Source of the DNA: Planotetraspora kaengkrachanensis
GTDB lineage: Bacteria; Actinomycetota; Actinomycetes; Streptosporangiales; Streptosporangiaceae
Direction: 5' to 3'
DNA length: 64,000 nt
NCBI RefSeq assembly: GCF_016862895.1
Contig: NZ_BONV01000017.1
Location: 124,001 to 188,000 of the forward strand
The translations under genes were made by a program, and so were the position numbers. Shown here piece after piece: positions 1 through 64,000 of the stretch. How positions within the stretch are numbered: the stretch's first letter is position 1; each line of letters opens with the position of its first letter. Under the pieces are notes generated by a model, which saw only the letters and a program-made list of their open reading frames with translations, was not told the origin of the DNA and did no database searches.

Positions 1-1
1 C

Positions 2-595
2 GACGCGGTGTTCGCCATCGCCATGACGATCCTGGCCCTGGAGATGCGCACCCCCGACCACCCCAGCGGCGGACTGCTGCCTGCACTGTGGCACCAGTGG
101 CCCGTTTACCTGGGATATCTCACCTCGTTCGCTTATATCGGGGTGATCTGGCTGAACCACCACCAGGCCTTCACGCGCGTCCGCGTCGTCGACCGCTCAC
201 TGCACGCGGCCAACCTCACCCTGCTGCTGACTACCGCCGCGCTGGCCTTCCCCACAGCGGTCGTCTCCGATGCCGTGCAATCCGACATCGGCGGCGCGGA
301 CGCTCGGACCGCCGTCGCCCTGTACGCGCTCATCGCCGCAGCCATGTGCGCGAGCTGGCGATGGATCTACATCCATCTCGCTCGGAGACCCGATCTGCTC
401 ACGAGCGGGGATCACCGGCGTTACATCCGCCACGGCCGGATGCGCTCATCCACCGGCGTGGTCGGTTACGCGCTCGGCGGCGCACTGGGCTGGTTCGTGC
501 ACCCGGCCATCGCGCTGGGCCTGTTCCTGTTGCTACCGATCTTCTATTTCGCCACCAGCGAGGGCCTGCCCCGCCTCAGTCGCCGAGGCGGGTGA
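2..595 (+). CDS. TMEM175-family (DUF1211) membrane protein, 5'-truncated
   Basis: The reading frame is already open at the window edge, and the first visible residues (DAVFAIAMTILALEM) are the core of the FSDAVFAIA signature of TMEM175/DUF1211 proteins, so only a few N-terminal codons are missing. About 197 residues remain, with roughly five hydrophobic segments and a conserved WLNHHQ stretch after the second helix. Family members form potassium-permeable channels in the cytoplasmic membrane; that role is from the family, not from this sequence. The gene ends in an RRGG tail, and 78 bp separate it from the next gene on the same strand. Confidence 0.85.
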   Translation, partial: DAVFAIAMTILALEMRTPDHPSGGLLPALWHQWPVYLGYLTSFAYIGVIWLNHHQAFTRVRVVDRSLHAANLTLLLTTAALAFPTAVVSDAVQSDIGGADARTAVALYALIAAAMCASWRWIYIHLARRPDLLTSGDHRRYIRHGRMRSSTGVVGYALGGALGWFVHPAIALGLFLLLPIFYFATSEGLPRLSRRGG

Positions 596-673
596 GCCGG
601 CCGCACTGGACGTGGCTTCTCGTACTGATGCATCGTGCTCAGGCACGATCGATCGGCGAACGGTGGAGGTGCG

Positions 674-1129
674 ATGACCGGCGAGGCGCCCTTCCGGATA
701 GGCCTGCGAGCCGAGGATGTAATTGCGGCGGCCGCGTTCTACGAGGGGCTCGGATTCGAGAAGACCGGGACGATGTCCGGCCCCGACGGCCGGGCAATCA
801 TGGCGATCCTGCGACGCGGCGATCTCCAACTGCTCGTCGACGCCCTGACCGGCATGCCGTTTCCCGACAGCGAGCGTGAACGCGCCACGGTGGCCGGTCC
901 GCGGGGCCTGGGTGTGGTCGTCGGCATCGAGGTGGACGACGTCGAGGCGACCGCGGACTATTGCCGTTCGGCCGGATGCGAGGTCATCACCGACTCCGTC
1001 GACGCACCGTGGGGCGAGCGGTACGCCGAGGTCCTCGATCCGCATGGATACGGGTGGAAGTTCTTCCAGTTGCTCCCGGACCCGCCTCAAGACAGCTTGC
1101 GCAGCGCTTACGACAGCTGGTTCGCCTGA
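674..1129 (+). CDS. VOC family protein (glyoxalase/bleomycin-resistance fold)
   Basis: A 151-residue protein with the two beta-alpha-beta-beta-beta halves of the vicinal oxygen chelate fold. The first half begins at IGLRAEDVIAAAAFYEGLGFEKTG, and the second ends with the typical WGERYAEVLDPHGYGWKF strand pair. The start at 674 is preceded by GGAGG at 665-669; an in-frame ATG at 635 has no such site. Members bind a metal between the halves and act as lyases, dioxygenases or resistance proteins. No substrate can be assigned here. It stands alone between a channel gene and a convergent TOPRIM gene. Confidence 0.85.
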   Translation: MTGEAPFRIGLRAEDVIAAAAFYEGLGFEKTGTMSGPDGRAIMAILRRGDLQLLVDALTGMPFPDSERERATVAGPRGLGVVVGIEVDDVEATADYCRSAGCEVITDSVDAPWGERYAEVLDPHGYGWKFFQLLPDPPQDSLRSAYDSWFA

Positions 1130-1159
1130 CCCGTAATCGCATTCGACCGCCGGGCCGCG

Positions 1160-1825
1160 TCAAACGGCAGTGAGCAGCGCCTCGAGCGGGCGAGGCAAGA
1201 CGTCCCGGCCGACCGCCGCCTCCGCGAGCAGCCGTGCGTAGCGCAGTTTGCGACGGGCGCCGCTGCTCAGAAACCGCCGCATCTGCGCTTCGGGTTCCTG
1301 ACCGCGCCAGGCGGGCTGACTCTGCAACGAGCGGAACGACCCGAGGTCTCCCTGGGAGTCGAAGAGCTCCTGGACCTCCGCGGCGCCCACGCCGCGGATC
1401 AACTCGTCCTCCAGATCCTTCACGCAGACGTAGAACCCCAGGTGCTCCATGTCGGTACGGGTGCGAGGTGAGCCGACATCGGCCGCGACCAGTCCGCGCC
1501 GAAATATCTCCTCCTCATGCAGGTCGCACAGGCCGGCAAGCCGTACCCGGGTGGCCGGCGGGCCGAACCCGGTCAGGACGCGGCCGATCGCGTGCGCCCC
1601 GCCGATCGGCAGGATCACGACCCGCTCCGCCTCCAGATCCCGGCCGCGTCCCATCGCGGCCGTCTCCAGTGCGATCTGGTCGCTGAGGCCCTCGACGAGC
1701 ACCACGGCAACGGCGTCGGCGACCTTCGGCAGGGCGCGGGCCGTCGCCCGGTCCGAGGCGTCAGGACCACTGTCGTACCCCTCGAGTGCCCGGCGGGCGA
1801 GCTCTCGGCGGTTGGTGGCATCCAT
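1160..1825 (-). CDS. Stand-alone TOPRIM domain protein (OLD-nuclease-like)
   Basis: A 221-residue protein whose centre carries a TOPRIM signature: AVVLVEGLSDQIALETAA supplies the catalytic glutamate, and VILPIGGAHAIGRVLTG plus LAGLCDLHEEEIF supply the acidic loop region. The layout resembles the C-terminal TOPRIM part of OLD-family nucleases, but the N-terminal ABC ATPase of that family is absent. The start at 1825 has GGGAG upstream; a longer frame to 1870 lacks a comparable site. Function is unknown: it could be a nuclease needing a partner or a nucleotidyl-transfer enzyme. No ATPase gene lies next to it. Confidence 0.75.
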   Translation of the reverse strand: MDATNRRELARRALEGYDSGPDASDRATARALPKVADAVAVVLVEGLSDQIALETAAMGRGRDLEAERVVILPIGGAHAIGRVLTGFGPPATRVRLAGLCDLHEEEIFRRGLVAADVGSPRTRTDMEHLGFYVCVKDLEDELIRGVGAAEVQELFDSQGDLGSFRSLQSQPAWRGQEPEAQMRRFLSSGARRKLRYARLLAEAAVGRDVLPRPLEALLTAV

Positions 1826-2051
1826 GGCGGTCTCCCGGTCCGGTTGGATCAGACGATGACCGACTGACAACCGTCACCTTACGCAGTCACGGCAGATACC
1901 TACCGATCGCGACCAGACGGAACCGGCGCCCTCCTCAGAGGGAATCGCGGGCCCCGGGAGTCAACCCGGCACGGAGCGGACGGAACGGCTACGGGGCTGC
2001 CGGGCAAGGACGGTGATCCGTCCATGATCTGATGATCACTAAGATCGCCGG

Positions 2052-3296
2052 GTGATCATCAGACGACGCCCGGCCTTAGCCCTGCTCGGGATGCTGGCCG
2101 CCCTCTCCATATTCGGTGTGCCGCCCGCGCACGCCGACGAGACCACCCCGAAGGAACCGCCCAAGGTCGAGCTGGTCCTCGACATCAGCGGCTCCATGCG
2201 GGCGCGCGACATCGAGGGCCACAGCCGGATCTCGGTGCTCCAGCAGTCCTTCAACGAGGTGCTCGACGCGTTGCCCGCCGAGGCCCAGGTCGGCATCCGC
2301 GTCCTCGGCGCCACCTACCCCGGCGACGTCAAGGCCGTGGGCTGCAAGGACACCCAGCAGCTGGTGCCGATCGGCCCGATCGACAAGCTGGAGGCCAAGA
2401 CCGCCGTCGCCACCCTGCGCCCCACCGGCTTCACCCCGGTGGGCCTGGCGCTGCGCGCCGCCGCACGGGACCTGGGAACCGGCGAGACCACCCGCAGAAT
2501 CGTCCTGATCACCGACGGCGAGGACACCTGCGCCCCGCCCGACCCGTGCGAGGTCGCCCGGGAGCTCGCCGCGCAGGGCACCCACCTGGTGGTGGACACC
2601 CTCGGCCTGACCCTCAACGACAAGGTGCGCAGGCAGCTCACCTGCATCGCCTCCGCCACCGGCGGCACCTACACCGCCGTCACCAGCAAGACCCAGCTGA
2701 CGAACCGGATCAACCAGCTGGTGGACCGCGCCGCGACCACCTACACCCAGACCCCGGCTCAGGTGGACGGCACGGAGGACTGCGCCGGTGCCCCGCTGCT
2801 CAGCCCCGGCGCCTACACCGACCGGGAGCAGTTCCAGGAGCACCGCTGGTACCGGGTACCGGTCCGCGACGGGCAGGAGCTGCGGGCCTCCGTCAGCGTC
2901 TCCCTGGACCGCGCGCTCAACCGCGACTACGGCGTGCTGCTGCGGGCCGTCTCCAAGGACGGCCGGGAGCTGGTTCGCGGCACCGACGCGGGCAGCGGCC
3001 GCACCGATGTGCTCTCCACCGGCCTGCGCTGGTCCGCCGAGCAGGACGCCCCCGACCAGACCGTCTGCCTGGTGGTCAGCAACTCCTTCTCCTCGCCCAC
3101 CGCCACCACCGCCGCGACGCCGGGTATGCCGCTGGAGCTGACCGTCGGCGTCGTCGACTCCTCTCCCGCCCCCAACGGCCCCGACCTGGGCCGCGGCTGG
3201 GGCCTGCTCGGCCTGCTGGCCCTCGCCGGTCTGGTGGGCGGCCTGCTCTTCGGCTGGCTGGCGCGCTGGCGGGTCGCGATCTGGAGGGAAAACTGA
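2052..3296 (+). CDS. Exported VWA-domain membrane protein
   Basis: A 414-residue protein with an N-terminal signal sequence (cleavage likely after PPAHA, residue 28). It is followed at once by a von Willebrand A domain with an intact metal-ion-dependent adhesion site, D44-I-S46-G-S48. A conserved TDGEDTC loop follows near residue 155, a beta-rich domain spans about 240-375, and a single C-terminal membrane helix ends in a basic tail. The topology is therefore extracellular domains anchored to the membrane. The GTG start is weak in Shine-Dalgarno terms. The downstream gene overlaps the stop codon, so the two products are probably made together and may form a complex. Ligand unknown. Confidence 0.85.
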   Translation: MIIRRRPALALLGMLAALSIFGVPPAHADETTPKEPPKVELVLDISGSMRARDIEGHSRISVLQQSFNEVLDALPAEAQVGIRVLGATYPGDVKAVGCKDTQQLVPIGPIDKLEAKTAVATLRPTGFTPVGLALRAAARDLGTGETTRRIVLITDGEDTCAPPDPCEVARELAAQGTHLVVDTLGLTLNDKVRRQLTCIASATGGTYTAVTSKTQLTNRINQLVDRAATTYTQTPAQVDGTEDCAGAPLLSPGAYTDREQFQEHRWYRVPVRDGQELRASVSVSLDRALNRDYGVLLRAVSKDGRELVRGTDAGSGRTDVLSTGLRWSAEQDAPDQTVCLVVSNSFSSPTATTAATPGMPLELTVGVVDSSPAPNGPDLGRGWGLLGLLALAGLVGGLLFGWLARWRVAIWREN

Positions 3297-4174
3297 TGAT
3301 GCGTACAACTTCCATCCGCCGCTGCGCCGGGGCGCTGTCCGCCGCCGCGGCCGCACTGCTGCTCTCCGCCGGTCCGGCCGCCGCCGACACCGCCTCGCCG
3401 ACACCGTCCCCGTCGGAGAGCCTGGCGCCGGTGACCACGGCCGGATCCTCCTTCCTGACCGCGACCGCCGTCCAGCCCGGACAGCCTGTGCAGCTGGCCG
3501 GCTCAACCGGCGACTACCTCTACTGGTCGTTCACCGCCGAGGCCGGGCAGACCGACAAGATCGCGATCACCGTCACCCTGCCGCCCGCAACGTCCCGGCA
3601 CGGCGCATCCGGTTGGGCCGTGGACGTCTTCGACGGGCTCCGCCGCCGCCAGGCCTGTACGGCGGGCGCCCAGACGCCGACCGCCGCAGACGACGCCGCA
3701 TCGGTCACCCTGGGCTGCACCCTCCGGCAGGTCCGCGCCTGGGCCGAGCCGTGGTCCGGCGACCCGCTGCCCGGCACCTACTACGTCAGACTGGCCGTCA
3801 CCGAACTGCCCGAGCAGGATCTGGGCCTGCCGATGCAGGTGGCGATGCAGATCACCGCCCATGACAGCGACGACATCCAGCCGGAGGGCGGCGAGCTCAA
3901 GGCCTCGCTGACCCAGCCGGTCGCCGCCGGAACGGTACTGACCTCGGCGCCGCCGGTCGCGGCCGAGGAAGAGAAGGACACCGGCTGGAGCTGGGACTGG
4001 CTCCCCGACTTGTCGACCCGCTGGGCCTGGACAGCCGTCGGCGGCGCCATCGCGGCCGTCACCGGCGTCGGCGGCTATCGGCTCACCCGGCATCCGCGTC
4101 GGCGCTTCCCGGAGCCCGACGGCTTCACCCGCCCGCCGGCCACCCGCCATGATCATCCCGTGAATATCCCGTGA
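3296..4174 (+). CDS. Exported membrane-anchored partner of the VWA protein
   Basis: A 292-residue protein that begins inside the stop codon of the VWA gene (TGATG overlap), a strong sign of translational coupling. It has a signal peptide (cleavage near AAA-DT, residue 31), a long extracellular part with GSTGDYLYWSFTAEAGQ, typical of bacterial pre-peptidase-like beta sandwiches, and a C-terminal membrane helix near residues 243-265 with a short basic tail. The extracellular domain resembles the second domain of the upstream protein in style, so both may be adhesin or envelope-stress components. I do not recognise a named family. Confidence 0.75.
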   Translation: MMRTTSIRRCAGALSAAAAALLLSAGPAAADTASPTPSPSESLAPVTTAGSSFLTATAVQPGQPVQLAGSTGDYLYWSFTAEAGQTDKIAITVTLPPATSRHGASGWAVDVFDGLRRRQACTAGAQTPTAADDAASVTLGCTLRQVRAWAEPWSGDPLPGTYYVRLAVTELPEQDLGLPMQVAMQITAHDSDDIQPEGGELKASLTQPVAAGTVLTSAPPVAAEEEKDTGWSWDWLPDLSTRWAWTAVGGAIAAVTGVGGYRLTRHPRRRFPEPDGFTRPPATRHDHPVNIP

Positions 4175-4180
4175 GCAGCG

Positions 4181-4210
4181 GCCGTAGGCCTCCTCAAGGC
4201 GGCCTACGGC
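4181..4210 (+). terminator. Hairpin after the VWA operon
   Basis: GCCGTAGGCC at 4181-4190 pairs perfectly with GGCCTACGGC at 4201-4210 across a 10-nt loop, six bases after the upstream stop codon. There is no T-tract, as is common for actinomycete terminators. It may also serve in the other direction for the tRNA. Confidence 0.6.
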
Positions 4211-4218
4211 TGCGCACC

Positions 4219-4278
4219 CCTGAAACGGCGAACGATGCCCGACCGTAGCGAAACCCGCTGGTCAGGCACCGTTTCAGG
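4219..4278. repeat. Interrupted inverted repeat between operon and tRNA
   Basis: CCTGAAACGG at 4219-4228 is repeated as CCGTTTCAGG at 4269-4278. The 40-bp spacing is long for a terminator loop, but it lies just downstream of the minus-strand tRNA and could form part of its 3' processing or termination region. Confidence 0.45.
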
Positions 4279-4286
4279 AGGTTGAG

Positions 4287-4375
4287 CGGAGAGCGTGGGA
4301 TTCGAACCCACGAGACCGGTCACCCGGCCTAGCGGTTTTCAAGACCGCCGCCATCGTCCACTAGGCGAGCTCTCC
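4287..4375 (-). tRNA. tRNA-Ser(UGA)
   Basis: The reverse complement folds as a class II tRNA. The acceptor stem is GGAGAGC/GCTCTCC with discriminator G, the anticodon loop is CTTGAAA (anticodon TGA) closed by GCGGT/ACCGC, a long serine-type variable arm follows (GGCCGGGTGACCGG), and the T arm contains GGTTCGAATCC. CCA is not encoded. It reads UCA and probably UCG serine codons. The serS gene lies about 6 kb away in this window. Confidence 0.95.
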
Positions 4376-4484
4376 AAATGACGCCTGGCGAAGACGTCAT
4401 GTGCACCTTACTCTCTCACCGATCGTGGACGACCACGACCGCATATCAAACGATCTTCGAGGTCGTCCACGCCGGGGAGATCGG

Positions 4485-7013
4485 CTACAGCTGGTCGGGG
4501 ATCTCCGAGAACCGGCGCTCTCCCAGCGTCTGCGGCCCGGCGAACGCGTCGCCCACGCTGGCCGCCAGCTTGAGGTACGCCTCCCGGGTCGCCTCCTGGA
4601 GGCGCTCGAGATCGATCTCGGCGCCCTCCTCCAGGTGCGGGTCGTAGGGCACCCGGATGACGGCCCGGCATCGAGCGGAGAAGTGCGCCTCCAGCCTGTC
4701 CAGGTCCACGGTCGACTTCGACCGCGGCCGGACACTGCACAGCACCACGGTCGCCGCTCGCACGAGGTCCCCGTAGTTGTGCGCCTCCAGCCAGTCCAGC
4801 GTCGCGGACGCCGCGCGGGCGCCGTCGACGGACGGCGAGCTGATCAGCACGATCTGGTCGGCCAGCCCGAGGACGCCGGACATCGCCGAGTGCAGCAGCC
4901 CGGTCCCGCAGTCGGTGATGCAGATCGAGTAGAAGTTCTCCAGCACCTGCGAGACGGCCGCGTAGTCCTTGGCGCTGAACGCCTCGGACACCGAAGGATC
5001 CCGGTCCGAGGCGAGGATCTCCAGCCGCGACGGAGCCTGCGACGTGAATGCCCTTATATCCACGTACCGCTTGATCTGTCCGCGCTCGTTCAGCAGGTCG
5101 CGTACGGTCGCCGACGTCTCCAGCTCGACCTTGTCGGACAGGGTTCCGCGGTCGGGGTTCGCGTCGACGGCGATCACGCGGTCGCCGCGGACCTGGGCCA
5201 GCGTCGCTCCGAGGCCCACCGTCGTGGTCGTCTTGCCGACTCCGCCCTTGAGGCTGAGCACGGCGACCCGGTGGTGGCCCGTCGCGACGGGCGTGCGCGC
5301 GCGGTTGATCAGCTCACGGCGGCGTCGCACCTCTGAGGGCTCGCCCGGTTTGATCCACCCGGCCGACGCCTTGTAGACGAGCCTGCGCCAGCCGCCCTTC
5401 GGAGCATTCCTGCGGCCCTTGAGGAGGCTGTCGGGGTCGAGGCTGTCCGCCGACGGCTTGGTGCCCGAAGCGGGCCGCGACGGAGCGCTGAACGCCGCCG
5501 GCGGCGGGGCCTGCCGACGCCGCGGCTCATACTGCCCTCGATCGTCGAGGTCGCCGTCCCGCCCGAACGACCGGCGCTCGTCGACGGCCAGGTCGTCGCG
5601 GAGAGAGCCGGAGAACGGGTCCTCCTTCATCGGAGGCTTGGGCTCCACCTCGGGGCTCGCGACGCGGAACGTCGCATCCTGGCCCGTGAAGCCGTCCGGC
5701 CGGTCCGATGGGAACATCCGGTCCGCCCGGAAGGGATGCTCCCCGGAGACCGAGGCGGAACGGTCCGGCGCGAACGGGTCCGCCGGCGCGGCCTCCGACG
5801 GGAGACGCTGCGCGGCGTCCCCGGCGAAACGATCTCCGGAGAACGCGGAGAAGCGATCATCGGAGACCTGCTCGCCCGGGAAACGCTCACCGGAGAAGCG
5901 CTCGCCGCGATCTCCGGAGAACTGTTCGGGGCGCGCCTGATCCCCCTTGAAGGACTCGGCGCGCAGGGCCTCTCCGGGGAAGGACTCGAAATGGTCCGTG
6001 GCCGACGACCGGTCCGAAGGCAGCCGCTCGGGCATGCTCGGCCACTCGGGAGGCGCGGCCTTGTCCACCGGGCCGCGTCCGTCCGCCGCTCCGGACGAGG
6101 AGACCTGGTCGACCGGTACGGCAGGCTCCAGCCAACCCCGCAGCGGCTCATCGGTCGAGGCGGCAGAACCAGACGAACCAGAGGGGCCCGCGGAGCCGGA
6201 AGGGGACTCCGTCGACGTGCGCCCCGGCTTGCGGGTCTCGGCTTCGGCGAAGGCTCCCAGGCTGAAGGAGTCGGTGTCCGCGGGAGAGTCGTTGAAGGCG
6301 CCCTTGCCGAAAGCGCCCCCGAGGGCGCCGCCGAACCCGCCGCCGAAGCCCGATCCCGAGGCGGGCTCCTCCTCGCGTCCTGCCGCCTTGGCCGCGTCGC
6401 CGTCCTCACGGGTCGCGGAGCGCTCTGCCTCTTCCAGCGCCGACGACCTGGTGGCCGACCCCAGCGTGGACGTACGGAAGGCGGTGCCGAACGGGTCGGC
6501 GGCCTCGGCCGGCCGTTCCGCCGACTCCGCGCGATCGCCCCAAGCCTGATCGTCCTGAGCCCGGTCGCCCTGAACCCGGTCCGTCCGTAGGGCCGACTCC
6601 GATGGGGACACGGACGCGGACGCGATGCCGGCGGACCCGAGCGCCGACTCGGCGGAATCCGCGCTCCCGGTGTCCTCAACGGGCGGTGCGGCCACCCCGG
6701 CGTCGTCGGCCACGGCCACCGACGCGGAGCCGTACATCGAGTCGACCGCGTTGCGGAACAGCGCTCCTGACGCCGGCTCCGACGGGACGAGGCTCCACGG
6801 GTCCGGGGGGTACGGCGAAGGGGTCTCGTGGCCTGCGGGCTGCGCCGGAGGCGTCGCGGTGGAAGACGCGCCAGGAGACGCGGCGGACGCGAGGGTAGCG
6901 GAGGTGACCGCGCTCACCGCGATGTCCACCTCGTCGGGCATTTCCTTGATCGCGTCCAGCCATGCGAGCTGGTCCTCGAGAGAATGAGGATCCTCTCGAT
7001 CATGTCTCGCCAC
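4485..7013 (-). CDS. MinD/ParA-like P-loop ATPase with very long disordered N-terminus
   Basis: An 842-residue protein with two very different parts. Residues 1 to about 540 are low-complexity, rich in Ser, Ala, Gly, Asp and Pro, with a stretch of FSG(D/E)RF-like repeats near 370-420. The C-terminal 260 residues are a deviant Walker A ATPase (SLKGGVGKTTTT near residue 590, VDANPDRGTLSDK, ITDCGTGLLHSAM) of the MinD/ParA type. Such proteins in actinomycetes accompany ESX/type VII secretion or polar growth machinery (EspI-like); no ESX gene is visible here. The GTG start has a GGGGG run upstream. The only neighbours are a tRNA and a divergent oxidoreductase. Confidence 0.85.
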   Translation of the reverse strand: MARHDREDPHSLEDQLAWLDAIKEMPDEVDIAVSAVTSATLASAASPGASSTATPPAQPAGHETPSPYPPDPWSLVPSEPASGALFRNAVDSMYGSASVAVADDAGVAAPPVEDTGSADSAESALGSAGIASASVSPSESALRTDRVQGDRAQDDQAWGDRAESAERPAEAADPFGTAFRTSTLGSATRSSALEEAERSATREDGDAAKAAGREEEPASGSGFGGGFGGALGGAFGKGAFNDSPADTDSFSLGAFAEAETRKPGRTSTESPSGSAGPSGSSGSAASTDEPLRGWLEPAVPVDQVSSSGAADGRGPVDKAAPPEWPSMPERLPSDRSSATDHFESFPGEALRAESFKGDQARPEQFSGDRGERFSGERFPGEQVSDDRFSAFSGDRFAGDAAQRLPSEAAPADPFAPDRSASVSGEHPFRADRMFPSDRPDGFTGQDATFRVASPEVEPKPPMKEDPFSGSLRDDLAVDERRSFGRDGDLDDRGQYEPRRRQAPPPAAFSAPSRPASGTKPSADSLDPDSLLKGRRNAPKGGWRRLVYKASAGWIKPGEPSEVRRRRELINRARTPVATGHHRVAVLSLKGGVGKTTTTVGLGATLAQVRGDRVIAVDANPDRGTLSDKVELETSATVRDLLNERGQIKRYVDIRAFTSQAPSRLEILASDRDPSVSEAFSAKDYAAVSQVLENFYSICITDCGTGLLHSAMSGVLGLADQIVLISSPSVDGARAASATLDWLEAHNYGDLVRAATVVLCSVRPRSKSTVDLDRLEAHFSARCRAVIRVPYDPHLEEGAEIDLERLQEATREAYLKLAASVGDAFAGPQTLGERRFSEIPDQL

Positions 7014-7128
7014 CGTGTACCCCCTCGGGATGGGCTAAATGGGCAGCAAACACATTGGAGATTAGCGTCCCGTATTACGCGGAATGCGGGCAACCGTAGA
7101 GTTCGACCGCCACGCTACTTTAGGTGAC

Positions 7129-8091
7129 ATGCGTGCGATCGTGATTTCCGAGCCCGGCGGACCCGACGTCCTGGACTGGCAAGAAGTGCCCGATCCGAGT
7201 CCCGCCGCAGGTCAGGTCGTCATCGACGTGACGGCGTCCGCGGTCAACCGGGCCGACGTCCTCCAACGGCAGGGCAAGTATCCACCACCCAGGGGCGCCT
7301 CCGACATCCTCGGCCTCGAATGCTCGGGAGTGATCGCGGAGATCGGCGCCGGGGTCGAGGGCTTCTCCGTCGGCGACCGGGTCTGCGCGCTGCTCGCCGG
7401 CGGCGGATACGCCGAGCGCGTCGCCGTCCCGTGGCAGCAGGTCATGCCGATCCCGGACGGGCTCGCGCTCGACGTGGCCGCGTCCCTTCCCGAGGTCGCC
7501 TGCACGGTCTGGTCGAACGTCTTCATGACCGCGAGGCTCCGCAAGGGCGAGACCCTTCTCGTCCACGGCGGCTCCAGCGGGATCGGCACCCTGGCCATCC
7601 AGCTCGCCAAGGCGTTCGGCTCGCAGGTGCTCGTCACCGCGGGTTCCGACGAGAAGGTACGGCGCTGCCTCGAACTGGGCGCGGACGAGGGCGTGAACTA
7701 CCGGGAGGAGGACTTCGCCGAGAAGTTCAGGAACCGGGCCGACGTCATCTTGGACATCATCGGCGCCAAGTACCTCCGGCAGAACCTGGACGCCCTGGCG
7801 ATCGGCGGGCGCCTGGTCCTCATCGGCATGCAGGGCGGAACGACCGGCGAGATCGATCTCGGCAAGGTGATGGCCAAGCGGGCCTCGCTGTCCGCCGCCG
7901 GACTGCGCGTGCGCCCGGTCGACGAGAAGGGCGTGATCTGCCGCGGCGTGGTGGAGAACGTCTGGCCGCTGATCAGCGCCGGAGCGATCCGCCCCATGGT
8001 CCACGCCGAGATCCCCATGTCCGGCGCCGCGGAGGCTCACCGCATGCTCGAGGCGAGCGAACACATCGGAAAGATCCTGTTGGTCCGGTGA
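7129..8091 (+). CDS. NAD(P)H-quinone oxidoreductase, PIG3 family
   Basis: A 320-residue zinc-free medium-chain dehydrogenase/reductase. The start MRAIVISEPGG is the usual N-terminus of the family, and AVNRADVLQRQGKYPPP is the PIG3/TP53I3 signature. The NADPH-binding loop is LVHGGSSGIGTLAIQLAKAFG with a basic patch downstream, and no structural or catalytic zinc cysteines are present. It is expected to reduce quinones in the cytoplasm with NADPH. The ATG at 7129 follows AGGTG closely; an in-frame ATG at 7084 adds 15 residues unlike the family. The divergent gene upstream is the MinD-like ATPase. Confidence 0.9.
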   Translation: MRAIVISEPGGPDVLDWQEVPDPSPAAGQVVIDVTASAVNRADVLQRQGKYPPPRGASDILGLECSGVIAEIGAGVEGFSVGDRVCALLAGGGYAERVAVPWQQVMPIPDGLALDVAASLPEVACTVWSNVFMTARLRKGETLLVHGGSSGIGTLAIQLAKAFGSQVLVTAGSDEKVRRCLELGADEGVNYREEDFAEKFRNRADVILDIIGAKYLRQNLDALAIGGRLVLIGMQGGTTGEIDLGKVMAKRASLSAAGLRVRPVDEKGVICRGVVENVWPLISAGAIRPMVHAEIPMSGAAEAHRMLEASEHIGKILLVR

Positions 8092-8210
8092 GCTAGGTTG
8101 GATCGCGAGAGCACGACTAAGCGAGCCTGGGTGCTCAGCGGAACGGGCCGCCGGACGGCCGGCACGGGGCGGAGCGGGCCAGGAAGCGAATCAGGAGTGG
8201 TAATCGACCG

Positions 8211-8741
8211 ATGAACGCAGACGAGAGCACCCCGCACATCGTGGTCGTGGGGCCCGAGGGCCTCTCGGTGTCCGGCGACGGCGGCACGGAGGGCGAGCAG
8301 GAGGAGCGTTCCGTCGCCGAGCTCGTCGAGCAGCCGGCGAAGGTCATGCGGATCGGCAGCATGATCCGTCAGCTTCTCGAAGAGGTGCGCGCGGCCCCCC
8401 TTGACGACGCCAGCCGCAAGCGGCTCAAGGACATCCACCAGAGCTCCATCAAGGAGCTGGAGGACGGGCTCGCCCCCGAGCTCGTCGACGAGCTGGAACG
8501 GCTTTCGCTTCCCCTCACCGACGACAACGGCGCCCCTCCGAGCGACGCGGAGCTCCGGGTCGCACACGCCCAGCTCGTCGGCTGGCTCGAGGGTCTCTTC
8601 CATGGCATTCAGACCACCCTGTTCGCCCAGCAGATGGCCGCACGGGCGCAGCTGGAGCAGATGCGCCGGGCGCTTCCCGGCGGAATGAGCCAGCAGGGCC
8701 ACGACGAGGCGGCCCGCCACGGCGGCGGCCCCTACCTGTAA
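8211..8741 (+). CDS. bpa: Bacterial proteasome activator (Bpa/PafE, DUF2587)
   Basis: A 176-residue protein. The central helical region (RSVAELVEQPAKVMRIGSMI, then LKDIHQSSIKELEDGLAPEL and HAQLVGWLEGLFHGIQTTLF) is the four-helix core of Bpa, an ATP-independent ring that docks on the actinobacterial 20S proteasome. The last residues, GGPYL, form the Hb-Y-X type tail that inserts into the alpha-ring pockets. Both termini are flexible and polar, as in the family. The proteasome genes themselves are not in this window. It sits 119 bp after the quinone oxidoreductase with no clear functional link. Confidence 0.93.
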   Translation: MNADESTPHIVVVGPEGLSVSGDGGTEGEQEERSVAELVEQPAKVMRIGSMIRQLLEEVRAAPLDDASRKRLKDIHQSSIKELEDGLAPELVDELERLSLPLTDDNGAPPSDAELRVAHAQLVGWLEGLFHGIQTTLFAQQMAARAQLEQMRRALPGGMSQQGHDEAARHGGGPYL

Positions 8742-8794
8742 GGCCCGCATACGTAAGCCCCCACCCGCGAGGCTGGTAAGCGGTCCCCGCCCCC

Positions 8795-9589
8795 TCAGAA
8801 CAGATCTTCGAGAATCCTGGCGACTCCGTCGTCGTTGTTGGCCGCCGTCACATGATCGACGGCGGCCAACACGTCTTTGTGGGCGTTCGCGACGGCGTAC
8901 GACGTGCCCGCCCAGGCCAGCATCGGCAGGTCGTTGGGCATGTCCCCGAAGGCGACCGCGTCGGCGGGCTTGATCCCCAGATTCGCGGCGAGCGCGGCCA
9001 GCGCCGAGGCCTTGGTCACTCCGTACGCGCTCATCTCGATCAGGCCGCGCCCGCTCGAATGCGTGGGCGTCACGAGATCTCCCACGATGTCCAGCGCCTT
9101 CCGGTGCAGGTCGTCCGGATGCATCGACGGATGCAGGGCGAGCAGCTTGGCGCACGGCCGGGAGGTCAGCGTCGACCTCGCCACCCGCTCCCCGTTCAGC
9201 CTCTGGGCGTCCCAGCCGCTCACGGGGAAGTCCGACTCGTGGGCGAAGCCCTGTTCGTACTCCACGGAGAACGTCAGGCCGTCGATGCGGTCCCGCAGCC
9301 GCCGGACGGACTCCTCCAGGATGTCGGGGGCGATCAGGTGGGCGTCCACGACCTCCTCGGTGTGCAGGTCGTACACGAGGGCCCCGTTGGCGCAGATCGC
9401 CAGCCCTCGGTGCCGTACGGCTCCCGCGACGGCGTGCATCCAGCGAGGCGGGCGGCCGGTGACGAAGACCAGCGTGCCGCCGGCCTCCTCGACCCGGGCG
9501 AAGGCGGCGGCCGTCCGGACGGAGACGCTGCCGTCGGAACGCAACGCGGTGCCGTCGAGATCTGTGGCGACGAGACGAGGGCTGGTCAT
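8795..9589 (-). CDS. HAD-superfamily phosphatase, Cof type
   Basis: A 264-residue HAD phosphatase. Motif I is ATDLDGTAL (nucleophile and acid/base aspartates near residues 9 and 11), motif II is VFVTGRP, motif III is the lysine near VTKASALAALAANLG, and motif IV is VAFGDMPNDLPML. A large C2-type cap lies between, as in Cof/YbjI-like sugar-phosphate and flavin-pathway phosphatases. The start at 9589 (MTSPRLVATDLDGT) fits the family; the longer frame adds an unrelated leader. The substrate is not predictable. It converges on bpa. Confidence 0.92.
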   Translation of the reverse strand: MTSPRLVATDLDGTALRSDGSVSVRTAAAFARVEEAGGTLVFVTGRPPRWMHAVAGAVRHRGLAICANGALVYDLHTEEVVDAHLIAPDILEESVRRLRDRIDGLTFSVEYEQGFAHESDFPVSGWDAQRLNGERVARSTLTSRPCAKLLALHPSMHPDDLHRKALDIVGDLVTPTHSSGRGLIEMSAYGVTKASALAALAANLGIKPADAVAFGDMPNDLPMLAWAGTSYAVANAHKDVLAAVDHVTAANNDDGVARILEDLF

Positions 9590-9831
9590 GACGCGTTCCA
9601 GTTTGCACTCTGTTATGCGTTGGCACACCTTCGAGGGGTGCCTGGAAGAAGAAATCTCACCCAGAGATGGAACACCAACGCGCGCCATAGTGTTAGATGT
9701 GATGGCGTTGTATTAGCTGTTCCCGTAGCGAAAACCAGCTTGACTGTTATGAGCCACCCGGGGAGCTGTGCGACACACCGGGGCCCACGAGGTGTGGTGC
9801 CCCAAGATTCACTTCCTTAGGGAGAGCATTA

Positions 9832-10035
9832 ATGGCTCAGGGAACCGTCAAGTGGTTCAACGCTGAGAAGGGCTTCGGCTTCATCGCACCGGACGGCGGT
9901 GAGCCCGACGTGTTCGTGCACTTCTCGGCGATCTCCGGCTCCGGCTACCGCAACCTGGAGGACGGCCAGCGCGTGGAGTTCGAGGTCACCTCGGGCCCCA
10001 AGGGTCCGCAGGCCTCCAACGTGCGGGCGCTCTGA
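9832..10035 (+). CDS. Cold-shock protein, CspA family
   Basis: A 67-residue single cold-shock domain with RNP1 (KGFGFI) and RNP2 (VFVHFSAI). It binds single-stranded RNA or DNA and melts structure in transcripts. TAGGGAGAG upstream supplies the ribosome binding site. The 240-bp gap before the gene allows a long structured leader (CACACC near 9773 facing GGTGTGG near 9792), a feature of regulated csp mRNAs. A strong terminator follows at 10051. Confidence 0.96.
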
Positions 10036-10050
10036 TCCACTGACTCACTG

Positions 10051-10090
10051 AAGGCGGGGTTCGCATTGCGAACTCCGCCTTTGGTGTGTT
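10051..10090 (+). terminator. Terminator of the cold-shock gene
   Basis: AAGGCGGGGTTCGC at 10051-10064 pairs with GCGAACTCCGCCTT (10068-10081) around a 3-nt loop with one mismatch, followed by a T-rich tail (GGTGTGTTTTGG). Confidence 0.85.
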
Positions 10091-10154
10091 TTGGGCTATT
10101 TGTCCGGCGTGAACGCTCTCGACCCAAGGTGAATAGGTACACCGAGTAAACATT

Positions 10155-10229
10155 TGTCCGGACCGCTCCATCCGGACAGAACACCCGGCTTTCCTCGCTC
10201 AGCGCGCAATCAGTGATTACGCGCTGAGC
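10155..10229 (-). terminator. Two hairpins downstream of serS
   Basis: GCTCAGCGCG at 10197-10206 pairs with CGCGCTGAGC at 10220-10229, and TGTCCGGA at 10155-10162 pairs with TCCGGACA at 10171-10178. Both lie just past the serS stop codon in its transcription direction. Neither has a T-tract, so termination is inferred from position and symmetry. Confidence 0.6.
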
Positions 10230-10240
10230 GGACAGGAAAA

Positions 10241-11515
10241 TCAGCGGGCCCGGCCCTTGACCGGCTCGAGGACGTCGAGACCGACATATGGCCGCAGAGC
10301 CTTCGGAACGACGACCGAACCATCCGCCTGCTGGTGGTTCTCCAGAATGGCGACGATCCATCGGGTGGTGGCGAGGGTGCCGTTCAGCGTGGCGACGTGC
10401 TGGGGCTTGCCGTCCGCGTCCCGGTAGCGGACCCGCAGCCTGCGGGTCTGGAACTCGGTGCAGTTGGACGTCGAGGTGAGCTCACGGAAGCGGCCCTGAG
10501 TGGGCAGCCAGCCCTCGCAGTCGAACTTCCTGGCCGCGGACATGCCCAGATCGCCCGCCGCCACGTCGATCACGCGAAAGGGGAGCTCGACCTTCTCGAG
10601 CATCTCCTTCTCCCAGGCGAGCAGCCTCAGGTGCTCCTCGTGGGCGTCCTCCGGCCGGCAGTACGAGAACATCTCCACCTTGTCGAACTGGTGGACGCGG
10701 ATGATCCCCCGCGTGTCCTTGCCGTACGAGCCGGCCTCCCGGCGGAAACAGGACGACCAGCCGGCGTAGCGCAGCGGCAGTTCACGAGCGTCGAGGATCT
10801 CGTCGGAGTGGTACGCCGCGAGCGGCACCTCCGACGTGCCCACGAGGTAGAGATCGTCCTCGGGCAGGCGGTAGATCTCCTTGTCGTGGGCCACGTGGAA
10901 GCCGGTGCCCTGCATCGACTCCGGCTTCACCAGGACAGGTGTGATCATCGGGACGAAGCCGGCCTCTATGGCCTGCTGCATCGCCATGTTCAGCAGGCCC
11001 AGCTGCAGCCGCGCGCCGACGCCCTTCAGGAAGAAGAACCGCGCGCCGGAGACCTTCGCGCCGCGCTCGACGTCGATCGCGTCGAGCCGCTCCCCGAGCT
11101 CCAGGTGGTCGCGGGGCTCGAAGTCGAAGTTCGGCTTCTCCCCGACCTCCTCGATCACGACGTAGTCGTCCTCGCCTCCGGGCGGCGCCTCCTCCTCGAC
11201 GAGGTTGGGCACGCTCAGCGCGATGCGGTCGAGCTCCTCGCCGAGGGCGTCCGCCTGCGCCTCGGCGGCCTTCACCTGCGCGGCGAGGTCCTTCGCGCGG
11301 TCGAGCAGCGCCGTCCGCTCCTCACCCGAGGCCCGCGACACCGACTTGCCGATGCTCTTCTGCTCGGCGCGCAGCGATTCGAAGCCACTGAGAGCGCTGC
11401 GACGGCGCTCGTCGAGGGAGAGCAGCGTGGCGACGATCGTGTCGTCCTCGCCCCGGGCGCGCTGCGACGCCCGGAACCGATCAGGTTCCTCACGAAGGGT
11501 ACGCAGGTCAATCAC
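10241..11515 (-). CDS. serS: Seryl-tRNA synthetase
   Basis: A 424-residue class II aminoacyl-tRNA synthetase that charges tRNA-Ser and tRNA-Sec. An N-terminal coiled-coil arm (about residues 30-100, [20 protein letters not shown]) is followed by the catalytic core. Motif 2 appears as [26 protein letters not shown], the serine-binding segment as [14 protein letters not shown] and [14 protein letters not shown], and motif 3 as [16 protein letters not shown]. Length and start ([12 protein letters not shown]) match the family exactly. pheA lies 78 bp upstream on the same strand; co-transcription is possible. Confidence 0.98.
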
Positions 11516-11593
11516 AGATCACAGGCTACCGGAGCCGGTACGGCCCCCGCCCGTCACCGGCGTACGGCGTACGGCGCACAGCGGACGGAACGG

Positions 11594-12514
11594 TCAGACC
11601 CGGCCTTCCCTGATGCGGCTCAGCCAGCCGGCCGCCTCGGAGAAGTCGCCGTCCGACGTGCCCGGCTTGATCTGCGTGGCGACCTGGTCGGCCCGCGGAT
11701 AGCTGCCGAGGAAGCGCACGTCGTCGGAGAGCCTGTGCAGGCCCGAGATCGCCTCGCCGACCCTGGCGTCGGCGATGTGGCCCTCACAGTCGAAGTGGAA
11801 GAAGTACCGCCCGATGCCGTCGCCGGTCGGCCTGGACTCGATCCGGGTCAGGTTGACCCCGCGGACGGCGAACTCGCTCAGCATCTCCAGCAGCGCGCCG
11901 GGATGGTCGTTCCTGAGATAGGCGACCAGCGAGGTGCGGTCGGCGCCGGTCGGCTCGGGCAACTCGCCGGGCGGGCTCACCTTGACGAACCGGGTGACCG
12001 TGTCGGACCGGTCGCCGATCCCCGCGGCGACCTGGACCAGCCCGTAGTACTCACCCGCTATGGCCGGGCTGATCGCCGCGTCGTACGGCGAGCCCGGGGC
12101 GGCCACCTCCTGCGCGGCGGCGGCGGTGGAGGACGCCGCGACCACGACGGCGCCGGGCAGTTCGCGCTCGACGAAGCCGCGGCACTGGGTGTGCGCAGCC
12201 GGGTGGGTGATGACCCGCTTGATGTGCCGCATCTCGGTGCCGGGACGCGCGAGCAGGTAGAACTCGACCGGCAGCAGCAGTTCGCCCGTGATGAGGAGCG
12301 GCCGTCCCCAGGCGAGCTCGTCGAGGGTCTGGGTGATCGCTCCCTCGACCGAGTTCTCGAGCGGCACGACGGCCCCGCCGGCCTCGCCCCGGCGAGCGGC
12401 GTCGAGAGCTGCTCCCACGTTGGGGCAGGGCACGCCCTCGGCGTCGGGCGCCAAGATCCTCAGGGCGGCCTCGCAGAACGTGCCCTGGGGTCCTAGGTAG
12501 GCGAGTTTCGACAT
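11594..12514 (-). CDS. pheA: Prephenate dehydratase
   Basis: A 306-residue monofunctional prephenate dehydratase that converts prephenate to phenylpyruvate in phenylalanine biosynthesis. The catalytic domain opens with AYLGPQGTFCEAAL, the threonine-containing active-site segment is SDTVTRFVKV, and the C-terminal ACT domain carries the phenylalanine-binding motif as NLTRIESRPTGDGIGRYFFHFD. No chorismate mutase domain is fused. Allosteric inhibition by phenylalanine is expected from the intact ESRP motif. serS follows downstream. Confidence 0.97.
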   Translation of the reverse strand: MSKLAYLGPQGTFCEAALRILAPDAEGVPCPNVGAALDAARRGEAGGAVVPLENSVEGAITQTLDELAWGRPLLITGELLLPVEFYLLARPGTEMRHIKRVITHPAAHTQCRGFVERELPGAVVVAASSTAAAAQEVAAPGSPYDAAISPAIAGEYYGLVQVAAGIGDRSDTVTRFVKVSPPGELPEPTGADRTSLVAYLRNDHPGALLEMLSEFAVRGVNLTRIESRPTGDGIGRYFFHFDCEGHIADARVGEAISGLHRLSDDVRFLGSYPRADQVATQIKPGTSDGDFSEAAGWLSRIREGRV

Positions 12515-12623
12515 ACGACCAGGTTAGCGGCACTGTGGAGTCCGAAGTCGCAGCATCGCCAACCCGCGCGAACGTCGCCCCGTCACCCTCCACCTGCGCC
12601 CGGGCGTGCGCGGGTGCCCTCGA

Positions 12624-13064
12624 TCAGCGGGCGGTGACACTCCACGGGCGGCGCGCCCGCGGGGGCTCGACCTCGGGGCCGAGACCGAGGCGGGCGGCCC
12701 TGACGGCCTGCTCCTCCTCGGGCGACAGCGGCTGGCCGCCCCTGCCGCCGTACACGGACCTGACGTAGGTGCGCGTCTCCGAGCGGCCGTTGATCGAGGT
12801 GAGCACGACGCCGTCACCGAAACCGTTGATCAGCGCAACGGAGAACGAGAGCCGCCCGGTCATCTCCTCAAGGGCGTCGTACCGGTACACCGCGACGTCG
12901 CGGATGGCCTTGCTGTCGACGGCGCCCTCGACGGCGCTGCGCCGGGCGAGGGCGTCGAGACACTCCTCGACGGAGGCTCGCGCGTTCCTGAGCGCGAGCA
13001 GGCCGATCGCCACACCGGTCGCTCCCGCGAGGGCGCCGACCATCACAACTACGGTAACCAGCAC
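12624..13064 (-). CDS. DUF4446-type membrane-anchored protein
   Basis: A 146-residue protein with one N-terminal membrane helix (VTVVVMVGALAGATGVAIGLLAL), a short charged linker and a small soluble domain containing VAVYRYDALEEMTGRLSFSVALINGFGDGVVLTSINGRSETRTYVR. The pattern of RYDAF-like and LxDGxGVVxTSIxGR motifs matches DUF4446. Function is unknown. The GTG at 13064 is chosen because it begins the hydrophobic helix; the frame runs further upstream but overlaps the next gene's coding sequence. Confidence 0.8.
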   Translation of the reverse strand: MLVTVVVMVGALAGATGVAIGLLALRNARASVEECLDALARRSAVEGAVDSKAIRDVAVYRYDALEEMTGRLSFSVALINGFGDGVVLTSINGRSETRTYVRSVYGGRGGQPLSPEEEQAVRAARLGLGPEVEPPRARRPWSVTAR

Positions 13065-13086
13065 GCCACCGAGCGTAACCACTCGG

Positions 13087-14364
13087 TCAAGGCACCGCAC
13101 GGGGAACCGGAGACCCGGCTGCCCGATCGGCGTCGCGCCGCCGGGGCAGCCAGGAGGCGAGCAGCCAGACCAGGCCGATCGCGCCGAGGCCGAAGGCGTC
13201 CTGCACGATCTTGCCGACGACCGGGCTGAGGACGGGGATCTCCAGGGCTTTGATCGACACCCCCCACCAGGGGATGGGCAGCACGTAGTAGAGCCACGCC
13301 CCCGCGGCGACCAGAAGGCGTCTGGCATCCGTCCCCGAGCCCGCCAGCGCCGCGATCACGATGACGACCCAGGCGAGGTGGTGGATCCACGCGACCGGCG
13401 AGAGCAGCACGGCCATCAGGCCCGTCAACGCGACTCCCGTCATCGGGTCGCCGTCGCGGAAGGCCCTGCGGGCGTGGCGGAAGCCGTACCAGCCGATCGC
13501 CGCGGCGGCGGCGAGCCAGATCACGGCGGTCAGCCAGCCGGGCAGGTAGAGCCTGAGCAACATGCCGCGCAGCGACTGGTTGGTCGTCGCGGCGTTCGCC
13601 CCGAGCCGCTCCGAGTCGAGCAGGGCAGAGAACCAGAAGTCCTTCGCGTCGTTGAAGATCACCAGGAACGGCAGGAGCGTGAGCAGAGCGGCCGTGAACA
13701 CCGCCATGTACAGGGCGCGACGCTGTCCGGGGTCCCCGCCGCGCCGCGGGAAGCCCGTGACGGCCAGGTAGATCAGGAACACGCCGGGCGTGAGCTTCAC
13801 GGCCGTCGCGAGGCCGATCAGCATCCCGCGGGGCCACCACGGCTTGCGCACCACGCAGTCGAGGAGGCACAGCGCCACAAGGAAGAGATCGACCTGGCCG
13901 AACCTGACCTGATCCCTGATCGGCATCAGATACATGGACGCGGCGGCCAGCAGGCCGAACAGCACGGGCAGGGCCAGGCGGCCGCTGAAGCGCTCGAGCA
14001 GGGGCCGGAAGGAGTACCCCACCGTGACCGCGAGGGCCACCACGATGCCGACCGTCCACACCAACTGCGCCGCGGGCCACGACATCTCGCCCAGCGGGAC
14101 CGCCAGCATCGCCGAGAACGGCGGATAGGTGAACGGCAGCAGTTGGGGCGCCGGAGTGATCACGTCGTAGACGGGCAGGCCGAGCAGGAGCGCCGATCCG
14201 CCGGTCCGGTAGACGTCCAGGTCGACCAGTCGCTGGTCGTCGGGATTGGTCAGCCAGTAGGCGATCAGCGGGGTCGCCGCGACCGCGATGATCAGCAGCG
14301 AGATCAGGTACCCGGGCCACGCCCGCACCGACCTCGCCGCGGCGGTCATCCGGCCAGTCGTCAT
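13087..14364 (-). CDS. Polyprenol-phosphate-sugar-dependent glycosyltransferase (GT87, DUF2029)
   Basis: A 425-residue integral membrane protein with about ten helices. The first extracytoplasmic loop has the acidic pair DLDVYRTGG and the TYPPFSAML motif, both typical of GT87 mannosyltransferases that use polyprenyl-phospho-mannose on the outer face of the membrane. RDQVRFGQVDLFLVALCLLD and WWPRGMLIGLATAVKLTPGVFLIYL are also family segments. Acceptors in actinomycetes include lipoglycans and glycoproteins; the acceptor here is unknown. It is divergent from the 761-residue membrane protein, with 151 bp between starts. Confidence 0.88.
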   Translation of the reverse strand: MTTGRMTAAARSVRAWPGYLISLLIIAVAATPLIAYWLTNPDDQRLVDLDVYRTGGSALLLGLPVYDVITPAPQLLPFTYPPFSAMLAVPLGEMSWPAAQLVWTVGIVVALAVTVGYSFRPLLERFSGRLALPVLFGLLAAASMYLMPIRDQVRFGQVDLFLVALCLLDCVVRKPWWPRGMLIGLATAVKLTPGVFLIYLAVTGFPRRGGDPGQRRALYMAVFTAALLTLLPFLVIFNDAKDFWFSALLDSERLGANAATTNQSLRGMLLRLYLPGWLTAVIWLAAAAAIGWYGFRHARRAFRDGDPMTGVALTGLMAVLLSPVAWIHHLAWVVIVIAALAGSGTDARRLLVAAGAWLYYVLPIPWWGVSIKALEIPVLSPVVGKIVQDAFGLGAIGLVWLLASWLPRRRDADRAAGSPVPRAVP

Positions 14365-14515
14365 GATGAGGGAGGCTACCGTGGACTCTGTTCTGTTCCA
14401 GTCGCCTTCCTGTCGTCACGGCATGGGGAGCGCCGCGGTGTCCCGCGTCGTTTCTCCGCCTGACCACCGTTCTTCCCGTTCGCCCGTCCAGCCAGAGCCG
14501 AGGAGCCCGCGAACC

Positions 14516-16801
14516 GTGCACGGCGCTCAGCGATCCACAGCGGTCCGTCATCTCATCCTCATCGCGGCCGCGCTCCTCGCGCTGCTGGCCGTGTCGGGAA
14601 CAGGCGTGGCCTCCGCGTCGTCCGGCCCCCTCCCCGGCTCCGCGTTCTCGGCCTCGTCCGCCGGCGCTCTGGCCGCCTCCGCGCCCTCCGCCCTGCCCGG
14701 CTCCGGACTCGCCGCCTCGTCCGCCGGTTCACCCGCGGGTCGCGTGGTCCTGATCGGCGTCCCCGGGCTGCGGTGGGACGACCTCGACCCGGCGCGCACG
14801 CCCAATCTGTGGGCCCTGGCAGGAAAGGGTGGCGTGGCGTCGCTCTCGACGAGGACGGTCCCGCCTGAGGGCCTGCCGGTGACCTGCCCGGCCGGCGGCT
14901 GGCTGACCGTGTCCGCGGGCCAGCGGGCGGGCACAGGCGGCGACTCGTGCACCGCTGCGCCCGCCCCCGCCGTGGCGCCGGACGGCTCGGCGGCCGTGCC
15001 CGGCTGGGCCGCTCTGGTCGCGTTGCAACGGGCGGGCTCCTACAAGGCCGACATCGGCCTGCTCGGTCAGACGATCGTCGACGCGGGCGGCCGCGTCGCC
15101 GCGATCGGGCCGGGAGCGGCTCTGGCGGCTGCCGACAAGTCCGGCAAGATCCAGAAATATGCCGCTACTCCGGACGAGCTGCCGGACCTGACGCCGTACA
15201 CCGTCGTGTTCGCGGAGGCGGGAGAGATCGCCCAGGTCTGGAACCAGGAGGGGACGGCCCGGCAGAGCGCGGCGGCCGCCGCCGACCGGACGGTCGGCTC
15301 GATCCTGGCTCGTGTGCCGGCCGGCGCCACGGTGCTCGTCGCGGGCCTGTCCGACTCCGGTGCCACCGCCCATCTGCACGTGGCCATGGCCACCGGCCCC
15401 GCCGGGTCCGCGGGCTCGGATCCGGCGGCCGGGCCGTACGGGCCGGGGTGGCTGACCGCGTCCTCCACCCGACAGGACGCGCTGGTCACCCTCACCGACC
15501 TGACCGCGACCGTCACCCACGTCCTCGGGATCCCCAGCCCCGAGGGCGTCGTGGGCCGCCCGTGGCAGCCGGACGGCCCGTCCGACGGGACGGCGAAGGA
15601 ATCCGTCGCCCGCCTCGCGGACGCCGATCTCGCCAGCCAGGTGCTCAAGCAGGTGCGAGAGCCGTTCTTCCTGGTCCTCGTCGTCGCGCAACTGCTCTTC
15701 TACGCACTCGCCGCCGTCGTGATGCGGCGGTACCGGCGGATGTTCGTGCCCGCGCAGATCGTCGCGGTGGTCAGCGCCGCCGTCCCGGTGTCGACCTTCC
15801 TGGCGCAACTCGTGCCGTGGTGGAGCCTGGCCCACCCGATGGCCGCGTTGTGCGGCACGATCCTGGTCATGGCCGGGGCGATCGCCGGGGTGGCGTTCGC
15901 CGGGCCGTGGCGCGGGCACGTGCTCGGGCCGCTCACCGTGGTCGCAGGAGTGAGCTCGCTCGCCCTGCTGATCGACGTGATGACCGGGTCGAGGCTCCAG
16001 GTGAACGCGGTGACGGGATACGAGCCGGTCACCGGCGGCCGGTTCTACGGGTTCGGGAACATGGCCTTCGCCATCTACTCGACCGGCACGATCCTGCTGC
16101 TCGCCGGAATCAGCCAGGCCCTTCGCCGCTGGAAGCGCTGGGCGCTGGTCCTGTGCCTGGCCTACGGACTACTGGCGATCTTCGCGGACGGCTGGCCGGG
16201 CTGGGGGGCCGACTTCGGCGGCGTGCCGTCGTTCATCCTCGGGTTCGCCGTGTTCCTGTTGCTGATCACCGGTCGTCGTGTGTCCGTCATCAGGCTAGCG
16301 GTGATCGGCGCGGGCGGAGTCGTGGCCGTGGGGCTGATCGCCGTCGCCGACTGGATGCGGCCTGCCGACCAGAGGACCCACCTCGGCACGTTCGTCCAGC
16401 AGGTCGTCGACGGCGAAGGCGGATCGGTCGTCGGCCGCAAGCTCGGGGCGATGCTGCACACCCTGGGGAACCTGCCCCTGACCCTGCTCTCGCTGGTGGC
16501 CCTGGCCTTCTTGTTCCTCGTGCTCTCCCGGCCGTCCACGTGGGGGGCGCCCGCGCTCAGTCAGGCGTACGGCCACGCGCCCGCGCTGCGCGCCGGTCTC
16601 CTCGGCACGCTCACCGCGGCCCTGGCCGGATTCCTCCTGAACGACTCCGGCGTCGCCATCCCGGCGATGGCCCTGACCGTGGCCGTCCCACTCACGCTGG
16701 CCGCGTCCGTCCGCGCGCTCCAGCTCTCCACGCCCACCACGCCAGACCGATCGTCAGCGCCAGCAGACACCATGGCACGACCTGCGAACGGACCACGGTG
16801 A
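14516..16801 (+). CDS. Large membrane protein with exported phosphatase-like N-domain
   Basis: A 761-residue protein. After a signal sequence (VRHLILIAAALLALLAVSG) comes an exported domain of roughly 330 residues starting VVLIGVPGLRWDDLDPARTPNLWALAGKGG. This resembles the opening of alkaline-phosphatase-superfamily enzymes, although the metal-ligand set is not clearly complete. The C-terminal half has about nine membrane helices with a conserved NAVTGYEPVTGGRFYGFGNMAFAIY loop. The GTG at 14516 has GAGGAG ten bases upstream; the open frame extends 76 codons further without a better site. Its last 110 bases overlap the converging glycosyltransferase gene. Probably envelope-related; specific function unknown. 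Confidence 0.75.
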   Translation: MHGAQRSTAVRHLILIAAALLALLAVSGTGVASASSGPLPGSAFSASSAGALAASAPSALPGSGLAASSAGSPAGRVVLIGVPGLRWDDLDPARTPNLWALAGKGGVASLSTRTVPPEGLPVTCPAGGWLTVSAGQRAGTGGDSCTAAPAPAVAPDGSAAVPGWAALVALQRAGSYKADIGLLGQTIVDAGGRVAAIGPGAALAAADKSGKIQKYAATPDELPDLTPYTVVFAEAGEIAQVWNQEGTARQSAAAAADRTVGSILARVPAGATVLVAGLSDSGATAHLHVAMATGPAGSAGSDPAAGPYGPGWLTASSTRQDALVTLTDLTATVTHVLGIPSPEGVVGRPWQPDGPSDGTAKESVARLADADLASQVLKQVREPFFLVLVVAQLLFYALAAVVMRRYRRMFVPAQIVAVVSAAVPVSTFLAQLVPWWSLAHPMAALCGTILVMAGAIAGVAFAGPWRGHVLGPLTVVAGVSSLALLIDVMTGSRLQVNAVTGYEPVTGGRFYGFGNMAFAIYSTGTILLLAGISQALRRWKRWALVLCLAYGLLAIFADGWPGWGADFGGVPSFILGFAVFLLLITGRRVSVIRLAVIGAGGVVAVGLIAVADWMRPADQRTHLGTFVQQVVDGEGGSVVGRKLGAMLHTLGNLPLTLLSLVALAFLFLVLSRPSTWGAPALSQAYGHAPALRAGLLGTLTAALAGFLLNDSGVAIPAMALTVAVPLTLAASVRALQLSTPTTPDRSSAPADTMARPANGPR

Positions 16802-18101
16802 CCAGCCAGCCCAGGCCGTCCGGCTGATCCATCTGGCGCGCCGGCAGATAGCCGAGGGACAACACGGCCAGCCGTACGACGAGGAAGCCGTCGAGGGCCG
16901 GGCAGACCACCATCGCGAGCAGGGCGAAGGCCAGCCCGTCGTACCACGGCAGCACGTAGGGCGTGGCGAACAGCCAGGCCACGCCTAAGGCGAGGGCCAC
17001 CCGCGGGGCGTCGAGCTCGCCGTCCCGCCGGAAGGCCCTGATCAACAGGAAGGCCAGCGCCGCGAGCAGCGCGTAGGACGCGAGCTGGATCCACACACGA
17101 TAGGCACCCGGACCGATGAGTGACTGGGCCGCGTGCTGGACGAGCTTCCAGGGAGTCGCGAGCGACAACGACTGGCTGGCGTTGCGGACCTGGTCGAGCG
17201 AGTCGGGGCCCGCGAGCAGGTAGGCCGCGAGCACGGTCAGCGTCGCCGACCCCGCGACCAGCGCCAGCTTCCGCGGCGACCTCCGCAGCTCCCACGCGGG
17301 ACCTAAGGCGACCAGGCCGACGGTGACCTTCACGGCTATCCCGAGGCCGAGCAGGACGCCCCTGCCCCGGCCGACGACGAGGGCGGCGATCACGAAGGCG
17401 ATCGCGAGGGTGTCGAGGTGCATGCCCGCCGCGAGGTGGTAGACGAGCAGCGGGTTGACCGTCCACAACAGGGCCGCGCGACGCCGCCGTACGGGATCAT
17501 GCCGGGTGAACCGGTGCAGAAGCAGTGCGGTCGCGACGAAAGCGGCGGCGTTCGCGAGTTCCATGACGAACACCGTCAACCGGACCGAATCGCCGCCGAT
17601 GAGGGAGGCGAGCGCCTGCACGGCCGTCGCGACCGGCCCGTAGACGCTGGGCGTGTTCCGCCATTCCTCGACCCCCCCGATGACGGGGTCGGCGGGCAGA
17701 TCAGCTGGAACGGTGACATAGGGGTTGTGGCCGAGCGTGACCATGCGCCCGTACGCCGCGTAGTTGAGATGGTCGGCGGAACCCGACGGAGGCAGGAAGG
17801 CGAGGACGACGGCGACGAGGCAGCCCGTGAGCAGGAGCCACCGGGCGTCGGGCATCCGCTCCGCGTGCCGGAGGCCGACCGCCAGGGCGACCGCGCCCAG
17901 GACGACCGCGGCGGCCGCCATGGCGATGACGAGACGGCCGTCCGGCATGACGCCGAGTGAGAAGGGCGGCTGCCACGGACGTCCCGGCAGTGGGGGGACC
18001 ATCGCGGACGGCCCGAGGAGACTGATGATGATCGTCAGCAGAATCGAAGCCGCCCCAGCCCCAGCCACACCGGCGAACCAGACCCCCCTGCGCGTGATCA
18101 T
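16692..18101 (-). CDS. Membrane glycosyltransferase, GT87/MptB-like mannosyltransferase
   Basis: A 469-residue polytopic membrane protein with about a dozen helices. DHLNYAAYGRMVTLGHNPYV followed by VYGPVATAVQALASLI is the acidic loop of polyprenol-phosphomannose-dependent alpha-mannosyltransferases. NPLLVYHLAAGMHLDTLAIAFVIAALV and GLGIAVKVTVGLVALGPAW are later family segments. The ATG at 18101 is inside the first unit of a 53-bp repeat array (its ATGATCACG is the box read backwards), and the frame extends to a second repeat at 18158. No clear ribosome binding site is present. Its 3' end overlaps the converging gene by 110 bp. Confidence 0.85.
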   Translation of the reverse strand: MITRRGVWFAGVAGAGAASILLTIIISLLGPSAMVPPLPGRPWQPPFSLGVMPDGRLVIAMAAAAVVLGAVALAVGLRHAERMPDARWLLLTGCLVAVVLAFLPPSGSADHLNYAAYGRMVTLGHNPYVTVPADLPADPVIGGVEEWRNTPSVYGPVATAVQALASLIGGDSVRLTVFVMELANAAAFVATALLLHRFTRHDPVRRRRAALLWTVNPLLVYHLAAGMHLDTLAIAFVIAALVVGRGRGVLLGLGIAVKVTVGLVALGPAWELRRSPRKLALVAGSATLTVLAAYLLAGPDSLDQVRNASQSLSLATPWKLVQHAAQSLIGPGAYRVWIQLASYALLAALAFLLIRAFRRDGELDAPRVALALGVAWLFATPYVLPWYDGLAFALLAMVVCPALDGFLVVRLAVLSLGYLPARQMDQPDGLGWLVTVVRSQVVPWCLLALTIGLAWWAWRAGARGRTRPA

Positions 18102-18564
18102 GCACAGGTTCCGGGATGTGCCGCGCCACCAGCCACTTCCCTTGGCGTGATCATGCACAGATTCGGGGACGGCATGCCTGACCTGCCCTTTCGTCGACCG
18201 TGATCATGCGCACGTTCTTCTGCAACCTCGCCGACCTGGCCTGATGGCGTTTGTGATCTGGCAATCGACGATGCGCGACCAACGGAACCCCTCGGGGACG
18301 CCCCGCGCGATCACACACGACGTTTCCGCCGGCGAGGGCAAGACTAGGAGAACCACGCGCATGATCACGACAGCCGTCACGGCTGATGGACGCGGATGCG
18401 CACGAACCCGTGCATGATCACGATTGGCGTCGGGCCTGGTCAACACGCACATCGGCGAATCCGTGCATGATTACGGCCGGTGGAGGCGCAGGTCAGGCAG
18501 GCCATCGCCGAATCTGTGCATGATCACGCCGAGGGGGGCGGTTGAACCCCTGTGAATGATCACA
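18093..18564. repeat. 53-bp periodic repeat array 1 (convergent half-arrays)
   Basis: Ten boxes related to CGTGATCATGCACAGGTTCG. Rightward boxes start at 18093, 18146, 18199, 18252 and 18306 (the last two degraded but in register). Leftward boxes end at 18369, 18422, 18475, 18528 and 18564. Distances between TGATCA centres are 53, 53, 53, 54, 54, 53, 53, 53 and 36. In the better units a second box, GACCTG or a near match, occupies positions 35-40, while positions 21-34 and 41-53 vary. CAGGT in box 1 can pair with ACCTG in box 2. The array fills the space between two minus-strand glycosyltransferase genes and overlaps the start of the downstream one. Confidence 0.9.
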
Positions 18565-18565
18565 C

Positions 18566-19330
18566 TCAGGGGCGGGGGCGGAGGCCGCCCTTGCCTTGCT
18601 TGATGGCTTCCATGCCATGCTTGATCGCCGGTTCGCGGGCCGCGAGCGCCCGCCCGACGTCGCGCAACTGCTTCGCGCGGTGCATCTGGGCCCGCCAGTC
18701 GGTTCCCGTCGCGCGGTGGGCCATGTCGACCTCCACCTCGACCACCCGGAACCTCTTGGTGAGCAGGTCGATGGTCATTCCGGTCTCGACGCCGAACCCG
18801 TGGGCGAGCGGCTGAGCCGCCTCGAACGCCGCCCTGGTCAGGCACCGCTGGCCGTTCAGCGGCTGGGCGGGCTCCCATCCGGTCAGCCGCTTGATCCCGT
18901 CGCGGGCGAGCCGTACGACCATGCCGTGTCCCCCGAGCTTCACCCGGGTGGCGAACACCGCGATGGTCATGTCGGCCGTGCCTGCCCGCACCGGAGTGAT
19001 CAGCGCGTGGGCCGCGGAGGCGGTCTCTCCCAGGTCCGCGTCGAGGAAGAGCAGGTTCCGCGGCACGTCCTCGTCGAGGAGCTGCACGGCCTCCGCCCCG
19101 CTCTCCATCGCGGCGGCCTTGCCCTTGTTCCTGCTGTGCCGTACGACCCGGGCGCCGGCCGCCCTGGCCACCCGGCCGGTCTCGTCGGCCGAACCGTCGT
19201 CGACGACGACCACGAGATCCACACCGGGCAGCTTCAGGGCGGCGGTCACGGTGGCGCCGATCCGGTCGGCCTCGTCCTTGGCCGGGATGACGACCGCGGT
19301 GTCCGGCGTCGGCACCACCAGTTCACTCAT
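18566..19330 (-). CDS. GT2-type glycosyltransferase (GpgS-like)
   Basis: A 254-residue cytoplasmic GT-A enzyme. The nucleotide-sugar site begins VVIPAKDEADRIGATV with VVVVDDGSADET, the metal motif is LLFLDADLGET, and a later conserved segment is PLNGQRCLTRAAFEAA. The layout resembles glucosyl-3-phosphoglycerate synthases and dolichyl-phosphate-type GT2 enzymes but without the C-terminal extension of true GpgS, so the acceptor is uncertain. The stop codon at 18566 touches repeat array 1. The STAS gene is six bases upstream on the same strand, so the two are probably co-transcribed. Confidence 0.85.
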   Translation of the reverse strand: MSELVVPTPDTAVVIPAKDEADRIGATVTAALKLPGVDLVVVVDDGSADETGRVARAAGARVVRHSRNKGKAAAMESGAEAVQLLDEDVPRNLLFLDADLGETASAAHALITPVRAGTADMTIAVFATRVKLGGHGMVVRLARDGIKRLTGWEPAQPLNGQRCLTRAAFEAAQPLAHGFGVETGMTIDLLTKRFRVVEVEVDMAHRATGTDWRAQMHRAKQLRDVGRALAAREPAIKHGMEAIKQGKGGLRPRP

Positions 19331-19336
19331 GTGCGG

Positions 19337-19723
19337 CTATCCCTGCTGCTCAGCCGTGAGCAGGTCCGCGGGCACCGTGTCGTGGACGGTGAAGACCGAG
19401 TCCAGGCCGGTGACCTGGAGGATCTTTCGCACCGCGGGTCGAGGCGCCGCCACTTCCAGACTGCCGCCGCGCTCACGCAGCCGCTTGAGCGCCGACAACA
19501 GCACGTTCATGCCCGTGGAGTCACAGAACTCCACTTCGGACATGTCGATGACGACCCGGTCCGGCCCGGTCTCCAGCAGTCGGGTGAACTCCGTCTGCAA
19601 CCGGGGAGCGGTGTAAAGGTCGATTTCGCCGGCGACCGCCATGACGGCGTGACCGGCGTGGGATTGCGTCGCGACTTTGAGCTCCACGAGGCGCACACTA
19701 GCGCCGTACCGGCCTCGGGTCAC
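19337..19723 (-). CDS. STAS-domain anti-sigma factor antagonist
   Basis: A 128-residue protein almost wholly occupied by a STAS domain. The phosphorylatable serine lies in the MSEVEFCDSTGMNVLLSALKRL segment, preceded by VAGEIDLYTAPRL. Such proteins bind anti-sigma kinases in the unphosphorylated state and free a sigma factor. The GTG at 19723 follows GGAGG by only three bases; GTG codons at 19696 or 19684 give a length closer to the family core and remain possible. A HATPase anti-sigma-type gene lies 3.4 kb away. Confidence 0.88.
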   Translation of the reverse strand: MTRGRYGASVRLVELKVATQSHAGHAVMAVAGEIDLYTAPRLQTEFTRLLETGPDRVVIDMSEVEFCDSTGMNVLLSALKRLRERGGSLEVAAPRPAVRKILQVTGLDSVFTVHDTVPADLLTAEQQG

Positions 19724-19909
19724 GTTCCTCCGGAATTACCGATGAGTCGTCCGCCCTTTGTCCCCGATTCGGGCAGCGAGTACACGCAGAGTGCGCGAAG
19801 CTTGACCGTATGCGACACCGGCTTGGCCGGATGGGGGGCCCGGAACCTCCGCGTCTTGGTCGTCACTTCGCGAAGGAGGGCGGGCGCCGAGCACAGTGGG
19901 CCCGAGAGC

Positions 19910-20389
19910 ATGATGAACAGTGAACTTCCCGAGGATCATCAGCGACGAACGCTCAGGGAGCGGCTTGAAGTCATCCAGGTCCGCACGGAGAAGGCGTCGT
20001 CGTGGCGCGACGCGGCCGAACCGCTCCGTTCGCTGATCAATCGCGAGGGATATGTCCCCATAAGCGCGCGGCTGGCCGGAGAGGACCTCGAGTTCCTCTC
20101 CGAGGCACGCGACGAACTGCTGAATTTCGCGGAGCTCGGCATCCGGTTGCTGGATCTCCACCAGCCCCGGGACGCCGGGGGGATCACGAGCGACGCCAAC
20201 AATCCGATCCTGCGATGCAGAAGTTGCATGTGGCGATGGCCCTGTCCCACATTCCGCGCGATGGCCGAGGCGTTCTCCTTCCGCGAGCCGGGCGGCCGCG
20301 GCCCGGGACGTGACAGTCCCGCCGACACGGAACCTGAGGCCGGTGCGGAATTCGACGCAGGAGGAGATGCGGGAGGAGATTCAGGCTGA
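19910..20389 (+). CDS. Uncharacterised protein with a CxxC-x5-C motif
   Basis: A 159-residue soluble protein of no family I recognise. Residues 1-95 look helical and charged (RTLRERLEVIQVRTEKASSWRDAAEPLRSLI, later DELLNFAELGIRLLDLHQP). A compact cysteine motif follows, ILRCRSCMWRWPCPTFRAM, that could bind zinc or an iron-sulfur cluster, and the tail is acidic and Gly-rich. Tandem ATG codons at 19910 and 19913 are possible starts, with weak GAGAG upstream. It diverges from the STAS gene and converges on the histidine kinase gene, overlapping it by nine bases. It lies inside the block enclosed by the two repeat arrays. Confidence 0.7.
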   Translation: MMNSELPEDHQRRTLRERLEVIQVRTEKASSWRDAAEPLRSLINREGYVPISARLAGEDLEFLSEARDELLNFAELGIRLLDLHQPRDAGGITSDANNPILRCRSCMWRWPCPTFRAMAEAFSFREPGGRGPGRDSPADTEPEAGAEFDAGGDAGGDSG

Positions 20390-21499
20390 CAGCGGCAGCC
20401 GGATCTCGAAGCGGCAGCCGAGTCCCTCGTTGACCACGCCGATCACGCCCTGGTGGGCCTCCACGATTCCGCGGGCGATGGCCAGCCCGAGCCCGGCGCC
20501 GCCGTCCGGCCCGGGAGTGCGGGCGGCCTCGCCGCGGAAGGCCACGTCGAAGACCCGCGACAGGTCGTCCTCGGGGATCCCGCCGCAGCAGTCGAGGACC
20601 GACAGGCTCGCCATGTCGCCCTCGGCGACCGCCCGGACGGTGACGGTCCCGTCCGCGGGCGTGTGACGGATCGCGTTAACCACCAGGTTGCGTACGGCAC
20701 GGCTGAGCTCACCGGCGTCCGCGTCGACAGGCAGGACGGCGTCGGCCTCGCCCGACAGGCGGACGCGCTTGGCCCGGGCGAGGGGCTCCACTCCCGCCAG
20801 GGCGTCGGCGACCAGGTCGCCGAGGCCCACCTTTCTTCGGGAGAGCCGCAGCGTGCCCGCGTGGATGCGGGACAGTTCGAAGAGGTCGTCGACCATGCCG
20901 GAAAGGCGGTCCACCTCGAGCCTGATCTGCGTGTGGTAGCGCTTGACGGTGTCGGGGTCGTCGGCGACGCCGTCCTCGAGCGCCTCGGCCATCGCGCGCA
21001 TCCCGGCGAGCGGCGTGCGGAGGTCGTGGCTCACCCAGGCGACCAGCTCGCGCCGGGCGCTCTCCAGGTTCTGCTCGCGTTCGCGGCCCAGACGCAGCCG
21101 TTCGTACGCCTGGGTCAGAGCCAGGCCGATGGTGTCGAGTTCGGCGGGCAGCGGGCCCTCGGGAGGGGCGAACCGGCCGGAGGGGGACACGTCGTCGAGT
21201 GCGGCGACCAGCCGCCTGCTGGCGAGCACCACCCGGCGCGCGTTGATGAGCGCGACGCCCAGCCCCACGAGCCCTCCGATGGCCACGACGGTGAGCACGA
21301 TGTTCTTGGCCCGGCCATCGATGATCATCGCCAAGGTGATCGCGACCACGCCGGCGAGCGTCGCCGAGACGGTGACCACGGCCACGACCGCGAGCATCAC
21401 GCCGATGGAACGCCGGCGGAGCACCCGCAGCAGGGCCAGCCCCAGACCTGCGATGATCAGGCCCAGCCCGGCGCAAACGGCGACGATCTGGAGGATCAT
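20381..21499 (-). CDS. Sensor histidine kinase
   Basis: A 372-residue membrane histidine kinase. Three hydrophobic helices occupy the first 90 residues with almost no extracellular loop, so it probably senses a membrane or cytoplasmic cue. The phosphoacceptor is in AWVSHDLRTPLAGM (His about 158). The HATPase domain has the N box NLVVNAIRHTP, D/G1 box VLDCCGGIPEDD (a cysteine pair replaces the usual DNG residues) and G2 box GGAGLGLAIARGIV. Its start overlaps the stop of the response regulator gene by four bases, so the pair is co-translated. The altered G1 sequence is worth noting. Confidence 0.92.
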   Translation of the reverse strand: MILQIVAVCAGLGLIIAGLGLALLRVLRRRSIGVMLAVVAVVTVSATLAGVVAITLAMIIDGRAKNIVLTVVAIGGLVGLGVALINARRVVLASRRLVAALDDVSPSGRFAPPEGPLPAELDTIGLALTQAYERLRLGREREQNLESARRELVAWVSHDLRTPLAGMRAMAEALEDGVADDPDTVKRYHTQIRLEVDRLSGMVDDLFELSRIHAGTLRLSRRKVGLGDLVADALAGVEPLARAKRVRLSGEADAVLPVDADAGELSRAVRNLVVNAIRHTPADGTVTVRAVAEGDMASLSVLDCCGGIPEDDLSRVFDVAFRGEAARTPGPDGGAGLGLAIARGIVEAHQGVIGVVNEGLGCRFEIRLPLSA

Positions 21500-22194
21500 G
21501 TCAGGGGCTCGTATCGATAGCCGACCCCCCAGACGGTGACGATGCGCCGGGGATCGGTCGGATCGGGCTCGATCTTCTCCCTGAGCCTGCGCACATGGAC
21601 GGTCACCGTCGACGTGTCACCGAAGGACCAGCCCCAGACCTGGTCGAGCAGGGCCATGCGGCTGAACGCCTGGCGGGGATTGCGCAGCAGGTAGGCGAGC
21701 AGGTCGAACTCCCTGGCGGTCAGAACGATCTCCTCGCCGCCCACTGTGACCTCGTGCGCGCCCACGTCGACGACGAGGTCCCCGTCGCGCAACACGCCGG
21801 TGCCGGTCGGGACCAGCGCGCCGCGGGCGCGTCTCAGCACCGACTGCACCCGCAGGGCCAGTTCCCGTGGGCTGAAGGGCTTGGTGACGTAGTCGTCCGC
21901 CCCCGTCTCGAGGCCCACGACCCGGTCGATCTCCTCGCCCAGCGCGGTCAGCATGATGACCGGCACCGGCCAGCGTTCCCTGAGCTTCCTGCAGACCTGC
22001 AGACCGTCCATCTTCGGCAACATCAGGTCGAGGACGAGGAGGTCGGGCGGATCGGCCAGCGCCCGGCGGAGCGCCTCGGCGCCGTCGCCCACGCATTCGA
22101 CCGTGTGGCCGTCGCGCTCCAGGTAGCGGGCGACGACCTCTGCCACGGTCGGGTCGTCGTCGACGACCAGGACACGTGCGGGATTGCCAGTCAT
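21496..22194 (-). CDS. Response regulator, OmpR/PhoB family
   Basis: A 232-residue DNA-binding response regulator. The receiver has acidic pocket VVDDDPT (residues 10-15), phosphoacceptor D56 in LLVLDLMLPKMDG, and the conserved VTKPFSPRELALRV lysine. The C-terminal winged helix ends RLREKIEPDPTDPRRIVTVWGVGYRYEPL, typical of the PhoB/RegX3 class. It is the first gene of a two-gene operon with the histidine kinase. The 53-bp repeat array 2 begins about 100 bp upstream of its start codon, so array and promoter probably overlap or adjoin. Confidence 0.95.
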   Translation of the reverse strand: MTGNPARVLVVDDDPTVAEVVARYLERDGHTVECVGDGAEALRRALADPPDLLVLDLMLPKMDGLQVCRKLRERWPVPVIMLTALGEEIDRVVGLETGADDYVTKPFSPRELALRVQSVLRRARGALVPTGTGVLRDGDLVVDVGAHEVTVGGEEIVLTAREFDLLAYLLRNPRQAFSRMALLDQVWGWSFGDTSTVTVHVRRLREKIEPDPTDPRRIVTVWGVGYRYEPLT

Positions 22195-22295
22195 CTGACT
22201 CCTCGGGAATGGCCTAACCCCAAGGTATGACCGGCATGCCGTCCCCTCCGAAGCCCGTCACCAGACCGTAAGACTTCCCCGCGCCGTTTCTCCCG

Positions 22296-22744
22296 CGTGA
22301 TCATGCACAGGTTCGGGGACGGCGAAGCTGACCTGCGCACACTCCTGCCGTGATCATGCACAGGTTCGGCGTTGTCGGCCATGGCCTGCGCTTTCACTTT
22401 TCGTGATCATGCACACGTTCGGCGGCAGGCCGCCCGACCTGCACCTTCCCATTTTTTGATCATGCACAGGTTCGAGCCGACGCGCATCGACCTAGCCGTC
22501 CACCCTGCGTGATCATGCACACAGAGTGGTCTCGATACCGACGACCCCGTACGGCTCCCGCCTGCCCATCACACCCGCCATGCGGGGTCGCTGCATGATC
22601 ACGGATGGCATGCGCCCAGGCCGGCGGCCCCTGGTCCGAAGGCGCGCATGATCACGACCTGCCAATACGCACGTCAAACGCCAAGTCTCCGAACTTGTGC
22701 ATGATCACACCACCAGAGGGCCCGCGAGCTTGTGCATGATCACG
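22296..22744. repeat. 53-bp periodic repeat array 2 (convergent half-arrays)
   Basis: Same design as array 1. Rightward boxes start at 22296, 22349, 22402, 22455 and 22508, every interval exactly 53, and a barely recognisable sixth lies in register at 22561. Leftward boxes end at 22603, 22656, 22709 and 22744 (intervals 53, 53 and 35). GACCTG or a close variant (GGCCTG, GACCTA, GACGTG) recurs at positions 35-40 of most units in both orientations. The variable parts differ from each other and from array 1, so the boxes look conserved by selection rather than by recent duplication. It fills the intergenic region between the response regulator gene and a small membrane-protein gene. Confidence 0.92.
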
Positions 22745-22880
22745 CCAGGAAGAGGATTCACGTGAAACTCTTGGGGTGGGTGTGACCTGTTCAACACGCA
22801 GCGTGTCACGGTTGGGACAAGGTCGTGAGTCTTCGGCGATCAACCTCGCGACCGGGGGCGTCAGACCGTACCTTGGGGGC

Positions 22881-23048
22881 ATGGCCCGTGCTGTGCTGAC
22901 CGTCGTGGGCGTCATTCTCGCCCTCTGGCTGATCTTCGGATTCGTGATCCCCGCGCTGTTCGCGACGCTGAAGTTCCTGCTCCTCGTCGCGCTCATCGCC
23001 GTGGTGGTCGTCGCGGTGATCACCGTCGTCGGGAAGATGTCCCGCTAG
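22881..23048 (+). CDS. Small hydrophobic membrane protein, 55 aa
   Basis: A 55-residue protein that is almost entirely membrane-embedded: two hydrophobic stretches (VLTVVGVILALWLIFGFVIPALF and FLLLVALIAVVVVAVITVV) and a basic VGKMSR end. The ATG at 22881 follows CTTGGGGGC. A longer frame from 22776 has an unlikely arginine-rich leader. Short proteins of this shape are common in actinomycetes and lack assigned function. It reads away from repeat array 2, which ends 137 bp upstream. Confidence 0.75.
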   Translation: MARAVLTVVGVILALWLIFGFVIPALFATLKFLLLVALIAVVVVAVITVVGKMSR

Positions 23049-23123
23049 GACCGTCCAGCCGACACCACCGAAGCAACCCACGCCGACCGGACGACCGAGG
23101 CCCGCCAAAAACCCGTCAGACCG

Positions 23124-23681
23124 TCACCCCACCTCGCGCAGGGCCGGGGTTTCGGTCGTTCTAGGGTTTGCGTTTCGGGCCTGCCAGGCGACGTGGACGA
23201 CGGCCCATACCGTGGTCGAGTCCCCTTCGTGGCGGACTCCCCAGCGGTCGGCGATGTACTCGACGATCCCGAGCCCACGGCCGCCGAGCGACGAGAGCGT
23301 GGGACGTCCTGCGCGCGGCTCCGTGGTCGCGCCTCCGTCGCTCACCGACACCTCGACCTGGTCGTCGGAGCAGGTCCAGGCCACCCTGAGCTGGCCGGAC
23401 GCCAGCGGGTGGGCATGCCGGAGCGAGTTGCTCAAGAGCTCGCTCATCACGAGGACCACATCGTCCACGGCGCCGACAAGCATTCCCCCTGCCAGCATTT
23501 CGGCGCTGAGGCGTTGGCGTGCGGCGGCGACGCTCGACAGTGCGTAGGGCAACATCACGACGCTCGACGCACTCACCTCCCCGATTTCCCGATCCCCCAG
23601 TGGAGACGAGCCTCCCAGTAGGACCGAAATGCCCCGTTCGATCGTCCAGGAAACCGTGCTCCGATCACAGCTTGTGCACAT
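23124..23681 (-). CDS. HATPase anti-sigma-type serine kinase / ATP-binding protein
   Basis: A protein of up to 185 residues with a single HATPase_c domain of the SpoIIAB/RsbW class. N box: DDVVLVMSELLSNSLRHAHP. G1 box: VSVSDGGATTEP (an SDGG variant of the usual DxG). G2 box: LGGRGLGIVEYIADRWGV. Such proteins phosphorylate STAS antagonists or bind sigma factors. The ATG at 23681 gives an N-terminal extension of about 37 residues; a GTG at 23576 next to GGGGAG or the ATG a few codons later are alternatives. It lies downstream of the PAS/GAF histidine kinase on the same strand, 18 bp away, so co-transcription is likely. Confidence 0.85.
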   Translation of the reverse strand: MCTSCDRSTVSWTIERGISVLLGGSSPLGDREIGEVSASSVVMLPYALSSVAAARQRLSAEMLAGGMLVGAVDDVVLVMSELLSNSLRHAHPLASGQLRVAWTCSDDQVEVSVSDGGATTEPRAGRPTLSSLGGRGLGIVEYIADRWGVRHEGDSTTVWAVVHVAWQARNANPRTTETPALREVG

Positions 23682-23699
23682 TGGACGATAGATCAGCTC

Positions 23700-25601
23700 T
23701 TACGTGGCGACCTCGTTACCCCGCCGGTGTGTCGGATCAGGTATTAGGCCGGCCCCTGTCAGAGCGACCCGCATCCGGGTGCCTCCGCCGGGACGGGGAA
23801 GTGCGGTGACGTCGCCTCCCTGGGCTCTGGCCAGGCTGCGAACGATGTAGAGGCCCAGGCCGACTCCCCCGAACCTGCGCCGGTTCCCGCTGTCCGCCTG
23901 AACGAACCGCTCGAAGACGCGCTCCCGGTCCGCAGGCTCGATGCCGACCCCTTCGTCGTCGACGGCGAGGACGACGCGTTCGCCCTCGGCCCAGGCCTCG
24001 ACCCGGATGAGCCCGCCATCGGGGGAGTACTTGAAGGCGTTCTCCAGGAGTTGCCCGAGGACGATGTCGGTCGCGAGTTCGTCGCCGTACACGGCAGGGA
24101 GATCGGGAGGGATGTCCACCTCCACGCGGTGCCGGTCGGACAGGACCGGAAGGCCCAGGGTCGCCGCGCGGACCCTCTCGCCGAGGTCGAAGACCTCCAC
24201 CTTGACCTTGAGCTCGTCGGCTCCGGCCCGCGAGCCGAGCAGCAGGTGATCCATGAGCTGACCGAGCGACCTGGCACGTTCCGCGATGGTGTGTACGGCG
24301 GAGCGGCGTTCGCCGTCGGACAGGTGGTCCCACCGCGAGTCGAGCGTGCTGGCGAAGCCGCGCACGATCGTGATGGGAGTGCGCAGCTCGTGGCTCGTGG
24401 TGGCGAGGAACAGGTCCTTGGCCTCCTCCAGCTCCTTGGCCCTGGTGACGTCACGGAAGTCGACGACGCTCTCGCCGGTCTCGGGGATCTCCGCGCAGAG
24501 CACGTCGAGCCAGCGGCCCGACGACAACTGGATGGTGAGCTTCTCGCCGGGGGCGGGCAGCGGGAAGGGCGGCGGGCCTCCGATCAGTTCACGCGCGCGC
24601 AGGCCGGTCAGCTCGGCGGCCGCGGGATTCCACTGGATGACCCGGCCCGCGCCGTCGAGAACGGCGATGCCGTCCGCGCTCGCGTCGAAGACGGCCCGCT
24701 CATGGGCCCGCTGCCGTACGGCGTCCTGGTAGGCCATGGCGTTGCCGACGGCGATGCCGGCGTGTCCCGCGAGCAGTTCCAGGAGTTCGAGCTCAAGATG
24801 GCTCGCCTTGCTCGAGGCGAACAGCGCGTAGAGCGCTCCATACGGACGCCCGCCGACTGCCGCGATGCCGACCGCGATGGTGTGCAGCCCGTCGACGCGG
24901 GCCCAGATGAGGTCCTGGAGTCCCTCCGGGCCTGTCTCCAGCAGCACGGTCTTGCCGGTGCGCAGGAGCTTTCCGACGAGGCTGGTGTGCAGGTCGGCGG
25001 TCATCCCCCGCATCGACTCCGGCAGTTCGTGCACGCCGACGAGCCGGAGCAGGTCTCCTTCGATCGACACGAAACCACCCGCGTCGGCCCCGGTGAGCTC
25101 GGTGAGGCTCGCGGCGATGCGGTCGAGGACGACGGGCAGGTCCAGCTCGGCGTTGATGTCGCCGACGACGTCGGTCAGGCGGCTGACGAGCCGGGCCCGC
25201 CTCGCGACCCGGCCGCGGGCGGCGTCGTCGTCCTGGGTGGAGTGGAACACGTTGACGTAGCCGAGGAGCGCTCCGGAGGCCGTCCGCAGGGCGCTGGTGT
25301 CCACGCGAAGGTCCAGGAGGCGGCCGTCCCGGTGGAACCGCCGGGTGCGGAGCGAGACGGGGCCGCCCGTGCGGACCCGTTCGAGCACCGCGTTGTGCTC
25401 GGCCATCAGCTCGGCGGGGACGATGGGCGCCCTCCTGCCCATGAGCTGGTCGGCCGGCCAGCCGAAAAGCTTCTCCGCGGCGGCGTTCCAGATCAGGACC
25501 GCCATGTCCCGGTCGAGGGCGACGATCGCGTCGGGAGAGCTCGCGACGACCGCGCGGGCGATCTCGTCGTCCCCGCCATCGTGCGCCCTGGTATCACCCA
25601 C
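23700..25601 (-). CDS. Cytoplasmic PAS-GAF-PAS hybrid sensor histidine kinase
   Basis: A 633-residue soluble histidine kinase without membrane helices. An N-terminal PAS domain spans residues about 10-125 (SSPDAIVALDRDMAVLIWNA), a GAF domain about 140-290, and a second PAS about 300-390 (FDASADGIAVLDGAGRVIQWNP). HisKA has the phosphoacceptor in TTSHELRTPITIVRG, and HATPase has NAFKYSP, DDEGVGI and GGVGLGLYIVRSLA. No response regulator lies beside it, so its partner is elsewhere or it acts through the adjacent HATPase protein. The start region is preceded by an AAGGAGGCACG sequence. Confidence 0.93.
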   Translation of the reverse strand: MGDTRAHDGGDDEIARAVVASSPDAIVALDRDMAVLIWNAAAEKLFGWPADQLMGRRAPIVPAELMAEHNAVLERVRTGGPVSLRTRRFHRDGRLLDLRVDTSALRTASGALLGYVNVFHSTQDDDAARGRVARRARLVSRLTDVVGDINAELDLPVVLDRIAASLTELTGADAGGFVSIEGDLLRLVGVHELPESMRGMTADLHTSLVGKLLRTGKTVLLETGPEGLQDLIWARVDGLHTIAVGIAAVGGRPYGALYALFASSKASHLELELLELLAGHAGIAVGNAMAYQDAVRQRAHERAVFDASADGIAVLDGAGRVIQWNPAAAELTGLRARELIGGPPPFPLPAPGEKLTIQLSSGRWLDVLCAEIPETGESVVDFRDVTRAKELEEAKDLFLATTSHELRTPITIVRGFASTLDSRWDHLSDGERRSAVHTIAERARSLGQLMDHLLLGSRAGADELKVKVEVFDLGERVRAATLGLPVLSDRHRVEVDIPPDLPAVYGDELATDIVLGQLLENAFKYSPDGGLIRVEAWAEGERVVLAVDDEGVGIEPADRERVFERFVQADSGNRRRFGGVGLGLYIVRSLARAQGGDVTALPRPGGGTRMRVALTGAGLIPDPTHRRGNEVAT

Positions 25602-25702
25602 GCCACCATCGTGCCTCCTTTCACACTGTGATCATGGCCTTTTCCGCTGGGTCGGGACTCCTCCGATACGCTTTCACTCACGTAGTGAGAGGAAGTGGGT
25701 CC

Positions 25703-26299
25703 ATGTCCACTGGGGACCTTGAAGCCCTGCTACGCGTGACCGCGCCGGGCTATGTCGGCGAGGCCCCGCCGGATGTCGCCTTCGGCACCACCGACACCCC
25801 AGTGGGACGGCTGACGCTCGCCGTCACCGGACGAGGCGTGCTGGCCTGCAGCTACGACGACGAACACGCGGTCTTCCTCCGGGTGTCGAGGGCCATCGGC
25901 TCGTTCATCGGCCCCGACCCCCGGCGCCTCGACCCGGTGAAGCGTGAGCTCGAGGCGTACTTCGCGGGGAGGGTCCGGACCTTCGCGACCCAGGTGGACT
26001 TCCAGCTCGTGACCGGTTTCACCCGGACGGTCATGCAGATGATGTTGGCCGTGCCGTACGGCAGTGTCACGACATATCAGGAAATCGCAGAACGGATCGG
26101 GCGGCCGCAGGCTCTGCACGCGGTGAAGAACGCGCTCACCGGCAATCCGGTGTGCATCTTCGCTCCGTGCCATCGCGCGGTCGACTCGTCCGGCGCGCTC
26201 GGCTCGTACGCCGGAGGCGTCGTGGCCAAGGAGCACCTGCTCAGCCTGGAGGGCCTGTCACCCCGCCCCTCCGGCGCATCGGACCACACTCACGCGTAG
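25703..26299 (+). CDS. ogt: Methylated-DNA-protein cysteine methyltransferase
   Basis: A 198-residue O6-alkylguanine-DNA alkyltransferase. The acceptor cysteine lies in the invariant PCHR motif (VCIFAPCHRAVDSSGALGSYAGG), and the DNA-binding helix-turn-helix contains VPYGSVTTYQEIAERIGRPQALHAV. It repairs alkylated guanine by suicidal transfer to the cysteine. ATG at 25703 follows GAGAGGAAG; the longer frame from 25628 is not family-like. The divergent neighbour is the PAS/GAF kinase. It converges on the CGNR regulator gene. Confidence 0.95.
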   Translation: MSTGDLEALLRVTAPGYVGEAPPDVAFGTTDTPVGRLTLAVTGRGVLACSYDDEHAVFLRVSRAIGSFIGPDPRRLDPVKRELEAYFAGRVRTFATQVDFQLVTGFTRTVMQMMLAVPYGSVTTYQEIAERIGRPQALHAVKNALTGNPVCIFAPCHRAVDSSGALGSYAGGVVAKEHLLSLEGLSPRPSGASDHTHA

Positions 26300-26377
26300 C
26301 GTCGTCCGCGGCCGGGAAGGCGCGCAGGCGCCGGAGAGGCCCGCGCGCATGCGAGCCGGGCAGGTCACGCAGGAACC

Positions 26378-26935
26378 TCATCCGTCCTGCGGTCGCCGTC
26401 GTGAGCGGAAGGCGGCCGCCTTCTCGCGGTTGCCGCACTCGCGCATGTCGCACCAGCGCCGTGAACCGCCCCTCGACGTGTCGACGTAGAGCCGGGTGCA
26501 CGGCGCGCTCTCGCATTCGCGCACGCGGGCGAGGTCGGGTCCGCCCAGGAGTTCCGCCGCGGACCTGGCGACGACCGCGAGCACCTCGTCCATCGACCCC
26601 GTACGGCTCAGCCGCAGTTCGCCGGTGCCGTCCATGACGAGCAGCGGCCGAACAGGGACGTGGCCGGCGAACTCGTTGACCACCGCCACATCCCGCGCCG
26701 TCCGCGCCCGCCCGCGCAGCGCGGCCACCCCCAGGCGATAGACCGCCTCCCGCAGCCGCACGGCCTGGGCGTGGTCGCGCTCGTCCAGAACCGGAGGTTC
26801 GTCCAGGAGCCCGGCGGCCTTCACCCAGTCGGCGAGCAGCCGGGGCGTGCCGACGAACTCCTGCCGGTCGGTGTCCCGATGCCCGACCGTGCCGGCGAAG
26901 TCCAGGGCCAGGTTGCCGCTCCAGAAGGTGAACAC
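26378..26935 (-). CDS. CGNR zinc-finger transcriptional regulator (ABATE domain)
   Basis: A 185-residue regulator. The N-terminal ABATE domain starts LALDFAGTVGHRD and ends near residue 130. The C-terminal CGNR zinc finger is CESAPCTRLYVDTSR followed by WCDMRECGNREKAAAFRSRR, with the four cysteines expected. Such proteins are stress- or ligand-linked regulators in actinomycetes. Two identical-design palindromes (TAACC-N9-GGTTA) sit between its start and the divergent DMT gene, so it probably controls both. Confidence 0.93.
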   Translation of the reverse strand: MFTFWSGNLALDFAGTVGHRDTDRQEFVGTPRLLADWVKAAGLLDEPPVLDERDHAQAVRLREAVYRLGVAALRGRARTARDVAVVNEFAGHVPVRPLLVMDGTGELRLSRTGSMDEVLAVVARSAAELLGGPDLARVRECESAPCTRLYVDTSRGGSRRWCDMRECGNREKAAAFRSRRRPQDG

Positions 26936-26945
26936 GTCGCCATGC

Positions 26946-27004
26946 TAACCAGCTTGACAGGTTATCGGTCGGCCCGACATCGTAATAACCATCTTGAGTG
27001 GTTA
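26946..27004. promoter_or_regulatory. Paired operators in the CGNR/DMT divergent promoter
   Basis: TAACC-N9-GGTTA occurs at 26946-26964 and again at 26986-27004, centres 40 bp apart, about four helical turns. The inner nine bases also agree (AGCTTGACA against ATCTTGAGT). The first lies 11 bp from the regulator start codon, the second 13 bp from the transporter start. Dimeric repressor binding by the CGNR protein is the simplest inference. Confidence 0.75.
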
Positions 27005-27016
27005 TCGGGGGGCGGC

Positions 27017-27943
27017 ATGGTCATCACGCGGGGCGCGTCGGCGGAGTCCGGCACACGCCTGGCACGGCTGGCCGCGGCGACGACGCCTGGGACGTTCGTC
27101 GTGTTGTGGAGCAGCGCGTTCATCGCGGGGGTGATCGGGCTCGGAGCGGCACCGCCGCTGCTGCTGACCTTGTGCCGCTTCGCGCTCGCGGGCGTCCTGC
27201 TCGCCGTCGCGGCCCTGGCGACACGTGCCCGGTGGCCTCGGGGGAGGAAGCTCGGGCACGTCGTCGTGGCCGGACTGCTGCTGCAGGCGGTGCAGTTCGG
27301 CGCCTTCTACACCGCCATGTCGCTGGGCGTCACCGGCGCCATGGCCGCGCTCGTGCAGGGTCTGCATCCGGTGCTCACCGCGATACTCGCGGTGCCGCTT
27401 CTCGGCGAGCGCGTGAGCTCACGGCAGTGGGCGGGCTTCGGTCTGGGAGCGCTCGGAGTCGTCCTCGCCGTGGCCGAGAAGTTGTCGTCCGCCGGCCCCG
27501 CGCTGCTGCTGTGCGTGGGCGGACTGCTCGGGCTCAGCCTCGGCACGCTCTACCAGAAGCGGTTCTGCGCCGACATGGACCTGCGCAGCGGCCAGGCCGT
27601 CCAGTTGCTCGCGAGCGTGCCGGTCATCGGCGTGCTCGCGCTGACGGTGGAGAGCCCCCACGTGAGCGCGTGGGGGCCCTTCACGGCCGCCGTCCTGTGG
27701 CTGGCCCTGGTCAACTCGATCGGCGCGTTCTCCCTGCTCTACCTGATGTTGCGCAGGTCTCAGGCGAGCCGGGCCAGCAGCCTGTTCTTCCTCACGCCCT
27801 CGGTCACCGCCGTGATGGCCTGGGCGATCCTGAATCAGCCGCTGAGCCCGCTCATCGTGCTCGGCCTGGTGGTCAGCGGCTCCGGCGTCGCCCTCGCTAC
27901 GCGGAAGCCGTCCTCCGGCTCAGCCGTCCCAGCGCGAGCGTGA
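27017..27943 (+). CDS. DMT/EamA family exporter
   Basis: A 308-residue membrane protein with ten predicted helices and the two EamA repeats (WSSAFIAGVIGLGAAPPLLLTLCRFALAG in the first, LLCVGGLLGLSLGTLYQKRF opening the second). GALGVVLAVAEKL closes repeat one, and GLVVSGSGVALATRKPSSG closes repeat two. These transporters export metabolites or drugs; the substrate is not predictable. ATG at 27017 has GGGGGGCGGC upstream. Control by the divergent CGNR regulator is likely. The 3' end overlaps the convergent cytX gene by 47 bp. Confidence 0.9.
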   Translation: MVITRGASAESGTRLARLAAATTPGTFVVLWSSAFIAGVIGLGAAPPLLLTLCRFALAGVLLAVAALATRARWPRGRKLGHVVVAGLLLQAVQFGAFYTAMSLGVTGAMAALVQGLHPVLTAILAVPLLGERVSSRQWAGFGLGALGVVLAVAEKLSSAGPALLLCVGGLLGLSLGTLYQKRFCADMDLRSGQAVQLLASVPVIGVLALTVESPHVSAWGPFTAAVLWLALVNSIGAFSLLYLMLRRSQASRASSLFFLTPSVTAVMAWAILNQPLSPLIVLGLVVSGSGVALATRKPSSGSAVPARA

Positions 27944-29234
27944 CCAGGCCGGCGACGAGGGAGGCGGCGAGCGCCGCGTTCGTCCACGGCTGGTGGGTGA
28001 AGCCGACGGCCGAGCGGACGTTCTCCCAGATCGTGTCCCACCAGCCGACCGTCGGCGTCGCCGTGACGATCCAGTAGGCGCAGAAGCCGAGGACCCAGGG
28101 CACCACCATGAGCCACCTCGACGGGGCGTCCTCCGCGGTGTTCCAGCGCGAGGCGCCCCCGAGGAGGAAGTAGTCGACGGCGAGCACGGCGAACATCGGC
28201 ACGAACACCGCGCCGATCACGCTGAGGAACGCGCCGTAGGAGTTCACGTCGGCGAACAGCGCGATGCCGATCGTGAACACGCCGATCACCACCGAGATGA
28301 TCCGCCGGTCCACCCGCGGCATGAGGTTCTGCAGGGAGACCGTCGTCGAGTACACGTTGGCGAACGACTGGTCCGCCTCGCGCAGCACGAGGATGCCGAA
28401 GAAGAGCGCGCCCAGCGGGGCGGCCACGAACGGGTCCCACACCTTGTCGGTGTCGTTGCCGACGAGGGCCAGGGCGGCGATGCCGAGGGCGAGACAGGCG
28501 ACCTGCGCGATCGTGTACCCGCCCACCACTCCCGCGAAGGCCGTACGGCTCGACCTGGAGTGCCGGGCGTAGTCGGCGGCCATGGGCACCCAGGAGACCG
28601 ACAGCGCGATCACGTAGTCGACCGCCGGGGCGAAGGCGTCCCACGATCCTTCGGACAGCGACGGTCCTCGGCTGAACAGCGCGACCGTCAGCCAGATCAT
28701 CGAGACCACCACGCCGACGGTGACGTACCGGCGCAGCAGCCGGACCGATCCCAGGGGCCAGATCGTGAGCGCGATCGTCACCACCCCGGCCAGCGTCGCC
28801 CACACCCAGTACGGCACGGCCGTGCCGAAGACCGCCTGCGCGCCCGTGGCGATGACCCACAGCTCGAAGGCCCCCCACCCGAGCATCTGCACGATGTTGA
28901 GAACGGTGGGGACGTACGACAGCCGCGCGCCGAACAGGCCGCGCAGCAGCACCATCGCGGGCTTGCCGGTCCGCACGCCGGGGATGGCGGCGAGGCCGAC
29001 CATCGCCGTGCCGATGAGGCTGCCGACGATTGCGGCGAGGACGGCGCCCGTGAAGGTCAGCGGCTTGCCGCCCAACGGGTCGAGCAGGAACAGCGCTCCC
29101 GAGAATCCGAGGAGACTGACTCCGAGGTTGGCCCAGAAGGCTCCCTGATCGAGCAGACCGAGGGTCTTCGGAGCCTTCTCCTCGAGCGTCAGCGGCACTT
29201 CCGCGTGCTGCGGATCGACAAGGGCGGACGTCAT
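27897..29234 (-). CDS. cytX: Putative hydroxymethylpyrimidine permease CytX (NCS1 family)
   Basis: A 445-residue NCS1 permease with twelve helices. The N-terminal segment (TLGLLDQGAFWANLGVSLLGFSGALFLLDP) and the QMLGWGAFELWVIATGAQAV helix match the CytX branch of cytosine/purine permeases. The assignment to thiamine-precursor uptake rests on the TPP riboswitch immediately upstream: the GGGAG ribosome binding site is the 3' end of that element. The protein should bring hydroxymethylpyrimidine or a related pyrimidine into the cell for thiamine synthesis. Confidence 0.9.
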   Translation of the reverse strand: MTSALVDPQHAEVPLTLEEKAPKTLGLLDQGAFWANLGVSLLGFSGALFLLDPLGGKPLTFTGAVLAAIVGSLIGTAMVGLAAIPGVRTGKPAMVLLRGLFGARLSYVPTVLNIVQMLGWGAFELWVIATGAQAVFGTAVPYWVWATLAGVVTIALTIWPLGSVRLLRRYVTVGVVVSMIWLTVALFSRGPSLSEGSWDAFAPAVDYVIALSVSWVPMAADYARHSRSSRTAFAGVVGGYTIAQVACLALGIAALALVGNDTDKVWDPFVAAPLGALFFGILVLREADQSFANVYSTTVSLQNLMPRVDRRIISVVIGVFTIGIALFADVNSYGAFLSVIGAVFVPMFAVLAVDYFLLGGASRWNTAEDAPSRWLMVVPWVLGFCAYWIVTATPTVGWWDTIWENVRSAVGFTHQPWTNAALAASLVAGLVTLALGRLSRRTASA

Positions 29235-29240
29235 CGCACA

Positions 29241-29340
29241 CTCCCTACGCCGGCATTATCCGGACAGGTTCAGGCGGTCGGCGGCGCGCCTCGTGGAGGA
29301 GCCGCCCTCTCAGCCCGGTATCGCCCGAGCTCCCGCGGTA
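29241..29340 (-). ncRNA. TPP (THI-box) riboswitch
   Basis: Read on the minus strand, the element carries the two invariant THI-box segments: GGGCTGAGAGGGCGGC on the 5' side and GAACCTGTCCGG, then TAATGCCGGCGTAGGGAG, on the 3' side. The last GGGAG is the ribosome binding site of cytX, seven bases from its start codon, so thiamine pyrophosphate binding should block translation directly. A TAAATA sequence at about 29340-29345 could be the promoter -10 box. Confidence 0.95.
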
Positions 29341-29392
29341 TTTAAATGTTGAACGGGATTATGACATCTGATCCAGGATTGTCCAAAGGTGC

Positions 29393-29716
29393 TCAGGCGA
29401 CGAACGGGGGCTGGCCGGTCTCGCTCACCATCGGCAACCCCGCGGCCGCCCAGGACTGCATACCGCCGTCGACGTTGATCGCCTCCCAGCCGACGTGGTT
29501 GAGCCAGGCGGTCGCGTGGGCGGACCGGCCGCCCACCCGGCAGATCACGTAGACCGTCCGGCCCTGGGGCACTTCGGCGACCCGGTTCTGCAGGTCGCCC
29601 AGGGGGATATGTGCGGCGGCCGGGGCATGGCCGGCCCGCCACTCGTCGATTTCACGCACGTCGAGCAGGTAAGCGTCGTCGGGAACGGCTTTCGCCTCAA
29701 CCTCAGGCATCGTCAT
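29393..29716 (-). CDS. Single-domain rhodanese-like protein
   Basis: A 107-residue rhodanese. The active-site loop is VICRVGGRS, with the persulfide cysteine and the arginine in standard positions, and YLLDVREIDEWRAGHAPAAAHIPLGDL is the CH2A-type motif. It probably transfers sulfane sulfur or serves as a small sulfur carrier. The frame runs upstream to 29872, but MTMPEVEAKAVPDDAYLLDVRE at 29716 is the natural beginning. It follows the thiamine transporter region, and sulfur transfer in thiamine synthesis is a loose possible link. Confidence 0.9.
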   Translation of the reverse strand: MTMPEVEAKAVPDDAYLLDVREIDEWRAGHAPAAAHIPLGDLQNRVAEVPQGRTVYVICRVGGRSAHATAWLNHVGWEAINVDGGMQSWAAAGLPMVSETGQPPFVA

Positions 29717-29915
29717 GAGTTCATTGTGCGGCTTTGCGCGGAGAGCTCGGGCCGCCTTGGCCGGACGGCGGCGCCAGAGGGCGGAATGGAACGCGCCAGG
29801 ACGGCCCCCACCCCGAACTGGAGCCGCCCGAAACCCGCGCCGACCAGCTGGAGCTCCCGAAACGACCATCACGCCGCCGTGGTCCGTGTGACGCCTGTTC
29901 GAGGGGCTCGATCAG

Positions 29916-30794
29916 CTATTTGAGCAGTCTGGACATGCGGCGGTCCGCGAGGGGCTTGCCGCCCGTCTGGCACGTCGGGCAGTACTGCAGGGACGAGTCG
30001 GCGAACGACACCTCCCTGATCGTGTCGCCGCACACGTCGCACTTCTCCCCGGTACGGCCGTGCACGCGGAGACCGGACTTCTTCTCCGCCTTGAGGTCCT
30101 TGGCGGCGAGTCCCCTCGCCCGGCCGACCGCGTCGCGGAGGGTCGTCACGATCGCCTCGTGCAGACCGGCGATCTGCTCGTCGGTCAACGATGCGGCGAT
30201 CTTGAACGGCGACATCTTCGCGACGTGGAGCACCTCGTCGGAGTAGGCGTTGCCGATCCCCGCGATCACCTTCTGGTCGCGCAGGAGCCCCTTGATCTGT
30301 GTGCGGTTCCCATCCACGATCCGCTTGAGCACCTCGGGGGTGAACTCCTCGGCGAGCGGGTCCGGACCGAGGCCGGCGATGCCGGGGACCTCGGCCGGAT
30401 CCCTCACCACGTAGACGGCCAGGCGCTTTTGCGTACCGGCCTCGGTGAGCTCGAACCCGGGAGCCTGGCCGTCGTCTCCGGGCGACAGCCGTACGCGGAC
30501 GGCGAGGGGACCCTTGCCGGGGCGGACGGGCTTGGCGCCCGTGAGGTCTTCGCGCCAGCGCAACCATCCGCCACGGGCGAGGTGCGTGATGAAGTGCACC
30601 CCGTCGCAGTCGATGTCGAGGAACTTGCCGTGCCGGGAAACTCCGGTGACGGTCACCCCGCCGAGCGCGCTCACCGGGGGGTCGACCGTCTTCAGCGCCT
30701 GGAAGGCCACCACGTCGACGCCGAGGACCGCACGCCCCACGGCTCGCTCACGGAGGAATTCCGCCAGCGCCTCCACCTCGGGTAGCTCGGGCAT
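29916..30794 (-). CDS. Fpg/Nei family DNA glycosylase
   Basis: A 292-residue bifunctional base-excision glycosylase. The mature N-terminus PELPEVEALAEFL supplies the catalytic proline and glutamate, GVSRHGKFLDI supplies the conserved lysine, and the H2TH segment is IAGIGNAYSDEVLHVAKMSPF. The C-terminal zinc finger is CDVCGDTIREVSFADSSLQYCPTCQ with all four cysteines. It excises oxidised bases. Nei and Fpg sub-types cannot be separated with certainty by eye; actinomycete proteins of this length with H2TH and zinc finger are usually annotated Fpg/Nei. Confidence 0.95.
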   Translation of the reverse strand: MPELPEVEALAEFLRERAVGRAVLGVDVVAFQALKTVDPPVSALGGVTVTGVSRHGKFLDIDCDGVHFITHLARGGWLRWREDLTGAKPVRPGKGPLAVRVRLSPGDDGQAPGFELTEAGTQKRLAVYVVRDPAEVPGIAGLGPDPLAEEFTPEVLKRIVDGNRTQIKGLLRDQKVIAGIGNAYSDEVLHVAKMSPFKIAASLTDEQIAGLHEAIVTTLRDAVGRARGLAAKDLKAEKKSGLRVHGRTGEKCDVCGDTIREVSFADSSLQYCPTCQTGGKPLADRRMSRLLK

Positions 30795-30925
30795 GCCCCC
30801 ACAGTAATCCGCGCGCGTCCCCGTGGGCGAGGACCCGACGCGAGCCGCTGAGCCGTCAGCCGGGCGTCAGGGCATGCCCAGAGCGAGCTCGCGCCCCGGC
30901 CGCCGGCCCGGGGTCGCACACGCGA

Positions 30926-30949
30926 GGGCCGTTCCGGAGGGAACGGCCC
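30926..30949 (-). terminator. Hairpin downstream of the LCP gene
   Basis: GGGCCGTTC at 30926-30934 pairs with GAACGGCCC at 30941-30949 across a six-base loop, 12 bp past the LCP stop codon in the direction of its transcription. Confidence 0.75.
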
Positions 30950-30961
30950 CGGCGCGCGTCG

Positions 30962-32461
30962 TCACTTGGTGATGGTGTCCTTCGGGATGGGCTTGTCCTC
31001 GGCGAGGGCGTCGAACAGGCGCACCGCCTTGGCCGTGTCCCACTTCACCACTGCCGCGCCGTTGATCGTGGGCAGCGAGCCGATGGGCACGGCGGTGGTC
31101 ACCGGGCCGCCCTTCATCGCGAGGCCGACCGAGAGCAGGTTGAACAGGCCCGAGTCCGGGTCGACGGCGACGGAGTCCGCCGCGCTCAGCGCCAGCGGAA
31201 CGGACGTGAACGGGTTGAGCAGCGTGCCGGGGCTCGCCGCCTTCTGCACGACCGCGGAGAAGAACTGACGCTGCCGCTGGGTGCGGTCGAAGTCGGGGAT
31301 GGCGCCGGTCTTGCGCGTCCGGACGTAGCCGAGCGCGGTCCCGCCGTCCATGTCCTGGCAACCCTTCTTCAGGTTGATCCCAGCCTTCTTGTCCTTGATG
31401 TTCTGCTTCACGCAGATGTTCACGCCGCCGACCGCGTCGACGATGCCGACGAACCCGCCGAAGCCGATCTCCATGTAGTGGTCGATCCGGATCCCGGTGA
31501 CCTGCTCCACGGTCCTGGTCAGCAACTTCGGGCCGCCGAAGGCATAGGCGGCGTTCAGCTTGTCGTTGCCGTGCCCGGGGATCGGCACGTACGAGTCGCG
31601 GGGCAGGCTGACGAGCGTCGGCTGTCCGCTGTCCGGGATGTGGAGCAACATCATGGTGTCGGTCCGCTTGCCCACGGCCTTACCCGTGGCGAGCTTCTTG
31701 CGCTGCTCGGCCGACAGCCCCGCCCGGCTGTCCGAGCCGACGAGCAGCCAGTCCTCACCCGGAGTGGCCGCCGGCCTGCCGCTGTAGTCGGTGAACGCCT
31801 CGACCGTCTGCAGCTTGGAACCGATCCAGAAATATCCGCCCACGGTGGCGACGATCAGGACGACCAGCAGCACGGCGACGGACCGCAGCACGATCTTGCC
31901 GATGTTCCGGGGGCGCCTGACGCCCCCGCCGCCACTCGAGGATCCCGGGACGTCTCCACCGGGCGGTCCGCCGTGCTGCCCGCCAAGCGGGCGGACGGGC
32001 GCCTGGCCCGATCGCGGCTTGCCGTACACCTTGGAGGTGACCCGAGGCGTGGTGTTCCCCAGGTCGTCACTCTCGGCGCGCGAGGCGGCCCCGCGAGCGG
32101 CGTCGGGGACGGGGTGCGCGGGCTGCCCCGCGGCCGTCCAGGCGTCCTCCGCGGGTGGCCGTGCCCGTCCGGCATCCCCCGCGGGTTGGCGCGCGCCCCA
32201 GGCGTCGTCCGCCGGCGGCCTCGACCAGGGGTCGCGCGCGGACGGTCCCGCCTGCCACGGATCGTCGACGGGTCGTGTCTCCGGCCGGGGGTCCGATGCG
32301 GATCCGCCACCCGCCCAGGGGTCGTCCCGTCCCGCAGATCGGGGATCCTGCGGGGACCCTCCACGTGCCCACGGATCGTCGGCGGGCCGTCCCGCCGGTC
32401 GTGAGCCGCCACCCCCGGGGCGGCGAAGCGCGCGAGTCGCGTCGTCGTCGTCCTCGGCCAC
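30962..32461 (-). CDS. LytR-CpsA-Psr (LCP) family protein
   Basis: A 499-residue membrane-anchored LCP enzyme. A cytoplasmic leader of about 170 residues is built from (D)DPW-type repeats rich in Gly, Pro and Arg. One membrane helix follows (VLRSVAVLLVVLIVATVGGYFWIG), then the LCP catalytic domain with SDSRAG, TDTMMLLHI, SLPRDSYVPIPGHGNDKLNAAYAFGG and the IDHYMEIGFGGFVGIVDAVGGV segment. Members transfer phospho-linked glycopolymers to peptidoglycan outside the membrane. GTG at 32461 has GGACGGGGA upstream; a longer frame to 32737 lacks support. The 290 bp between it and the divergent gene hold no other visible gene. Confidence 0.92.
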   Translation of the reverse strand: MAEDDDDATRALRRPGGGGSRPAGRPADDPWARGGSPQDPRSAGRDDPWAGGGSASDPRPETRPVDDPWQAGPSARDPWSRPPADDAWGARQPAGDAGRARPPAEDAWTAAGQPAHPVPDAARGAASRAESDDLGNTTPRVTSKVYGKPRSGQAPVRPLGGQHGGPPGGDVPGSSSGGGGVRRPRNIGKIVLRSVAVLLVVLIVATVGGYFWIGSKLQTVEAFTDYSGRPAATPGEDWLLVGSDSRAGLSAEQRKKLATGKAVGKRTDTMMLLHIPDSGQPTLVSLPRDSYVPIPGHGNDKLNAAYAFGGPKLLTRTVEQVTGIRIDHYMEIGFGGFVGIVDAVGGVNICVKQNIKDKKAGINLKKGCQDMDGGTALGYVRTRKTGAIPDFDRTQRQRQFFSAVVQKAASPGTLLNPFTSVPLALSAADSVAVDPDSGLFNLLSVGLAMKGGPVTTAVPIGSLPTINGAAVVKWDTAKAVRLFDALAEDKPIPKDTITK

Positions 32462-32751
32462 GTGAATCCCCGTCCTTAGTGCCTTGACCTCGATGTGGGC
32501 GGCCACCGCCCCTGCCTTGAACGGTACGTCTCCATCCTCGCGGGAACGCAGATCGCTCACCAAGCTTTTCCCGCGAAAGGTACCCAGACCATCTCGTACC
32601 GGCCAACTAAGAGACACCGGAAACACCTGAGCCGACGCAGCCGTTACGGTATTAGACCTCCGCTCGAAAGGATTACCGTGTCCGGCTCGGACCCGTGGAG
32701 TACTTGCCCGTGCGTATGCACGGGATCGCTTGATCATTCGGTCGACGCGCG

Positions 32752-34197
32752 ATGAGCGCCGCCGCAGGCCTACTGGCCGTCCTCATCCTCACCCTCGCCA
32801 CCGGTTACTTCGTCGCGCAGGAGTTCGCCTTCGTGGCGTCCGACCGGGGCGCACTGCGTGACCAGGCGGCGAGTGGCGACGCCGCCGCCCGCCGGGCCCT
32901 CGAGGTCACCGGCCGCCTGTCCTTCATGTTGTCGGGCGCGCAACTGGGCATCACCGTCACCACCCTGCTCGTGGGCTTCGTCGCCCAACCGGCGATCGCC
33001 GACGTCATCAGGAGCCCGCTGAGGGACCTCGGCGTGCCGGACACGGTGGTTGCCGGACTCGCCGTCGCCATCGGTGTCGCCGTCGCGACGATCATACAGA
33101 TGATCTTCGGTGAGCTCGCGCCCAAGAACGTCGGCATCGCCCGTCCCGAGGCGGTCGCGAAGTTCCTCGCCCGCTCCACGCTGCTCTATCTGAAGATCGC
33201 CGGTCCGGTGATCCACCTGTTCGACGCGGCCGCGACCAGGCTCGTCCGCCTCGTGGGCATCGAGCCCGTCGAGGAGCTCGAACACGGTGCGACGCCCGAC
33301 GAGCTGTCCCGCATCGTGGCCGACTCCGCCTCGGCGGGCGAGGTGCCGCCGCGGCTGGCCGAGCTCCTGAAGCGGTCGCTCGAGTTCGGCGACCACGTCG
33401 CCGAGGACGTCATGGTCCCCCGCCCCCGGGTGGTCTCGCTGCGCGCGGACCGGCCGGTCGCCGACCTGCTCCAGAGCCTGCGCGAGCACGGCCGCTCGCG
33501 ATACCCCGTGCTCGGGACCGACACCGACGACGTGGTCGGCGTCACCGGCGTGCGGGAGTACCTGGAGGCCGGGTCTCCCTCCGCCGGCCTCATCGGCGAC
33601 CTCACCCGCCCGCCCCTGCTGGTCCCCACGACGCTCCCCCTGCCCCAGCTGCTCCGGCGCATGTCCGCGTCGGGCGACACGTTCGCGTGCGTGATCGACG
33701 AGTACGGCGGGCTGGCCGGCGTGCTGACCATCGAGGACCTCGCGGAGGAGCTCGTCGGCGAACTGGTCGACGAAAACGACCCCGAGCCCCTCGGCGTCGT
33801 ACGCCACCGGGACGGGACGTGGGACGTGCCGGGCACGCTCCGCCTCGACGAGGTCGAGCGCGCCACCGGCGTGGCCCTCCCCGAGAGCGAGGACTACGAG
33901 ACGATCGCCGGCCTGGTGCTCGCCTCCCTCGGCCGGATCGCCGAGCCGGGGGACGAGGTCACCACCGCCGTCGCCCAGGAGGCCGACCTGTTCCGCGACG
34001 ACGAGCCGGAAGTCCACCGGGCCAGGCTCAAGGTCCTGAGCGTCCACCGCCACGTCCCCGAATGGGTGCGGCTCGGGCTCCACGACGAGGAGGCGGACGG
34101 CGAGCGGCCCGGCGAGGAGCCCGCGGCCGACAACGACAACCACGTCGACTACGCGCCCGAGCTCTTCTCCGCCCTGTTCCAGGGGAGGCCCGCATGA
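32752..34197 (+). CDS. CNNM/CorC-type transporter protein, long form
   Basis: A 481-residue protein with the DUF21 membrane domain (ATGYFVAQEFAFVASDRGALRDQA opening, EVTGRLSFMLSGAQLGITVTTLLVGFVAQPAIAD, then EMAPKN-like GELAPKNVGIARPE), followed by a CBS pair (about residues 205-330) and a C-terminal CorC_HlyC domain. Family members move magnesium or sodium ions, or regulate transport; early hemolysin names are historical. It is the first gene of an overlapping pair, and a second CNNM gene begins inside its stop codon (ATGA). No clear ribosome binding site precedes the start at 32752. Confidence 0.93.
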   Translation: MSAAAGLLAVLILTLATGYFVAQEFAFVASDRGALRDQAASGDAAARRALEVTGRLSFMLSGAQLGITVTTLLVGFVAQPAIADVIRSPLRDLGVPDTVVAGLAVAIGVAVATIIQMIFGELAPKNVGIARPEAVAKFLARSTLLYLKIAGPVIHLFDAAATRLVRLVGIEPVEELEHGATPDELSRIVADSASAGEVPPRLAELLKRSLEFGDHVAEDVMVPRPRVVSLRADRPVADLLQSLREHGRSRYPVLGTDTDDVVGVTGVREYLEAGSPSAGLIGDLTRPPLLVPTTLPLPQLLRRMSASGDTFACVIDEYGGLAGVLTIEDLAEELVGELVDENDPEPLGVVRHRDGTWDVPGTLRLDEVERATGVALPESEDYETIAGLVLASLGRIAEPGDEVTTAVAQEADLFRDDEPEVHRARLKVLSVHRHVPEWVRLGLHDEEADGERPGEEPAADNDNHVDYAPELFSALFQGRPA

Positions 34198-35198
34198 GCG
34201 AGTTCGGCGCGATCCTGCTCGGCGTCTTCCTGCTGATCGCCAACGGCTTCTTCGTGGCCACCGAGTTCGCCCTGGTGTCCTCGAAGCGGCACCGCCTGGA
34301 GGAGGCGGCGCTGTCCGGCGGCAACCTGGTCAAGCTGGCCGCCCGCGGAGCCGTCCGCGGGGGCAGGCAGCTGCCGTTGATGCTCGCCGGCGCCCAGCTC
34401 GGCATCACGCTGTCGTCCCTGGGACTCGGCATGGTCGCGGAGCCCGCCATCGAGCACGTGCTCGAGCCTGTGCTCGGCCTCCTGCCCGAGTCGGCGCGCA
34501 CCCCCGTCGCCTACGTGGTGGCGCTCGCGCTCGTGACCTTCCTCCACATGGTCGTGGGGGAGATGGCGCCCAAGTCGTGGGCGCTGACCCGCCCCGAGCG
34601 GGCCGCGATGGCTCTGGCGCTGCCGTTCCGCGGCTTCACGTGGGTCGTCCGCCCCCTGCTCGCCGTGCTGAACGGCGCGACCAACGGGCTGCTGCGGCTG
34701 TTCGGCGTCCGGCCGCGCGACGAGCTGGCCACGACGCGCACGCCGCACCAGCTCGCCATGCTGGTCGCCGAGTCGGGCCGGATGGGCATGCTCGACCGGG
34801 ACGAGCACGATCTGCTCACGCGGGCTCTGCGGGTCCAGTCGCAGACGATCGAGCGGCTGACGGTGCCGCTCGACGAGGCGCCCGTGGTGTCCGTGGACGC
34901 GGACGACTTCCAGGCGCGGCAGACGGCGGCCCGCAGCGGGGATCTCCGCATGCTCGTCGTCTCACACCAGGACGTGGTCGGGGTCCTGCACGTCCGGGAC
35001 GTGCTGGTCCAGCCGGGACGGCCACTGGCCGAACTCGCCACCCCGGCCCCCCGGCTCCCGAGCGTGACGACGGTGCCCGACGCCGTGACGGTGCTCCAGG
35101 ACGCCCACGCGGAGCTGGGACTGGTGACCGACAGGAACGGCGAGGCGATCGGGATGATCAGTCTGGCGACACTGGTCGGCGAACTGCTCGCGGCGTGA
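34194..35198 (+). CDS. CNNM/CorC-type transporter protein, short form
   Basis: A 334-residue paralogue of the upstream protein: same DUF21 domain (GFFVATEFALVSSKRHRLEEAALSGG, GAQLGITLSSLGLGMVAEPAIEHVLEPVL, EMAPKSWALTRPERA) and a CBS region, but no CorC_HlyC domain, so the length stops near residue 330. The ATGA overlap with the upstream gene implies coupled translation and perhaps a heteromer. The 3' end overlaps the convergent MFS gene by 41 bp. Confidence 0.93.
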   Translation: MSEFGAILLGVFLLIANGFFVATEFALVSSKRHRLEEAALSGGNLVKLAARGAVRGGRQLPLMLAGAQLGITLSSLGLGMVAEPAIEHVLEPVLGLLPESARTPVAYVVALALVTFLHMVVGEMAPKSWALTRPERAAMALALPFRGFTWVVRPLLAVLNGATNGLLRLFGVRPRDELATTRTPHQLAMLVAESGRMGMLDRDEHDLLTRALRVQSQTIERLTVPLDEAPVVSVDADDFQARQTAARSGDLRMLVVSHQDVVGVLHVRDVLVQPGRPLAELATPAPRLPSVTTVPDAVTVLQDAHAELGLVTDRNGEAIGMISLATLVGELLAA

Positions 35199-36360
35199 TC
35201 ATCGGCACGCCGGGCGTCGCGGTCGACGCGGCCAGCGCCAGCGCCCCCGCGAGGGCGAAGGCCGTGCCGAACCCGGCGTGCGTGATCAGGGCGCCGAGGA
35301 TCGGGGGCGTGCCGGCGGCGATCAGGTTCTGCCCCGTGTTCTGCGCTCCCATGGCCCGGCCGGCCCAGGCCGGGCCGGCGAGTTCTGAGACGGCGGTGAA
35401 GGCAAGGCCGTTCCCGCTCATCGAGATCACCAACGCCGCGACGAGCAGGGCGGGAGCCGCGGTGTTCCCGGCCTGCACGGCCGCCGCCAGCACGAGCATG
35501 ACGGCGGCGTTGACCAGGGCGAGCCGCCGCATGGGACCGACCCGGCTGCCTGCGAGGTCCGACCACCTGCCGCACAGGAGCCTGCCGCCCGCGCCGGCGA
35601 GCTGCGCGGCCGCGATCACCTGACTGGCCGTCGCGGCGGCCCAGTGGCGCTCGGCCACCAGGTAGGTCAGCGCGAAGGCGGCGGTGGCGAACTGGGGGAC
35701 GACGAGCAACATGCTGGCCGCGTGCACCCGCCACAGCGCCGGGTCGGTGTACGGCGAGGCGGAACGTGAGCCGCCGGACGTCTCGGAACGAGGGGGGTCC
35801 ACCACCATCAGCCCGACACAGCAGGTCGTGACGAGGCAGATCGCGGCCATGGCCAGCAGGGCGCCCCGGACGCCCCCGAGGTGGAGGGCGGGTGGGGCGA
35901 TCACTCCGGCGAGGGCCACGCCGAGGGGTTGCGCGGTCTGCCGCCAGCCCATCGCGACCCCGCGCCGCTCCTTCGGGAACCAGCCGAGGACGACCCGTCC
36001 GCTCGCGGCGTTCGCCGAGGCGCCCGCGGCGCCTGCCAGGCCCAGAAGGGCCGCGAGCACGGCGGGATGGCCGGCGAACGCCGCCGCCCCCAGGAAGACC
36101 GTGGCGAGGGCGAGTCCGCTGGTCATCGCGAGCCTCTCGCCGTACCTGTCGGCGACCCAGCCCCACGCGATGAGGGTGAAGAGCATGCCCGCGCTGGGCG
36201 CGCCGACGACGACCCCGGCCTCGGCGAGTGTGAGCCCGTGCTCGGCCTCGAGGGCGGGGAGCAGGAACGGCAGGCCGTACATGAACACGCATCCGGCGCC
36301 CTGTGCCGCCATGCCGAGGCTCAGCATGGCCCAGCGATTCGGTCTTCCCATGCCAGGCAT
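35158..36360 (-). CDS. MFS transporter
   Basis: A 400-residue major facilitator with twelve hydrophobic helices. The loop between helices 2 and 3 is GWVADRYGERLAMTSG, matching the conserved G-x-L-a-D-r-x-G-x-R signature, and helices 4-5 have GRVVLGWFPKERRGVAMGWRQTAQPLGVAL. The repeat at helix 8-9 carries GRWSDLAGSRVG. Substrate unknown. Start at 36360 (MPGMGRPNRWAMLSLG) is supported by GGAGAG 12 bases upstream; an alternative ATG nine bases later and a longer frame to 36402 exist. Confidence 0.9.
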   Translation of the reverse strand: MPGMGRPNRWAMLSLGMAAQGAGCVFMYGLPFLLPALEAEHGLTLAEAGVVVGAPSAGMLFTLIAWGWVADRYGERLAMTSGLALATVFLGAAAFAGHPAVLAALLGLAGAAGASANAASGRVVLGWFPKERRGVAMGWRQTAQPLGVALAGVIAPPALHLGGVRGALLAMAAICLVTTCCVGLMVVDPPRSETSGGSRSASPYTDPALWRVHAASMLLVVPQFATAAFALTYLVAERHWAAATASQVIAAAQLAGAGGRLLCGRWSDLAGSRVGPMRRLALVNAAVMLVLAAAVQAGNTAAPALLVAALVISMSGNGLAFTAVSELAGPAWAGRAMGAQNTGQNLIAAGTPPILGALITHAGFGTAFALAGALALAASTATPGVPMITPRAVRRPVSPD

Positions 36361-36389
36361 GCTAGGCCGTATCTCTCCATTTAAGACAA

Positions 36390-36401
36390 ATATGTTCATA
36401 T
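36390..36401. promoter_or_regulatory. AT-rich palindrome upstream of the MFS gene
   Basis: ATATGTTCATAT at 36390-36401 is a perfect five-base dyad in an otherwise GC-rich stretch, 30 bp before the MFS start codon. It could be an operator or the promoter itself. No regulator gene is adjacent, so the assignment is tentative. Confidence 0.35.
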
Positions 36402-36644
36402 CATGAGACACATGGAAAAGTGATCTAAGCCGCTCCGGAGAGTGCCGCAAGCCGGCAGAAAGCGCAGTGCAAGGCCGGCCGGGACAATGGTGATCACAAA
36501 TCGGCCGGACGACGGGGGAGGAATCATGGCGATCGGCCACACCGCCGATCCGTCTTCTCCGGGCTCCCCGCGGATCCTCGGCGGAGGGCGGAAACGCCCC
36601 CGCCACCATGGGTCCGACGGAAACACGCCCGGGCATGACGCAAC

Positions 36645-36689
36645 AGAAAAGGCCTCAGGATGGAAGCTTTGCTTCCGCCACCTGAGGCC
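36645..36689 (-). terminator. Intrinsic terminator of tRNA-Leu
   Basis: GGCCTCAGG at 36651-36659 pairs with CCTGAGGCC at 36681-36689, with an inner GGAAGC/GCTTCC stem at 36662-36676. On the minus strand the stem is followed by TTTTCTGTTG, a proper T-tract. It lies 14 bp past the tRNA 3' end. The remaining 36403-36644 stretch holds no gene I can support. Confidence 0.85.
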
Positions 36690-36702
36690 GTCGATGAATC
36701 TG

Positions 36703-36785
36703 TGGGCAAGGGGGGAGTTGAACCCCCACGTCCTTTCGGACACACGGACCTGAACCGTGCGCGTCTGCCATTCCGCCACTTGCCC
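36703..36785 (-). tRNA. tRNA-Leu(CAG)
   Basis: The reverse complement folds as a class II tRNA: acceptor GGGCAAG/CTTGCCC with discriminator A, anticodon loop TTCAGGT (anticodon CAG) closed by CACGG/CCGTG, a leucine variable arm (TGTCCGAAAGGACG), and T arm GGGGGTTCAACTCCCCC. CCA is not encoded. It reads the CUG codon, the main leucine codon of GC-rich genomes, and sits directly upstream of the fhaA cluster. Confidence 0.95.
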
Positions 36786-36943
36786 CTTACGGGTGCTCCC
36801 ATCGCTGGGTGCCTGGAAAGGTTAGCACGCAACCGCCGGTGCTACCGAACCCGGATACGATCCTTCTAGACGACGGAGCGAAGGAGCTCGCTGAAGCCCC
36901 GGAGCGGGTCGCGACCATAGACAGAATGGAAGGGAGGTAGCCG

Positions 36944-37684
36944 GTGGGAGTCCTTCAGCGCTTCGAGCGCAGGCTCGAAGGCTTGGTTGAAGGTGCCTTT
37001 GCGCGGGCCTTCAAGTCCGACCTCCAGCCGGTCGAGGTTGCAAGCGCCGTGCAGAGGGAGATGGACGAACGGGCGGCGATCGTCGCCCAGGGCCGGACCC
37101 TCGTGCCGAACGACTTCGTGGTGGAACTCTCGACGACCGACAGCGAGCGGCTCGAGGTTTACGCCGACAGCATCGGCCACGAGCTGGCCAACCTCGCCCG
37201 GGAGTACGCCACGGAGCAGGGCTACTCGTTCGTGGGACCGGTCAGGATGCGGTTCGAGACGGCCGACGACCTCGCGGTCGGGCTGTTCCGGATCCGTTCG
37301 GGCGTCATCCGGGGGGCGACGGTCGAGCAGGACGAGATCCGCCAGCCGGTGAGCGACCTGCCCGCGGGCCGCCCAGGCGCCTTCGGCGGACGCCCTCGGC
37401 TTCTGGTCTCCACCCAGGACGACCCTCAGGGGCAGCGGTCGTACGAGCTGACAACTCCGGTCACGCTGCTCGGCCGAGGCACCGACTGCGATCTCCGATT
37501 GGTGGATCCCGGCGTCTCACGGCATCATGCCGAGCTACGAGTCGAGGGGCAGCAGGTCGTACTCGTCGATCTGGGTTCCACGAACGGCACCTTCATCAAC
37601 GGCCAGCCGATCCGCAGGATCGAGATGCAGGACGGGACGAGGGTGACGTTGGGCCGCACGACACTGGTGTTCCGCCGCGATTAG
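36944..37684 (+). CDS. fhaA: FhaA-type protein: DUF3662 plus FHA domain
   Basis: A 246-residue cytoplasmic regulator. The N-terminal DUF3662 domain (residues 1 to about 125) opens LQRFERRLEGLVEGAFARAFKSDLQPVEVA. A linker of about 25 residues follows, then a C-terminal FHA domain with LLGRGTDCDLRLVDPGVSRHHAELRV and DLGSTNGTFING. FHA domains bind phosphothreonine on proteins modified by the PASTA kinase, linking the kinase to peptidoglycan precursor export. GTG start with AGGGAGGTAG upstream. First of six genes in the cell-wall cluster; 17 bp separate it from fhaB. Confidence 0.95.
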   Translation: MGVLQRFERRLEGLVEGAFARAFKSDLQPVEVASAVQREMDERAAIVAQGRTLVPNDFVVELSTTDSERLEVYADSIGHELANLAREYATEQGYSFVGPVRMRFETADDLAVGLFRIRSGVIRGATVEQDEIRQPVSDLPAGRPGAFGGRPRLLVSTQDDPQGQRSYELTTPVTLLGRGTDCDLRLVDPGVSRHHAELRVEGQQVVLVDLGSTNGTFINGQPIRRIEMQDGTRVTLGRTTLVFRRD

Positions 37685-37701
37685 AGGTAGACAAACCGTC
37701 C

Positions 37702-38166
37702 ATGTCCGAGCTAACGCTGCTGCTGATCCGGCTCGCCTTCCTGGCGGCGCTGTGGTTCTTCGTGATTGCCGCGGTCGGCGTCATCCGGACAGACTTGTTC
37801 GGCCCCCGTACGGCGCCCGCGGTCGCACGGAAGCCGGCCAAAGTGGCCAAACCCCCGTCCCGGGCCAAGAAGGGGGATCCTCGTCAGCTGATCGTCACCG
37901 GTGGCCCCCTGCAAGGGACCATCATCAACCTCACGGAGACTCCCATCACCATCGGCCGAGCGAACGATGCCACGCTGGTCCTCAGCGATGACTACGCTTC
38001 GAGCCGGCACGCCCGGCTCTTCCCCCAGGACGGCCAGTGGATCGTGGAAGATCTCGGCTCGACCAACGGCACGTACCTTGAACGCTCTAAAGTGACCCGC
38101 CCGACGCCGGTGCCTCTCGGAGTTCCGATCCGCATCGGCAAAACCGTCATCGAATTGCGCAAATGA
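37702..38166 (+). CDS. fhaB: FhaB/FipA-type membrane FHA protein
   Basis: A 154-residue protein with one N-terminal membrane helix (LTLLLIRLAFLAALWFFVIAAVGVI), a basic linker and a C-terminal FHA domain (ITIGRANDATLVLSDDYASSRHARLF, DLGSTNGTYLE). In mycobacteria the equivalent FipA is phosphorylated by PknA and connects FtsZ and FtsQ. Its stop overlaps the start of pstP by four bases, so translation is coupled. Confidence 0.95.
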   Translation: MSELTLLLIRLAFLAALWFFVIAAVGVIRTDLFGPRTAPAVARKPAKVAKPPSRAKKGDPRQLIVTGGPLQGTIINLTETPITIGRANDATLVLSDDYASSRHARLFPQDGQWIVEDLGSTNGTYLERSKVTRPTPVPLGVPIRIGKTVIELRK

Positions 38167-39446
38167 CAATCGCACTCCGCTACGCCGCCCGCTCGGACGT
38201 CGGCCTCCTCCGCGAAGGCAACGAGGACTCCGCGTACGCCAGCGCGCGCCTGCTCGCCGTCGCCGACGGCATGGGCGGGCATGCTCACGGCGAGGTGGCC
38301 AGTTCGGTCGCCATCGCCGCCATGTCGTCCCTTGACAAGGACGCATTCGGGGGTGACCTGCTCACCGAAATCGAAGCGGCGGTCCGGGACGCCAACCATC
38401 AGCTCCACGCGATGGTGGCCCGGGACCCGAGCCTCAAGGGCATGGGCACCACCCTCACCGCGATGCTCTGGAACGGGCCCCGGTTCGCGCTGATCCACGT
38501 CGGCGACTCCCGCGCGTACCTGCTGCGCAACGGCGAGCTCTACCAGATCACCCACGACCACACCCTCGTGCAGTCGCTGGTGGACGACGGCCGCATCACC
38601 CAGGAGGAGGCCGCCAACCATCCCCAGCGGTCCATCCTGCTGCGCGCCCTGGACGGCAGCGGCGAGGTCGACCCCGATCTGCAGGACCGTGAGGCCCAGG
38701 TGGGCGACCGGTACCTGCTCTGCTCCGACGGTCTGTCCACCGTGGTCAGCGCTGAGACCCTGCACCACACGCTCAGCACGGTCGAGGACCCGGAAGAGAC
38801 CGTCCGCCAGCTCATCGACCTGGCCAACAGGGGCGGCGGGCCCGACAACATCACCTGCGTGCTGGCCGACGTGATCGAGGTCGACGACACCCAGCCTCCG
38901 CTCACCGCGGCCGCGGTCGTCGGGGCCGCGGGATCCGGACGGGTGCGCGGCGTTCCGCCGGACACACCGGCAGGCCGTGCCACCGTCATCACCGCTCCGC
39001 AGCCCGTGATCGTGGACGACGACCTCGACGGGGAGCCGCTGGCCGACGCGCGGGCGGCGAGGCCTTCCAAGAAGCGCCGGTCCTGGCCGCTCGTGACCAC
39101 CATGATCGTGATCGTGGCCGCCGTGCTCGGGGCCGGCGGCTACTTCGGCTACAAGTGGACCCAGGACCAGTTCTACGTCGGCGCCAGCGGGGGCGAGCTC
39201 GTGGTCTTCCGCGGCGTCGACGCGCAACTCGGTCCGCTGTCGCTGAACAAGGTCGCCTACACCGATCACGTGAAGCTCTCGTCGTTGTCCGCCGTCCAGC
39301 AGGACCAGATCCACAGCGGGATCCCCGTCGACACCCTTCAGGCCGGGATCTCCACGCTCAAGGGCTTCACCACCGGCACGACGGACACGAACACGCCCCC
39401 GCAGGACGGCGGCGCCACTCCGACCCCCTCGAGGTCCGCTAAGTGA
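38163..39446 (+). CDS. pstP: PP2C-family Ser/Thr phosphatase PstP
   Basis: A 427-residue membrane phosphatase. The PP2C domain (residues 1 to about 240) has GLLREGNEDS, VADGMGGHAHGEVASS, LIHVGDSRAYLLR, CSDGLS and GGPDNITCVLADV, supplying the metal-binding aspartates. A proline-rich linker leads to one membrane helix (VTTMIVIVAAVLGAGGYFGYKW), then an extracellular tail of about 100 residues. It reverses phosphorylation by the PASTA kinase in the same cluster. ATGA overlaps join it to fhaB and to the downstream SEDS gene. Confidence 0.96.
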   Translation: MTIALRYAARSDVGLLREGNEDSAYASARLLAVADGMGGHAHGEVASSVAIAAMSSLDKDAFGGDLLTEIEAAVRDANHQLHAMVARDPSLKGMGTTLTAMLWNGPRFALIHVGDSRAYLLRNGELYQITHDHTLVQSLVDDGRITQEEAANHPQRSILLRALDGSGEVDPDLQDREAQVGDRYLLCSDGLSTVVSAETLHHTLSTVEDPEETVRQLIDLANRGGGPDNITCVLADVIEVDDTQPPLTAAAVVGAAGSGRVRGVPPDTPAGRATVITAPQPVIVDDDLDGEPLADARAARPSKKRRSWPLVTTMIVIVAAVLGAGGYFGYKWTQDQFYVGASGGELVVFRGVDAQLGPLSLNKVAYTDHVKLSSLSAVQQDQIHSGIPVDTLQAGISTLKGFTTGTTDTNTPPQDGGATPTPSRSAK

Positions 39447-40816
39447 GTGCTGTCGACGGCGCCCCCGTCCCGATGACCGCGAAGCGGCGCGGGGCCCAGC
39501 TGGCGATGCTGGCCTTCGCCGTGCTGATCGTCATGGGCGCCTACGCCAGCGTCGGCCTGGGGTTGGACGGCAAGATCCCCTCGGGCATGCTGACCTACGG
39601 TCTCGGTCTCGGCGCGCTGATGCTCGCCGCCTACCTCGTGCTCGCGAAATTCGCCCCCTGGGCCGATCCGCTCCTGCTTCCCCTGGTGACCCTGGTCAAC
39701 GGCATCGGGATCGTCATGATCTACCGGCTGGAGCAGGCGCCCATGCCCGGCGCCAACGCCACGACCCAGCTGATGTGGACGGCGCTCGGCGTCGTGATGT
39801 TCTCCGCGACTTTGATCGTGTTGAAGGACCAGCGCGCCTTGCAACGCCTGACGTACACCGCCGGTTTCGCCGGAGTGATCCTTCTGGCGATCCCCGCCGT
39901 TCTGCCCGCCAGCCTGAGCGAGGTGCAGGGCGCGAAGATCTGGATCCGCCTGGGCCAGTTCTCCATCCAGCCGGGCGAGTTCGCCAAGCTCGCGCTCGTC
40001 GTCTTCTTCGCCGGCTACCTCGTCGCCAAGCGCGACGTCCTCGCCCTCGCCGGCCGCCGTCTGCTGTTCATCGACCTGCCCAGAGCCCGCGACCTCGGCC
40101 CGGTTCTCATCACGTGGGGCTTCGCGATCGCCACGCTGATCCTGGAGAAGGACCTCGGCACCTCGCTGCTGCTGTTCGGCACGTTCATCGCGATGTTGTA
40201 CATCGCCACCCAGCGCACCTCGTGGGTGCTCATCGGGATCCTGCTCTTCGCCGGCGGCGCCGTACTGGCCGGGATGGCCTTCAGCCACGTCGAGGCCCGC
40301 TTCGACGCCTGGCTGCACGCGGACTCGCCGGAACTCTACGAGACCGCCGGTTTCCAGCTCATGCAGGGGCTGTTCGCCATGGGCTCGGGAGGCATCCTCG
40401 GCACAGGTCTCGGGCAGGGTCACCCCAACCTGATCCCGCTGGCGTTCTCCGACTTCATCTTCCCCGCGACGGGCGAGGAACTCGGCCTCACCGGCCTGAT
40501 GGCCCTCCTCCTGGTCTACGCGCTGATCGTCCAGCGCGGGCTGCGGACGGCGATAGCGGCCCGCGACCCGTTCTCCAAGCTGCTGGCGGGGGGCCTGTCG
40601 TTCATCCTCGCCTGGCAGGTCTTCATCATCGTCGGCGGCGTGACCAGGCTGATCCCGCTCACCGGCCTGGTGACGCCGTTCATGTCCGCGGGAGGATCGG
40701 CACTGCTGGCTAACTGGATGCTTATCGCTGTTCTGGTACGCATGTCGGACGCGGCCCGCCGGCCGCCGCCACAGGCCATCCAGGACGAGGGGCTCACCCA
40801 GGTGATGCAGCGATGA
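39443..40816 (+). CDS. rodA: SEDS-family glycosyltransferase/flippase FtsW/RodA
   Basis: A 457-residue polytopic protein with about twelve helices. Family signatures include WIRLGQFSIQPGEFAKLALVVFFAGYL (catalytic loop region), LEKDLGTSLLLFGTFIAML, GTGLGQGHPNLIPLAFSDFIFPATGEELGLTG, and the final TGLVTPFMSAGGSALLANW. It polymerises peptidoglycan glycan strands in partnership with the penicillin-binding protein encoded next, to which it is coupled by an ATGA overlap. Confidence 0.96.
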   Translation: MSAVDGAPVPMTAKRRGAQLAMLAFAVLIVMGAYASVGLGLDGKIPSGMLTYGLGLGALMLAAYLVLAKFAPWADPLLLPLVTLVNGIGIVMIYRLEQAPMPGANATTQLMWTALGVVMFSATLIVLKDQRALQRLTYTAGFAGVILLAIPAVLPASLSEVQGAKIWIRLGQFSIQPGEFAKLALVVFFAGYLVAKRDVLALAGRRLLFIDLPRARDLGPVLITWGFAIATLILEKDLGTSLLLFGTFIAMLYIATQRTSWVLIGILLFAGGAVLAGMAFSHVEARFDAWLHADSPELYETAGFQLMQGLFAMGSGGILGTGLGQGHPNLIPLAFSDFIFPATGEELGLTGLMALLLVYALIVQRGLRTAIAARDPFSKLLAGGLSFILAWQVFIIVGGVTRLIPLTGLVTPFMSAGGSALLANWMLIAVLVRMSDAARRPPPQAIQDEGLTQVMQR

Positions 40817-42270
40817 ACGGCACGCTCAAGCGAGCCGCGGTGGCCTGCCTCCTCATGTTCGGCCTCCTCATGGCCAATGTGACCTATCTCGGGGCGGTGA
40901 AGGGCGACAGCCTGCGCCACGACAACCGCAACGTGCGGTCCTTCTACGAGCGCTACGCCGTCGACCGCGGGTGGATCACCGCCGACAACGGCAAGGTGAC
41001 GCTGGCCAAGACCGTCGACTCCGGGGACCCCACGTACCGGTTCGAACGGAGATATCCGCAGGGCAAGGCCTTCGCCCACGCCGTCGGTTATTTCGCGCCC
41101 GAGAGCGCGACGGGGATCGAGGGCGCGGAGGGCAAGTACCTCGACGGCAGCCACCCCGACCTGGTCGTCCGGCGCGCGATCGACCTGATCACCAACAAGC
41201 CGGCCAAGGGCGCCAGCGTCGACCTGACGCTCAACGTCGACGCCCAGCAGATCGCCTACAAGGACCTGGCGAACACGGGCAAGCGCGGAGCGGTCGTGGC
41301 GCTCGACCCGCGTACGGGGGCGATCCTGACGATGGTCTCGGTCCCCTCCTACGACCCCGACCCCCTCGCGGTGGCCAACAAGGACAACGTCAACAAGGCC
41401 TACGCCAAGCTCGAAAAGGATCCGAACCACCCGTTGCTCGACCGGGCCATCGACCTGACCTACGCACCGGGCTCGACCTTCAAGACGATCACGTCGGCGG
41501 CGTTCCTCAGCGACGACTCGTCCCGGAGCGCCGAGACCGAGGTCGACGCGCCGGACTCGAAGACCTTCAAGGACAGCAACACGCCGCTGGTCAACTACCA
41601 CGGCGAGTCGTGCGGCGGCCGGGCCACGCTGCTCGAGGCGCTGACCATCTCCTGCAACACGCCCTTCGGCATCATCGGAGTCGGTCTCGGCTACGACAAG
41701 CTGAAGGACCAGGCGGAGAAGTTCGGCATCGGCAAGAAACTCGCCATCCCGCTGAGCGTCGCGGGAAGCAGCATCGGCAAGGACGAGGGGGAGACCGCTC
41801 TCGCCCAGACCTCCATCGGGCAGCGCAGCAACCAGATGACCCCGATGCAGATGGCGATGGTCGCCGCCGGGATCGCGAACAAGGGCACGGTCATGACGCC
41901 CTACCTCGTCAACAAGATCATGGGACCGGACGGCAGCGAGGTCACCTCCACCGACCCCGAGGAGTTCTCCGAGGCGGTCGATCCCGAGGTCGCCTCGCAG
42001 TTGACGAAGATGATGGTGAACGTGGTGCGGTCCGGAACCGGCACCGCGGCCCAGTTGCCCGGCATCACGGTGGCCGGCAAGACCGGCACCGCCGAGACCT
42101 CGCCCGGCCAGGCGTCACACGCGTGGTTCATCTCGTTCGCCCCCGCGGACAACCCGCGGGTCGCCGTGGCGGTCTTCGTCGAATCCGGCAGCGCGGGCAA
42201 CGACGCGTCAGGCGGAGGCGTCGCCGCCCCGATCGCCCGTGACGTCATGCAGGCGGTACTCAAGAAATGA
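40813..42270 (+). CDS. pbpA: Class B penicillin-binding protein PbpA
   Basis: A 485-residue transpeptidase with one N-terminal membrane helix, a dimerisation region, and a transpeptidase domain. SxxK is in YAPGSTFKTITSAAF, SxN is TISCNTPFGIIG, and the KTG motif is VAGKTGTAETSPGQASHAWF. It cross-links peptidoglycan outside the membrane together with the SEDS protein. It ends with an ATGA overlap onto a doubtful small open frame. Confidence 0.96.
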   Translation: MNGTLKRAAVACLLMFGLLMANVTYLGAVKGDSLRHDNRNVRSFYERYAVDRGWITADNGKVTLAKTVDSGDPTYRFERRYPQGKAFAHAVGYFAPESATGIEGAEGKYLDGSHPDLVVRRAIDLITNKPAKGASVDLTLNVDAQQIAYKDLANTGKRGAVVALDPRTGAILTMVSVPSYDPDPLAVANKDNVNKAYAKLEKDPNHPLLDRAIDLTYAPGSTFKTITSAAFLSDDSSRSAETEVDAPDSKTFKDSNTPLVNYHGESCGGRATLLEALTISCNTPFGIIGVGLGYDKLKDQAEKFGIGKKLAIPLSVAGSSIGKDEGETALAQTSIGQRSNQMTPMQMAMVAAGIANKGTVMTPYLVNKIMGPDGSEVTSTDPEEFSEAVDPEVASQLTKMMVNVVRSGTGTAAQLPGITVAGKTGTAETSPGQASHAWFISFAPADNPRVAVAVFVESGSAGNDASGGGVAAPIARDVMQAVLKK

Positions 42271-42521
42271 TCTCAATGAAATCGTTGTCGGACAGGTGGC
42301 CTGGTCGGACCGGCACCATCGCCGCTCACGTGACGTCGGCACTCCCGTACGCGACGCGGTCGGCTATGGTAAGCACCGCGGCACAATCCACCCGGACGCC
42401 CACACCGGCTCCGTCCCCGACCCCGACCCCCATTCAGACCGCCTCAACCGCGACGCCAGGTGATGCTCCCGGCCCCCCGGGGTCCCCAAAAGGCACAAGA
42501 CCTCTGAATGAGGAGACGTGA
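42267..42521 (+). CDS. Doubtful 84-aa Thr/Pro-rich open frame
   Basis: An 84-residue frame overlapping the pbpA stop by four bases (ATGA), which would allow coupled translation. The first half is basic and featureless, the second is TPTPAPSPTPTPIQTASTATPG. No domain or membrane helix is visible. In mycobacteria a second kinase (PknA) lies between pbpA and pknB, but nothing here resembles a kinase. It may be a real small product, or chance coding in the pknB leader. Apart from it, the 318 bp before pknB hold no other feature. Confidence 0.3.
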   Translation: MISMKSLSDRWPGRTGTIAAHVTSALPYATRSAMVSTAAQSTRTPTPAPSPTPTPIQTASTATPGDAPGPPGSPKGTRPLNEET

Positions 42522-42588
42522 TGGGGAAAGGGACCGATGATGGACAGCGGTGGCACCCCAAGATGAACGGCAAGGGACAGTGCAGGAA

Positions 42589-44442
42589 ATGACTCAGCCA
42601 CGACTTCTCGGCGGACGCTATCAGCTCGACGGCGTCGTCGGGCGTGGCGGCATGGCCGAGGTGTATCGCGCCCGGGACATCCGGCTGGACCGTATTGTCG
42701 CGATCAAGACGCTCCGCTCCGACCTGGCGCGCGACCACACCTTCCAGGCGCGGTTCCGGCGGGAGGCCCAGTCGGCCGCCTCGCTGAACCATCCATCGAT
42801 CATCGCCGTGTACGACACGGGCGAGGACATGATGGAAGCGACGCCCGTGCCGTACATCGTGATGGAGTTCGTCGACGGGCGGACGCTGCGGGACCTGCTG
42901 CGCGCCGACAGGCGACTGCTGCCCGAGCGCGCGATGGAGCTGGTCGACGGCATCCTCCGGGCCCTCGACTACAGCCACAGGGGCGGCATCGTCCACCGGG
43001 ACATCAAGCCGGCGAACATCATGTTGACCCGCAACGGCGAGGTCAAGGTCATGGACTTCGGCATCGCCCGCGCGATGGCCGACTCAGCCGCGACGATGAC
43101 GCAGACCGCCCAGGTGATCGGCACCGCGCAGTATCTGTCGCCTGAGCAGGCGCGCGGTGAGCGCGTCGACGCCCGCAGCGACATCTACTCGACCGGCTGC
43201 GTGCTCTACGAACTGCTCACCGGGCAGCCGCCGTTCACCGGCGACTCCCCCGTGGCGATCGCCTACCAGCACGTCCGGGAGGACCCGATTCCGCCGTCGC
43301 GGATCGACCCGGAGATTCCCAAGTGGGCCGACGCGATCGTGCTCAAGGCGATGGCGAAGGACCCCGTCCAGCGCTACCAGAGCGCCGAGGAGATGCGGCG
43401 CGACATCCAGCGCGCGATGTCCGGCATGCCGGTCGACCCGCAGACCATGGCCATGGCCAGCAACTACAACTCGTACGGCGGGCAGGACCGCACCCGGACG
43501 ATGGCCGCGGGGCAGGGCCCCAACGGCCAGGGCACCCGGTCGATCCCGCAGTACAACTACGGGGCTGAGGAGCGGGGCGGCCGTTACGACGGGCACCGCC
43601 GGCAGGACAACGACAACAGGGCGCTCAAGACCACCCTGTGGATCGTCGTCCCGCTGCTGATCATCGGCGCGTTCGTCGGGATCGGGTGGCTCACCTTCGG
43701 CGGCGGTGGCGACGACCCCGCCGCGAAGGTCAAGGTGCCGGTGATCGCGGGCCAGACGAAGGAGGCGGCCGAGGCCGCGCTGAAGGCTGTCCCGCTCACG
43801 TTCACCTACGGGACCGCGGAGTTCAGCGACGACGTGCCCAAGGACTCGGTGATCAAGACCGACCCCGAGGCCGACACCGAGGTCGACCCGAGCTCCTCCG
43901 TCACGATCATCCTGTCCAAGGGCCAGGAGCAGATCGAGGTTCCGGATGACCTGGTCGGCAAGTCGCCGGAGGACGCCCAGGCGCAACTGGAGGAGCTCGG
44001 TCTGAAGGGCAGCGTCGTCGCCGCGGTGTCCAACACTCCGCAGGACCAGGTCTTCAGGATCAGCCCCAAGGCCGGCAGCAAGGTCGGCAAGGGCGACACG
44101 GTGCGGCTCTACGTGCCGAAGGAGATGACCGAGGTCCCGTCCGTCCTCGGACTGACCCAGCAGGACGCGAAGAACACGCTCAAGGGGGCGGGCTTCAACG
44201 TCAAGACCGTCACCGCGGAGAGCACCGTGGTGCCCGCGGGCAACGTGATCGACCAGTCGCCGCAGAGCGGCAAGCTGGCACCGGGGACCACGATCACGAT
44301 CACGGTCTCCAAGGGGGCCCCGCAGGCTCCGCCGCCGCCGCCGCCGACCACTCCGGACCCGGGCCAGACGCCGGACCCGGGGCAGACGCCGGATCCGGGC
44401 CAGACGACGCCGGACCCGGGGACCGGTGGTAACGGCCAGTAG
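42589..44442 (+). CDS. pknB: Ser/Thr protein kinase PknB with three PASTA domains
   Basis: A 617-residue transmembrane kinase. Kinase domain: GRGGMAEVYRARD, VAIKTLR (lysine), IVHRDIKPANIML, MDFGIARA, and an activation loop with the TMTQT double-threonine before GTAQYLSPEQARG. One membrane helix follows (TTLWIVVPLLIIGAFVGIGWLTF) and then three PASTA domains that bind muropeptides. The extracellular tail repeats TPDPGQ four times. The start at 42589 has AGGA upstream; a GTG at 42550 is less likely. It phosphorylates FHA proteins and cell-wall enzymes. No second PASTA kinase is present in the cluster. Confidence 0.96.
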   Translation: MTQPRLLGGRYQLDGVVGRGGMAEVYRARDIRLDRIVAIKTLRSDLARDHTFQARFRREAQSAASLNHPSIIAVYDTGEDMMEATPVPYIVMEFVDGRTLRDLLRADRRLLPERAMELVDGILRALDYSHRGGIVHRDIKPANIMLTRNGEVKVMDFGIARAMADSAATMTQTAQVIGTAQYLSPEQARGERVDARSDIYSTGCVLYELLTGQPPFTGDSPVAIAYQHVREDPIPPSRIDPEIPKWADAIVLKAMAKDPVQRYQSAEEMRRDIQRAMSGMPVDPQTMAMASNYNSYGGQDRTRTMAAGQGPNGQGTRSIPQYNYGAEERGGRYDGHRRQDNDNRALKTTLWIVVPLLIIGAFVGIGWLTFGGGGDDPAAKVKVPVIAGQTKEAAEAALKAVPLTFTYGTAEFSDDVPKDSVIKTDPEADTEVDPSSSVTIILSKGQEQIEVPDDLVGKSPEDAQAQLEELGLKGSVVAAVSNTPQDQVFRISPKAGSKVGKGDTVRLYVPKEMTEVPSVLGLTQQDAKNTLKGAGFNVKTVTAESTVVPAGNVIDQSPQSGKLAPGTTITITVSKGAPQAPPPPPPTTPDPGQTPDPGQTPDPGQTTPDPGTGGNGQ

Positions 44443-44451
44443 ATCCTCAGT

Positions 44452-44489
44452 GCGAGAGGGCCCGCCAGTTTTCTGGCGGGCCCTCTCGC
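44452..44489 (+). terminator. Strong hairpin after pknB
   Basis: A perfect 17-bp stem (44452-44468 with 44473-44489) closed by a TTTT loop, ten bases past the pknB stop. No T-tract follows, but it is the longest stem seen in the window and probably ends the fha-pst-rod-pbp-pkn operon. Confidence 0.85.
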
Positions 44490-44641
44490 CGTTCCTGGCC
44501 ACGACACGGAACGACGGTCTCAGCAAGCTCGGCGACGGAGCCGCACCGCACGACCAGGGGAACCCGCGACAGCGGATATGACGCAGCGGGGCGAGCCCGC
44601 GCAGACGACCGGGAAAACGCAGACGGCCCGGGGAAAACAGA

Positions 44642-44680
44642 GAGGGCCTCCGCCACTCGGGGGCAATGGCGGAGGCCCTC
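44642..44680 (-). terminator. Terminator of the glutamine amidotransferase gene
   Basis: GAGGGCCTCCGCC (44642-44654) pairs with GGCGGAGGCCCTC (44668-44680). On the minus strand the stem is followed by TCTCTGTTTTCC, 30 bp after the stop codon at 44711. Confidence 0.8.
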
Positions 44681-44710
44681 ATCTGTAGTTCGCCGGGCGG
44701 CGGGAAAGCG

Positions 44711-45289
44711 TTACAGGATTCCTCGAAGCCAGTTGCCGAGAAGCCGGTGGCCGTGCTCGGACACCACCGACTCCGGGTGGAACTGCACCCCTTCGAGGGG
44801 CGCGCTCCGGTGGCGCAGCCCCATGACGACGCCGTCGGGAGTGGTGGCGGTGACCTCGAGGACGTCCGGCACGGTCTCGGGCACGACCGCCAGCGAGTGA
44901 TAGCGCGTCATCGTCACCGGTGAGGGGATGTCCGCGAAGACGCCCCTGCCGTCGTGGGCGATCAGGCTCGTACGGCCGTGCATGAGTTCGGGAGCCCGGG
45001 TCACGGTGCCGCCGTACGCGACGGCGATGGCCTGGTGGCCCAGGCAGACGCCCAGAAGCGGGAGCCCGCGCTCCGCACAGTGCGACACGAGGGGCACGCT
45101 CACCCCGGCGGCCTCGGGAGTGCCCGGTCCGGGGGAGATCAGGACGCCGTCGAAGCCGTCGGCGTCCTCGACCGTGACATGATCACGCGGCCGGACGTCG
45201 CAGTCGGCGCCAAGCTCACGGAGGTACTGGACGATCGTGTGGACGAAGCTGTCGTGATTGTCCACCACGAGGACGCGGGGCGCGGTCAT
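44711..45289 (-). CDS. pabA: Glutamine amidotransferase, TrpG/PabA type
   Basis: A 192-residue class I glutamine amidotransferase. The nucleophile cysteine is in LLGVCLGHQAIA, the histidine-glutamate dyad in EGVQFHPESVV, and the opening is VLVVDNHDSFVHTIVQYLRELG. It delivers ammonia to chorismate for p-aminobenzoate or anthranilate synthesis. Its position beside the pknB cluster is conserved in actinobacteria, where it is variously named trpG or pabA; which partner it serves cannot be read from sequence. ATG at 45289, with GAGAGACGC upstream. Confidence 0.94.
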   Translation of the reverse strand: MTAPRVLVVDNHDSFVHTIVQYLRELGADCDVRPRDHVTVEDADGFDGVLISPGPGTPEAAGVSVPLVSHCAERGLPLLGVCLGHQAIAVAYGGTVTRAPELMHGRTSLIAHDGRGVFADIPSPVTMTRYHSLAVVPETVPDVLEVTATTPDGVVMGLRHRSAPLEGVQFHPESVVSEHGHRLLGNWLRGIL

Positions 45290-45513
45290 GCGTCTCTCGG
45301 GACCGAGAACTCGATGGTCACTCCGCCAGACTATGGCAATCACGGCACATCACTGTGGAACCATCCGGATCACCGCAGGTCAGGCAGGTGGTGCGCGCGG
45401 GGATCGCCGTGGAACGGCCACGCCGACTATTCTTACTCGGGACTCCGTCCGAACAGCGGTTACGCTACTGACAAAGCCCGCACAACCGCGCGGGTGCCCA
45501 CCAGGAGAACTCC

Positions 45514-45759
45514 GTGCCCAAGCCCAAGACCCGCAAGAAGGCCGTCTACACGGCGCCGCAGAAGACGCAGTCGGTCAAGGTCAGCCCGCGCTGGCTCGCG
45601 CCGGTCATGGTCGCCTCCTGGCTCATCGGCATCGTGTGGATCGCCGTGTACTACGTGGTCCCCGACATGCCTGGTCTGTCCACGCTGTCGAACTGGAACC
45701 TGCTGATCGGGTTCGGGTTCATCATCTTCGGCGTGATCCTGTCCACCAAGTGGCGGTGA
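45514..45759 (+). CDS. crgA: Cell division protein CrgA
   Basis: An 81-residue protein with a basic cytoplasmic N-terminus (PKPKTRKKAVYTAP) and two membrane helices (PVMVASWLIGIVWIAVYYVV and WNLLIGFGFIIFGVILSTKWR), ending in the conserved TKWR. CrgA interacts with FtsI, FtsZ and other divisome parts and coordinates septation in actinobacteria. GTG start preceded by CAGGAG. Divergent from pabA with 224 bp between them. Confidence 0.96.
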   Translation: MPKPKTRKKAVYTAPQKTQSVKVSPRWLAPVMVASWLIGIVWIAVYYVVPDMPGLSTLSNWNLLIGFGFIIFGVILSTKWR

Positions 45760-45868
45760 TCGAGCCCCGTCCGACGCCCCGGCCGGCACGGCCCGGAGTC
45801 CAGACCTCCGGGAGGCCGTGACGCGGCCTGCGTGGCCGTCGTCCCGGCACTTCCCGGAGTGATTCTTT

Positions 45869-45894
45869 CCACAGGCTTTATCCACAGCCTGTGG
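45869..45894. terminator. Hairpin between convergent crgA and rhomboid genes
   Basis: CCACAGGCT at 45869-45877 pairs perfectly with AGCCTGTGG at 45886-45894 across an eight-base loop. It lies 109 bp past the crgA stop and 12 bp past the rhomboid stop, so it can end both transcripts. The loop happens to contain most of a TTATCCACA sequence. Confidence 0.65.
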
Positions 45895-45905
45895 GCAGCA
45901 CGAAC

Positions 45906-46760
45906 TCAAAAACTTGACAGGACGAGCGGCGTCATCTGGGTGACCAGCAGGATGAGTACGACGAGGACGGCGGCCGCGGACCCGAACTGGACCGCGGCGC
46001 GGTTCTTCGCCGGAGCGTAGGCGAAGGCCGCGGCCACCAGCGTTCCGGTCACGAGGCCGCCCAGGTGCCCCTGCCAGCTGATGCCCGGCAACACGAACGT
46101 CATGACGATGTTGATGCCGATCAACATGAGGACGCCGCGCGCGTCGTACCCCATCCTCTTGGCGACCACGAAGAGCGCCCCGAACAGGCCGTAGATCGCG
46201 CCCGAGGCGCCGACCGCCACATTGCCGAACAGGTAGATCGCGACCGAGCCCCCGATCGCGGACAGCAGGTACAGCGTCGCGAAACGCAGGGAACCCAGCC
46301 GCCGCTCGAGTTCCGGCCCGATCACGTAGAGCGCCCACATGTTGAACGCGATGTGGATCACTCCGGAGTGCAGGAACGCCCCGGTGATCAGCCGCCACCA
46401 CTCGCCGACGTAGATGTGCAGCGCCGACACCGCGAACTCGCCCTGGAACGAGGGCACGAGGGACTGCAGCCCGAAGGCGACGACGTTCGCGATCAGCAGC
46501 GCCCAGGTGACCCGCGGCTTGGCGACATAGGCGCCGCCCATCGGGGCCTGCGCCTGCCGTACGGACTGGTTGCCCTCGCGGACGCACTCGACGCACTGGT
46601 GGCCGACGGCGGCCTCACGCATGCAGTCCGGGCAGATCGGCTTGTTGCAGCGCTGGCAGCGGACGTAGGTCTCGCGATCCGGATGCCGGTAACAGGTGGG
46701 CACGGCCTCGGCACCCGGTGGGACCGGAGGCTGCTCCGAAGGCGGGGGCTGGGAGGTCAT
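45906..46760 (-). CDS. Rhomboid-family intramembrane protease
   Basis: A 284-residue protein with an N-terminal B-box-like zinc finger (CYRHPDRETYVRCQRCNKPICPDCM, HQCVECVREG) followed by six or seven helices of a rhomboid. The catalytic serine is in the VAVGASGAIYGLFGAL motif, and the histidine in the late helix ISWQGHLGGLVTGTLVAAA. HSGVIHIAFNMWALYVIGPELE carries the conserved HxxxN part. It cleaves membrane proteins within the bilayer. Conserved neighbour of crgA and the cyclophilin gene in actinomycetes. Confidence 0.95.
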   Translation of the reverse strand: MTSQPPPSEQPPVPPGAEAVPTCYRHPDRETYVRCQRCNKPICPDCMREAAVGHQCVECVREGNQSVRQAQAPMGGAYVAKPRVTWALLIANVVAFGLQSLVPSFQGEFAVSALHIYVGEWWRLITGAFLHSGVIHIAFNMWALYVIGPELERRLGSLRFATLYLLSAIGGSVAIYLFGNVAVGASGAIYGLFGALFVVAKRMGYDARGVLMLIGINIVMTFVLPGISWQGHLGGLVTGTLVAAAFAYAPAKNRAAVQFGSAAAVLVVLILLVTQMTPLVLSSF

Positions 46761-46824
46761 GACGTCCTCTCAAGGGGCAGGTCAATCGCTCCCAGCCTAT
46801 AAGCCGCTGACGCTGGGGAGCGGT

Positions 46825-47355
46825 TCAGGAACGCTCGATCGTCACCTCTTCGATGACGACGTCCTCGACGGGCCTGTCACGGCCGTCGGTCTGGGTCTTG
46901 GCGATCGCGTCCACGACGTCGCTGCCCTCGATGACCTCACCGAAGATGGTGTGACCCTGGTTGAGGTGCGGGGTCGGCGAGACGGTGATGAAGAACTGAG
47001 ATCCGTTGGTGCCCTTGCCGAACCGCTTGCCCGCGTTGGCCATGGCCAGCAGGTACGGCCGGTTGAACTGGTTGTCGACGTGGATCTCGTCGTCGAAGCT
47101 GTAGCCCGGGCCGCCGATGCCCTGGCCCAGCGGGTCGCCGCCCTGGATCATGAAGCCGCTGATGACCCGATGGAAGATCGTGCCGTCGTACAGCTTGTCG
47201 GTCGTCTTCGCGCCCGTCTCCGGGTGGGTCCACTCGCGGCCGCCCTCGGCAAGCTCGACGAAGTTGCGGACCGTCTTGGGCGCCTGGTTCGGGAAGAGCT
47301 TGACACGGATCGTGCCGCGGTTGGTGCGCAGGTTCGCGATGAGGTTCTCAGCCAT
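46825..47355 (-). CDS. Peptidyl-prolyl isomerase, cyclophilin type
   Basis: A 176-residue cytoplasmic cyclophilin without a signal peptide. The catalytic region has FHRVISGFMIQGGDPLGQGIGGPGYSFDDE, and the later segment is LAMANAGKRFGKGTNGSQFFITVSPTPHLNQGHTIFGEVIEG. It speeds cis-trans isomerisation of proline peptide bonds. It is 64 bp upstream of the rhomboid gene on the same strand. GGGGGC-rich leader, with GGGGGCGGCC just before ATG. Confidence 0.96.
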   Translation of the reverse strand: MAENLIANLRTNRGTIRVKLFPNQAPKTVRNFVELAEGGREWTHPETGAKTTDKLYDGTIFHRVISGFMIQGGDPLGQGIGGPGYSFDDEIHVDNQFNRPYLLAMANAGKRFGKGTNGSQFFITVSPTPHLNQGHTIFGEVIEGSDVVDAIAKTQTDGRDRPVEDVVIEEVTIERS

Positions 47356-47496
47356 CGGAGGCCGCCCCCTTATGTACAGGTGTTAGTTGTCCGTTGAACA
47401 GGGTATCCACGACGGCTCCCCGACCTGCCCAGGATTGAGCCGCAATCACACGGGAAGGGGGTCGTCACAGGGCCCCGTCGACAGGGGAGGTTGATT

Positions 47497-47994
47497 GTGT
47501 CCCTGACAATGAAGAAGAGGCGCCACACCGAGGCGATGGCGCCGCAGGCGTGGCTCGGGCTGATGAAAGGGCAGGCCAGGAAGGCCGGCCGGAGAGTGAG
47601 CCCGATGGCGGAGACAGCTCGCGACATGGCCGCCCATCGCCTCGAGGACGCCAGGATCTGGGCTGCGCCCAAGCTCGACCAGGCCTCGCATTCCGTCGAG
47701 GAACAGCTCGCGCCGATGGTGAGCGCGTTCCTCGCCGAGATGTCCCGCCGGGTCGACGTGTCGCCCGCGAGACCCCGCCGCCGATGGCCGATACTCGCGC
47801 TGCTCACCGGCGCGGCGATCGGCGCCGTCGGCGCCATCATGTACCGCAACAACGCGCAGCGTTGGACGGACACCATGAAGGACAACATGCGGGAGGGCGT
47901 TTCCGACACCTCGAAGTGGACCGGAGAACAGGCCAAGGAGGCCGCCGACAAGGCGGGCAGGAAGAGCGACGACATATCCGGCAAGATCTCCTGA
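47497..47994 (+). CDS. Membrane-anchored helical protein (DUF5324-like)
   Basis: A 165-residue protein. A long amphipathic helical region (AETARDMAAHRLEDARIWAAPKLDQASHSVEEQLAPMVSAFLAEM) precedes one membrane helix (WPILALLTGAAIGAVGAIMY), then a charged tail with MKDNMREGVSDTSKWTGEQAKEAADKAG, reminiscent of YtxH/CsbD-type stress proteins. Streptomyces carries a similar gene beside its cyclophilin gene. GTG at 47497 is six bases after GGGGAGG; an upstream TTG at 47491 is less likely. Function unknown. Confidence 0.85.
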   Translation: MSLTMKKRRHTEAMAPQAWLGLMKGQARKAGRRVSPMAETARDMAAHRLEDARIWAAPKLDQASHSVEEQLAPMVSAFLAEMSRRVDVSPARPRRRWPILALLTGAAIGAVGAIMYRNNAQRWTDTMKDNMREGVSDTSKWTGEQAKEAADKAGRKSDDISGKIS

Positions 47995-48041
47995 CGTCGT
48001 CCCCGCCGGGTTCCGGCGATGTTCTCCACCGAGGTGGACGG

Positions 48042-48075
48042 GTACGGCCGGCGCCGATCGAAGCGCCGGCCGTAC
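48042..48075. terminator. Bidirectional terminator
   Basis: GTACGGCCGGCGC (48042-48054) pairs with GCGCCGGCCGTAC (48063-48075), a perfect 13-bp stem with an eight-base loop, located between two convergent genes. Confidence 0.85.
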
Positions 48076-48102
48076 TCGTATGCGGGGGTCGTCCCGCAGA
48101 GG

Positions 48103-50436
48103 TCATCCAGCCGGGTCCTCACTCCGGGCCCGCGCCTCGCCGGCGTGATCCCCTTCCCCGAGCCGGCGCCCGGGTGATCCGTCGAGCCGGCGCAGCATCT
48201 CCGGCAGCTCCCCCTCGTAGACCACGGTCAGCCTCCGGGTCGCCCTCGTGATCGCCACGTACAGGTCCTGGCCGCCCTTGGCCGACTGGCCCAGGATCGC
48301 CCCCGGATCGACGACCACGACCGCGTCGAACTCCAGGCCCTTGCACTGGACGACCGTGAGCACCGCCACCGTGGCGTCGAGCGGGTCGGCGGTCTCGGGG
48401 AACAGCGCGGCGACCTCGGCGCGGCGGGCGTCGGGGGTCACGATCGCGAGGCGGCCCTCCCCGATGCCGCGGAGCTCGGACTCCACCAGGTGGCGCAGGT
48501 CGGTCTGCGCGGCCGGCACGGCGCGCGGCGCGGCCTCGCCGTACCGTACGGACTCGGGGGGCGTCTGGCCCGGCGCGACGGCGCTCAGGACGTCCGCGGC
48601 GACGTCCATGATCTCCACGGGTGTGCGGTAGTTCACGAGCAGCCGCTCCTCCCGCCAGCGGCCCTCGACGTAACGGTCGAGCATCTCGCCCCATGAGCGG
48701 GCGCCCGCGGCCGAGCCGGTCTGCGCGACGTCCCCGACGACGGTCAGCGAGCGGGTGGGGACCCGGCGCATGACGGTCCGCCAGGTCATCTCCGACAACT
48801 CCTGCGCCTCGTCCACGATGACGTGGCCGTACGCCCAGTCGCGATCGCGGACGGCCCTGTCCGCCGTCGTGATCGTAGGACCGTCGTCGCGGTGCCGGTC
48901 GGCGACGTCCGACGCCTCCATCAGCTCACCGAGGTCGTTGATCGCCAGGACCCCGGCGGCGTACGTCTCCTCGGCCCGCCGTCTCCGCTCGGCGAGCCGC
49001 TCACGCCTCCTGGCGGGGCTGTCGTCCTCGCCGAGGAGCTCCGCGGCCTCGTCGAGCAGCGGGACGTCCCCGACCGTCCACGGCGCGTCACGCTCGCGCA
49101 GCAGGACGGAGAGCTCGGCCTCGGAGAGGTACGGCCCGGCGGCCGAGCGCAGCACGTCCTCGTCGGAGAGCAGTTCACGGATCAGGTCCTCAGGGGTGAG
49201 TTCGGGCCACAGGCCGTCGAGGGCGTCGCGCACGGCCTGGTACTGCCAGAGGTTCTTCGCCGCGTAGCGCAGGTCCTCCGCGTCGACCGGGCGGTCGAGT
49301 TGGGTGGCCTCGTCACGCGCGAGCGCGCCGAGCACCTGGCGGACGAAGGCGTCGCGTGCGAGGTTGTGCGGCCGGAGGAGGGTGCGTGCCCGGTCACGGG
49401 CGCGGACGCACGAGGCGTGGTCCATCCGGACCGTCATCTCCTCGACCACGACCTCCACGCCGTCGCGCAGCGACGTCCGCACGGGGACGGCCATCTCGAG
49501 GTCGCCGTCGGGCACGCGCTGCCGGTCGCGCACCGCCTTCTCCACCACGGCCGCCATGCGCAGACCGCCCTTGACGACGGCCGCAGGTTCGGAGTCCTCC
49601 TCGACGGCGTGCACGCCGGAATGGAGCTCTCCCACGCTGGACAGCACCACCTCGGTCTCGCCGAGCGACGGCAGGACCTGGCCGATGTACCGGGAGAACA
49701 TGGCGTTGGGGCCGATGACGAGCACACCACGCCGTTCGAGCGTGGCGCGGTGGGCGTAGAGCAGGTAGGCGGCGCGGTGCAGCGCGGCCACCGTCTTGCC
49801 CGTCCCCGGACCGCCCTGGACGACCAGGACCCCGTGGAGGCCGGAGCGGATGACTCGGTCCTGCTCGGTCTGGATGGTGGCGACGACCTCTCCCATCCGG
49901 CCGGTGCGCCCGCGCCGTAGGGAGGCCATCAGGGCGGCCTCGCCCACCAGCGTGCGGCGATCGGCCTCGCTCATCCGGTCCAGGTCGAAGACCTCGTCGT
50001 CGATGCCGGTGACCGTGCGGTCGCGCAGGTGGAGATGGCGGCGCCGTACGAGGGCGCCCGGGTCGGCCGGCGTCGCGACGTAGAACGGACGCGCGGCCGG
50101 CGCCCTCCAGTCGATCAGCTTCGACTCGTGCTCGTCGTCGCGCAGGCCGATCCTGCCGATGTACAGCGTGTCGCCGCGGTCGTCGTCTATGCGCCCGAAG
50201 CACAGGCCGCGCTCGACGGCGGACAGCTGGGAGAGGCGTCGTGCGTGCTCGTCCGCGGTCACCTCCCGCTCGACCATCGCCTGCCGGGTGCCGGACCCCC
50301 CTCGGGCGAGGACGTCGCGAAGCGCCTCCCGCGTTCGGTCCCGAACGACGTCGAGCCGTTCGTAGAGCATGGAGACGTAGGACTGTTCCCCTCGCAATGC
50401 CTCGGCGCGCGCGGTTCGAGATTGACGTCGCTCCAT
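48103..50436 (-). CDS. helD: HelD-like RNA polymerase-associated helicase
   Basis: A 777-residue UvrD-superfamily ATPase of the HelD type. An N-terminal coiled-coil arm (residues 1-65) is followed by a domain with GRIDDDRGDTLYIGRIGLRDDEHESKLIDWRAP, characteristic of HelD proteins. Walker A is VVQGGPGTGKTVAALHRAAYLLYAHR, Walker B region VIVDEAQELSEMTWR, motif III TVVGDVAQTGSAAGARSW, and motif VI LYVAITRATRRLTVVYEG. HelD removes stalled RNA polymerase from DNA and some members protect against rifamycins. The start at 50436 is downstream of AGGAGGAG, which would be inside the coding region if the frame were extended to 50511. Confidence 0.94.
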   Translation of the reverse strand: MERRQSRTARAEALRGEQSYVSMLYERLDVVRDRTREALRDVLARGGSGTRQAMVEREVTADEHARRLSQLSAVERGLCFGRIDDDRGDTLYIGRIGLRDDEHESKLIDWRAPAARPFYVATPADPGALVRRRHLHLRDRTVTGIDDEVFDLDRMSEADRRTLVGEAALMASLRRGRTGRMGEVVATIQTEQDRVIRSGLHGVLVVQGGPGTGKTVAALHRAAYLLYAHRATLERRGVLVIGPNAMFSRYIGQVLPSLGETEVVLSSVGELHSGVHAVEEDSEPAAVVKGGLRMAAVVEKAVRDRQRVPDGDLEMAVPVRTSLRDGVEVVVEEMTVRMDHASCVRARDRARTLLRPHNLARDAFVRQVLGALARDEATQLDRPVDAEDLRYAAKNLWQYQAVRDALDGLWPELTPEDLIRELLSDEDVLRSAAGPYLSEAELSVLLRERDAPWTVGDVPLLDEAAELLGEDDSPARRRERLAERRRRAEETYAAGVLAINDLGELMEASDVADRHRDDGPTITTADRAVRDRDWAYGHVIVDEAQELSEMTWRTVMRRVPTRSLTVVGDVAQTGSAAGARSWGEMLDRYVEGRWREERLLVNYRTPVEIMDVAADVLSAVAPGQTPPESVRYGEAAPRAVPAAQTDLRHLVESELRGIGEGRLAIVTPDARRAEVAALFPETADPLDATVAVLTVVQCKGLEFDAVVVVDPGAILGQSAKGGQDLYVAITRATRRLTVVYEGELPEMLRRLDGSPGRRLGEGDHAGEARARSEDPAG

Positions 50437-50455
50437 CTCTTTGATAAACTCCTCC

Positions 50456-50500
50456 TGGAATATGTGTCGACATCCTGAGAAATTTCGACAGAGTATTCCA
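50456..50500. promoter_or_regulatory. 45-bp interrupted dyad in the helD promoter/leader
   Basis: TGGAATATGTGTCGA at 50456-50470 faces TCGACAGAGTATTCCA at 50485-50500, matching in all but the central two or three positions. On the minus strand TATGCT at 50500-50505 can serve as a -10 box, placing the dyad over the transcription start and just ahead of the helD ribosome binding site. Confidence 0.65.
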
Positions 50501-50515
50501 GCATAGGCCACAGAG

Positions 50516-50551
50516 CTCCCGACGCGCGCTTCCGCACGCCGGGAGTTTTTT
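50516..50551 (+). terminator. Intrinsic terminator-like hairpin facing away from helD
   Basis: CTCCCGACG (50516-50524) and CGCCGGGAG (50537-50545) form a stem with one mismatch, followed by TTTTTT at 50546-50551 on the plus strand. No plus-strand gene precedes it. It would stop antisense transcription coming out of the helD region, or insulate the downstream small gene. Confidence 0.6.
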
Positions 50552-50833
50552 CGTTGGCGGCCGCCCGGGCCCTACCGCGTCGGCCCCCCAGGGGTTGTCT
50601 CGCCCATTTGACTCTCGGTACTGCAATTCAAACGCAGAGTGAGAATGCGATAACCAAGAGATATCGGTCACAACCAGCGAAATTCCGGGCGTCCTAGTCC
50701 GGGACTGACCAGCCATTACGGCGGCGGCCCGCTCTATCGACGATCACCGTCGAGACTCGATATCGGAAATCTGCGCCTTTATCTGGTGAACCCCTGTGAC
50801 TATCGATGCGTCTTTTGTGTCAAGGAGGCCCGG

Positions 50834-50941
50834 ATGGACGTCCTCGACGGGCTGGTGGACCAGGAGCTCCGCTTGGAGCTGATCCTCGTCCAGGCCCTGC
50901 ACGAAGAGGCGGAACGGCTGGCCGCCCCAACCGTCCGCTGA
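50834..50941 (+). CDS. Probable small protein, 35 aa
   Basis: ATG at 50834 follows a near-ideal AAGGAGG at 50822-50828 by five bases. The product is acidic and fully helical by composition, with a heptad-like run of leucines (LDGLVDQELRLELILVQALH) and no cysteine. A 13-bp terminator hairpin begins 11 bp past its stop codon, giving a complete transcription unit. The 282 bp before it show no clear promoter. No family recognised; it could be a regulatory or dimerising peptide. Confidence 0.6.
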   Translation: MDVLDGLVDQELRLELILVQALHEEAERLAAPTVR

Positions 50942-50952
50942 ACCCCTCGAGG

Positions 50953-50983
50953 CCCGCCGCCTTCCCCCACGGAAGGCGGCGGG
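50953..50983 (+). terminator. Terminator of the 35-aa gene
   Basis: CCCGCCGCCTTCC (50953-50965) pairs perfectly with GGAAGGCGGCGGG (50971-50983) around a five-base loop. Confidence 0.85.
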
Positions 50984-51020
50984 CGTTGACCGGAGCCTGC
51001 CCCGATCGGGCCGCACGGCC

Positions 51021-51059
51021 GGGTCACATTTCGGGGTCACATTTCGGGGTCACATGTCG
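51021..51059. repeat. Three tandem 13-bp repeats at the 3' end of a dehydrogenase gene
   Basis: GGGTCACATTTCG at 51021-51033 is repeated at 51034-51046 and, with one change (GGGTCACATGTCG), at 51047-51059. The last copy contains the dehydrogenase stop codon, so slippage here changes only what follows the gene. Confidence 0.8.
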
Positions 51060-52225
51060 GGGCGGAAGACCACCCGCACGCAGCCGTCCTTCTTGTCCCT
51101 GAACATGTCGTATCCGAGAGGGGCCTCGTCCAGCGGCATGATGTGCGTCGCGAGGTGGGAGGTCACCAGCTCTCCCCTGGCCACCAGGTCGAGCAGCATC
51201 GGGATGTACCGATGGCCGTGTTGCTGGGCCCCGCGGACCGTCAGCCCCTTGTTCATCATCGCGCCGAGCGGGAAACGGTCCACCATGCCGGCGAAGACGC
51301 CCAGGATGAACACCGACCCGCCCGGACGGCACGCGAGGATCGCCTCCCGCAGGGCGAACGGTCGTTCCTGCTCGGTCCCCGGGCGCCGCTTGGCCGGCTC
51401 GTGCACGAGGTCGGCGCCGACGGCGTGCGCCTCCATCCCGACCGCCTCGATACAGACGTCCGGACCTCGGCCTCCGGTCCGTTCCCGCAGTTCGGCGAGG
51501 ACATCGGTGGCCGTGTAGTCGACGACCTCGGACCCGACGTGGCGCGCGGTCATCGCCAGCCGCTCGGGGAACCGGTCGATCGAGATGACCTGTTCCGCGC
51601 CGAGCAGCATCGCCGCGCGCGCCGCCATCTGGCCGACCGCGCCGCAGCCCCAGACGGCGACCACGTCTCCGGGTTTCACGCCCCCGAGGTCGGCGCCCAT
51701 CCATCCGGTGGGCGCGGCGTCCGACGTGAACAGCGCGCCGGTGTCCTCGACGCCCTCGGGCACCTGGAACGCGTTGTGGTCGGCGAAGGGCACCCGGATG
51801 AACTCCGCGTGGCTGCCGTGGAAGCCGCCCATCATGTGCGAGAAGCCGAAGACCCCGGCGGTGGCGCCGCCCCAGAGCGCCTCCGCGAGGTCGGGAGTCG
51901 GGTTGCTGTTCTCGCACAGGGACCACAGGTCGTGCCGGCAGGCCCAGCAACGCCCGCAGCCGATGATCGAGCACACGACGACACGGTCGCCCGGCTTGTG
52001 CCGCCGGACGTCGGGTCCGGTCTCGACGATCTCGCCGAGGAACTCGTGGCCGATCACGTCGCCCGCCTGCATCGCCGAGACGTAACCGCCCAGCAGGTGG
52101 AGGTCGGAACCACAGGTCGTGGTCGCGAGGACCTTGACGATCGCGTCTTGACCGTTGAGGATGCCGGGATCCGGCACCCGTTCGACCGTCAACTCGCCGA
52201 CGCCCTGCCAGCAGACCGCCTTCAC
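51050..52225 (-). CDS. Zinc-dependent alcohol dehydrogenase (formaldehyde-dehydrogenase-like MDR)
   Basis: A 391-residue medium-chain dehydrogenase. Catalytic zinc ligands lie in TTTCGSDLHLLGGYV and GHEFLGEIVETG, structural zinc in SIIGCGRCWACRHDLWSLCE (three visible cysteines plus one), and the NAD-binding motif is VWGCGAVGQMAARAAMLLGAEQVISID. The GFHGSHAEFIRVPFAD insertion is seen in glutathione-independent formaldehyde dehydrogenase relatives. Substrate not certain. The start overlaps the stop of the upstream gene by four bases, so both are translated together. Confidence 0.9.
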   Translation of the reverse strand: MKAVCWQGVGELTVERVPDPGILNGQDAIVKVLATTTCGSDLHLLGGYVSAMQAGDVIGHEFLGEIVETGPDVRRHKPGDRVVVCSIIGCGRCWACRHDLWSLCENSNPTPDLAEALWGGATAGVFGFSHMMGGFHGSHAEFIRVPFADHNAFQVPEGVEDTGALFTSDAAPTGWMGADLGGVKPGDVVAVWGCGAVGQMAARAAMLLGAEQVISIDRFPERLAMTARHVGSEVVDYTATDVLAELRERTGGRGPDVCIEAVGMEAHAVGADLVHEPAKRRPGTEQERPFALREAILACRPGGSVFILGVFAGMVDRFPLGAMMNKGLTVRGAQQHGHRYIPMLLDLVARGELVTSHLATHIMPLDEAPLGYDMFRDKKDGCVRVVFRPDM

Positions 52226-52713
52226 AGCCGCTCCTCCCCCGCGGAACGCGCGAGCGCCATGTCGACCACCTTGGCCATCGGCCTCCCGGCCCTGGCCGGG
52301 AGGCGCCGGGACAGATCCGGGTCAGGGCGGAGCACCTCGCCGGTCTCGATGAGGGATTTCACCTGGCGCAGCGCCGTTCTGACCTGCTCGCGCGGGTGCT
52401 CGCCGCGGAGCCTGGCCAGGACGGCGGCACGGCCCACCGGCATGGGCCTGCGGGGGCGCGCGTAAAGCTCAGTCCCGCGGTCACCGGGCGCCTTCTCGAT
52501 GCGCACCTCGACGTCGAGGTCTGCCAGCGGCCGCGGCAGACGCCCGTCGGGCGCCACGTCGTCAGTGCGGCAATTGATGGTGACGGCCATCCACCTGTGC
52601 CGTTCCCTCGGGTCCTTCACCGGCGAAGGACCCCGGCGCCGTGCGGCCAGCCAGCGCGCCACGACCACTCCGGTCCCGGCCAGGCTCACCACGCCGATGA
52701 CGACACGTTTCAT
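52222..52713 (-). CDS. Uncharacterised membrane-anchored protein paired with the dehydrogenase
   Basis: A 163-residue protein with one N-terminal hydrophobic helix (VVIGVVSLAGTGVVVARWLAARRR) and a soluble basic domain beginning WMAVTINCRTDDVAPDGRLPRPLADLDVEVRIEKAPGDRGTELYARPRR. The latter looks like the SRPBCC-less cyclase/dehydrase-associated protein found beside such dehydrogenases in other actinomycetes. Function unknown. It is translationally coupled to the dehydrogenase (ATGA). Confidence 0.75.
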   Translation of the reverse strand: MKRVVIGVVSLAGTGVVVARWLAARRRGPSPVKDPRERHRWMAVTINCRTDDVAPDGRLPRPLADLDVEVRIEKAPGDRGTELYARPRRPMPVGRAAVLARLRGEHPREQVRTALRQVKSLIETGEVLRPDPDLSRRLPARAGRPMAKVVDMALARSAGEERL

Positions 52714-52934
52714 AGTTCGTCCCCCTTTGGACGGGTAAGTCCATGGGAGGGCTACCCACCGGCCGCGCGCGGCTATCTCCGCATGAGGTCGCGTGAGGGG
52801 GAGTTGGGCAGGGCGGGACCGAGGCCGCCGGGAGTTCGCGATTCCCTGACCGACGCAGGAGTTTGACCGGCCCGGACCCGGTACCGGGAACGGCCGGAAT
52901 TCGGCGCTTCCCGCGCTGTGCCTGTACGGCCGCG

Positions 52935-53291
52935 TCAGTCGTGTCGGGGCGTCCCGCTCACCTCGTGGTCGGCGTGGAACAGCGCCTCCGCGATGAGCGC
53001 CCTGACATGGGAGTCGCGCGCCCGGTAGAGGACACGGCGGCCGTCCCTCCGGGTGTGCACGAGTCCGGCGAGCCTGAGCTTGGCGAGGTGCTGGGAGACC
53101 AGAGGCCGCGACACGGCGATGGTCTCCGCGAGCGAGCCGACGTCGTACTCACCATGGGAGAGCAGCCACATCAGGCGCAGCCGGGTGGCATCGCTGAGCA
53201 TGCGAAACGCGTCGACGGCGGCGTTCACCCGATCGGCCGCGGGTTGCTCCTGCGACTGGTTGGCACCTGATTCGTTGTCGCGTGCGTACAT
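52935..53291 (-). CDS. ArsR/SmtB-family transcriptional regulator
   Basis: A 118-residue winged-helix regulator with DAFRMLSDATRLRLMWLLSHGEYDVGSLAETIAVSRPLVSQHLAKLRLAGLVHTRRDGRRVLYRA, the standard ArsR domain. The histidine-rich end (HADHEV, PRHD) could bind zinc or nickel, as in the alpha-5 type sites. It is divergent from a cation-diffusion facilitator with 48 bp between starts, so it probably represses that gene in the absence of metal. ATG at 53291; an upstream in-frame start at 53321 would overlap the promoter. Confidence 0.93.
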   Translation of the reverse strand: MYARDNESGANQSQEQPAADRVNAAVDAFRMLSDATRLRLMWLLSHGEYDVGSLAETIAVSRPLVSQHLAKLRLAGLVHTRRDGRRVLYRARDSHVRALIAEALFHADHEVSGTPRHD

Positions 53292-53298
53292 GACTACA

Positions 53299-53304
53299 TA
53301 TAAT
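53299..53304 (+). promoter_or_regulatory. Candidate -10 box of the cation-efflux gene
   Basis: TATAAT at 53299-53304, the best match to a -10 hexamer in this divergent region, 36 bp upstream of the cation-efflux start codon and 8 bp beyond the regulator start. Repressor binding here would block both genes. Confidence 0.5.
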
Positions 53305-53339
53305 CGCCGGACAACCATGTCGTCCGCAAGCGAGGCATC

Positions 53340-54530
53340 ATGTCCGACACCCTGCCTTCGACGTCGACGCCGTCCGAGCATCCGCGCGAGCCTCCGCCCG
53401 GCGCATCACACGGGAACACACACGGGCACGGACACGGACACGGACATGGACATGCGCCCGCACATGGACATGGGCACGGGCATGCTCACCCGCACGCGGA
53501 CGGGGTGGCTCACGAGGGCGCCGGCCAGGCCCGGGGCCGGTTCGGCCGGATGACGTCCGCGGCGCGGCACGCGTTCACGCCGCACAGCCACGACAGCGCG
53601 GACAAGACCGACGCGGCTTTCGAGTCGAGCACGCGCGGCCTCCGCGTGCTCGGCGTCTCGTTCGCCGTCCTCATCGTCGCTGCGGCGGTGCAGGGGGTCA
53701 TCGTGGCGATGTCGGGCTCGGTGGCGCTGCTCGGCGACTCGTTGCACAACGTCGCCGACGCGCTGACCGCCGTCCCGCTCGCCATCGCCTTCTCCGTCGG
53801 CCGCCGCCATGCCAGCCGCCGCTTCACCTACGGGTACGGCAGAGCCGAGGACCTCGCTGGGATCGTCATCGTGCTGATCATCGCGGTGTCGGGCGGGCTG
53901 GCCGGCTACGCCGCCGTCATGCGACTGCTCGAACCCCAGGGCGTACGGGCTCTCGGCTGGGTCGCGGCGGCGGCGGTCGTCGGCTTCGTGGCGAACGAGT
54001 GGGTCGCCCGGTTCCGCATCAAGGTGGGGCGGGAGATCGGCTCGGCCGCGCTGGTCGCCGACGGCCTGCACGCCCGCGCCGACGGCTTCACCTCGCTCGC
54101 CGTCCTGATCGGCGCGGTCGCCACGGCGCTCGGACTCCCGATCGCGGACCCGATCGTCGGCCTGCTCATCACGGTCGCGATCCTCTATGTGCTCCGCGAC
54201 GCGGCGCGTGAGATCTACCGGCGGCTCATGGACGCGGTCGACCCCGACCTGATCGACCAGGCGGAACAGATCATCGCGGGCACGGACGGCGTGCTGGGAA
54301 TCGGCTCGGTTCGCCTACGCTGGATCGGCCATGCGTTGCGCGCCGAAGTCGACATCGTCGTCGGGCACCATCTGTCCCTGCTCCAGGCGCACGCGGTCGC
54401 CGTCGAGACCGAGCATCGGCTCATGCACGCCCTCCCGCGCCTGCGCGCGGCGACCGTGCACGCCGACCCCGACAGCCCGGACGGGACCGATCACCACGCC
54501 GCGCTCGTCAGCCATCGCCGGGCCGCCTGA
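53340..54530 (+). CDS. Cation diffusion facilitator (CDF) metal exporter
   Basis: A 396-residue exporter. Residues 24-60 are a histidine-rich stretch (about eighteen histidines) likely to bind metal in the cytoplasm. Six membrane helices follow, with the HxxxD and DxxxD type sites visible as SLHNVADALTAVPLAIAF and ADGLHARADGFTSLAVLIG, and a C-terminal cytoplasmic domain. The family exports zinc, cobalt or related ions in exchange for protons. Probably controlled by the divergent ArsR-type regulator. Confidence 0.94.
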   Translation: MSDTLPSTSTPSEHPREPPPGASHGNTHGHGHGHGHGHAPAHGHGHGHAHPHADGVAHEGAGQARGRFGRMTSAARHAFTPHSHDSADKTDAAFESSTRGLRVLGVSFAVLIVAAAVQGVIVAMSGSVALLGDSLHNVADALTAVPLAIAFSVGRRHASRRFTYGYGRAEDLAGIVIVLIIAVSGGLAGYAAVMRLLEPQGVRALGWVAAAAVVGFVANEWVARFRIKVGREIGSAALVADGLHARADGFTSLAVLIGAVATALGLPIADPIVGLLITVAILYVLRDAAREIYRRLMDAVDPDLIDQAEQIIAGTDGVLGIGSVRLRWIGHALRAEVDIVVGHHLSLLQAHAVAVETEHRLMHALPRLRAATVHADPDSPDGTDHHAALVSHRRAA

Positions 54531-54620
54531 GCGATCGCGCCGGGACGAACCCGCCGAGGCCCCGCCGTTCACACCTTCGAGCGAGCCGTTCCTCCACCAC
54601 CCCCAAGGAGCACCTGCACG

Positions 54621-55526
54621 GTGACCGCTCATTCCGTGGTCGCGCACGCGGTCATCGAGCCTCTGTCCGCCGGCACGCCGACCTCCGGCCTCGACTCCGT
54701 AGTGGTGGCCGTCGTGCTGGGCTCGGCCCTCCTCCACGCGACGTGGAACGCCATCGCCCACGGCTCGCCCGACCGGCTGACCGGCTTCGCCCTCATCGGG
54801 ATCCCCTTCACCGCGATCGGGGTGATCGGTGTCGCGATCAACGGTCTACCGCCGGCCGACGCCTGGCCGTTCATCGTCATCTCCTCGATCCTCACGGTCA
54901 CCTACCAACTCCTCCTGCTGGCCAGTTACCAGCTCGGACAGTTCAGCCAGACGTATCCGCTCGCCCGGGGCACCTCGCCGTGGGTCGTGGCGGTGGTGAG
55001 CGCGACCCTGCTCGGGCAGGAGCTTTCCTGGACCGAGGCGGCCGGGGTCGCGGTCGTCTCCATCGGGCTGATGGGCCTGGTCTTCATCGGGGGGCGGCCG
55101 GACCGAAGCCGCCTGCCCGCGCTCGCCGCCGCCTTCGCCACCGGGGTGATGATCGCCGCCTACACGCTCGTCGACGGCGTCGGCGTCCAGCACGCGCCGG
55201 TGCTCACCTATGCGTCGTGGTTGTTCCTGTTCCAGGGGCCGGTGCTGCCCCTGATCGCCGTGGTCCGGCGCGGCCGTGCGCTGCCCGGGCTGATGCGCCC
55301 CTCGCTCGCGGCCGGTCTCGGCGGAGGAGTGGCGTCGCAGCTGGCGTACGGGCTCGTGTTGTGGGCCCAGACACGGGGTGCGCTCGCACCGATCGCCGCC
55401 CTCAGGGAGACCAGCATCATCTTCGGCGCGATCATCGGTGCGGTGTTCCTCGGCGAACGGTTCGGGTCGAAGCGGGCCCTCGCCAGCGTCGTCGTCGTGG
55501 CCGGGATCATCCTGATCAACCTGTAG
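54621..55526 (+). CDS. DMT/EamA family transporter
   Basis: A 301-residue membrane protein with ten helices in two EamA repeats. GSALLHATWNAIAHGSPDRL opens repeat one, TYPLARGTSPWVVAVVSATLLGQELSWTEAAGVAVV follows, and the final GAVFLGERFGSKRALASVVVVAGIILIN is typical of repeat two. GTG start with AAGGAGCACC upstream. It is 90 bp after the CDF gene and may share its transcript. Substrate unknown. The end overlaps the convergent flavin reductase gene by 11 bp. Confidence 0.88.
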   Translation: MTAHSVVAHAVIEPLSAGTPTSGLDSVVVAVVLGSALLHATWNAIAHGSPDRLTGFALIGIPFTAIGVIGVAINGLPPADAWPFIVISSILTVTYQLLLLASYQLGQFSQTYPLARGTSPWVVAVVSATLLGQELSWTEAAGVAVVSIGLMGLVFIGGRPDRSRLPALAAAFATGVMIAAYTLVDGVGVQHAPVLTYASWLFLFQGPVLPLIAVVRRGRALPGLMRPSLAAGLGGGVASQLAYGLVLWAQTRGALAPIAALRETSIIFGAIIGAVFLGERFGSKRALASVVVVAGIILINL

Positions 55527-56214
55527 TGGCGGGCGTCCGCCGTGCCCGCTCGATGTCCGGGCCCCGATACAGGTGCTCGGGTATGCGCGCGAGCGTCGAA
55601 GGATGCACCTGGGGGCCCAGGCCGTACAACTTCTGGAAGCTCATGATGAGCGGCCGCCACGCGTCGGGGTCGATGCGGTCGGCCGTGCCCGCCATGCGTA
55701 TCTCCTCATGGACGTACACCCGCAGGACGCGCACCTCGATGGCCACGATCCCGCCCCGCTGAGCCTCGTCGTCATGCGCCACGTCGTGCACGCCTTCGAC
55801 GACCACCTCCATGCTCACCGGGCATTCCGCGACCCTCGGGGGTCCCACCGTCTCGGAGGCGACGGGGGTGAGGCCGGCGCGGGCGAACTTGTCGGCCACG
55901 AACCGGTAGCCGCGCCTGTGCTTGGACGGCGGGACGGGATCGGAACCCGTCGTCAGCGCCAGCCTGTCGACGGCCGCCGCGAGCGAGTCGGACGGAAGGT
56001 TCAGCACGCCCTCGCGGGTTCGCAGCAGGTTCTGCGCGGTCTTCGAGCGGGCGCCGAGGCCGAGTACGGCCCGCCAGCCGAGCCAGAAGGCGGACGACAT
56101 CGGCGCCAGGTTGGCCGATCCGTCCTCGTTGAGAGTGGAGATCAGCACCACCGGGGTGCCGAAGTACAGGATTCCGGGTTCGATCCGCGTGTGCGACGGG
56201 GTGGTCGTTGCCAT
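55516..56214 (-). CDS. Flavin reductase family protein (FMN-binding split barrel)
   Basis: A 232-residue protein with a split-barrel flavin-binding fold: GTPVVLISTLNEDGSANLAPMSSAFWLGWRAVLGLGARSKTAQNL matches the start of flavin reductases, and the later VEGVHDVAHDDEAQRGGIVAIEVRVLRVYVHEEIRM fits the barrel closure. A C-terminal helical tail of about 60 residues follows. It probably uses FMN with NAD(P)H, partner unknown. ATG at 56214 (MATTTPSHTRIEPGILYFGTP). Confidence 0.85.
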   Translation of the reverse strand: MATTTPSHTRIEPGILYFGTPVVLISTLNEDGSANLAPMSSAFWLGWRAVLGLGARSKTAQNLLRTREGVLNLPSDSLAAAVDRLALTTGSDPVPPSKHRRGYRFVADKFARAGLTPVASETVGPPRVAECPVSMEVVVEGVHDVAHDDEAQRGGIVAIEVRVLRVYVHEEIRMAGTADRIDPDAWRPLIMSFQKLYGLGPQVHPSTLARIPEHLYRGPDIERARRTPATTG

Positions 56215-56287
56215 GCGGATCAGTGTCTTCCCCCCGCCTGATCGACACTGGCGGCAATCAGACGGGGCATCCTCGCCTCGGCGTCGG

Positions 56288-57316
56288 TCAGCGGGGCGTG
56301 CCCGCCTGGCCCGCCTGACCCGCCTGGCCGAAGGTGAACAGCACCTTGCCCGAGCGCTCGGGCCGCTGGGCGTGCGCGATGGCCTCGCGGTACTGGCCGA
56401 GCGAGTAGGTGGCCTCGACCGAGGCGCCGAGCACGCCCTTCTCGACGAGCTCGGAGAGCTCCGCGTAGACCTGCTCGATCTCCTCACGCGGCGCGTTCCA
56501 GACCCAGTTGATCACGAAGATCCCGTGGACGGAGATCTCGCGGTAGACGAGCTCGCCGAGCGGCATGAGCGGCGGCTGACCGGTCACGGATGAGAAGGTG
56601 ACGAATGCCCCACCGGTCTCGATCGAAGGCGCCACCTGGGCGACGACGTCGGCGCCGCCGATCCCGTCAAGGAGCAGCCGCAGCTTCGCGCCGTCGAGGG
56701 CCTGGGCCACCTTGTCGCCGAGGTTCTCCCCGTCGTCGACGATGACGGCGTCGGCGCCGAGTCTCCTCACGTGCTCGGCCGCCTCTTCCCGGCGGACGAC
56801 GGCGAGCGTTCTGACGCCCGCCCTCCTGGCCAGGGCGATCACGTTCTGACCGACGGCGGAGTTGGCCAGCGTGAGGCCGATCCAGTCGCCGGGCTTCAGC
56901 GACACGTACCGGTTGAGCAGGTGATGGGCGGTCGCCGGGTTGACCCCGAGCATGGCGAGCTGAAGGGCGTCGGCCGCCTCCCCGACGGTGACCACGTTGC
57001 GGGCGGGGACGACGATCCTGTCCGCCCACGTGCCCTGCTCGTAGGTGGGGAGGACCAGCACGCGCCGCCCCACCAGCGCCTGGTCGGCGGCCGATCCGGC
57101 CGCGATCACCCGGCCGACGCCCTCGGCCCCCATCGCGAAGGGGAGCTCGGGCTGCACGGCGTACCAGCCGTTGGACAGCAGGAAGTCGGCGGGATTGATC
57201 GGTGCGGCCTCGAGGGCGACGAGCAGGTCGCCGGGGCCGGGAGCCGGAACGGGCGCGTCGTCGAGTCGGAACGATTCGGCGTCGCCGCCGAGCTTGGCGA
57301 GAAGGATCCTGCTCAT
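56288..57316 (-). CDS. Zinc-free MDR oxidoreductase (2-enoyl reductase-like)
   Basis: A 342-residue medium-chain reductase without zinc ligands. APINPADFLLSNGWYAVQPELPFAMGAEGVG and the NADPH-binding IGLTLANSAVGQNVIALARRAGVRTLAVVRREEAAEHV resemble trans-2-enoyl reductase and quinone reductase branches. The C-terminus ends with a run of GQAGQAGQAG, an unusual addition. ATG at 57316 has GAGGAGC upstream. It lies 104 bp downstream of the zinc dehydrogenase gene on the same strand, so both may respond to the TetR regulator. Confidence 0.87.
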   Translation of the reverse strand: MSRILLAKLGGDAESFRLDDAPVPAPGPGDLLVALEAAPINPADFLLSNGWYAVQPELPFAMGAEGVGRVIAAGSAADQALVGRRVLVLPTYEQGTWADRIVVPARNVVTVGEAADALQLAMLGVNPATAHHLLNRYVSLKPGDWIGLTLANSAVGQNVIALARRAGVRTLAVVRREEAAEHVRRLGADAVIVDDGENLGDKVAQALDGAKLRLLLDGIGGADVVAQVAPSIETGGAFVTFSSVTGQPPLMPLGELVYREISVHGIFVINWVWNAPREEIEQVYAELSELVEKGVLGASVEATYSLGQYREAIAHAQRPERSGKVLFTFGQAGQAGQAGTPR

Positions 57317-57420
57317 TGTGGGGTTGCTCCTCATGCGGTCGAGCGGTTCACAGGGGATCGCCTGGCCGCGCTCACGCGGCCTGAGGCGAATGAAGGGGAT
57401 GACCCTTGCGGAGGTTCCGC

Positions 57421-58437
57421 TCAGGCCTTGGTGTCCAGGACGACGCGGAACCGGGCCTCGCCGGAGATCATGCGCTCGTACGCCTGGGGCGCGTCCGACA
57501 GCGGCAGGGTCTCGATCATCGGCCTGATGCCGTGCCGCTGGCTGAAGGCGAGGTTGTCCTCGTTCTCGATCGAGCTGCCGGTGAGGCTGCCGCTGATCGT
57601 GCGTGTTCCGAAGGTGAGGTCGATGGTGCTGACGGAGATGGGATCCGTCGCGACCCCGACGACCACCATCCGGCCGCGCGGCGCGAGCCCGGGGATCAGC
57701 GCGCTCATCGACGCCCCGTTTGCGGCCGTCGCGATGATCGCGCCCGCGCCGCCGAGCTCGACCAGGGCCTCGCCCGGGTCGGCCTGAGTGCTGTCGATGT
57801 AGTGGTCGGCGCCGAGCTGGTGTGCCAGCTCGGCCTTGCCCGCGCCTCGGGCGATGGCGGCGACGCGGTAGCCGAGCTTCGCGGCGTACTGGACGCCGAG
57901 GTGACCGAGGCCCCCGATCCCCTGGATGGCGACGAGGTCTCCCGGGTGGGTGCCCACCTGCTGCAACGCCTTGAACGTCGTGAGGCCCGCGCACAGCAGC
58001 GGCCCCGCCTCGTGGGAGTCCATCCCCGCGGGGACGCGCACCAGCCCGCTGGTCTTGGCGTAGGCCACCTCGGCGTAACCGCCGTCGACGTCGGTCCCCA
58101 CCCGCTGCTGGTCGGTGCAGTTGACGAAGTCGCCCCGCCTGCAGCGGTCACATTCCCCGCAATGGCCGCCGAGGAATCCGACGCCGACCCGCTCGCCGAC
58201 CCGCCAGTTCCGCACACCCTCGCCGACGGCGTCGATCACCCCGACGAGCTCGTGACCGGGGACGACCGGCAGGCTCGGGTCGGCGCGAAGCCCTTCGACG
58301 GCGAGGACGTCGGAGTGGCAGACACCGCAGCTCTCGACCCGGATCCGCACGTGGCCCGGGGCAGGCGGCGTGAGTTCGCGCTCCACGAGCGCGAACCTGC
58401 GCGATCCGGTCACTTCGACGGCACGGTAGGTGGACAT
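57421..58437 (-). CDS. NAD(P)-dependent zinc alcohol dehydrogenase (AdhP-like)
   Basis: A 338-residue zinc-containing alcohol dehydrogenase. Catalytic zinc: SCGVCHSDVLAVEG and GHELVGVIDAVGEG. Structural zinc: GGHCGECDRCRRGDFVNC (four cysteines). NAD-binding: AIQGIGGLGHLGVQYAAKLGYRVAAIARG. It should interconvert primary alcohols and aldehydes. ATG at 58437 has GAGGAGAACC upstream. It is divergent from a TetR regulator, with paired operators between the two genes. Confidence 0.93.
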   Translation of the reverse strand: MSTYRAVEVTGSRRFALVERELTPPAPGHVRIRVESCGVCHSDVLAVEGLRADPSLPVVPGHELVGVIDAVGEGVRNWRVGERVGVGFLGGHCGECDRCRRGDFVNCTDQQRVGTDVDGGYAEVAYAKTSGLVRVPAGMDSHEAGPLLCAGLTTFKALQQVGTHPGDLVAIQGIGGLGHLGVQYAAKLGYRVAAIARGAGKAELAHQLGADHYIDSTQADPGEALVELGGAGAIIATAANGASMSALIPGLAPRGRMVVVGVATDPISVSTIDLTFGTRTISGSLTGSSIENEDNLAFSQRHGIRPMIETLPLSDAPQAYERMISGEARFRVVLDTKA

Positions 58438-58506
58438 GGTTCTCCTCGAATGGGATGGATCCGGAGGCCGTTCGCCGTCCCGATGGTCGGCGGCACCCGG
58501 CGGTTT

Positions 58507-58606
58507 CAATATGACCGGTCGTCTTAGATCGTGTCAAGCGCTCGCCGGTGCCGCCGGTCGCATCCCGTTCCCGACTTGACGACGGGCGAGACGACCGGCC
58601 ATATTG
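58507..58606. promoter_or_regulatory. Two inverted operator copies between adh and tetR
   Basis: CAATATGACCGGTCGTCT at 58507-58524 and its near-exact reverse complement AGACGACCGGCCATATTG at 58589-58606 (one difference), 82 bp apart centre to centre. Each contains the dyad GACCGGTC or its relic. They occupy the two promoters, so the adjacent TetR protein probably represses both directions and could loop the DNA. Confidence 0.8.
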
Positions 58607-58628
58607 GTTCCGGAACGAGGGAGCGACG

Positions 58629-59201
58629 GTGGCAAGACCCAGCATGCGCAAGGAGATCGTCGAGGCTGCCCTGGAGCAGTTTCACGCGCGAGGATTCAAC
58701 GCGGCCGGGGTGAAGGACATCACCGATCGCGCCGGCGTGCCGAAGGGGTCGTTCTACAACCACTTCGAGAGCAAGGAAGCCCTGGCGATCGTCGCCCTGG
58801 AGGAGTACGGCCTGACCCGCCGGCTCCAGGATCTCGCCGATCCCGGCGTGGAGCCGCTGACTCGCATTCGGCGGCATTTCGAGTTCTTCCGCGACGAGAT
58901 CCTGGGGTACGGGATCACGCGCGGCTGCCTTCTCGGCAATTTCGGCGCGGAGATCGCCGATCACAACGAGGCCATCAGAGGGGCAGTACGCGCGGGCTTC
59001 GAGGCCTGGGGCACCGCGCTCGCCTCGGCGATCCGGGAGGCTCAGCAGGCGGGAGCCGTACGCGCCGATCTCGACCCCGAGGCCACGGCCCGGTTCATCC
59101 TCAGCGCGTGGGAGGGTGCCCTCCTGCTGGCCAGGACCGACCGCTCGGCCGGCGCCTTCGACACCTTCTTCGCCGTCACGTTCGGCACGCTGCTCGTCTG
59201 A
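58629..59201 (+). CDS. TetR-family regulator (AcrR-like)
   Basis: A 190-residue regulator. The helix-turn-helix is IVEAALEQFHARGFNAAGVKDITDRAGVPKGSFYNHFESKEALAIVAL. The ligand domain has GITRGCLLGNFGAEIADHNEAIRGAV, typical of the YcdC/TetR_C branch. GTG at 58629 follows GAGGGAGCGACG; the frame extends further but through the operator. It diverges from the zinc alcohol dehydrogenase gene and presumably senses an aldehyde or quinone-like compound. Confidence 0.93.
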   Translation: MARPSMRKEIVEAALEQFHARGFNAAGVKDITDRAGVPKGSFYNHFESKEALAIVALEEYGLTRRLQDLADPGVEPLTRIRRHFEFFRDEILGYGITRGCLLGNFGAEIADHNEAIRGAVRAGFEAWGTALASAIREAQQAGAVRADLDPEATARFILSAWEGALLLARTDRSAGAFDTFFAVTFGTLLV

Positions 59202-59254
59202 GCGTTCGTACGGCGGCCCGCCGCCCTGTGCGCCATCGTGGTGAGGCTGAACAC

Positions 59255-59704
59255 ATGATCCATGTCGAGGCTCCCGAGGGATTCGACGGCCGGACGCGCA
59301 GCGTCTTCCTCGCGGGCGGCATTACCGACTGCCCGGACTGGCAGGCGGAGGTCGCGGCCGGACTGGCGGACCTCCCGGTCGCCGTCCTCAACCCGCGCCG
59401 CGCCGCGTTCGAGGACTCTCCGGAGGCGGCGGCCGAGCAGATCGGCTGGGAGTTCCGGCACCTCGCGGCTTGCGACACGATCCTCTTCTGGTTTCCCGGC
59501 AGCCGCTCGGTGCAGCCGATCGCGCTGTACGAGCTCGGCATGTGGGCGGGTCGCACGAAACCGATCGTGGTGGGCGCCGATCCCGCCTACGCCCGCCGTC
59601 TCGACGTGAGCGTCCAGCTCTCACACGTGAGGCCAGGCCTCGTCGTGCACGACTCGCTCGAGAAGACCATCGTGGCCGCGCGCGCGTCACTGAAGACCAT
59701 GTGA
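59255..59704 (+). CDS. Nucleoside 2-deoxyribosyltransferase-like protein
   Basis: A 149-residue protein. SVFLAGGITDCPDWQAEVAAGLADLPVAVLNPRRAAF and WEFRHLAACDTILFWFPGSRSVQPIALYELGMWAGRTKPIVVGADP match the Rossmann-like core of nucleoside 2-deoxyribosyltransferases (PF15891 type), with the conserved glutamate in YELG. Members act in nucleotide salvage or in anti-phage signalling. No defence gene is next to it. ATG at 59255; upstream of it GGTGAGG is a possible binding site. Confidence 0.88.
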   Translation: MIHVEAPEGFDGRTRSVFLAGGITDCPDWQAEVAAGLADLPVAVLNPRRAAFEDSPEAAAEQIGWEFRHLAACDTILFWFPGSRSVQPIALYELGMWAGRTKPIVVGADPAYARRLDVSVQLSHVRPGLVVHDSLEKTIVAARASLKTM

Positions 59705-59726
59705 ACACTTTGTTTAAAACATAACG

Positions 59727-59756
59727 TTGACAACCATTTGAGTGCTCGTGCATGCT
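59727..59756 (+). promoter_or_regulatory. Candidate promoter with leaderless start
   Basis: TTGACA at 59727-59732 is a perfect -35 box. At 17-18 bp distance lies CATGCT (59751-59756), a fair -10. Transcription would begin near 59763-59764, exactly at the ATG of the following gene, so its mRNA is probably leaderless. Confidence 0.55.
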
Positions 59757-59763
59757 CTGTGGC

Positions 59764-60195
59764 ATGACGCACGATCCCTTCACTCCGCCTGATCCCGATC
59801 AGATGCGCGCCCACCGCGTGCACGCGGCTCTCGCCCGCATCGCCGAACGGCACGCGGCCACGGAGGACCAGCGCTCCCGGCAGGTCCATCCCCATGTGCT
59901 CGGGCCGCACGAGGCCATCAGGCTCGTCTCGCTTCTCGCGAGCGGAACCGCCCGGCTCGACGAGACGGAGCCGGAGGTGGACACCGCGGACATCACCGCG
60001 GCCCTGACCCTCATCCCACTGGCACGCGGCGAGATGGACCAACTGGAGGCGGCGCTCCTGCTCATGGCACGCGGACGCGGCCTCACCTGGCACGAGATCG
60101 CGTTCGGCCTCGGGCTCGGCACCTCGCAGGCCGCCAGGCAGCGTTACGCGCGGCTGTCGGGTCGCGTCGCCACGGACCGACCCCCCGCTTATTAG
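59764..60195 (+). CDS. Helix-turn-helix DNA-binding protein
   Basis: A 143-residue protein. The C-terminal segment LEAALLLMARGRGLTWHEIAFGLGLGTSQAARQRYARL is a sigma-region-4-like helix-turn-helix, and the N-terminal part is helical and polar. Similar small regulators occur in many actinomycetes without assigned targets. ATG at 59764 is favoured over 59752 by the promoter spacing, which puts the transcript start at that codon. It is immediately followed by a TetR gene. Confidence 0.75.
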   Translation: MTHDPFTPPDPDQMRAHRVHAALARIAERHAATEDQRSRQVHPHVLGPHEAIRLVSLLASGTARLDETEPEVDTADITAALTLIPLARGEMDQLEAALLLMARGRGLTWHEIAFGLGLGTSQAARQRYARLSGRVATDRPPAY

Positions 60196-60207
60196 ACCGT
60201 TCGTTCT
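60194..60207. promoter_or_regulatory. Operator upstream of the second TetR gene
   Basis: AGACCGTTCGTTCT at 60194-60207 matches the element at 60819-60832 in 12 of 14 positions. It lies 15 bp before the TetR start codon and overlaps the stop codon of the preceding gene, consistent with autoregulation. Confidence 0.65.
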
Positions 60208-60222
60208 TGATACGGTGTGGCC

Positions 60223-60804
60223 ATGGCGAGAACGAAGGAGTTCGACCCCGATGCGGCGCTTCAGGCCGCACTCGACCTGTTCTGGGAGCGCGGCTACGAG
60301 GCGACGTCCATGGCCGACCTGGTGGACCACCTGGGGATAGCGCGCGCCAGCCTGTACGCGACCTTCGGCAACAAGCGCGACCTCTATCTCAAGGCGCTCG
60401 ACCGCTATCTGGAGACCAGGAATCCGTCGCCCGTCGAGATCCTCTCCCAGCCTGGTCCCGCACTGCCGGCCGTACGCGCACTGGTCGAGTTCTACGTGGC
60501 CGACTCGATCGGCGACAAACGGCGGCGCGGTTGCATGATCGTGAACGCGGCGGCGGAGATGCTCCCCGGAGACCCCGAGGTCTCACGCCTGCTCGACACC
60601 AACTGGAGCGCGCTGGAGGCGGCGCTCACCTCGGCACTGATCAGGGCCCGCGGCGAGGGCGACCTGCCCGCCGGCCGCGACCCGCGCGCGCTCGCCCGAT
60701 TCCTGCTCGTCTTCCTCCAGGGGTTGCGGCTGGTGAGCAAGGGCTCCCCGGACGCGAGACGACTCCGTGAGGCGGCCGCCGAGGCGCTCACCATTCTGGC
60801 GTGA
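60223..60804 (+). CDS. TetR-family regulator (TetR_C_16/AcrR-like)
   Basis: A 193-residue regulator with helix-turn-helix ALDLFWERGYEATSMADLVDHLGIARASLYATFGNKRDLYLKAL and ligand-domain segment RRRGCMIVNAAAEMLPGDPEVSRLL, a signature of the branch that controls short-chain dehydrogenases and efflux pumps. ATG at 60223; a GTG two codons upstream is possible. An SDR gene follows, 41 bp downstream, with a copy of the same operator between them, so it likely controls both. Confidence 0.93.
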   Translation: MARTKEFDPDAALQAALDLFWERGYEATSMADLVDHLGIARASLYATFGNKRDLYLKALDRYLETRNPSPVEILSQPGPALPAVRALVEFYVADSIGDKRRRGCMIVNAAAEMLPGDPEVSRLLDTNWSALEAALTSALIRARGEGDLPAGRDPRALARFLLVFLQGLRLVSKGSPDARRLREAAAEALTILA

Positions 60805-60818
60805 CGACCTCGATATCA

Positions 60819-60832
60819 AGACCGATCGTTCC
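60819..60832. promoter_or_regulatory. Operator upstream of the SDR gene
   Basis: AGACCGATCGTTCC at 60819-60832 is a near-palindrome around CGATCG and matches the element at 60194. It lies 13 bp before the SDR start codon, so a bound repressor would block transcription or translation. Confidence 0.7.
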
Positions 60833-60845
60833 CAAAAGGAGCCAC

Positions 60846-61598
60846 ATGAAGTTCGCCGGCAAGGTGGTCCTGGTCACCGGAGGAGGCTCGGGCATCGGCC
60901 GGGCGGTCGCCCTCGGCTTCGCCCGGGAGGGCGCCCTGGTCACGGTCGCGGGCCGCCGCGCGGAGCCGCTTGACGACACCGTGAAGCTCATCGAGGCCGC
61001 AGGCGGGGACGCCGGGGCGATCACCGCCGACCTGACGCGGTCAGGCGACGCGGCCCGGATGGTCGACGAGATCGTCCGGCGGCACGGCGGGCTCGACATC
61101 GCGATCAACAACGCCGGGGTCTTCACCGCGGCCAAGGTCGCCGACATCGACGAGGACGACTGGACGCGCACGCTCGACGGCAACGTGACCGGCGTCTTCC
61201 TGTCGATGAAGCACGAGATCGCCGCCATGCGCCGTGCGGGCACCGGAGTGATCGTCAACGTGGCGTCCCAGATCGGGACGCACCGGAGGGTGCCCGGCCT
61301 CGGCGCGTACGGCGCGGCCAAGGCGGCGGTCACCGCCCTGAGCCGCACGGCGGCGCTGGAGTACATCCGCGAGGGCATCCGGATCAACGTGGTCAGCCCC
61401 GGCCCGCACGACACGCCGATGTCCCTGCGCCCCGGCGAGAACACGGCCGACCGGGACGCCCGGGTGAAGGAGCAACTGCCGATCGGCCGGGTCGGCACGC
61501 TCGACGAGATCACCGCCACCGTCCTGTGGCTGGCGTCGGACGACGCGGGCTTCGCCGTCGGCCACGACCTGGTCGTCGACGGAGGTTCGGCCGCCTGA
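60846..61598 (+). CDS. Short-chain dehydrogenase/reductase
   Basis: A 250-residue classical SDR: cofactor motif VTGGGSGIGRAVALGFAREG with AGRRAE downstream (suggesting NADP), NNAGVF, the serine in VNVASQIGTH, and the YxxxK pair in GAYGAAKAAVTAL. VVDGGSAA ends the protein as in FabG-like enzymes. AAAAGGAGCC precedes the ATG. Probably induced when the TetR repressor binds its ligand; substrate unknown. Confidence 0.95.
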   Translation: MKFAGKVVLVTGGGSGIGRAVALGFAREGALVTVAGRRAEPLDDTVKLIEAAGGDAGAITADLTRSGDAARMVDEIVRRHGGLDIAINNAGVFTAAKVADIDEDDWTRTLDGNVTGVFLSMKHEIAAMRRAGTGVIVNVASQIGTHRRVPGLGAYGAAKAAVTALSRTAALEYIREGIRINVVSPGPHDTPMSLRPGENTADRDARVKEQLPIGRVGTLDEITATVLWLASDDAGFAVGHDLVVDGGSAA

Positions 61599-61612
61599 AA
61601 CGCTGGGCCCGA

Positions 61613-62056
61613 TCAGACGGTCCGGCGCAGCCGACGCCGGGAGACCACCATCCCGGCCACACTCGCCCCGAACAGGCCGATCGCCGCATAGACGACGGGG
61701 TTGACGTACCCGGGCACGAGGTCCACTGGCACACCCCCGTGCTCACAGGCGGGGTTGTGCAGCGGCCACAAGCTCGCCGGCTCGGGCGACCCGGAGTACA
61801 ACAGTCCTGAGACCAGGCACAGGTCCTCGGGTTGGGACATCCACATGACGCCGCCGAACAGCAGCCCCATTCCGTACACGGCAAGCCCGACGCACAGCGC
61901 GACCACCGCGAGCCTGGCCCACAACGCCGCCGGCCGCGGTCTCCGCCCCCGTGCCGTGACGACGGCGGTGTGCACGACCACCCCGGCCGCGAGGAGGAGG
62001 AACGCCGGAGCCGCGAGCGGGAGGAACAGGAGGGGGACCAACAAGAAGTCGAACAT
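61613..62056 (-). CDS. Uncharacterised membrane protein
   Basis: A 147-residue protein with four hydrophobic segments (FLLVPLLFLPLAAPAFLLLAAGVVV, ARLAVVALCVGLAVYGMGLLFGG, a shorter third, and NPVVYAAIGLFGASVAGMVV). The loop between helices two and four holds two cysteines (EDLCLVSG and NPACEHGG) that could form a disulfide. No family recognised. ATG at 62056 is chosen; a GTG at 62080 is an alternative. Neither has a ribosome binding site. Confidence 0.65.
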   Translation of the reverse strand: MFDFLLVPLLFLPLAAPAFLLLAAGVVVHTAVVTARGRRPRPAALWARLAVVALCVGLAVYGMGLLFGGVMWMSQPEDLCLVSGLLYSGSPEPASLWPLHNPACEHGGVPVDLVPGYVNPVVYAAIGLFGASVAGMVVSRRRLRRTV

Positions 62057-62161
62057 GATGAACGTCACACTATGGGCCACAGTGTCGCATTAAGCAGTCT
62101 CTGCCGCCTTTGAACGCCATCTGCACGTGTTCTGCACACTGCGGTACGGAACGACCGGTGT

Positions 62162-63082
62162 TCACCGGCTCGGCGCAGCATTCGCGGGCTTGGCGCGGCG
62201 GAAGCCGTACGTCTGGTGCGTCCGCTCGAAGCCGAGGGAGCCGTACAACGCGCGCGCCGCCAGGTTGCCCGCGTCGTGGTTCACGGTCACCGTCGTCATC
62301 CCCCGGTCGCGCATCCGCGCCATCGCGTACGACATCACCGCGCGGGCGAGGCCCCGGCGCTGGAAGTCGCGATGCGTGCCGACCGGCTCGAAATGCCCGA
62401 ACCTGTTTTGGTCATCCGTCCAGTACACGGCGAAGGCCGCGATCGTCCCGTCAGGAGCCTCGGCCACGATCTCCCGCTCGGGGTCGTAGCCCGGTTTCTC
62501 CATTACCGCCGTTCGATACAGGTGCCCGGTCCAGTCCTCCTGGAACGAGTGGTTGCGGGCCGTCGCCAGGCCGTCGGCGTCACCCGGCCGGGCGGTGCGA
62601 AGAACGAAGCCGTCGGGAACGGCCGGGACCGCGACGGGATCGTCCAGTCCCCGCTCGTTGACGTCGTCCCACGTCCGGAACCGTTCGAAGCCGAGCCGTA
62701 CCAGCAGGCCGATCCGCGTCGTGTCGCAGTCGAAGAGGTCGGTCAGCACGTACGGCTCGTCCTCGGCCATGTGGCGGGCCGTCGTCTCAGAGGCGACACG
62801 CAGCATCTCGTACTCCGCGGCGGTACCCCGGAGCGCGGGCGAGGCGAACACGTCGAACGCGCAGCCGAAGCGCAGGTTGACGGCCAGTCCGGCGATGCCG
62901 GAGGCGTCCTCCCACACGTGCACGAGGTCTCCGACGGGACGCCTGCCGCGGAGGTTCTCGTAGACGCGATGCGGCAGTTCGCCGATGTGGTCGTATCCGC
63001 ACCGCCCCGCCTCGGCGATCCAGGCCGCGACGGTCTCCTGGAGCCGCGGCATGTCCGCGTCCGTGTAGGGGCGCATCCTCAT
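62162..63082 (-). CDS. Tandem GNAT acetyltransferase
   Basis: A 306-residue protein with two GNAT folds. The C-terminal one has the acetyl-CoA loop HRDFQRRGLARAVMSYAMARMRDRGMTTVTVNHDAGNLAARALYGSLGFERT, clearly functional. The N-terminal half (residues 1-150) keeps the fold (RPYTDADMPRLQETVAAWIAEAG, LVRLGFERFRTWDD) but has no obvious CoA loop. The pattern is that of MshD-like or antibiotic acetyltransferases. Substrate unknown. Confidence 0.9.
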   Translation of the reverse strand: MRMRPYTDADMPRLQETVAAWIAEAGRCGYDHIGELPHRVYENLRGRRPVGDLVHVWEDASGIAGLAVNLRFGCAFDVFASPALRGTAAEYEMLRVASETTARHMAEDEPYVLTDLFDCDTTRIGLLVRLGFERFRTWDDVNERGLDDPVAVPAVPDGFVLRTARPGDADGLATARNHSFQEDWTGHLYRTAVMEKPGYDPEREIVAEAPDGTIAAFAVYWTDDQNRFGHFEPVGTHRDFQRRGLARAVMSYAMARMRDRGMTTVTVNHDAGNLAARALYGSLGFERTHQTYGFRRAKPANAAPSR

Positions 63083-63145
63083 GGCGGCCTGTCTAACGCA
63101 CCCGCCCGCCGGAACGCATCCGGTTATCCGCTCAGGCGGAGTTCG

Positions 63146-63916
63146 CTACCGCGGGGCAGGGAGCCGGCGGGCGAACAGGACGTAGGTCTCGCCATGCGAC
63201 CGGATGACTCCGCCGAGATCTTCGATCACCTCGCGCAACGCGCGCTGCACCGCGGCGAGCCGTTCGGATCCGAGGCGCTGATGATCGCTGTAGGTCGCCA
63301 CGAGCCCCACCCACTCGTCGGCGCTCAGCGTGGCCTCCCAGCGGTACTTCCGCGTCTCGACCGAGGAGAATTCAGCGCTTTCCGCGAACGGGTCCACCTC
63401 GGTGCTCTTCTCCGCAATGCGCCCGTGCACCTCCGCGTCCGGCGCGAGGCGGCCGTAGACGGCGTCGAACGCGGCGAGCACCGGCTTCTCCAGCAGGTGG
63501 TAGCTCCAGAACCGGGCGATCACGCCGCCCGGGCGCAGGACCGCCGCCGCCTTGCGAGCGCCCCGGTCCGGATCGATCCAGTGCCACGCGCTCCCACACG
63601 TGATCAGATCGAATCGCCGTCCGGCGTCGTCCCAGGTCTCGAACGGCGAGATCTCCACCTGGAGGCCGTGGTCGCGGGCCAACTCGGCCATCCGCTCGTC
63701 CGGCTCCACACCGAGCACGGACAGCCCGCGCTTGGTGAGCGGGACGGCCACCTTGCCGGTGCCGCAGGCGACGTCGAGCACATGTTCCGGCCGCAGCGCC
63801 ACCAGATCCTCGATCAAGGCGTCGGGGCAGGCCGGGCGGTAACGGTCATACTGGTCCGCCACCGAGCCGAAGGACCCGGCCCGCTGACGATCGAGATGCA
63901 GGTTTTCCGAGGTCAC
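63146..63916 (-). CDS. Class I SAM-dependent methyltransferase
   Basis: A 256-residue methyltransferase. Motif I is VLDVACGTGKVAVPL, followed by LGVEPDERMAELA, and FDLITCGSAWHWIDPDRGARKAAAVLRPGGVIARFW is the post-motif region of the UbiE/COQ5-like group that acts on small molecules. Family members have varied substrates. ATG at 63916 without a clear ribosome binding site. The remaining bases to the window end show no feature. Confidence 0.92.
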   Translation of the reverse strand: MTSENLHLDRQRAGSFGSVADQYDRYRPACPDALIEDLVALRPEHVLDVACGTGKVAVPLTKRGLSVLGVEPDERMAELARDHGLQVEISPFETWDDAGRRFDLITCGSAWHWIDPDRGARKAAAVLRPGGVIARFWSYHLLEKPVLAAFDAVYGRLAPDAEVHGRIAEKSTEVDPFAESAEFSSVETRKYRWEATLSADEWVGLVATYSDHQRLGSERLAAVQRALREVIEDLGGVIRSHGETYVLFARRLPAPR

Positions 63917-64000
63917 CCAGCGATGATAGGCACCTCGGGGCAGGCGGGCTCACAGCGGGATCGGACAAATCACCGCCGCCAGCTGATCATCCGGCCGTCC

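Follow-up and report, generated by a model that had tools for sequence, protein, structure and literature searches.

Phased and Oriented Box Arrays at Gene Ends in the Genus Planotetraspora and Their Possible Role in Ending Transcription

Introduction

Classical rut sites are untranslated stretches past the stop codon that are C-rich and G-poor, contain few hairpins and act in one orientation. The box arrays of Planotetraspora described here are also oriented post-stop sequences, C-rich, G-poor and with few hairpins, but they have a conserved 20-nt box, a fixed pitch and dialects, all three of which are foreign to rut sites. MIRUs of Mycobacterium tuberculosis are tandem intergenic repeats with ATGA-type overlaps. 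The arrays resemble them in being tandem and intergenic, in ATGA-type overlaps and in the location of some at stop codons, and differ from them in sequence, convergent arms, diverged fillers and little sign of coding. REP/BIME repeats occur at gene ends and in inverted pairs, together with RAYT transposases; the arrays share the gene ends and the inverted pairs, but their box is not a hairpin. DNA uptake sequences reportedly form dialects among lineages of Neisseriaceae. Like them, the box is short, numbers hundreds of copies and takes another form throughout the genome of a related lineage; phased arrays of uptake sequences are not known to us. Eukaryotic polar roadblock terminators (Sal box/TTF-I, Reb1) are oriented protein sites past gene ends, and the arrays are similar to them as rows of oriented sites after genes. 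To our knowledge, sequence-specific, factor-dependent termination with a fixed pitch has not been described in bacteria.

The nearest described kind is the STAR elements of Staphylococcus, with the 14-bp motif T(G/A/T)TGTTG(G/T)GGCCC(C/A) (PMC3532100). In the excerpts of that source available to us, STAR elements are, like the arrays, interspersed intergenic direct repeats with locus-specific spacers, expansion and contraction, and no assigned function; their spacers of at least 40 bp and tandem repeats of about 50 nt are comparable to the pitch of 53 found here. The arrays share with this class a short conserved motif, longer locus-specific spacers and many intergenic loci. The motif itself is different, with box consensus CGTGATCATGCACAGGTTCG instead of the 14-bp STAR motif, and the same excerpts describe no convergent arms, exact pitch, species-wide motif switch or gene-end rule for STAR elements. 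STAR loci differ among staphylococcal species, whereas many Planotetraspora arrays are orthologous within the genus (PMC3532100). No earlier description of such arrays was found among the best matches listed in a literature search with thin coverage of subscription journals.

Arrays of the Window

The window is the whole 64-kb stretch of DNA analysed, from the Planotetraspora genome G000. Two arrays are located in it (Table 1). A plain pattern scan allowing at most three mismatches gave 12 box matches in the window, six in each array, against a shuffle mean of 0.02. Array 1 lies between two glycosyltransferase genes, as the initial annotation had stated; the left one is GT87/MptB-like, the right one GT2, and both are encoded on the minus strand. 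It consists of three rightward and five leftward boxes with spacings of 53 and 53, then 151, then 53, 53, 53 and 36. Ten copies in an unbroken series of 53 and 54 had been counted there. Eight of them pass the score, while the two central ones are degenerate GATC remnants; thus, the pitch of 53 within the arms and the outer step of 36 were recovered, and the central part of the series is a single gap of 151. The box at 18350 scores below the plain pattern scan and passes the profile score. The left boxes point rightward and the right ones leftward, in agreement with the annotation, and the GACCTG motif that it placed at unit positions 35–40 (1-based) corresponds to positions 34–39 counted from 0 in the position consensus. 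The likely ATG of the GT87/MptB-like gene (CAT at 18099–18101 on the plus strand, a predicted start) is inside the first box of array 1.

Array 2, like the hundreds of boxes elsewhere in the genome, had been overlooked. It is a rare case of an array in a divergent gap, with the response regulator on the left and a short membrane-protein-like frame on the plus strand on the right. The same divergent location, beside promoters, was found again in the congeners G001, G003, and G004; in the congener G002 this array is mostly lost.

Table 1. Arrays, second motifs and neighbouring genes in the window (positions of the window).
Feature	Position	Strand	Remarks
Array 1, rightward arm	18093..18251	+	3 boxes: 18093–18112, 18146–18165, 18199–18218; consensus CGTGATCATGCACAGGTTCG; pitch 53
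GACCTG second motif, unit 2	18180..18185	+	Unit positions 34–39; sequence and position consensus
GACCTG second motif, unit 3	18233..18238	+	Sequence and position consensus
Array 1, centre between arms	18219..18349	.	Degenerate GATC remnants; centre length varies among loci
Array 1, leftward arm	18350..18528	-	4 boxes: 18350–18369, 18403–18422, 18456–18475, 18509–18528; pitch 53
Second motif of the unit beginning at 18528	18489..18494	-	CAGGTC on plus strand is GACCTG on minus strand
Array 1, outermost leftward box	18545..18564	-	Off-pitch, spacing 36
Array 2, rightward arm	22296..22527	+	Boxes at 22296, 22349, 22402, 22455, 22508 (22508 by profile scan only)
Array 2, leftward arm	22584..22744	-	Boxes at 22584, 22637, 22690, 22725 (22584 and 22637 by profile scan only)
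GT87/MptB-like glycosyltransferase	16692..18101	-	Left of array 1
GT2-family glycosyltransferase	18566..19330	-	3' end adjoins leftward arm of array 1
OmpR-type response regulator	21496..22194	-	5' side towards array 2

Architecture of the Arrays

Spacing and orientation were counted in 114 arrays (43 from G000, 17 from G001 and 54 from loci of P. mira/silvatica and P. phitsanulokensis). Orthologues are kept in this sample, from which exact duplicates alone were removed, and many of its loci were picked for exact boxes; in it, the spacing of same-strand boxes is 53 in 519 of 570 cases, 52 in 19 and 54 in 6. The unit is composed of the box at positions 0–19, filler, GACCTGC at 34–40 and further filler with C at 46 and 48, after which the next box follows. 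Both orientations are present in 68 of the 114 arrays and a single one in 46. Where neighbouring boxes lie on opposite strands, 69 pairs converge and two diverge, one of the latter, at offset 10, being a shadow of the palindromic core. The centre between the arms is variable; at 13 of the 69 centres, the innermost boxes overlap by three bases (spacing 17). The proposal that all boxes face one side of the helix is left unproven, as the inter-arm spacings have no significant phase at 10.5 bp (p 0.26 and 0.54). A phase of 11.0 reached p 0.015 solely with the repeated spacing of 17 counted, in one of ten tests.

Filler identity is 0.393 between adjacent units of one arm, 0.333 between opposite arms and 0.315 between different arrays. 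Apart from that of adjacent units of one arm, the identity is near background, which gives no sign of recent copying from locus to locus. A long hairpin between the arms was rejected, since the fillers of opposite arms are scarcely more alike than those of different arrays and mainly the boxes match. RNA hairpins of CAGGT with ACCTG, also considered in the initial annotation, found no support either: the two sides do not covary (with 8 to 175 units per genome, z ranges from -1.5 to 2.0 for each of the five pairs in all five genomes), and G001 has lost two of these pairs in almost every one of 26 units.

Conservation Between Species

In nine listings of orthologous units with G000 or G001, box positions 4–10 and 17–18 are 94–100% identical, fillers at 20–32 are 37–59% identical and flanks are about 79–95% identical (90 of 135 rows listed). 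Units without gaps number 16/19, 44/44, 38/39, 61/64, 21/23, 23/23, 18/20, 18/18, and 53/58 in these listings, and 19/24 and 99/105 in the closer comparisons among P. mira, P. silvatica and P. phitsanulokensis; the units counted are those whose orthologous box has at least 14 of 20 identities, which favours conserved units. Because much of the filler is substituted while its length changes little, the pitch of 53 is probably under selection; the selection on boxes and spacing that had been suggested from the window sequence is thus supported. Orthologous arrays carry fillers specific to their locus.

Some gaps are shrunken in G002: that of array 2 measures 23 bases instead of 449, that at C1:126024 125 instead of 302, and that behind the gene of a Rho paralog (Rho2, see below) 61 instead of 354. 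At the arrays lost there, outer boxes or nothing are left, and in one case the convergent genes are now fewer than 20 bases apart. The first array of the window is kept in G002. These deletions indicate that arrays are dispensable at some loci, though Rho2 is intact in G002.

Distribution in the Genus

The G000 genome is 8.77 Mb long and has 663 box matches with at most three mismatches, while a control with the reversed pattern gave one. The congeners G001 to G004 have 744, 259, 717, and 735 matches, respectively. In the profile scan, G002 was searched with the profile of G003, its own being poor. From 0 to 10 matches per genome were obtained in 55 others searched from the family, order and class. 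The motif is genome-wide yet phased almost everywhere, and the scatter without phasing that the initial annotation had named as the mark of an ordinary dispersed repeat was not encountered. Thirteen multi-box arrays lie within the initial 400 kb of contig C1; extrapolated simply, this amounts to about 285 per genome. Exact double boxes at pitch 53 were detected in 58 stretches of a collection of named genomes, all of them from P. mira, P. silvatica or P. phitsanulokensis (the last with one stretch), in a scan that possibly did not include the records of the window's own genome. The exact box was not found in viral contigs. The arrays are best explained as a genus-wide family of gene-end elements.

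Box Dialects

With at most one mismatch, the CACAGG form of the box was counted 291, 6, 96, 372, and 393 times in G000 to G004, respectively, and the CAGAAG form 14, 698, 6, 36, and 42 times. The box form is thus switched genome-wide in one species, G001, at orthologous arrays, with the direction of the change unpolarised. In orthologous units of G000 and G001, position 12 is never identical, neither in the 16 of one listing nor in the 21 of the reverse one, and about one unit in ten has an identical position 14. Fillers of the arrays that differ in dialect are still alignable between the species. The G001 orthologue of array 1 has nine boxes, of which the six outer ones carry CAGAAG and the three innermost do not. 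As the places are the same and the fillers alignable, the change was parallel at fixed sites, with some inner boxes spared, and not a replacement of arrays. This pattern points to a sequence-specific trans-acting factor that would read the boxes. The inner boxes of G001 without CAGAAG look as if they were under less or other constraint.

Position Relative to Genes

Gene ends were taken from a home-made codon-composition caller whose calls contain errors. The gaps holding the 114 arrays are convergent in 45 cases, tandem in 55 and divergent in 14. A rough census of stretches of G000, G001, G003, and G004 counted 69 convergent, 200 tandem, and 110 divergent gaps of at least 100 bases. In gaps of these classes, of whatever length, it placed 18, 14, and 4 arrays, respectively; these 36 include orthologues, the four divergent ones are a single orthologous locus, and the window array is wrongly classed there as convergent. 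Single arrays in tandem gaps are sense in 20 cases and antisense in 6 (two-sided binomial, about 0.009). For the 111 junctions that fall between -60 and 250, the first sense box begins at a median of 16 nt past the stop. The first box itself supplies the stop codon, with its TGA, in 24 of all 117 junctions, and several of these 24 are orthologous pairs. Arrays thus have either convergent arms or a single one, most of them set in at a stop codon or shortly past it, and divergent gaps hold fewer of them. Of the 24 proteins terminated by the TGA of a box, 19 end in alanine.

Two or three sense boxes separate thrC and thrB, upstream of the canonical rho, in G000, G001, G003, and G004; in G002 this gap has one weak box match on the other strand. 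The G000 proteins match TIGR00260 (thrC) and TIGR00191 (thrB) above cut-off. At another locus an array comes between two genes that, in a different genus, have only 3 bases between them. From the split of thrC and thrB and from this pair, it follows that not every array is an absolute terminator. The arrays could be either partial terminators, or insulators with a promoter of their own, or something else.

Sequence Context at Array Ends

Hairpins were measured as the best 44-nt minimum free energy (MFE) within up to 120 nt past the stop, with MFE of -25 or lower taken as strong. Ninety array ends, random among the eligible ones, were set against 80 convergent and the first 90 collected tandem array-free ends. 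The strong GC-rich hairpin past the stop that characterizes intrinsic terminators was found at 3% of the array ends, compared with 55% of convergent and 41% of tandem array-free ends. The z-score was -2 or lower at 10%, 45%, and 31% of them, respectively. The G+C content is 0.63 at array ends versus 0.72 and 0.68 at the others, and a lower G+C content alone weakens hairpins, for which z-scores correct in part. A cruder version of the folding, over 140 nt, agrees in direction. In its first 80 nt, however, array ends too are modestly above their shuffles, with -16.3 versus -14.0, compared with -24.8 versus -20.5 and -21.9 versus -18.3 at array-free ends.

The 25 nt before the outermost box have a C content of 0.50 and a G content of 0.20 (181 arms), while stop regions without arrays have 0.34 and 0.33 (469 windows). 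The C-over-G skew of fillers is 0.10–0.11, versus -0.001 at array-free ends (98 regions). Presumably transcribed, array ends are therefore C-rich, G-poor and with few strong hairpins, as is expected of a Rho-dependent terminator. Four array loci were compared with four other genera, in which the gaps of adjacent pairs are 3–93 bases long and one pair was read as overlapping. For one of these loci, folds of the whole gap are -37 and -36 kcal/mol in two of the four genera (values without shuffle control), and for another -46 in one genus; the remaining gaps fold weakly, are tiny or extend over thousands of bases.

The Rho Paralog

A divergent Rho paralog besides the canonical Rho is present in all five Planotetraspora species. 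It is a short form with NF041509 (paralog_Rho2) as the best NCBIfam match, 492 bits, which is below the model cut-off of 628. Boxes at pitch 53 lie upstream of its gene in all five species. In each of G002, G003, and G004, the sole exact CAGAAG box of the genome is in this upstream array, which consists of three sense boxes. Boxes are located also behind the gene, two only in G002, and an array behind it is found in G000 and G001 as well. Rho has been reported to define mRNA 3' ends in M. tuberculosis. Rho2 is the best candidate for the reader of the boxes or for a partner of the reader; since sense arrays often precede genes (the 114 include 20 single ones), the link is suggestive, not proven, and could be chance.

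Second Rho-like matches were obtained in 12 of 55 other genomes, one of them below cut-off. No array with the Planotetraspora box was seen beside the Rho paralogs of other genera at 13 loci examined, and the closest paralog compared (G036, 75% identical) has no upstream array. One of the 13 loci, that of G024, holds the only box match of its genome. In G006, an unrelated short repeat is situated behind the Rho paralog, and in G035 imperfect GC-rich repeats about 31–35 bases apart are situated upstream of it.

Discussion

The arrays are here considered factor-dependent, orientation-specific elements for ending transcription, by termination or insulation, with Rho2 as candidate factor or partner; this reading, drawn from sequence comparison, is given a probability of roughly 0.47. 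In each arm, the 20-bp boxes follow one another exactly 53 bp apart, mostly along the direction of transcription and behind a C-rich, G-poor tract. A sequence-specific trans-acting factor would read the box, and the likeliest job of the arrays would be to replace hairpin terminators by factor-dependent termination or insulation. Arms that converge would then serve transcription arriving from both sides. Rho2 or a partner of it could be the reader, and the array upstream of rho2 may be transcribed as its leader. The exact pitch favours recognition of DNA, while C-richness and sense orientation favour RNA. Against termination stand the 6 antisense arrays among 26 single tandem ones and the 14 of 114 arrays in divergent gaps. 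A more elaborate version, in which Rho2 or its partner reads the arrays within a dedicated termination system that has supplanted hairpin terminators, controls its own gene via the leader array and has co-evolved with its sites, about 700 boxes having been rewritten in one species, is put forward quite tentatively.

If the termination reading is true, related species use two dialects of a natural terminator code, the recognition factor could be found by cross-species swaps, and the short Rho paralogs found in actinomycetes would be offered a role. Whatever the function, several hundred boxes that differ alike between two species at orthologous sites make an unusually clean case of site–factor co-evolution or molecular drive.

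Other explanations account for parts of the same data. The boxes could be a platform on DNA, bound cooperatively and on one helix face by a nucleoid, insulator or chromosome-organising protein, with gene ends chosen to spare promoters. A sequence-specific nucleoprotein assembly at the arrays is possible, and a pitch of 53 in 519 of 570 spacings (about five turns of 10.5 bp), the near-palindromic core of the box, the overlapping head-to-head junction of spacing 17 shared by 13 of 69 centres and the species-wide box switch all agree with it. Such a platform does not predict the 20:6 sense bias, the excess of C over G in the tract or the low number of hairpins, and its arms would not be expected to lack a significant 10.5-bp phase between them; as a full account it is doubtful. 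Rather unlikely is molecular drive, that is, a repeat family spread or converted by a mobile or DNA-transfer process and tolerated at gene ends without host function. The genome-wide dialect switch does recall the dialects of uptake sequences, the arrays are extra DNA relative to other genera at some of the loci compared, and units have been lost in G002. Arrays orthologous across species with locus-specific fillers, filler identity between arrays near background (0.315, no recent copying seen) and the orientation of arrays relative to genes all speak against drive. So does the distribution of the Y1 (RAYT) transposase: PF01797 had no match in G000, G002, G003, and G004, and four in G001, namely one open piece, one with internal stops and two adjacent short pieces. 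With no match to this transposase in four of five genomes, a REP/RAYT system is disfavoured too.

Very improbable is a MIRU-like chain of short peptides with ATGA start-stop overlaps, for which 53 equals 3 x 17 + 2. The ATGA or GTGA of the box lets an 18-codon frame link neighbouring units on both strands, and this frame is open in 0.915 of 520 units in sense and 0.842 in antisense, versus 0.846 (sd 0.014) and 0.786 (sd 0.017), respectively, in shuffles. The excess is small, though, and another antisense frame has a similar one (0.810 versus 0.767). Pitches of 50 and 56, which would keep the frame, are absent among the 570 spacings, where 52 and 54 occur, and the most variable box positions (13–15) do not track third codon positions. 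That the arrays are CRISPR is hardly credible, even with repeats of 20 nt and spacers of 33 nt. Matches to Cas1 (PF01867) are absent from all five genomes, while the control was positive in 9 of 14. The spacers share a fixed motif at 34–39 and are orthologous between species, and the boxes occur by the hundred and at gene ends. CRISPR counts of 4, 15, 3, 18, and 64 are given for the five Planotetraspora species in the excerpts of a published source available to us, and on their face favour CRISPR (PMC11431748); these are probably miscalled box arrays. Phased intergenic triples in other genera numbered 0–2 per sampled set of 18–234 kb, none of the Planotetraspora kind. In a related genus (G036, locus position about 7700), an intergenic repeat with a period of 59 was observed, which is possibly a true CRISPR or another array.
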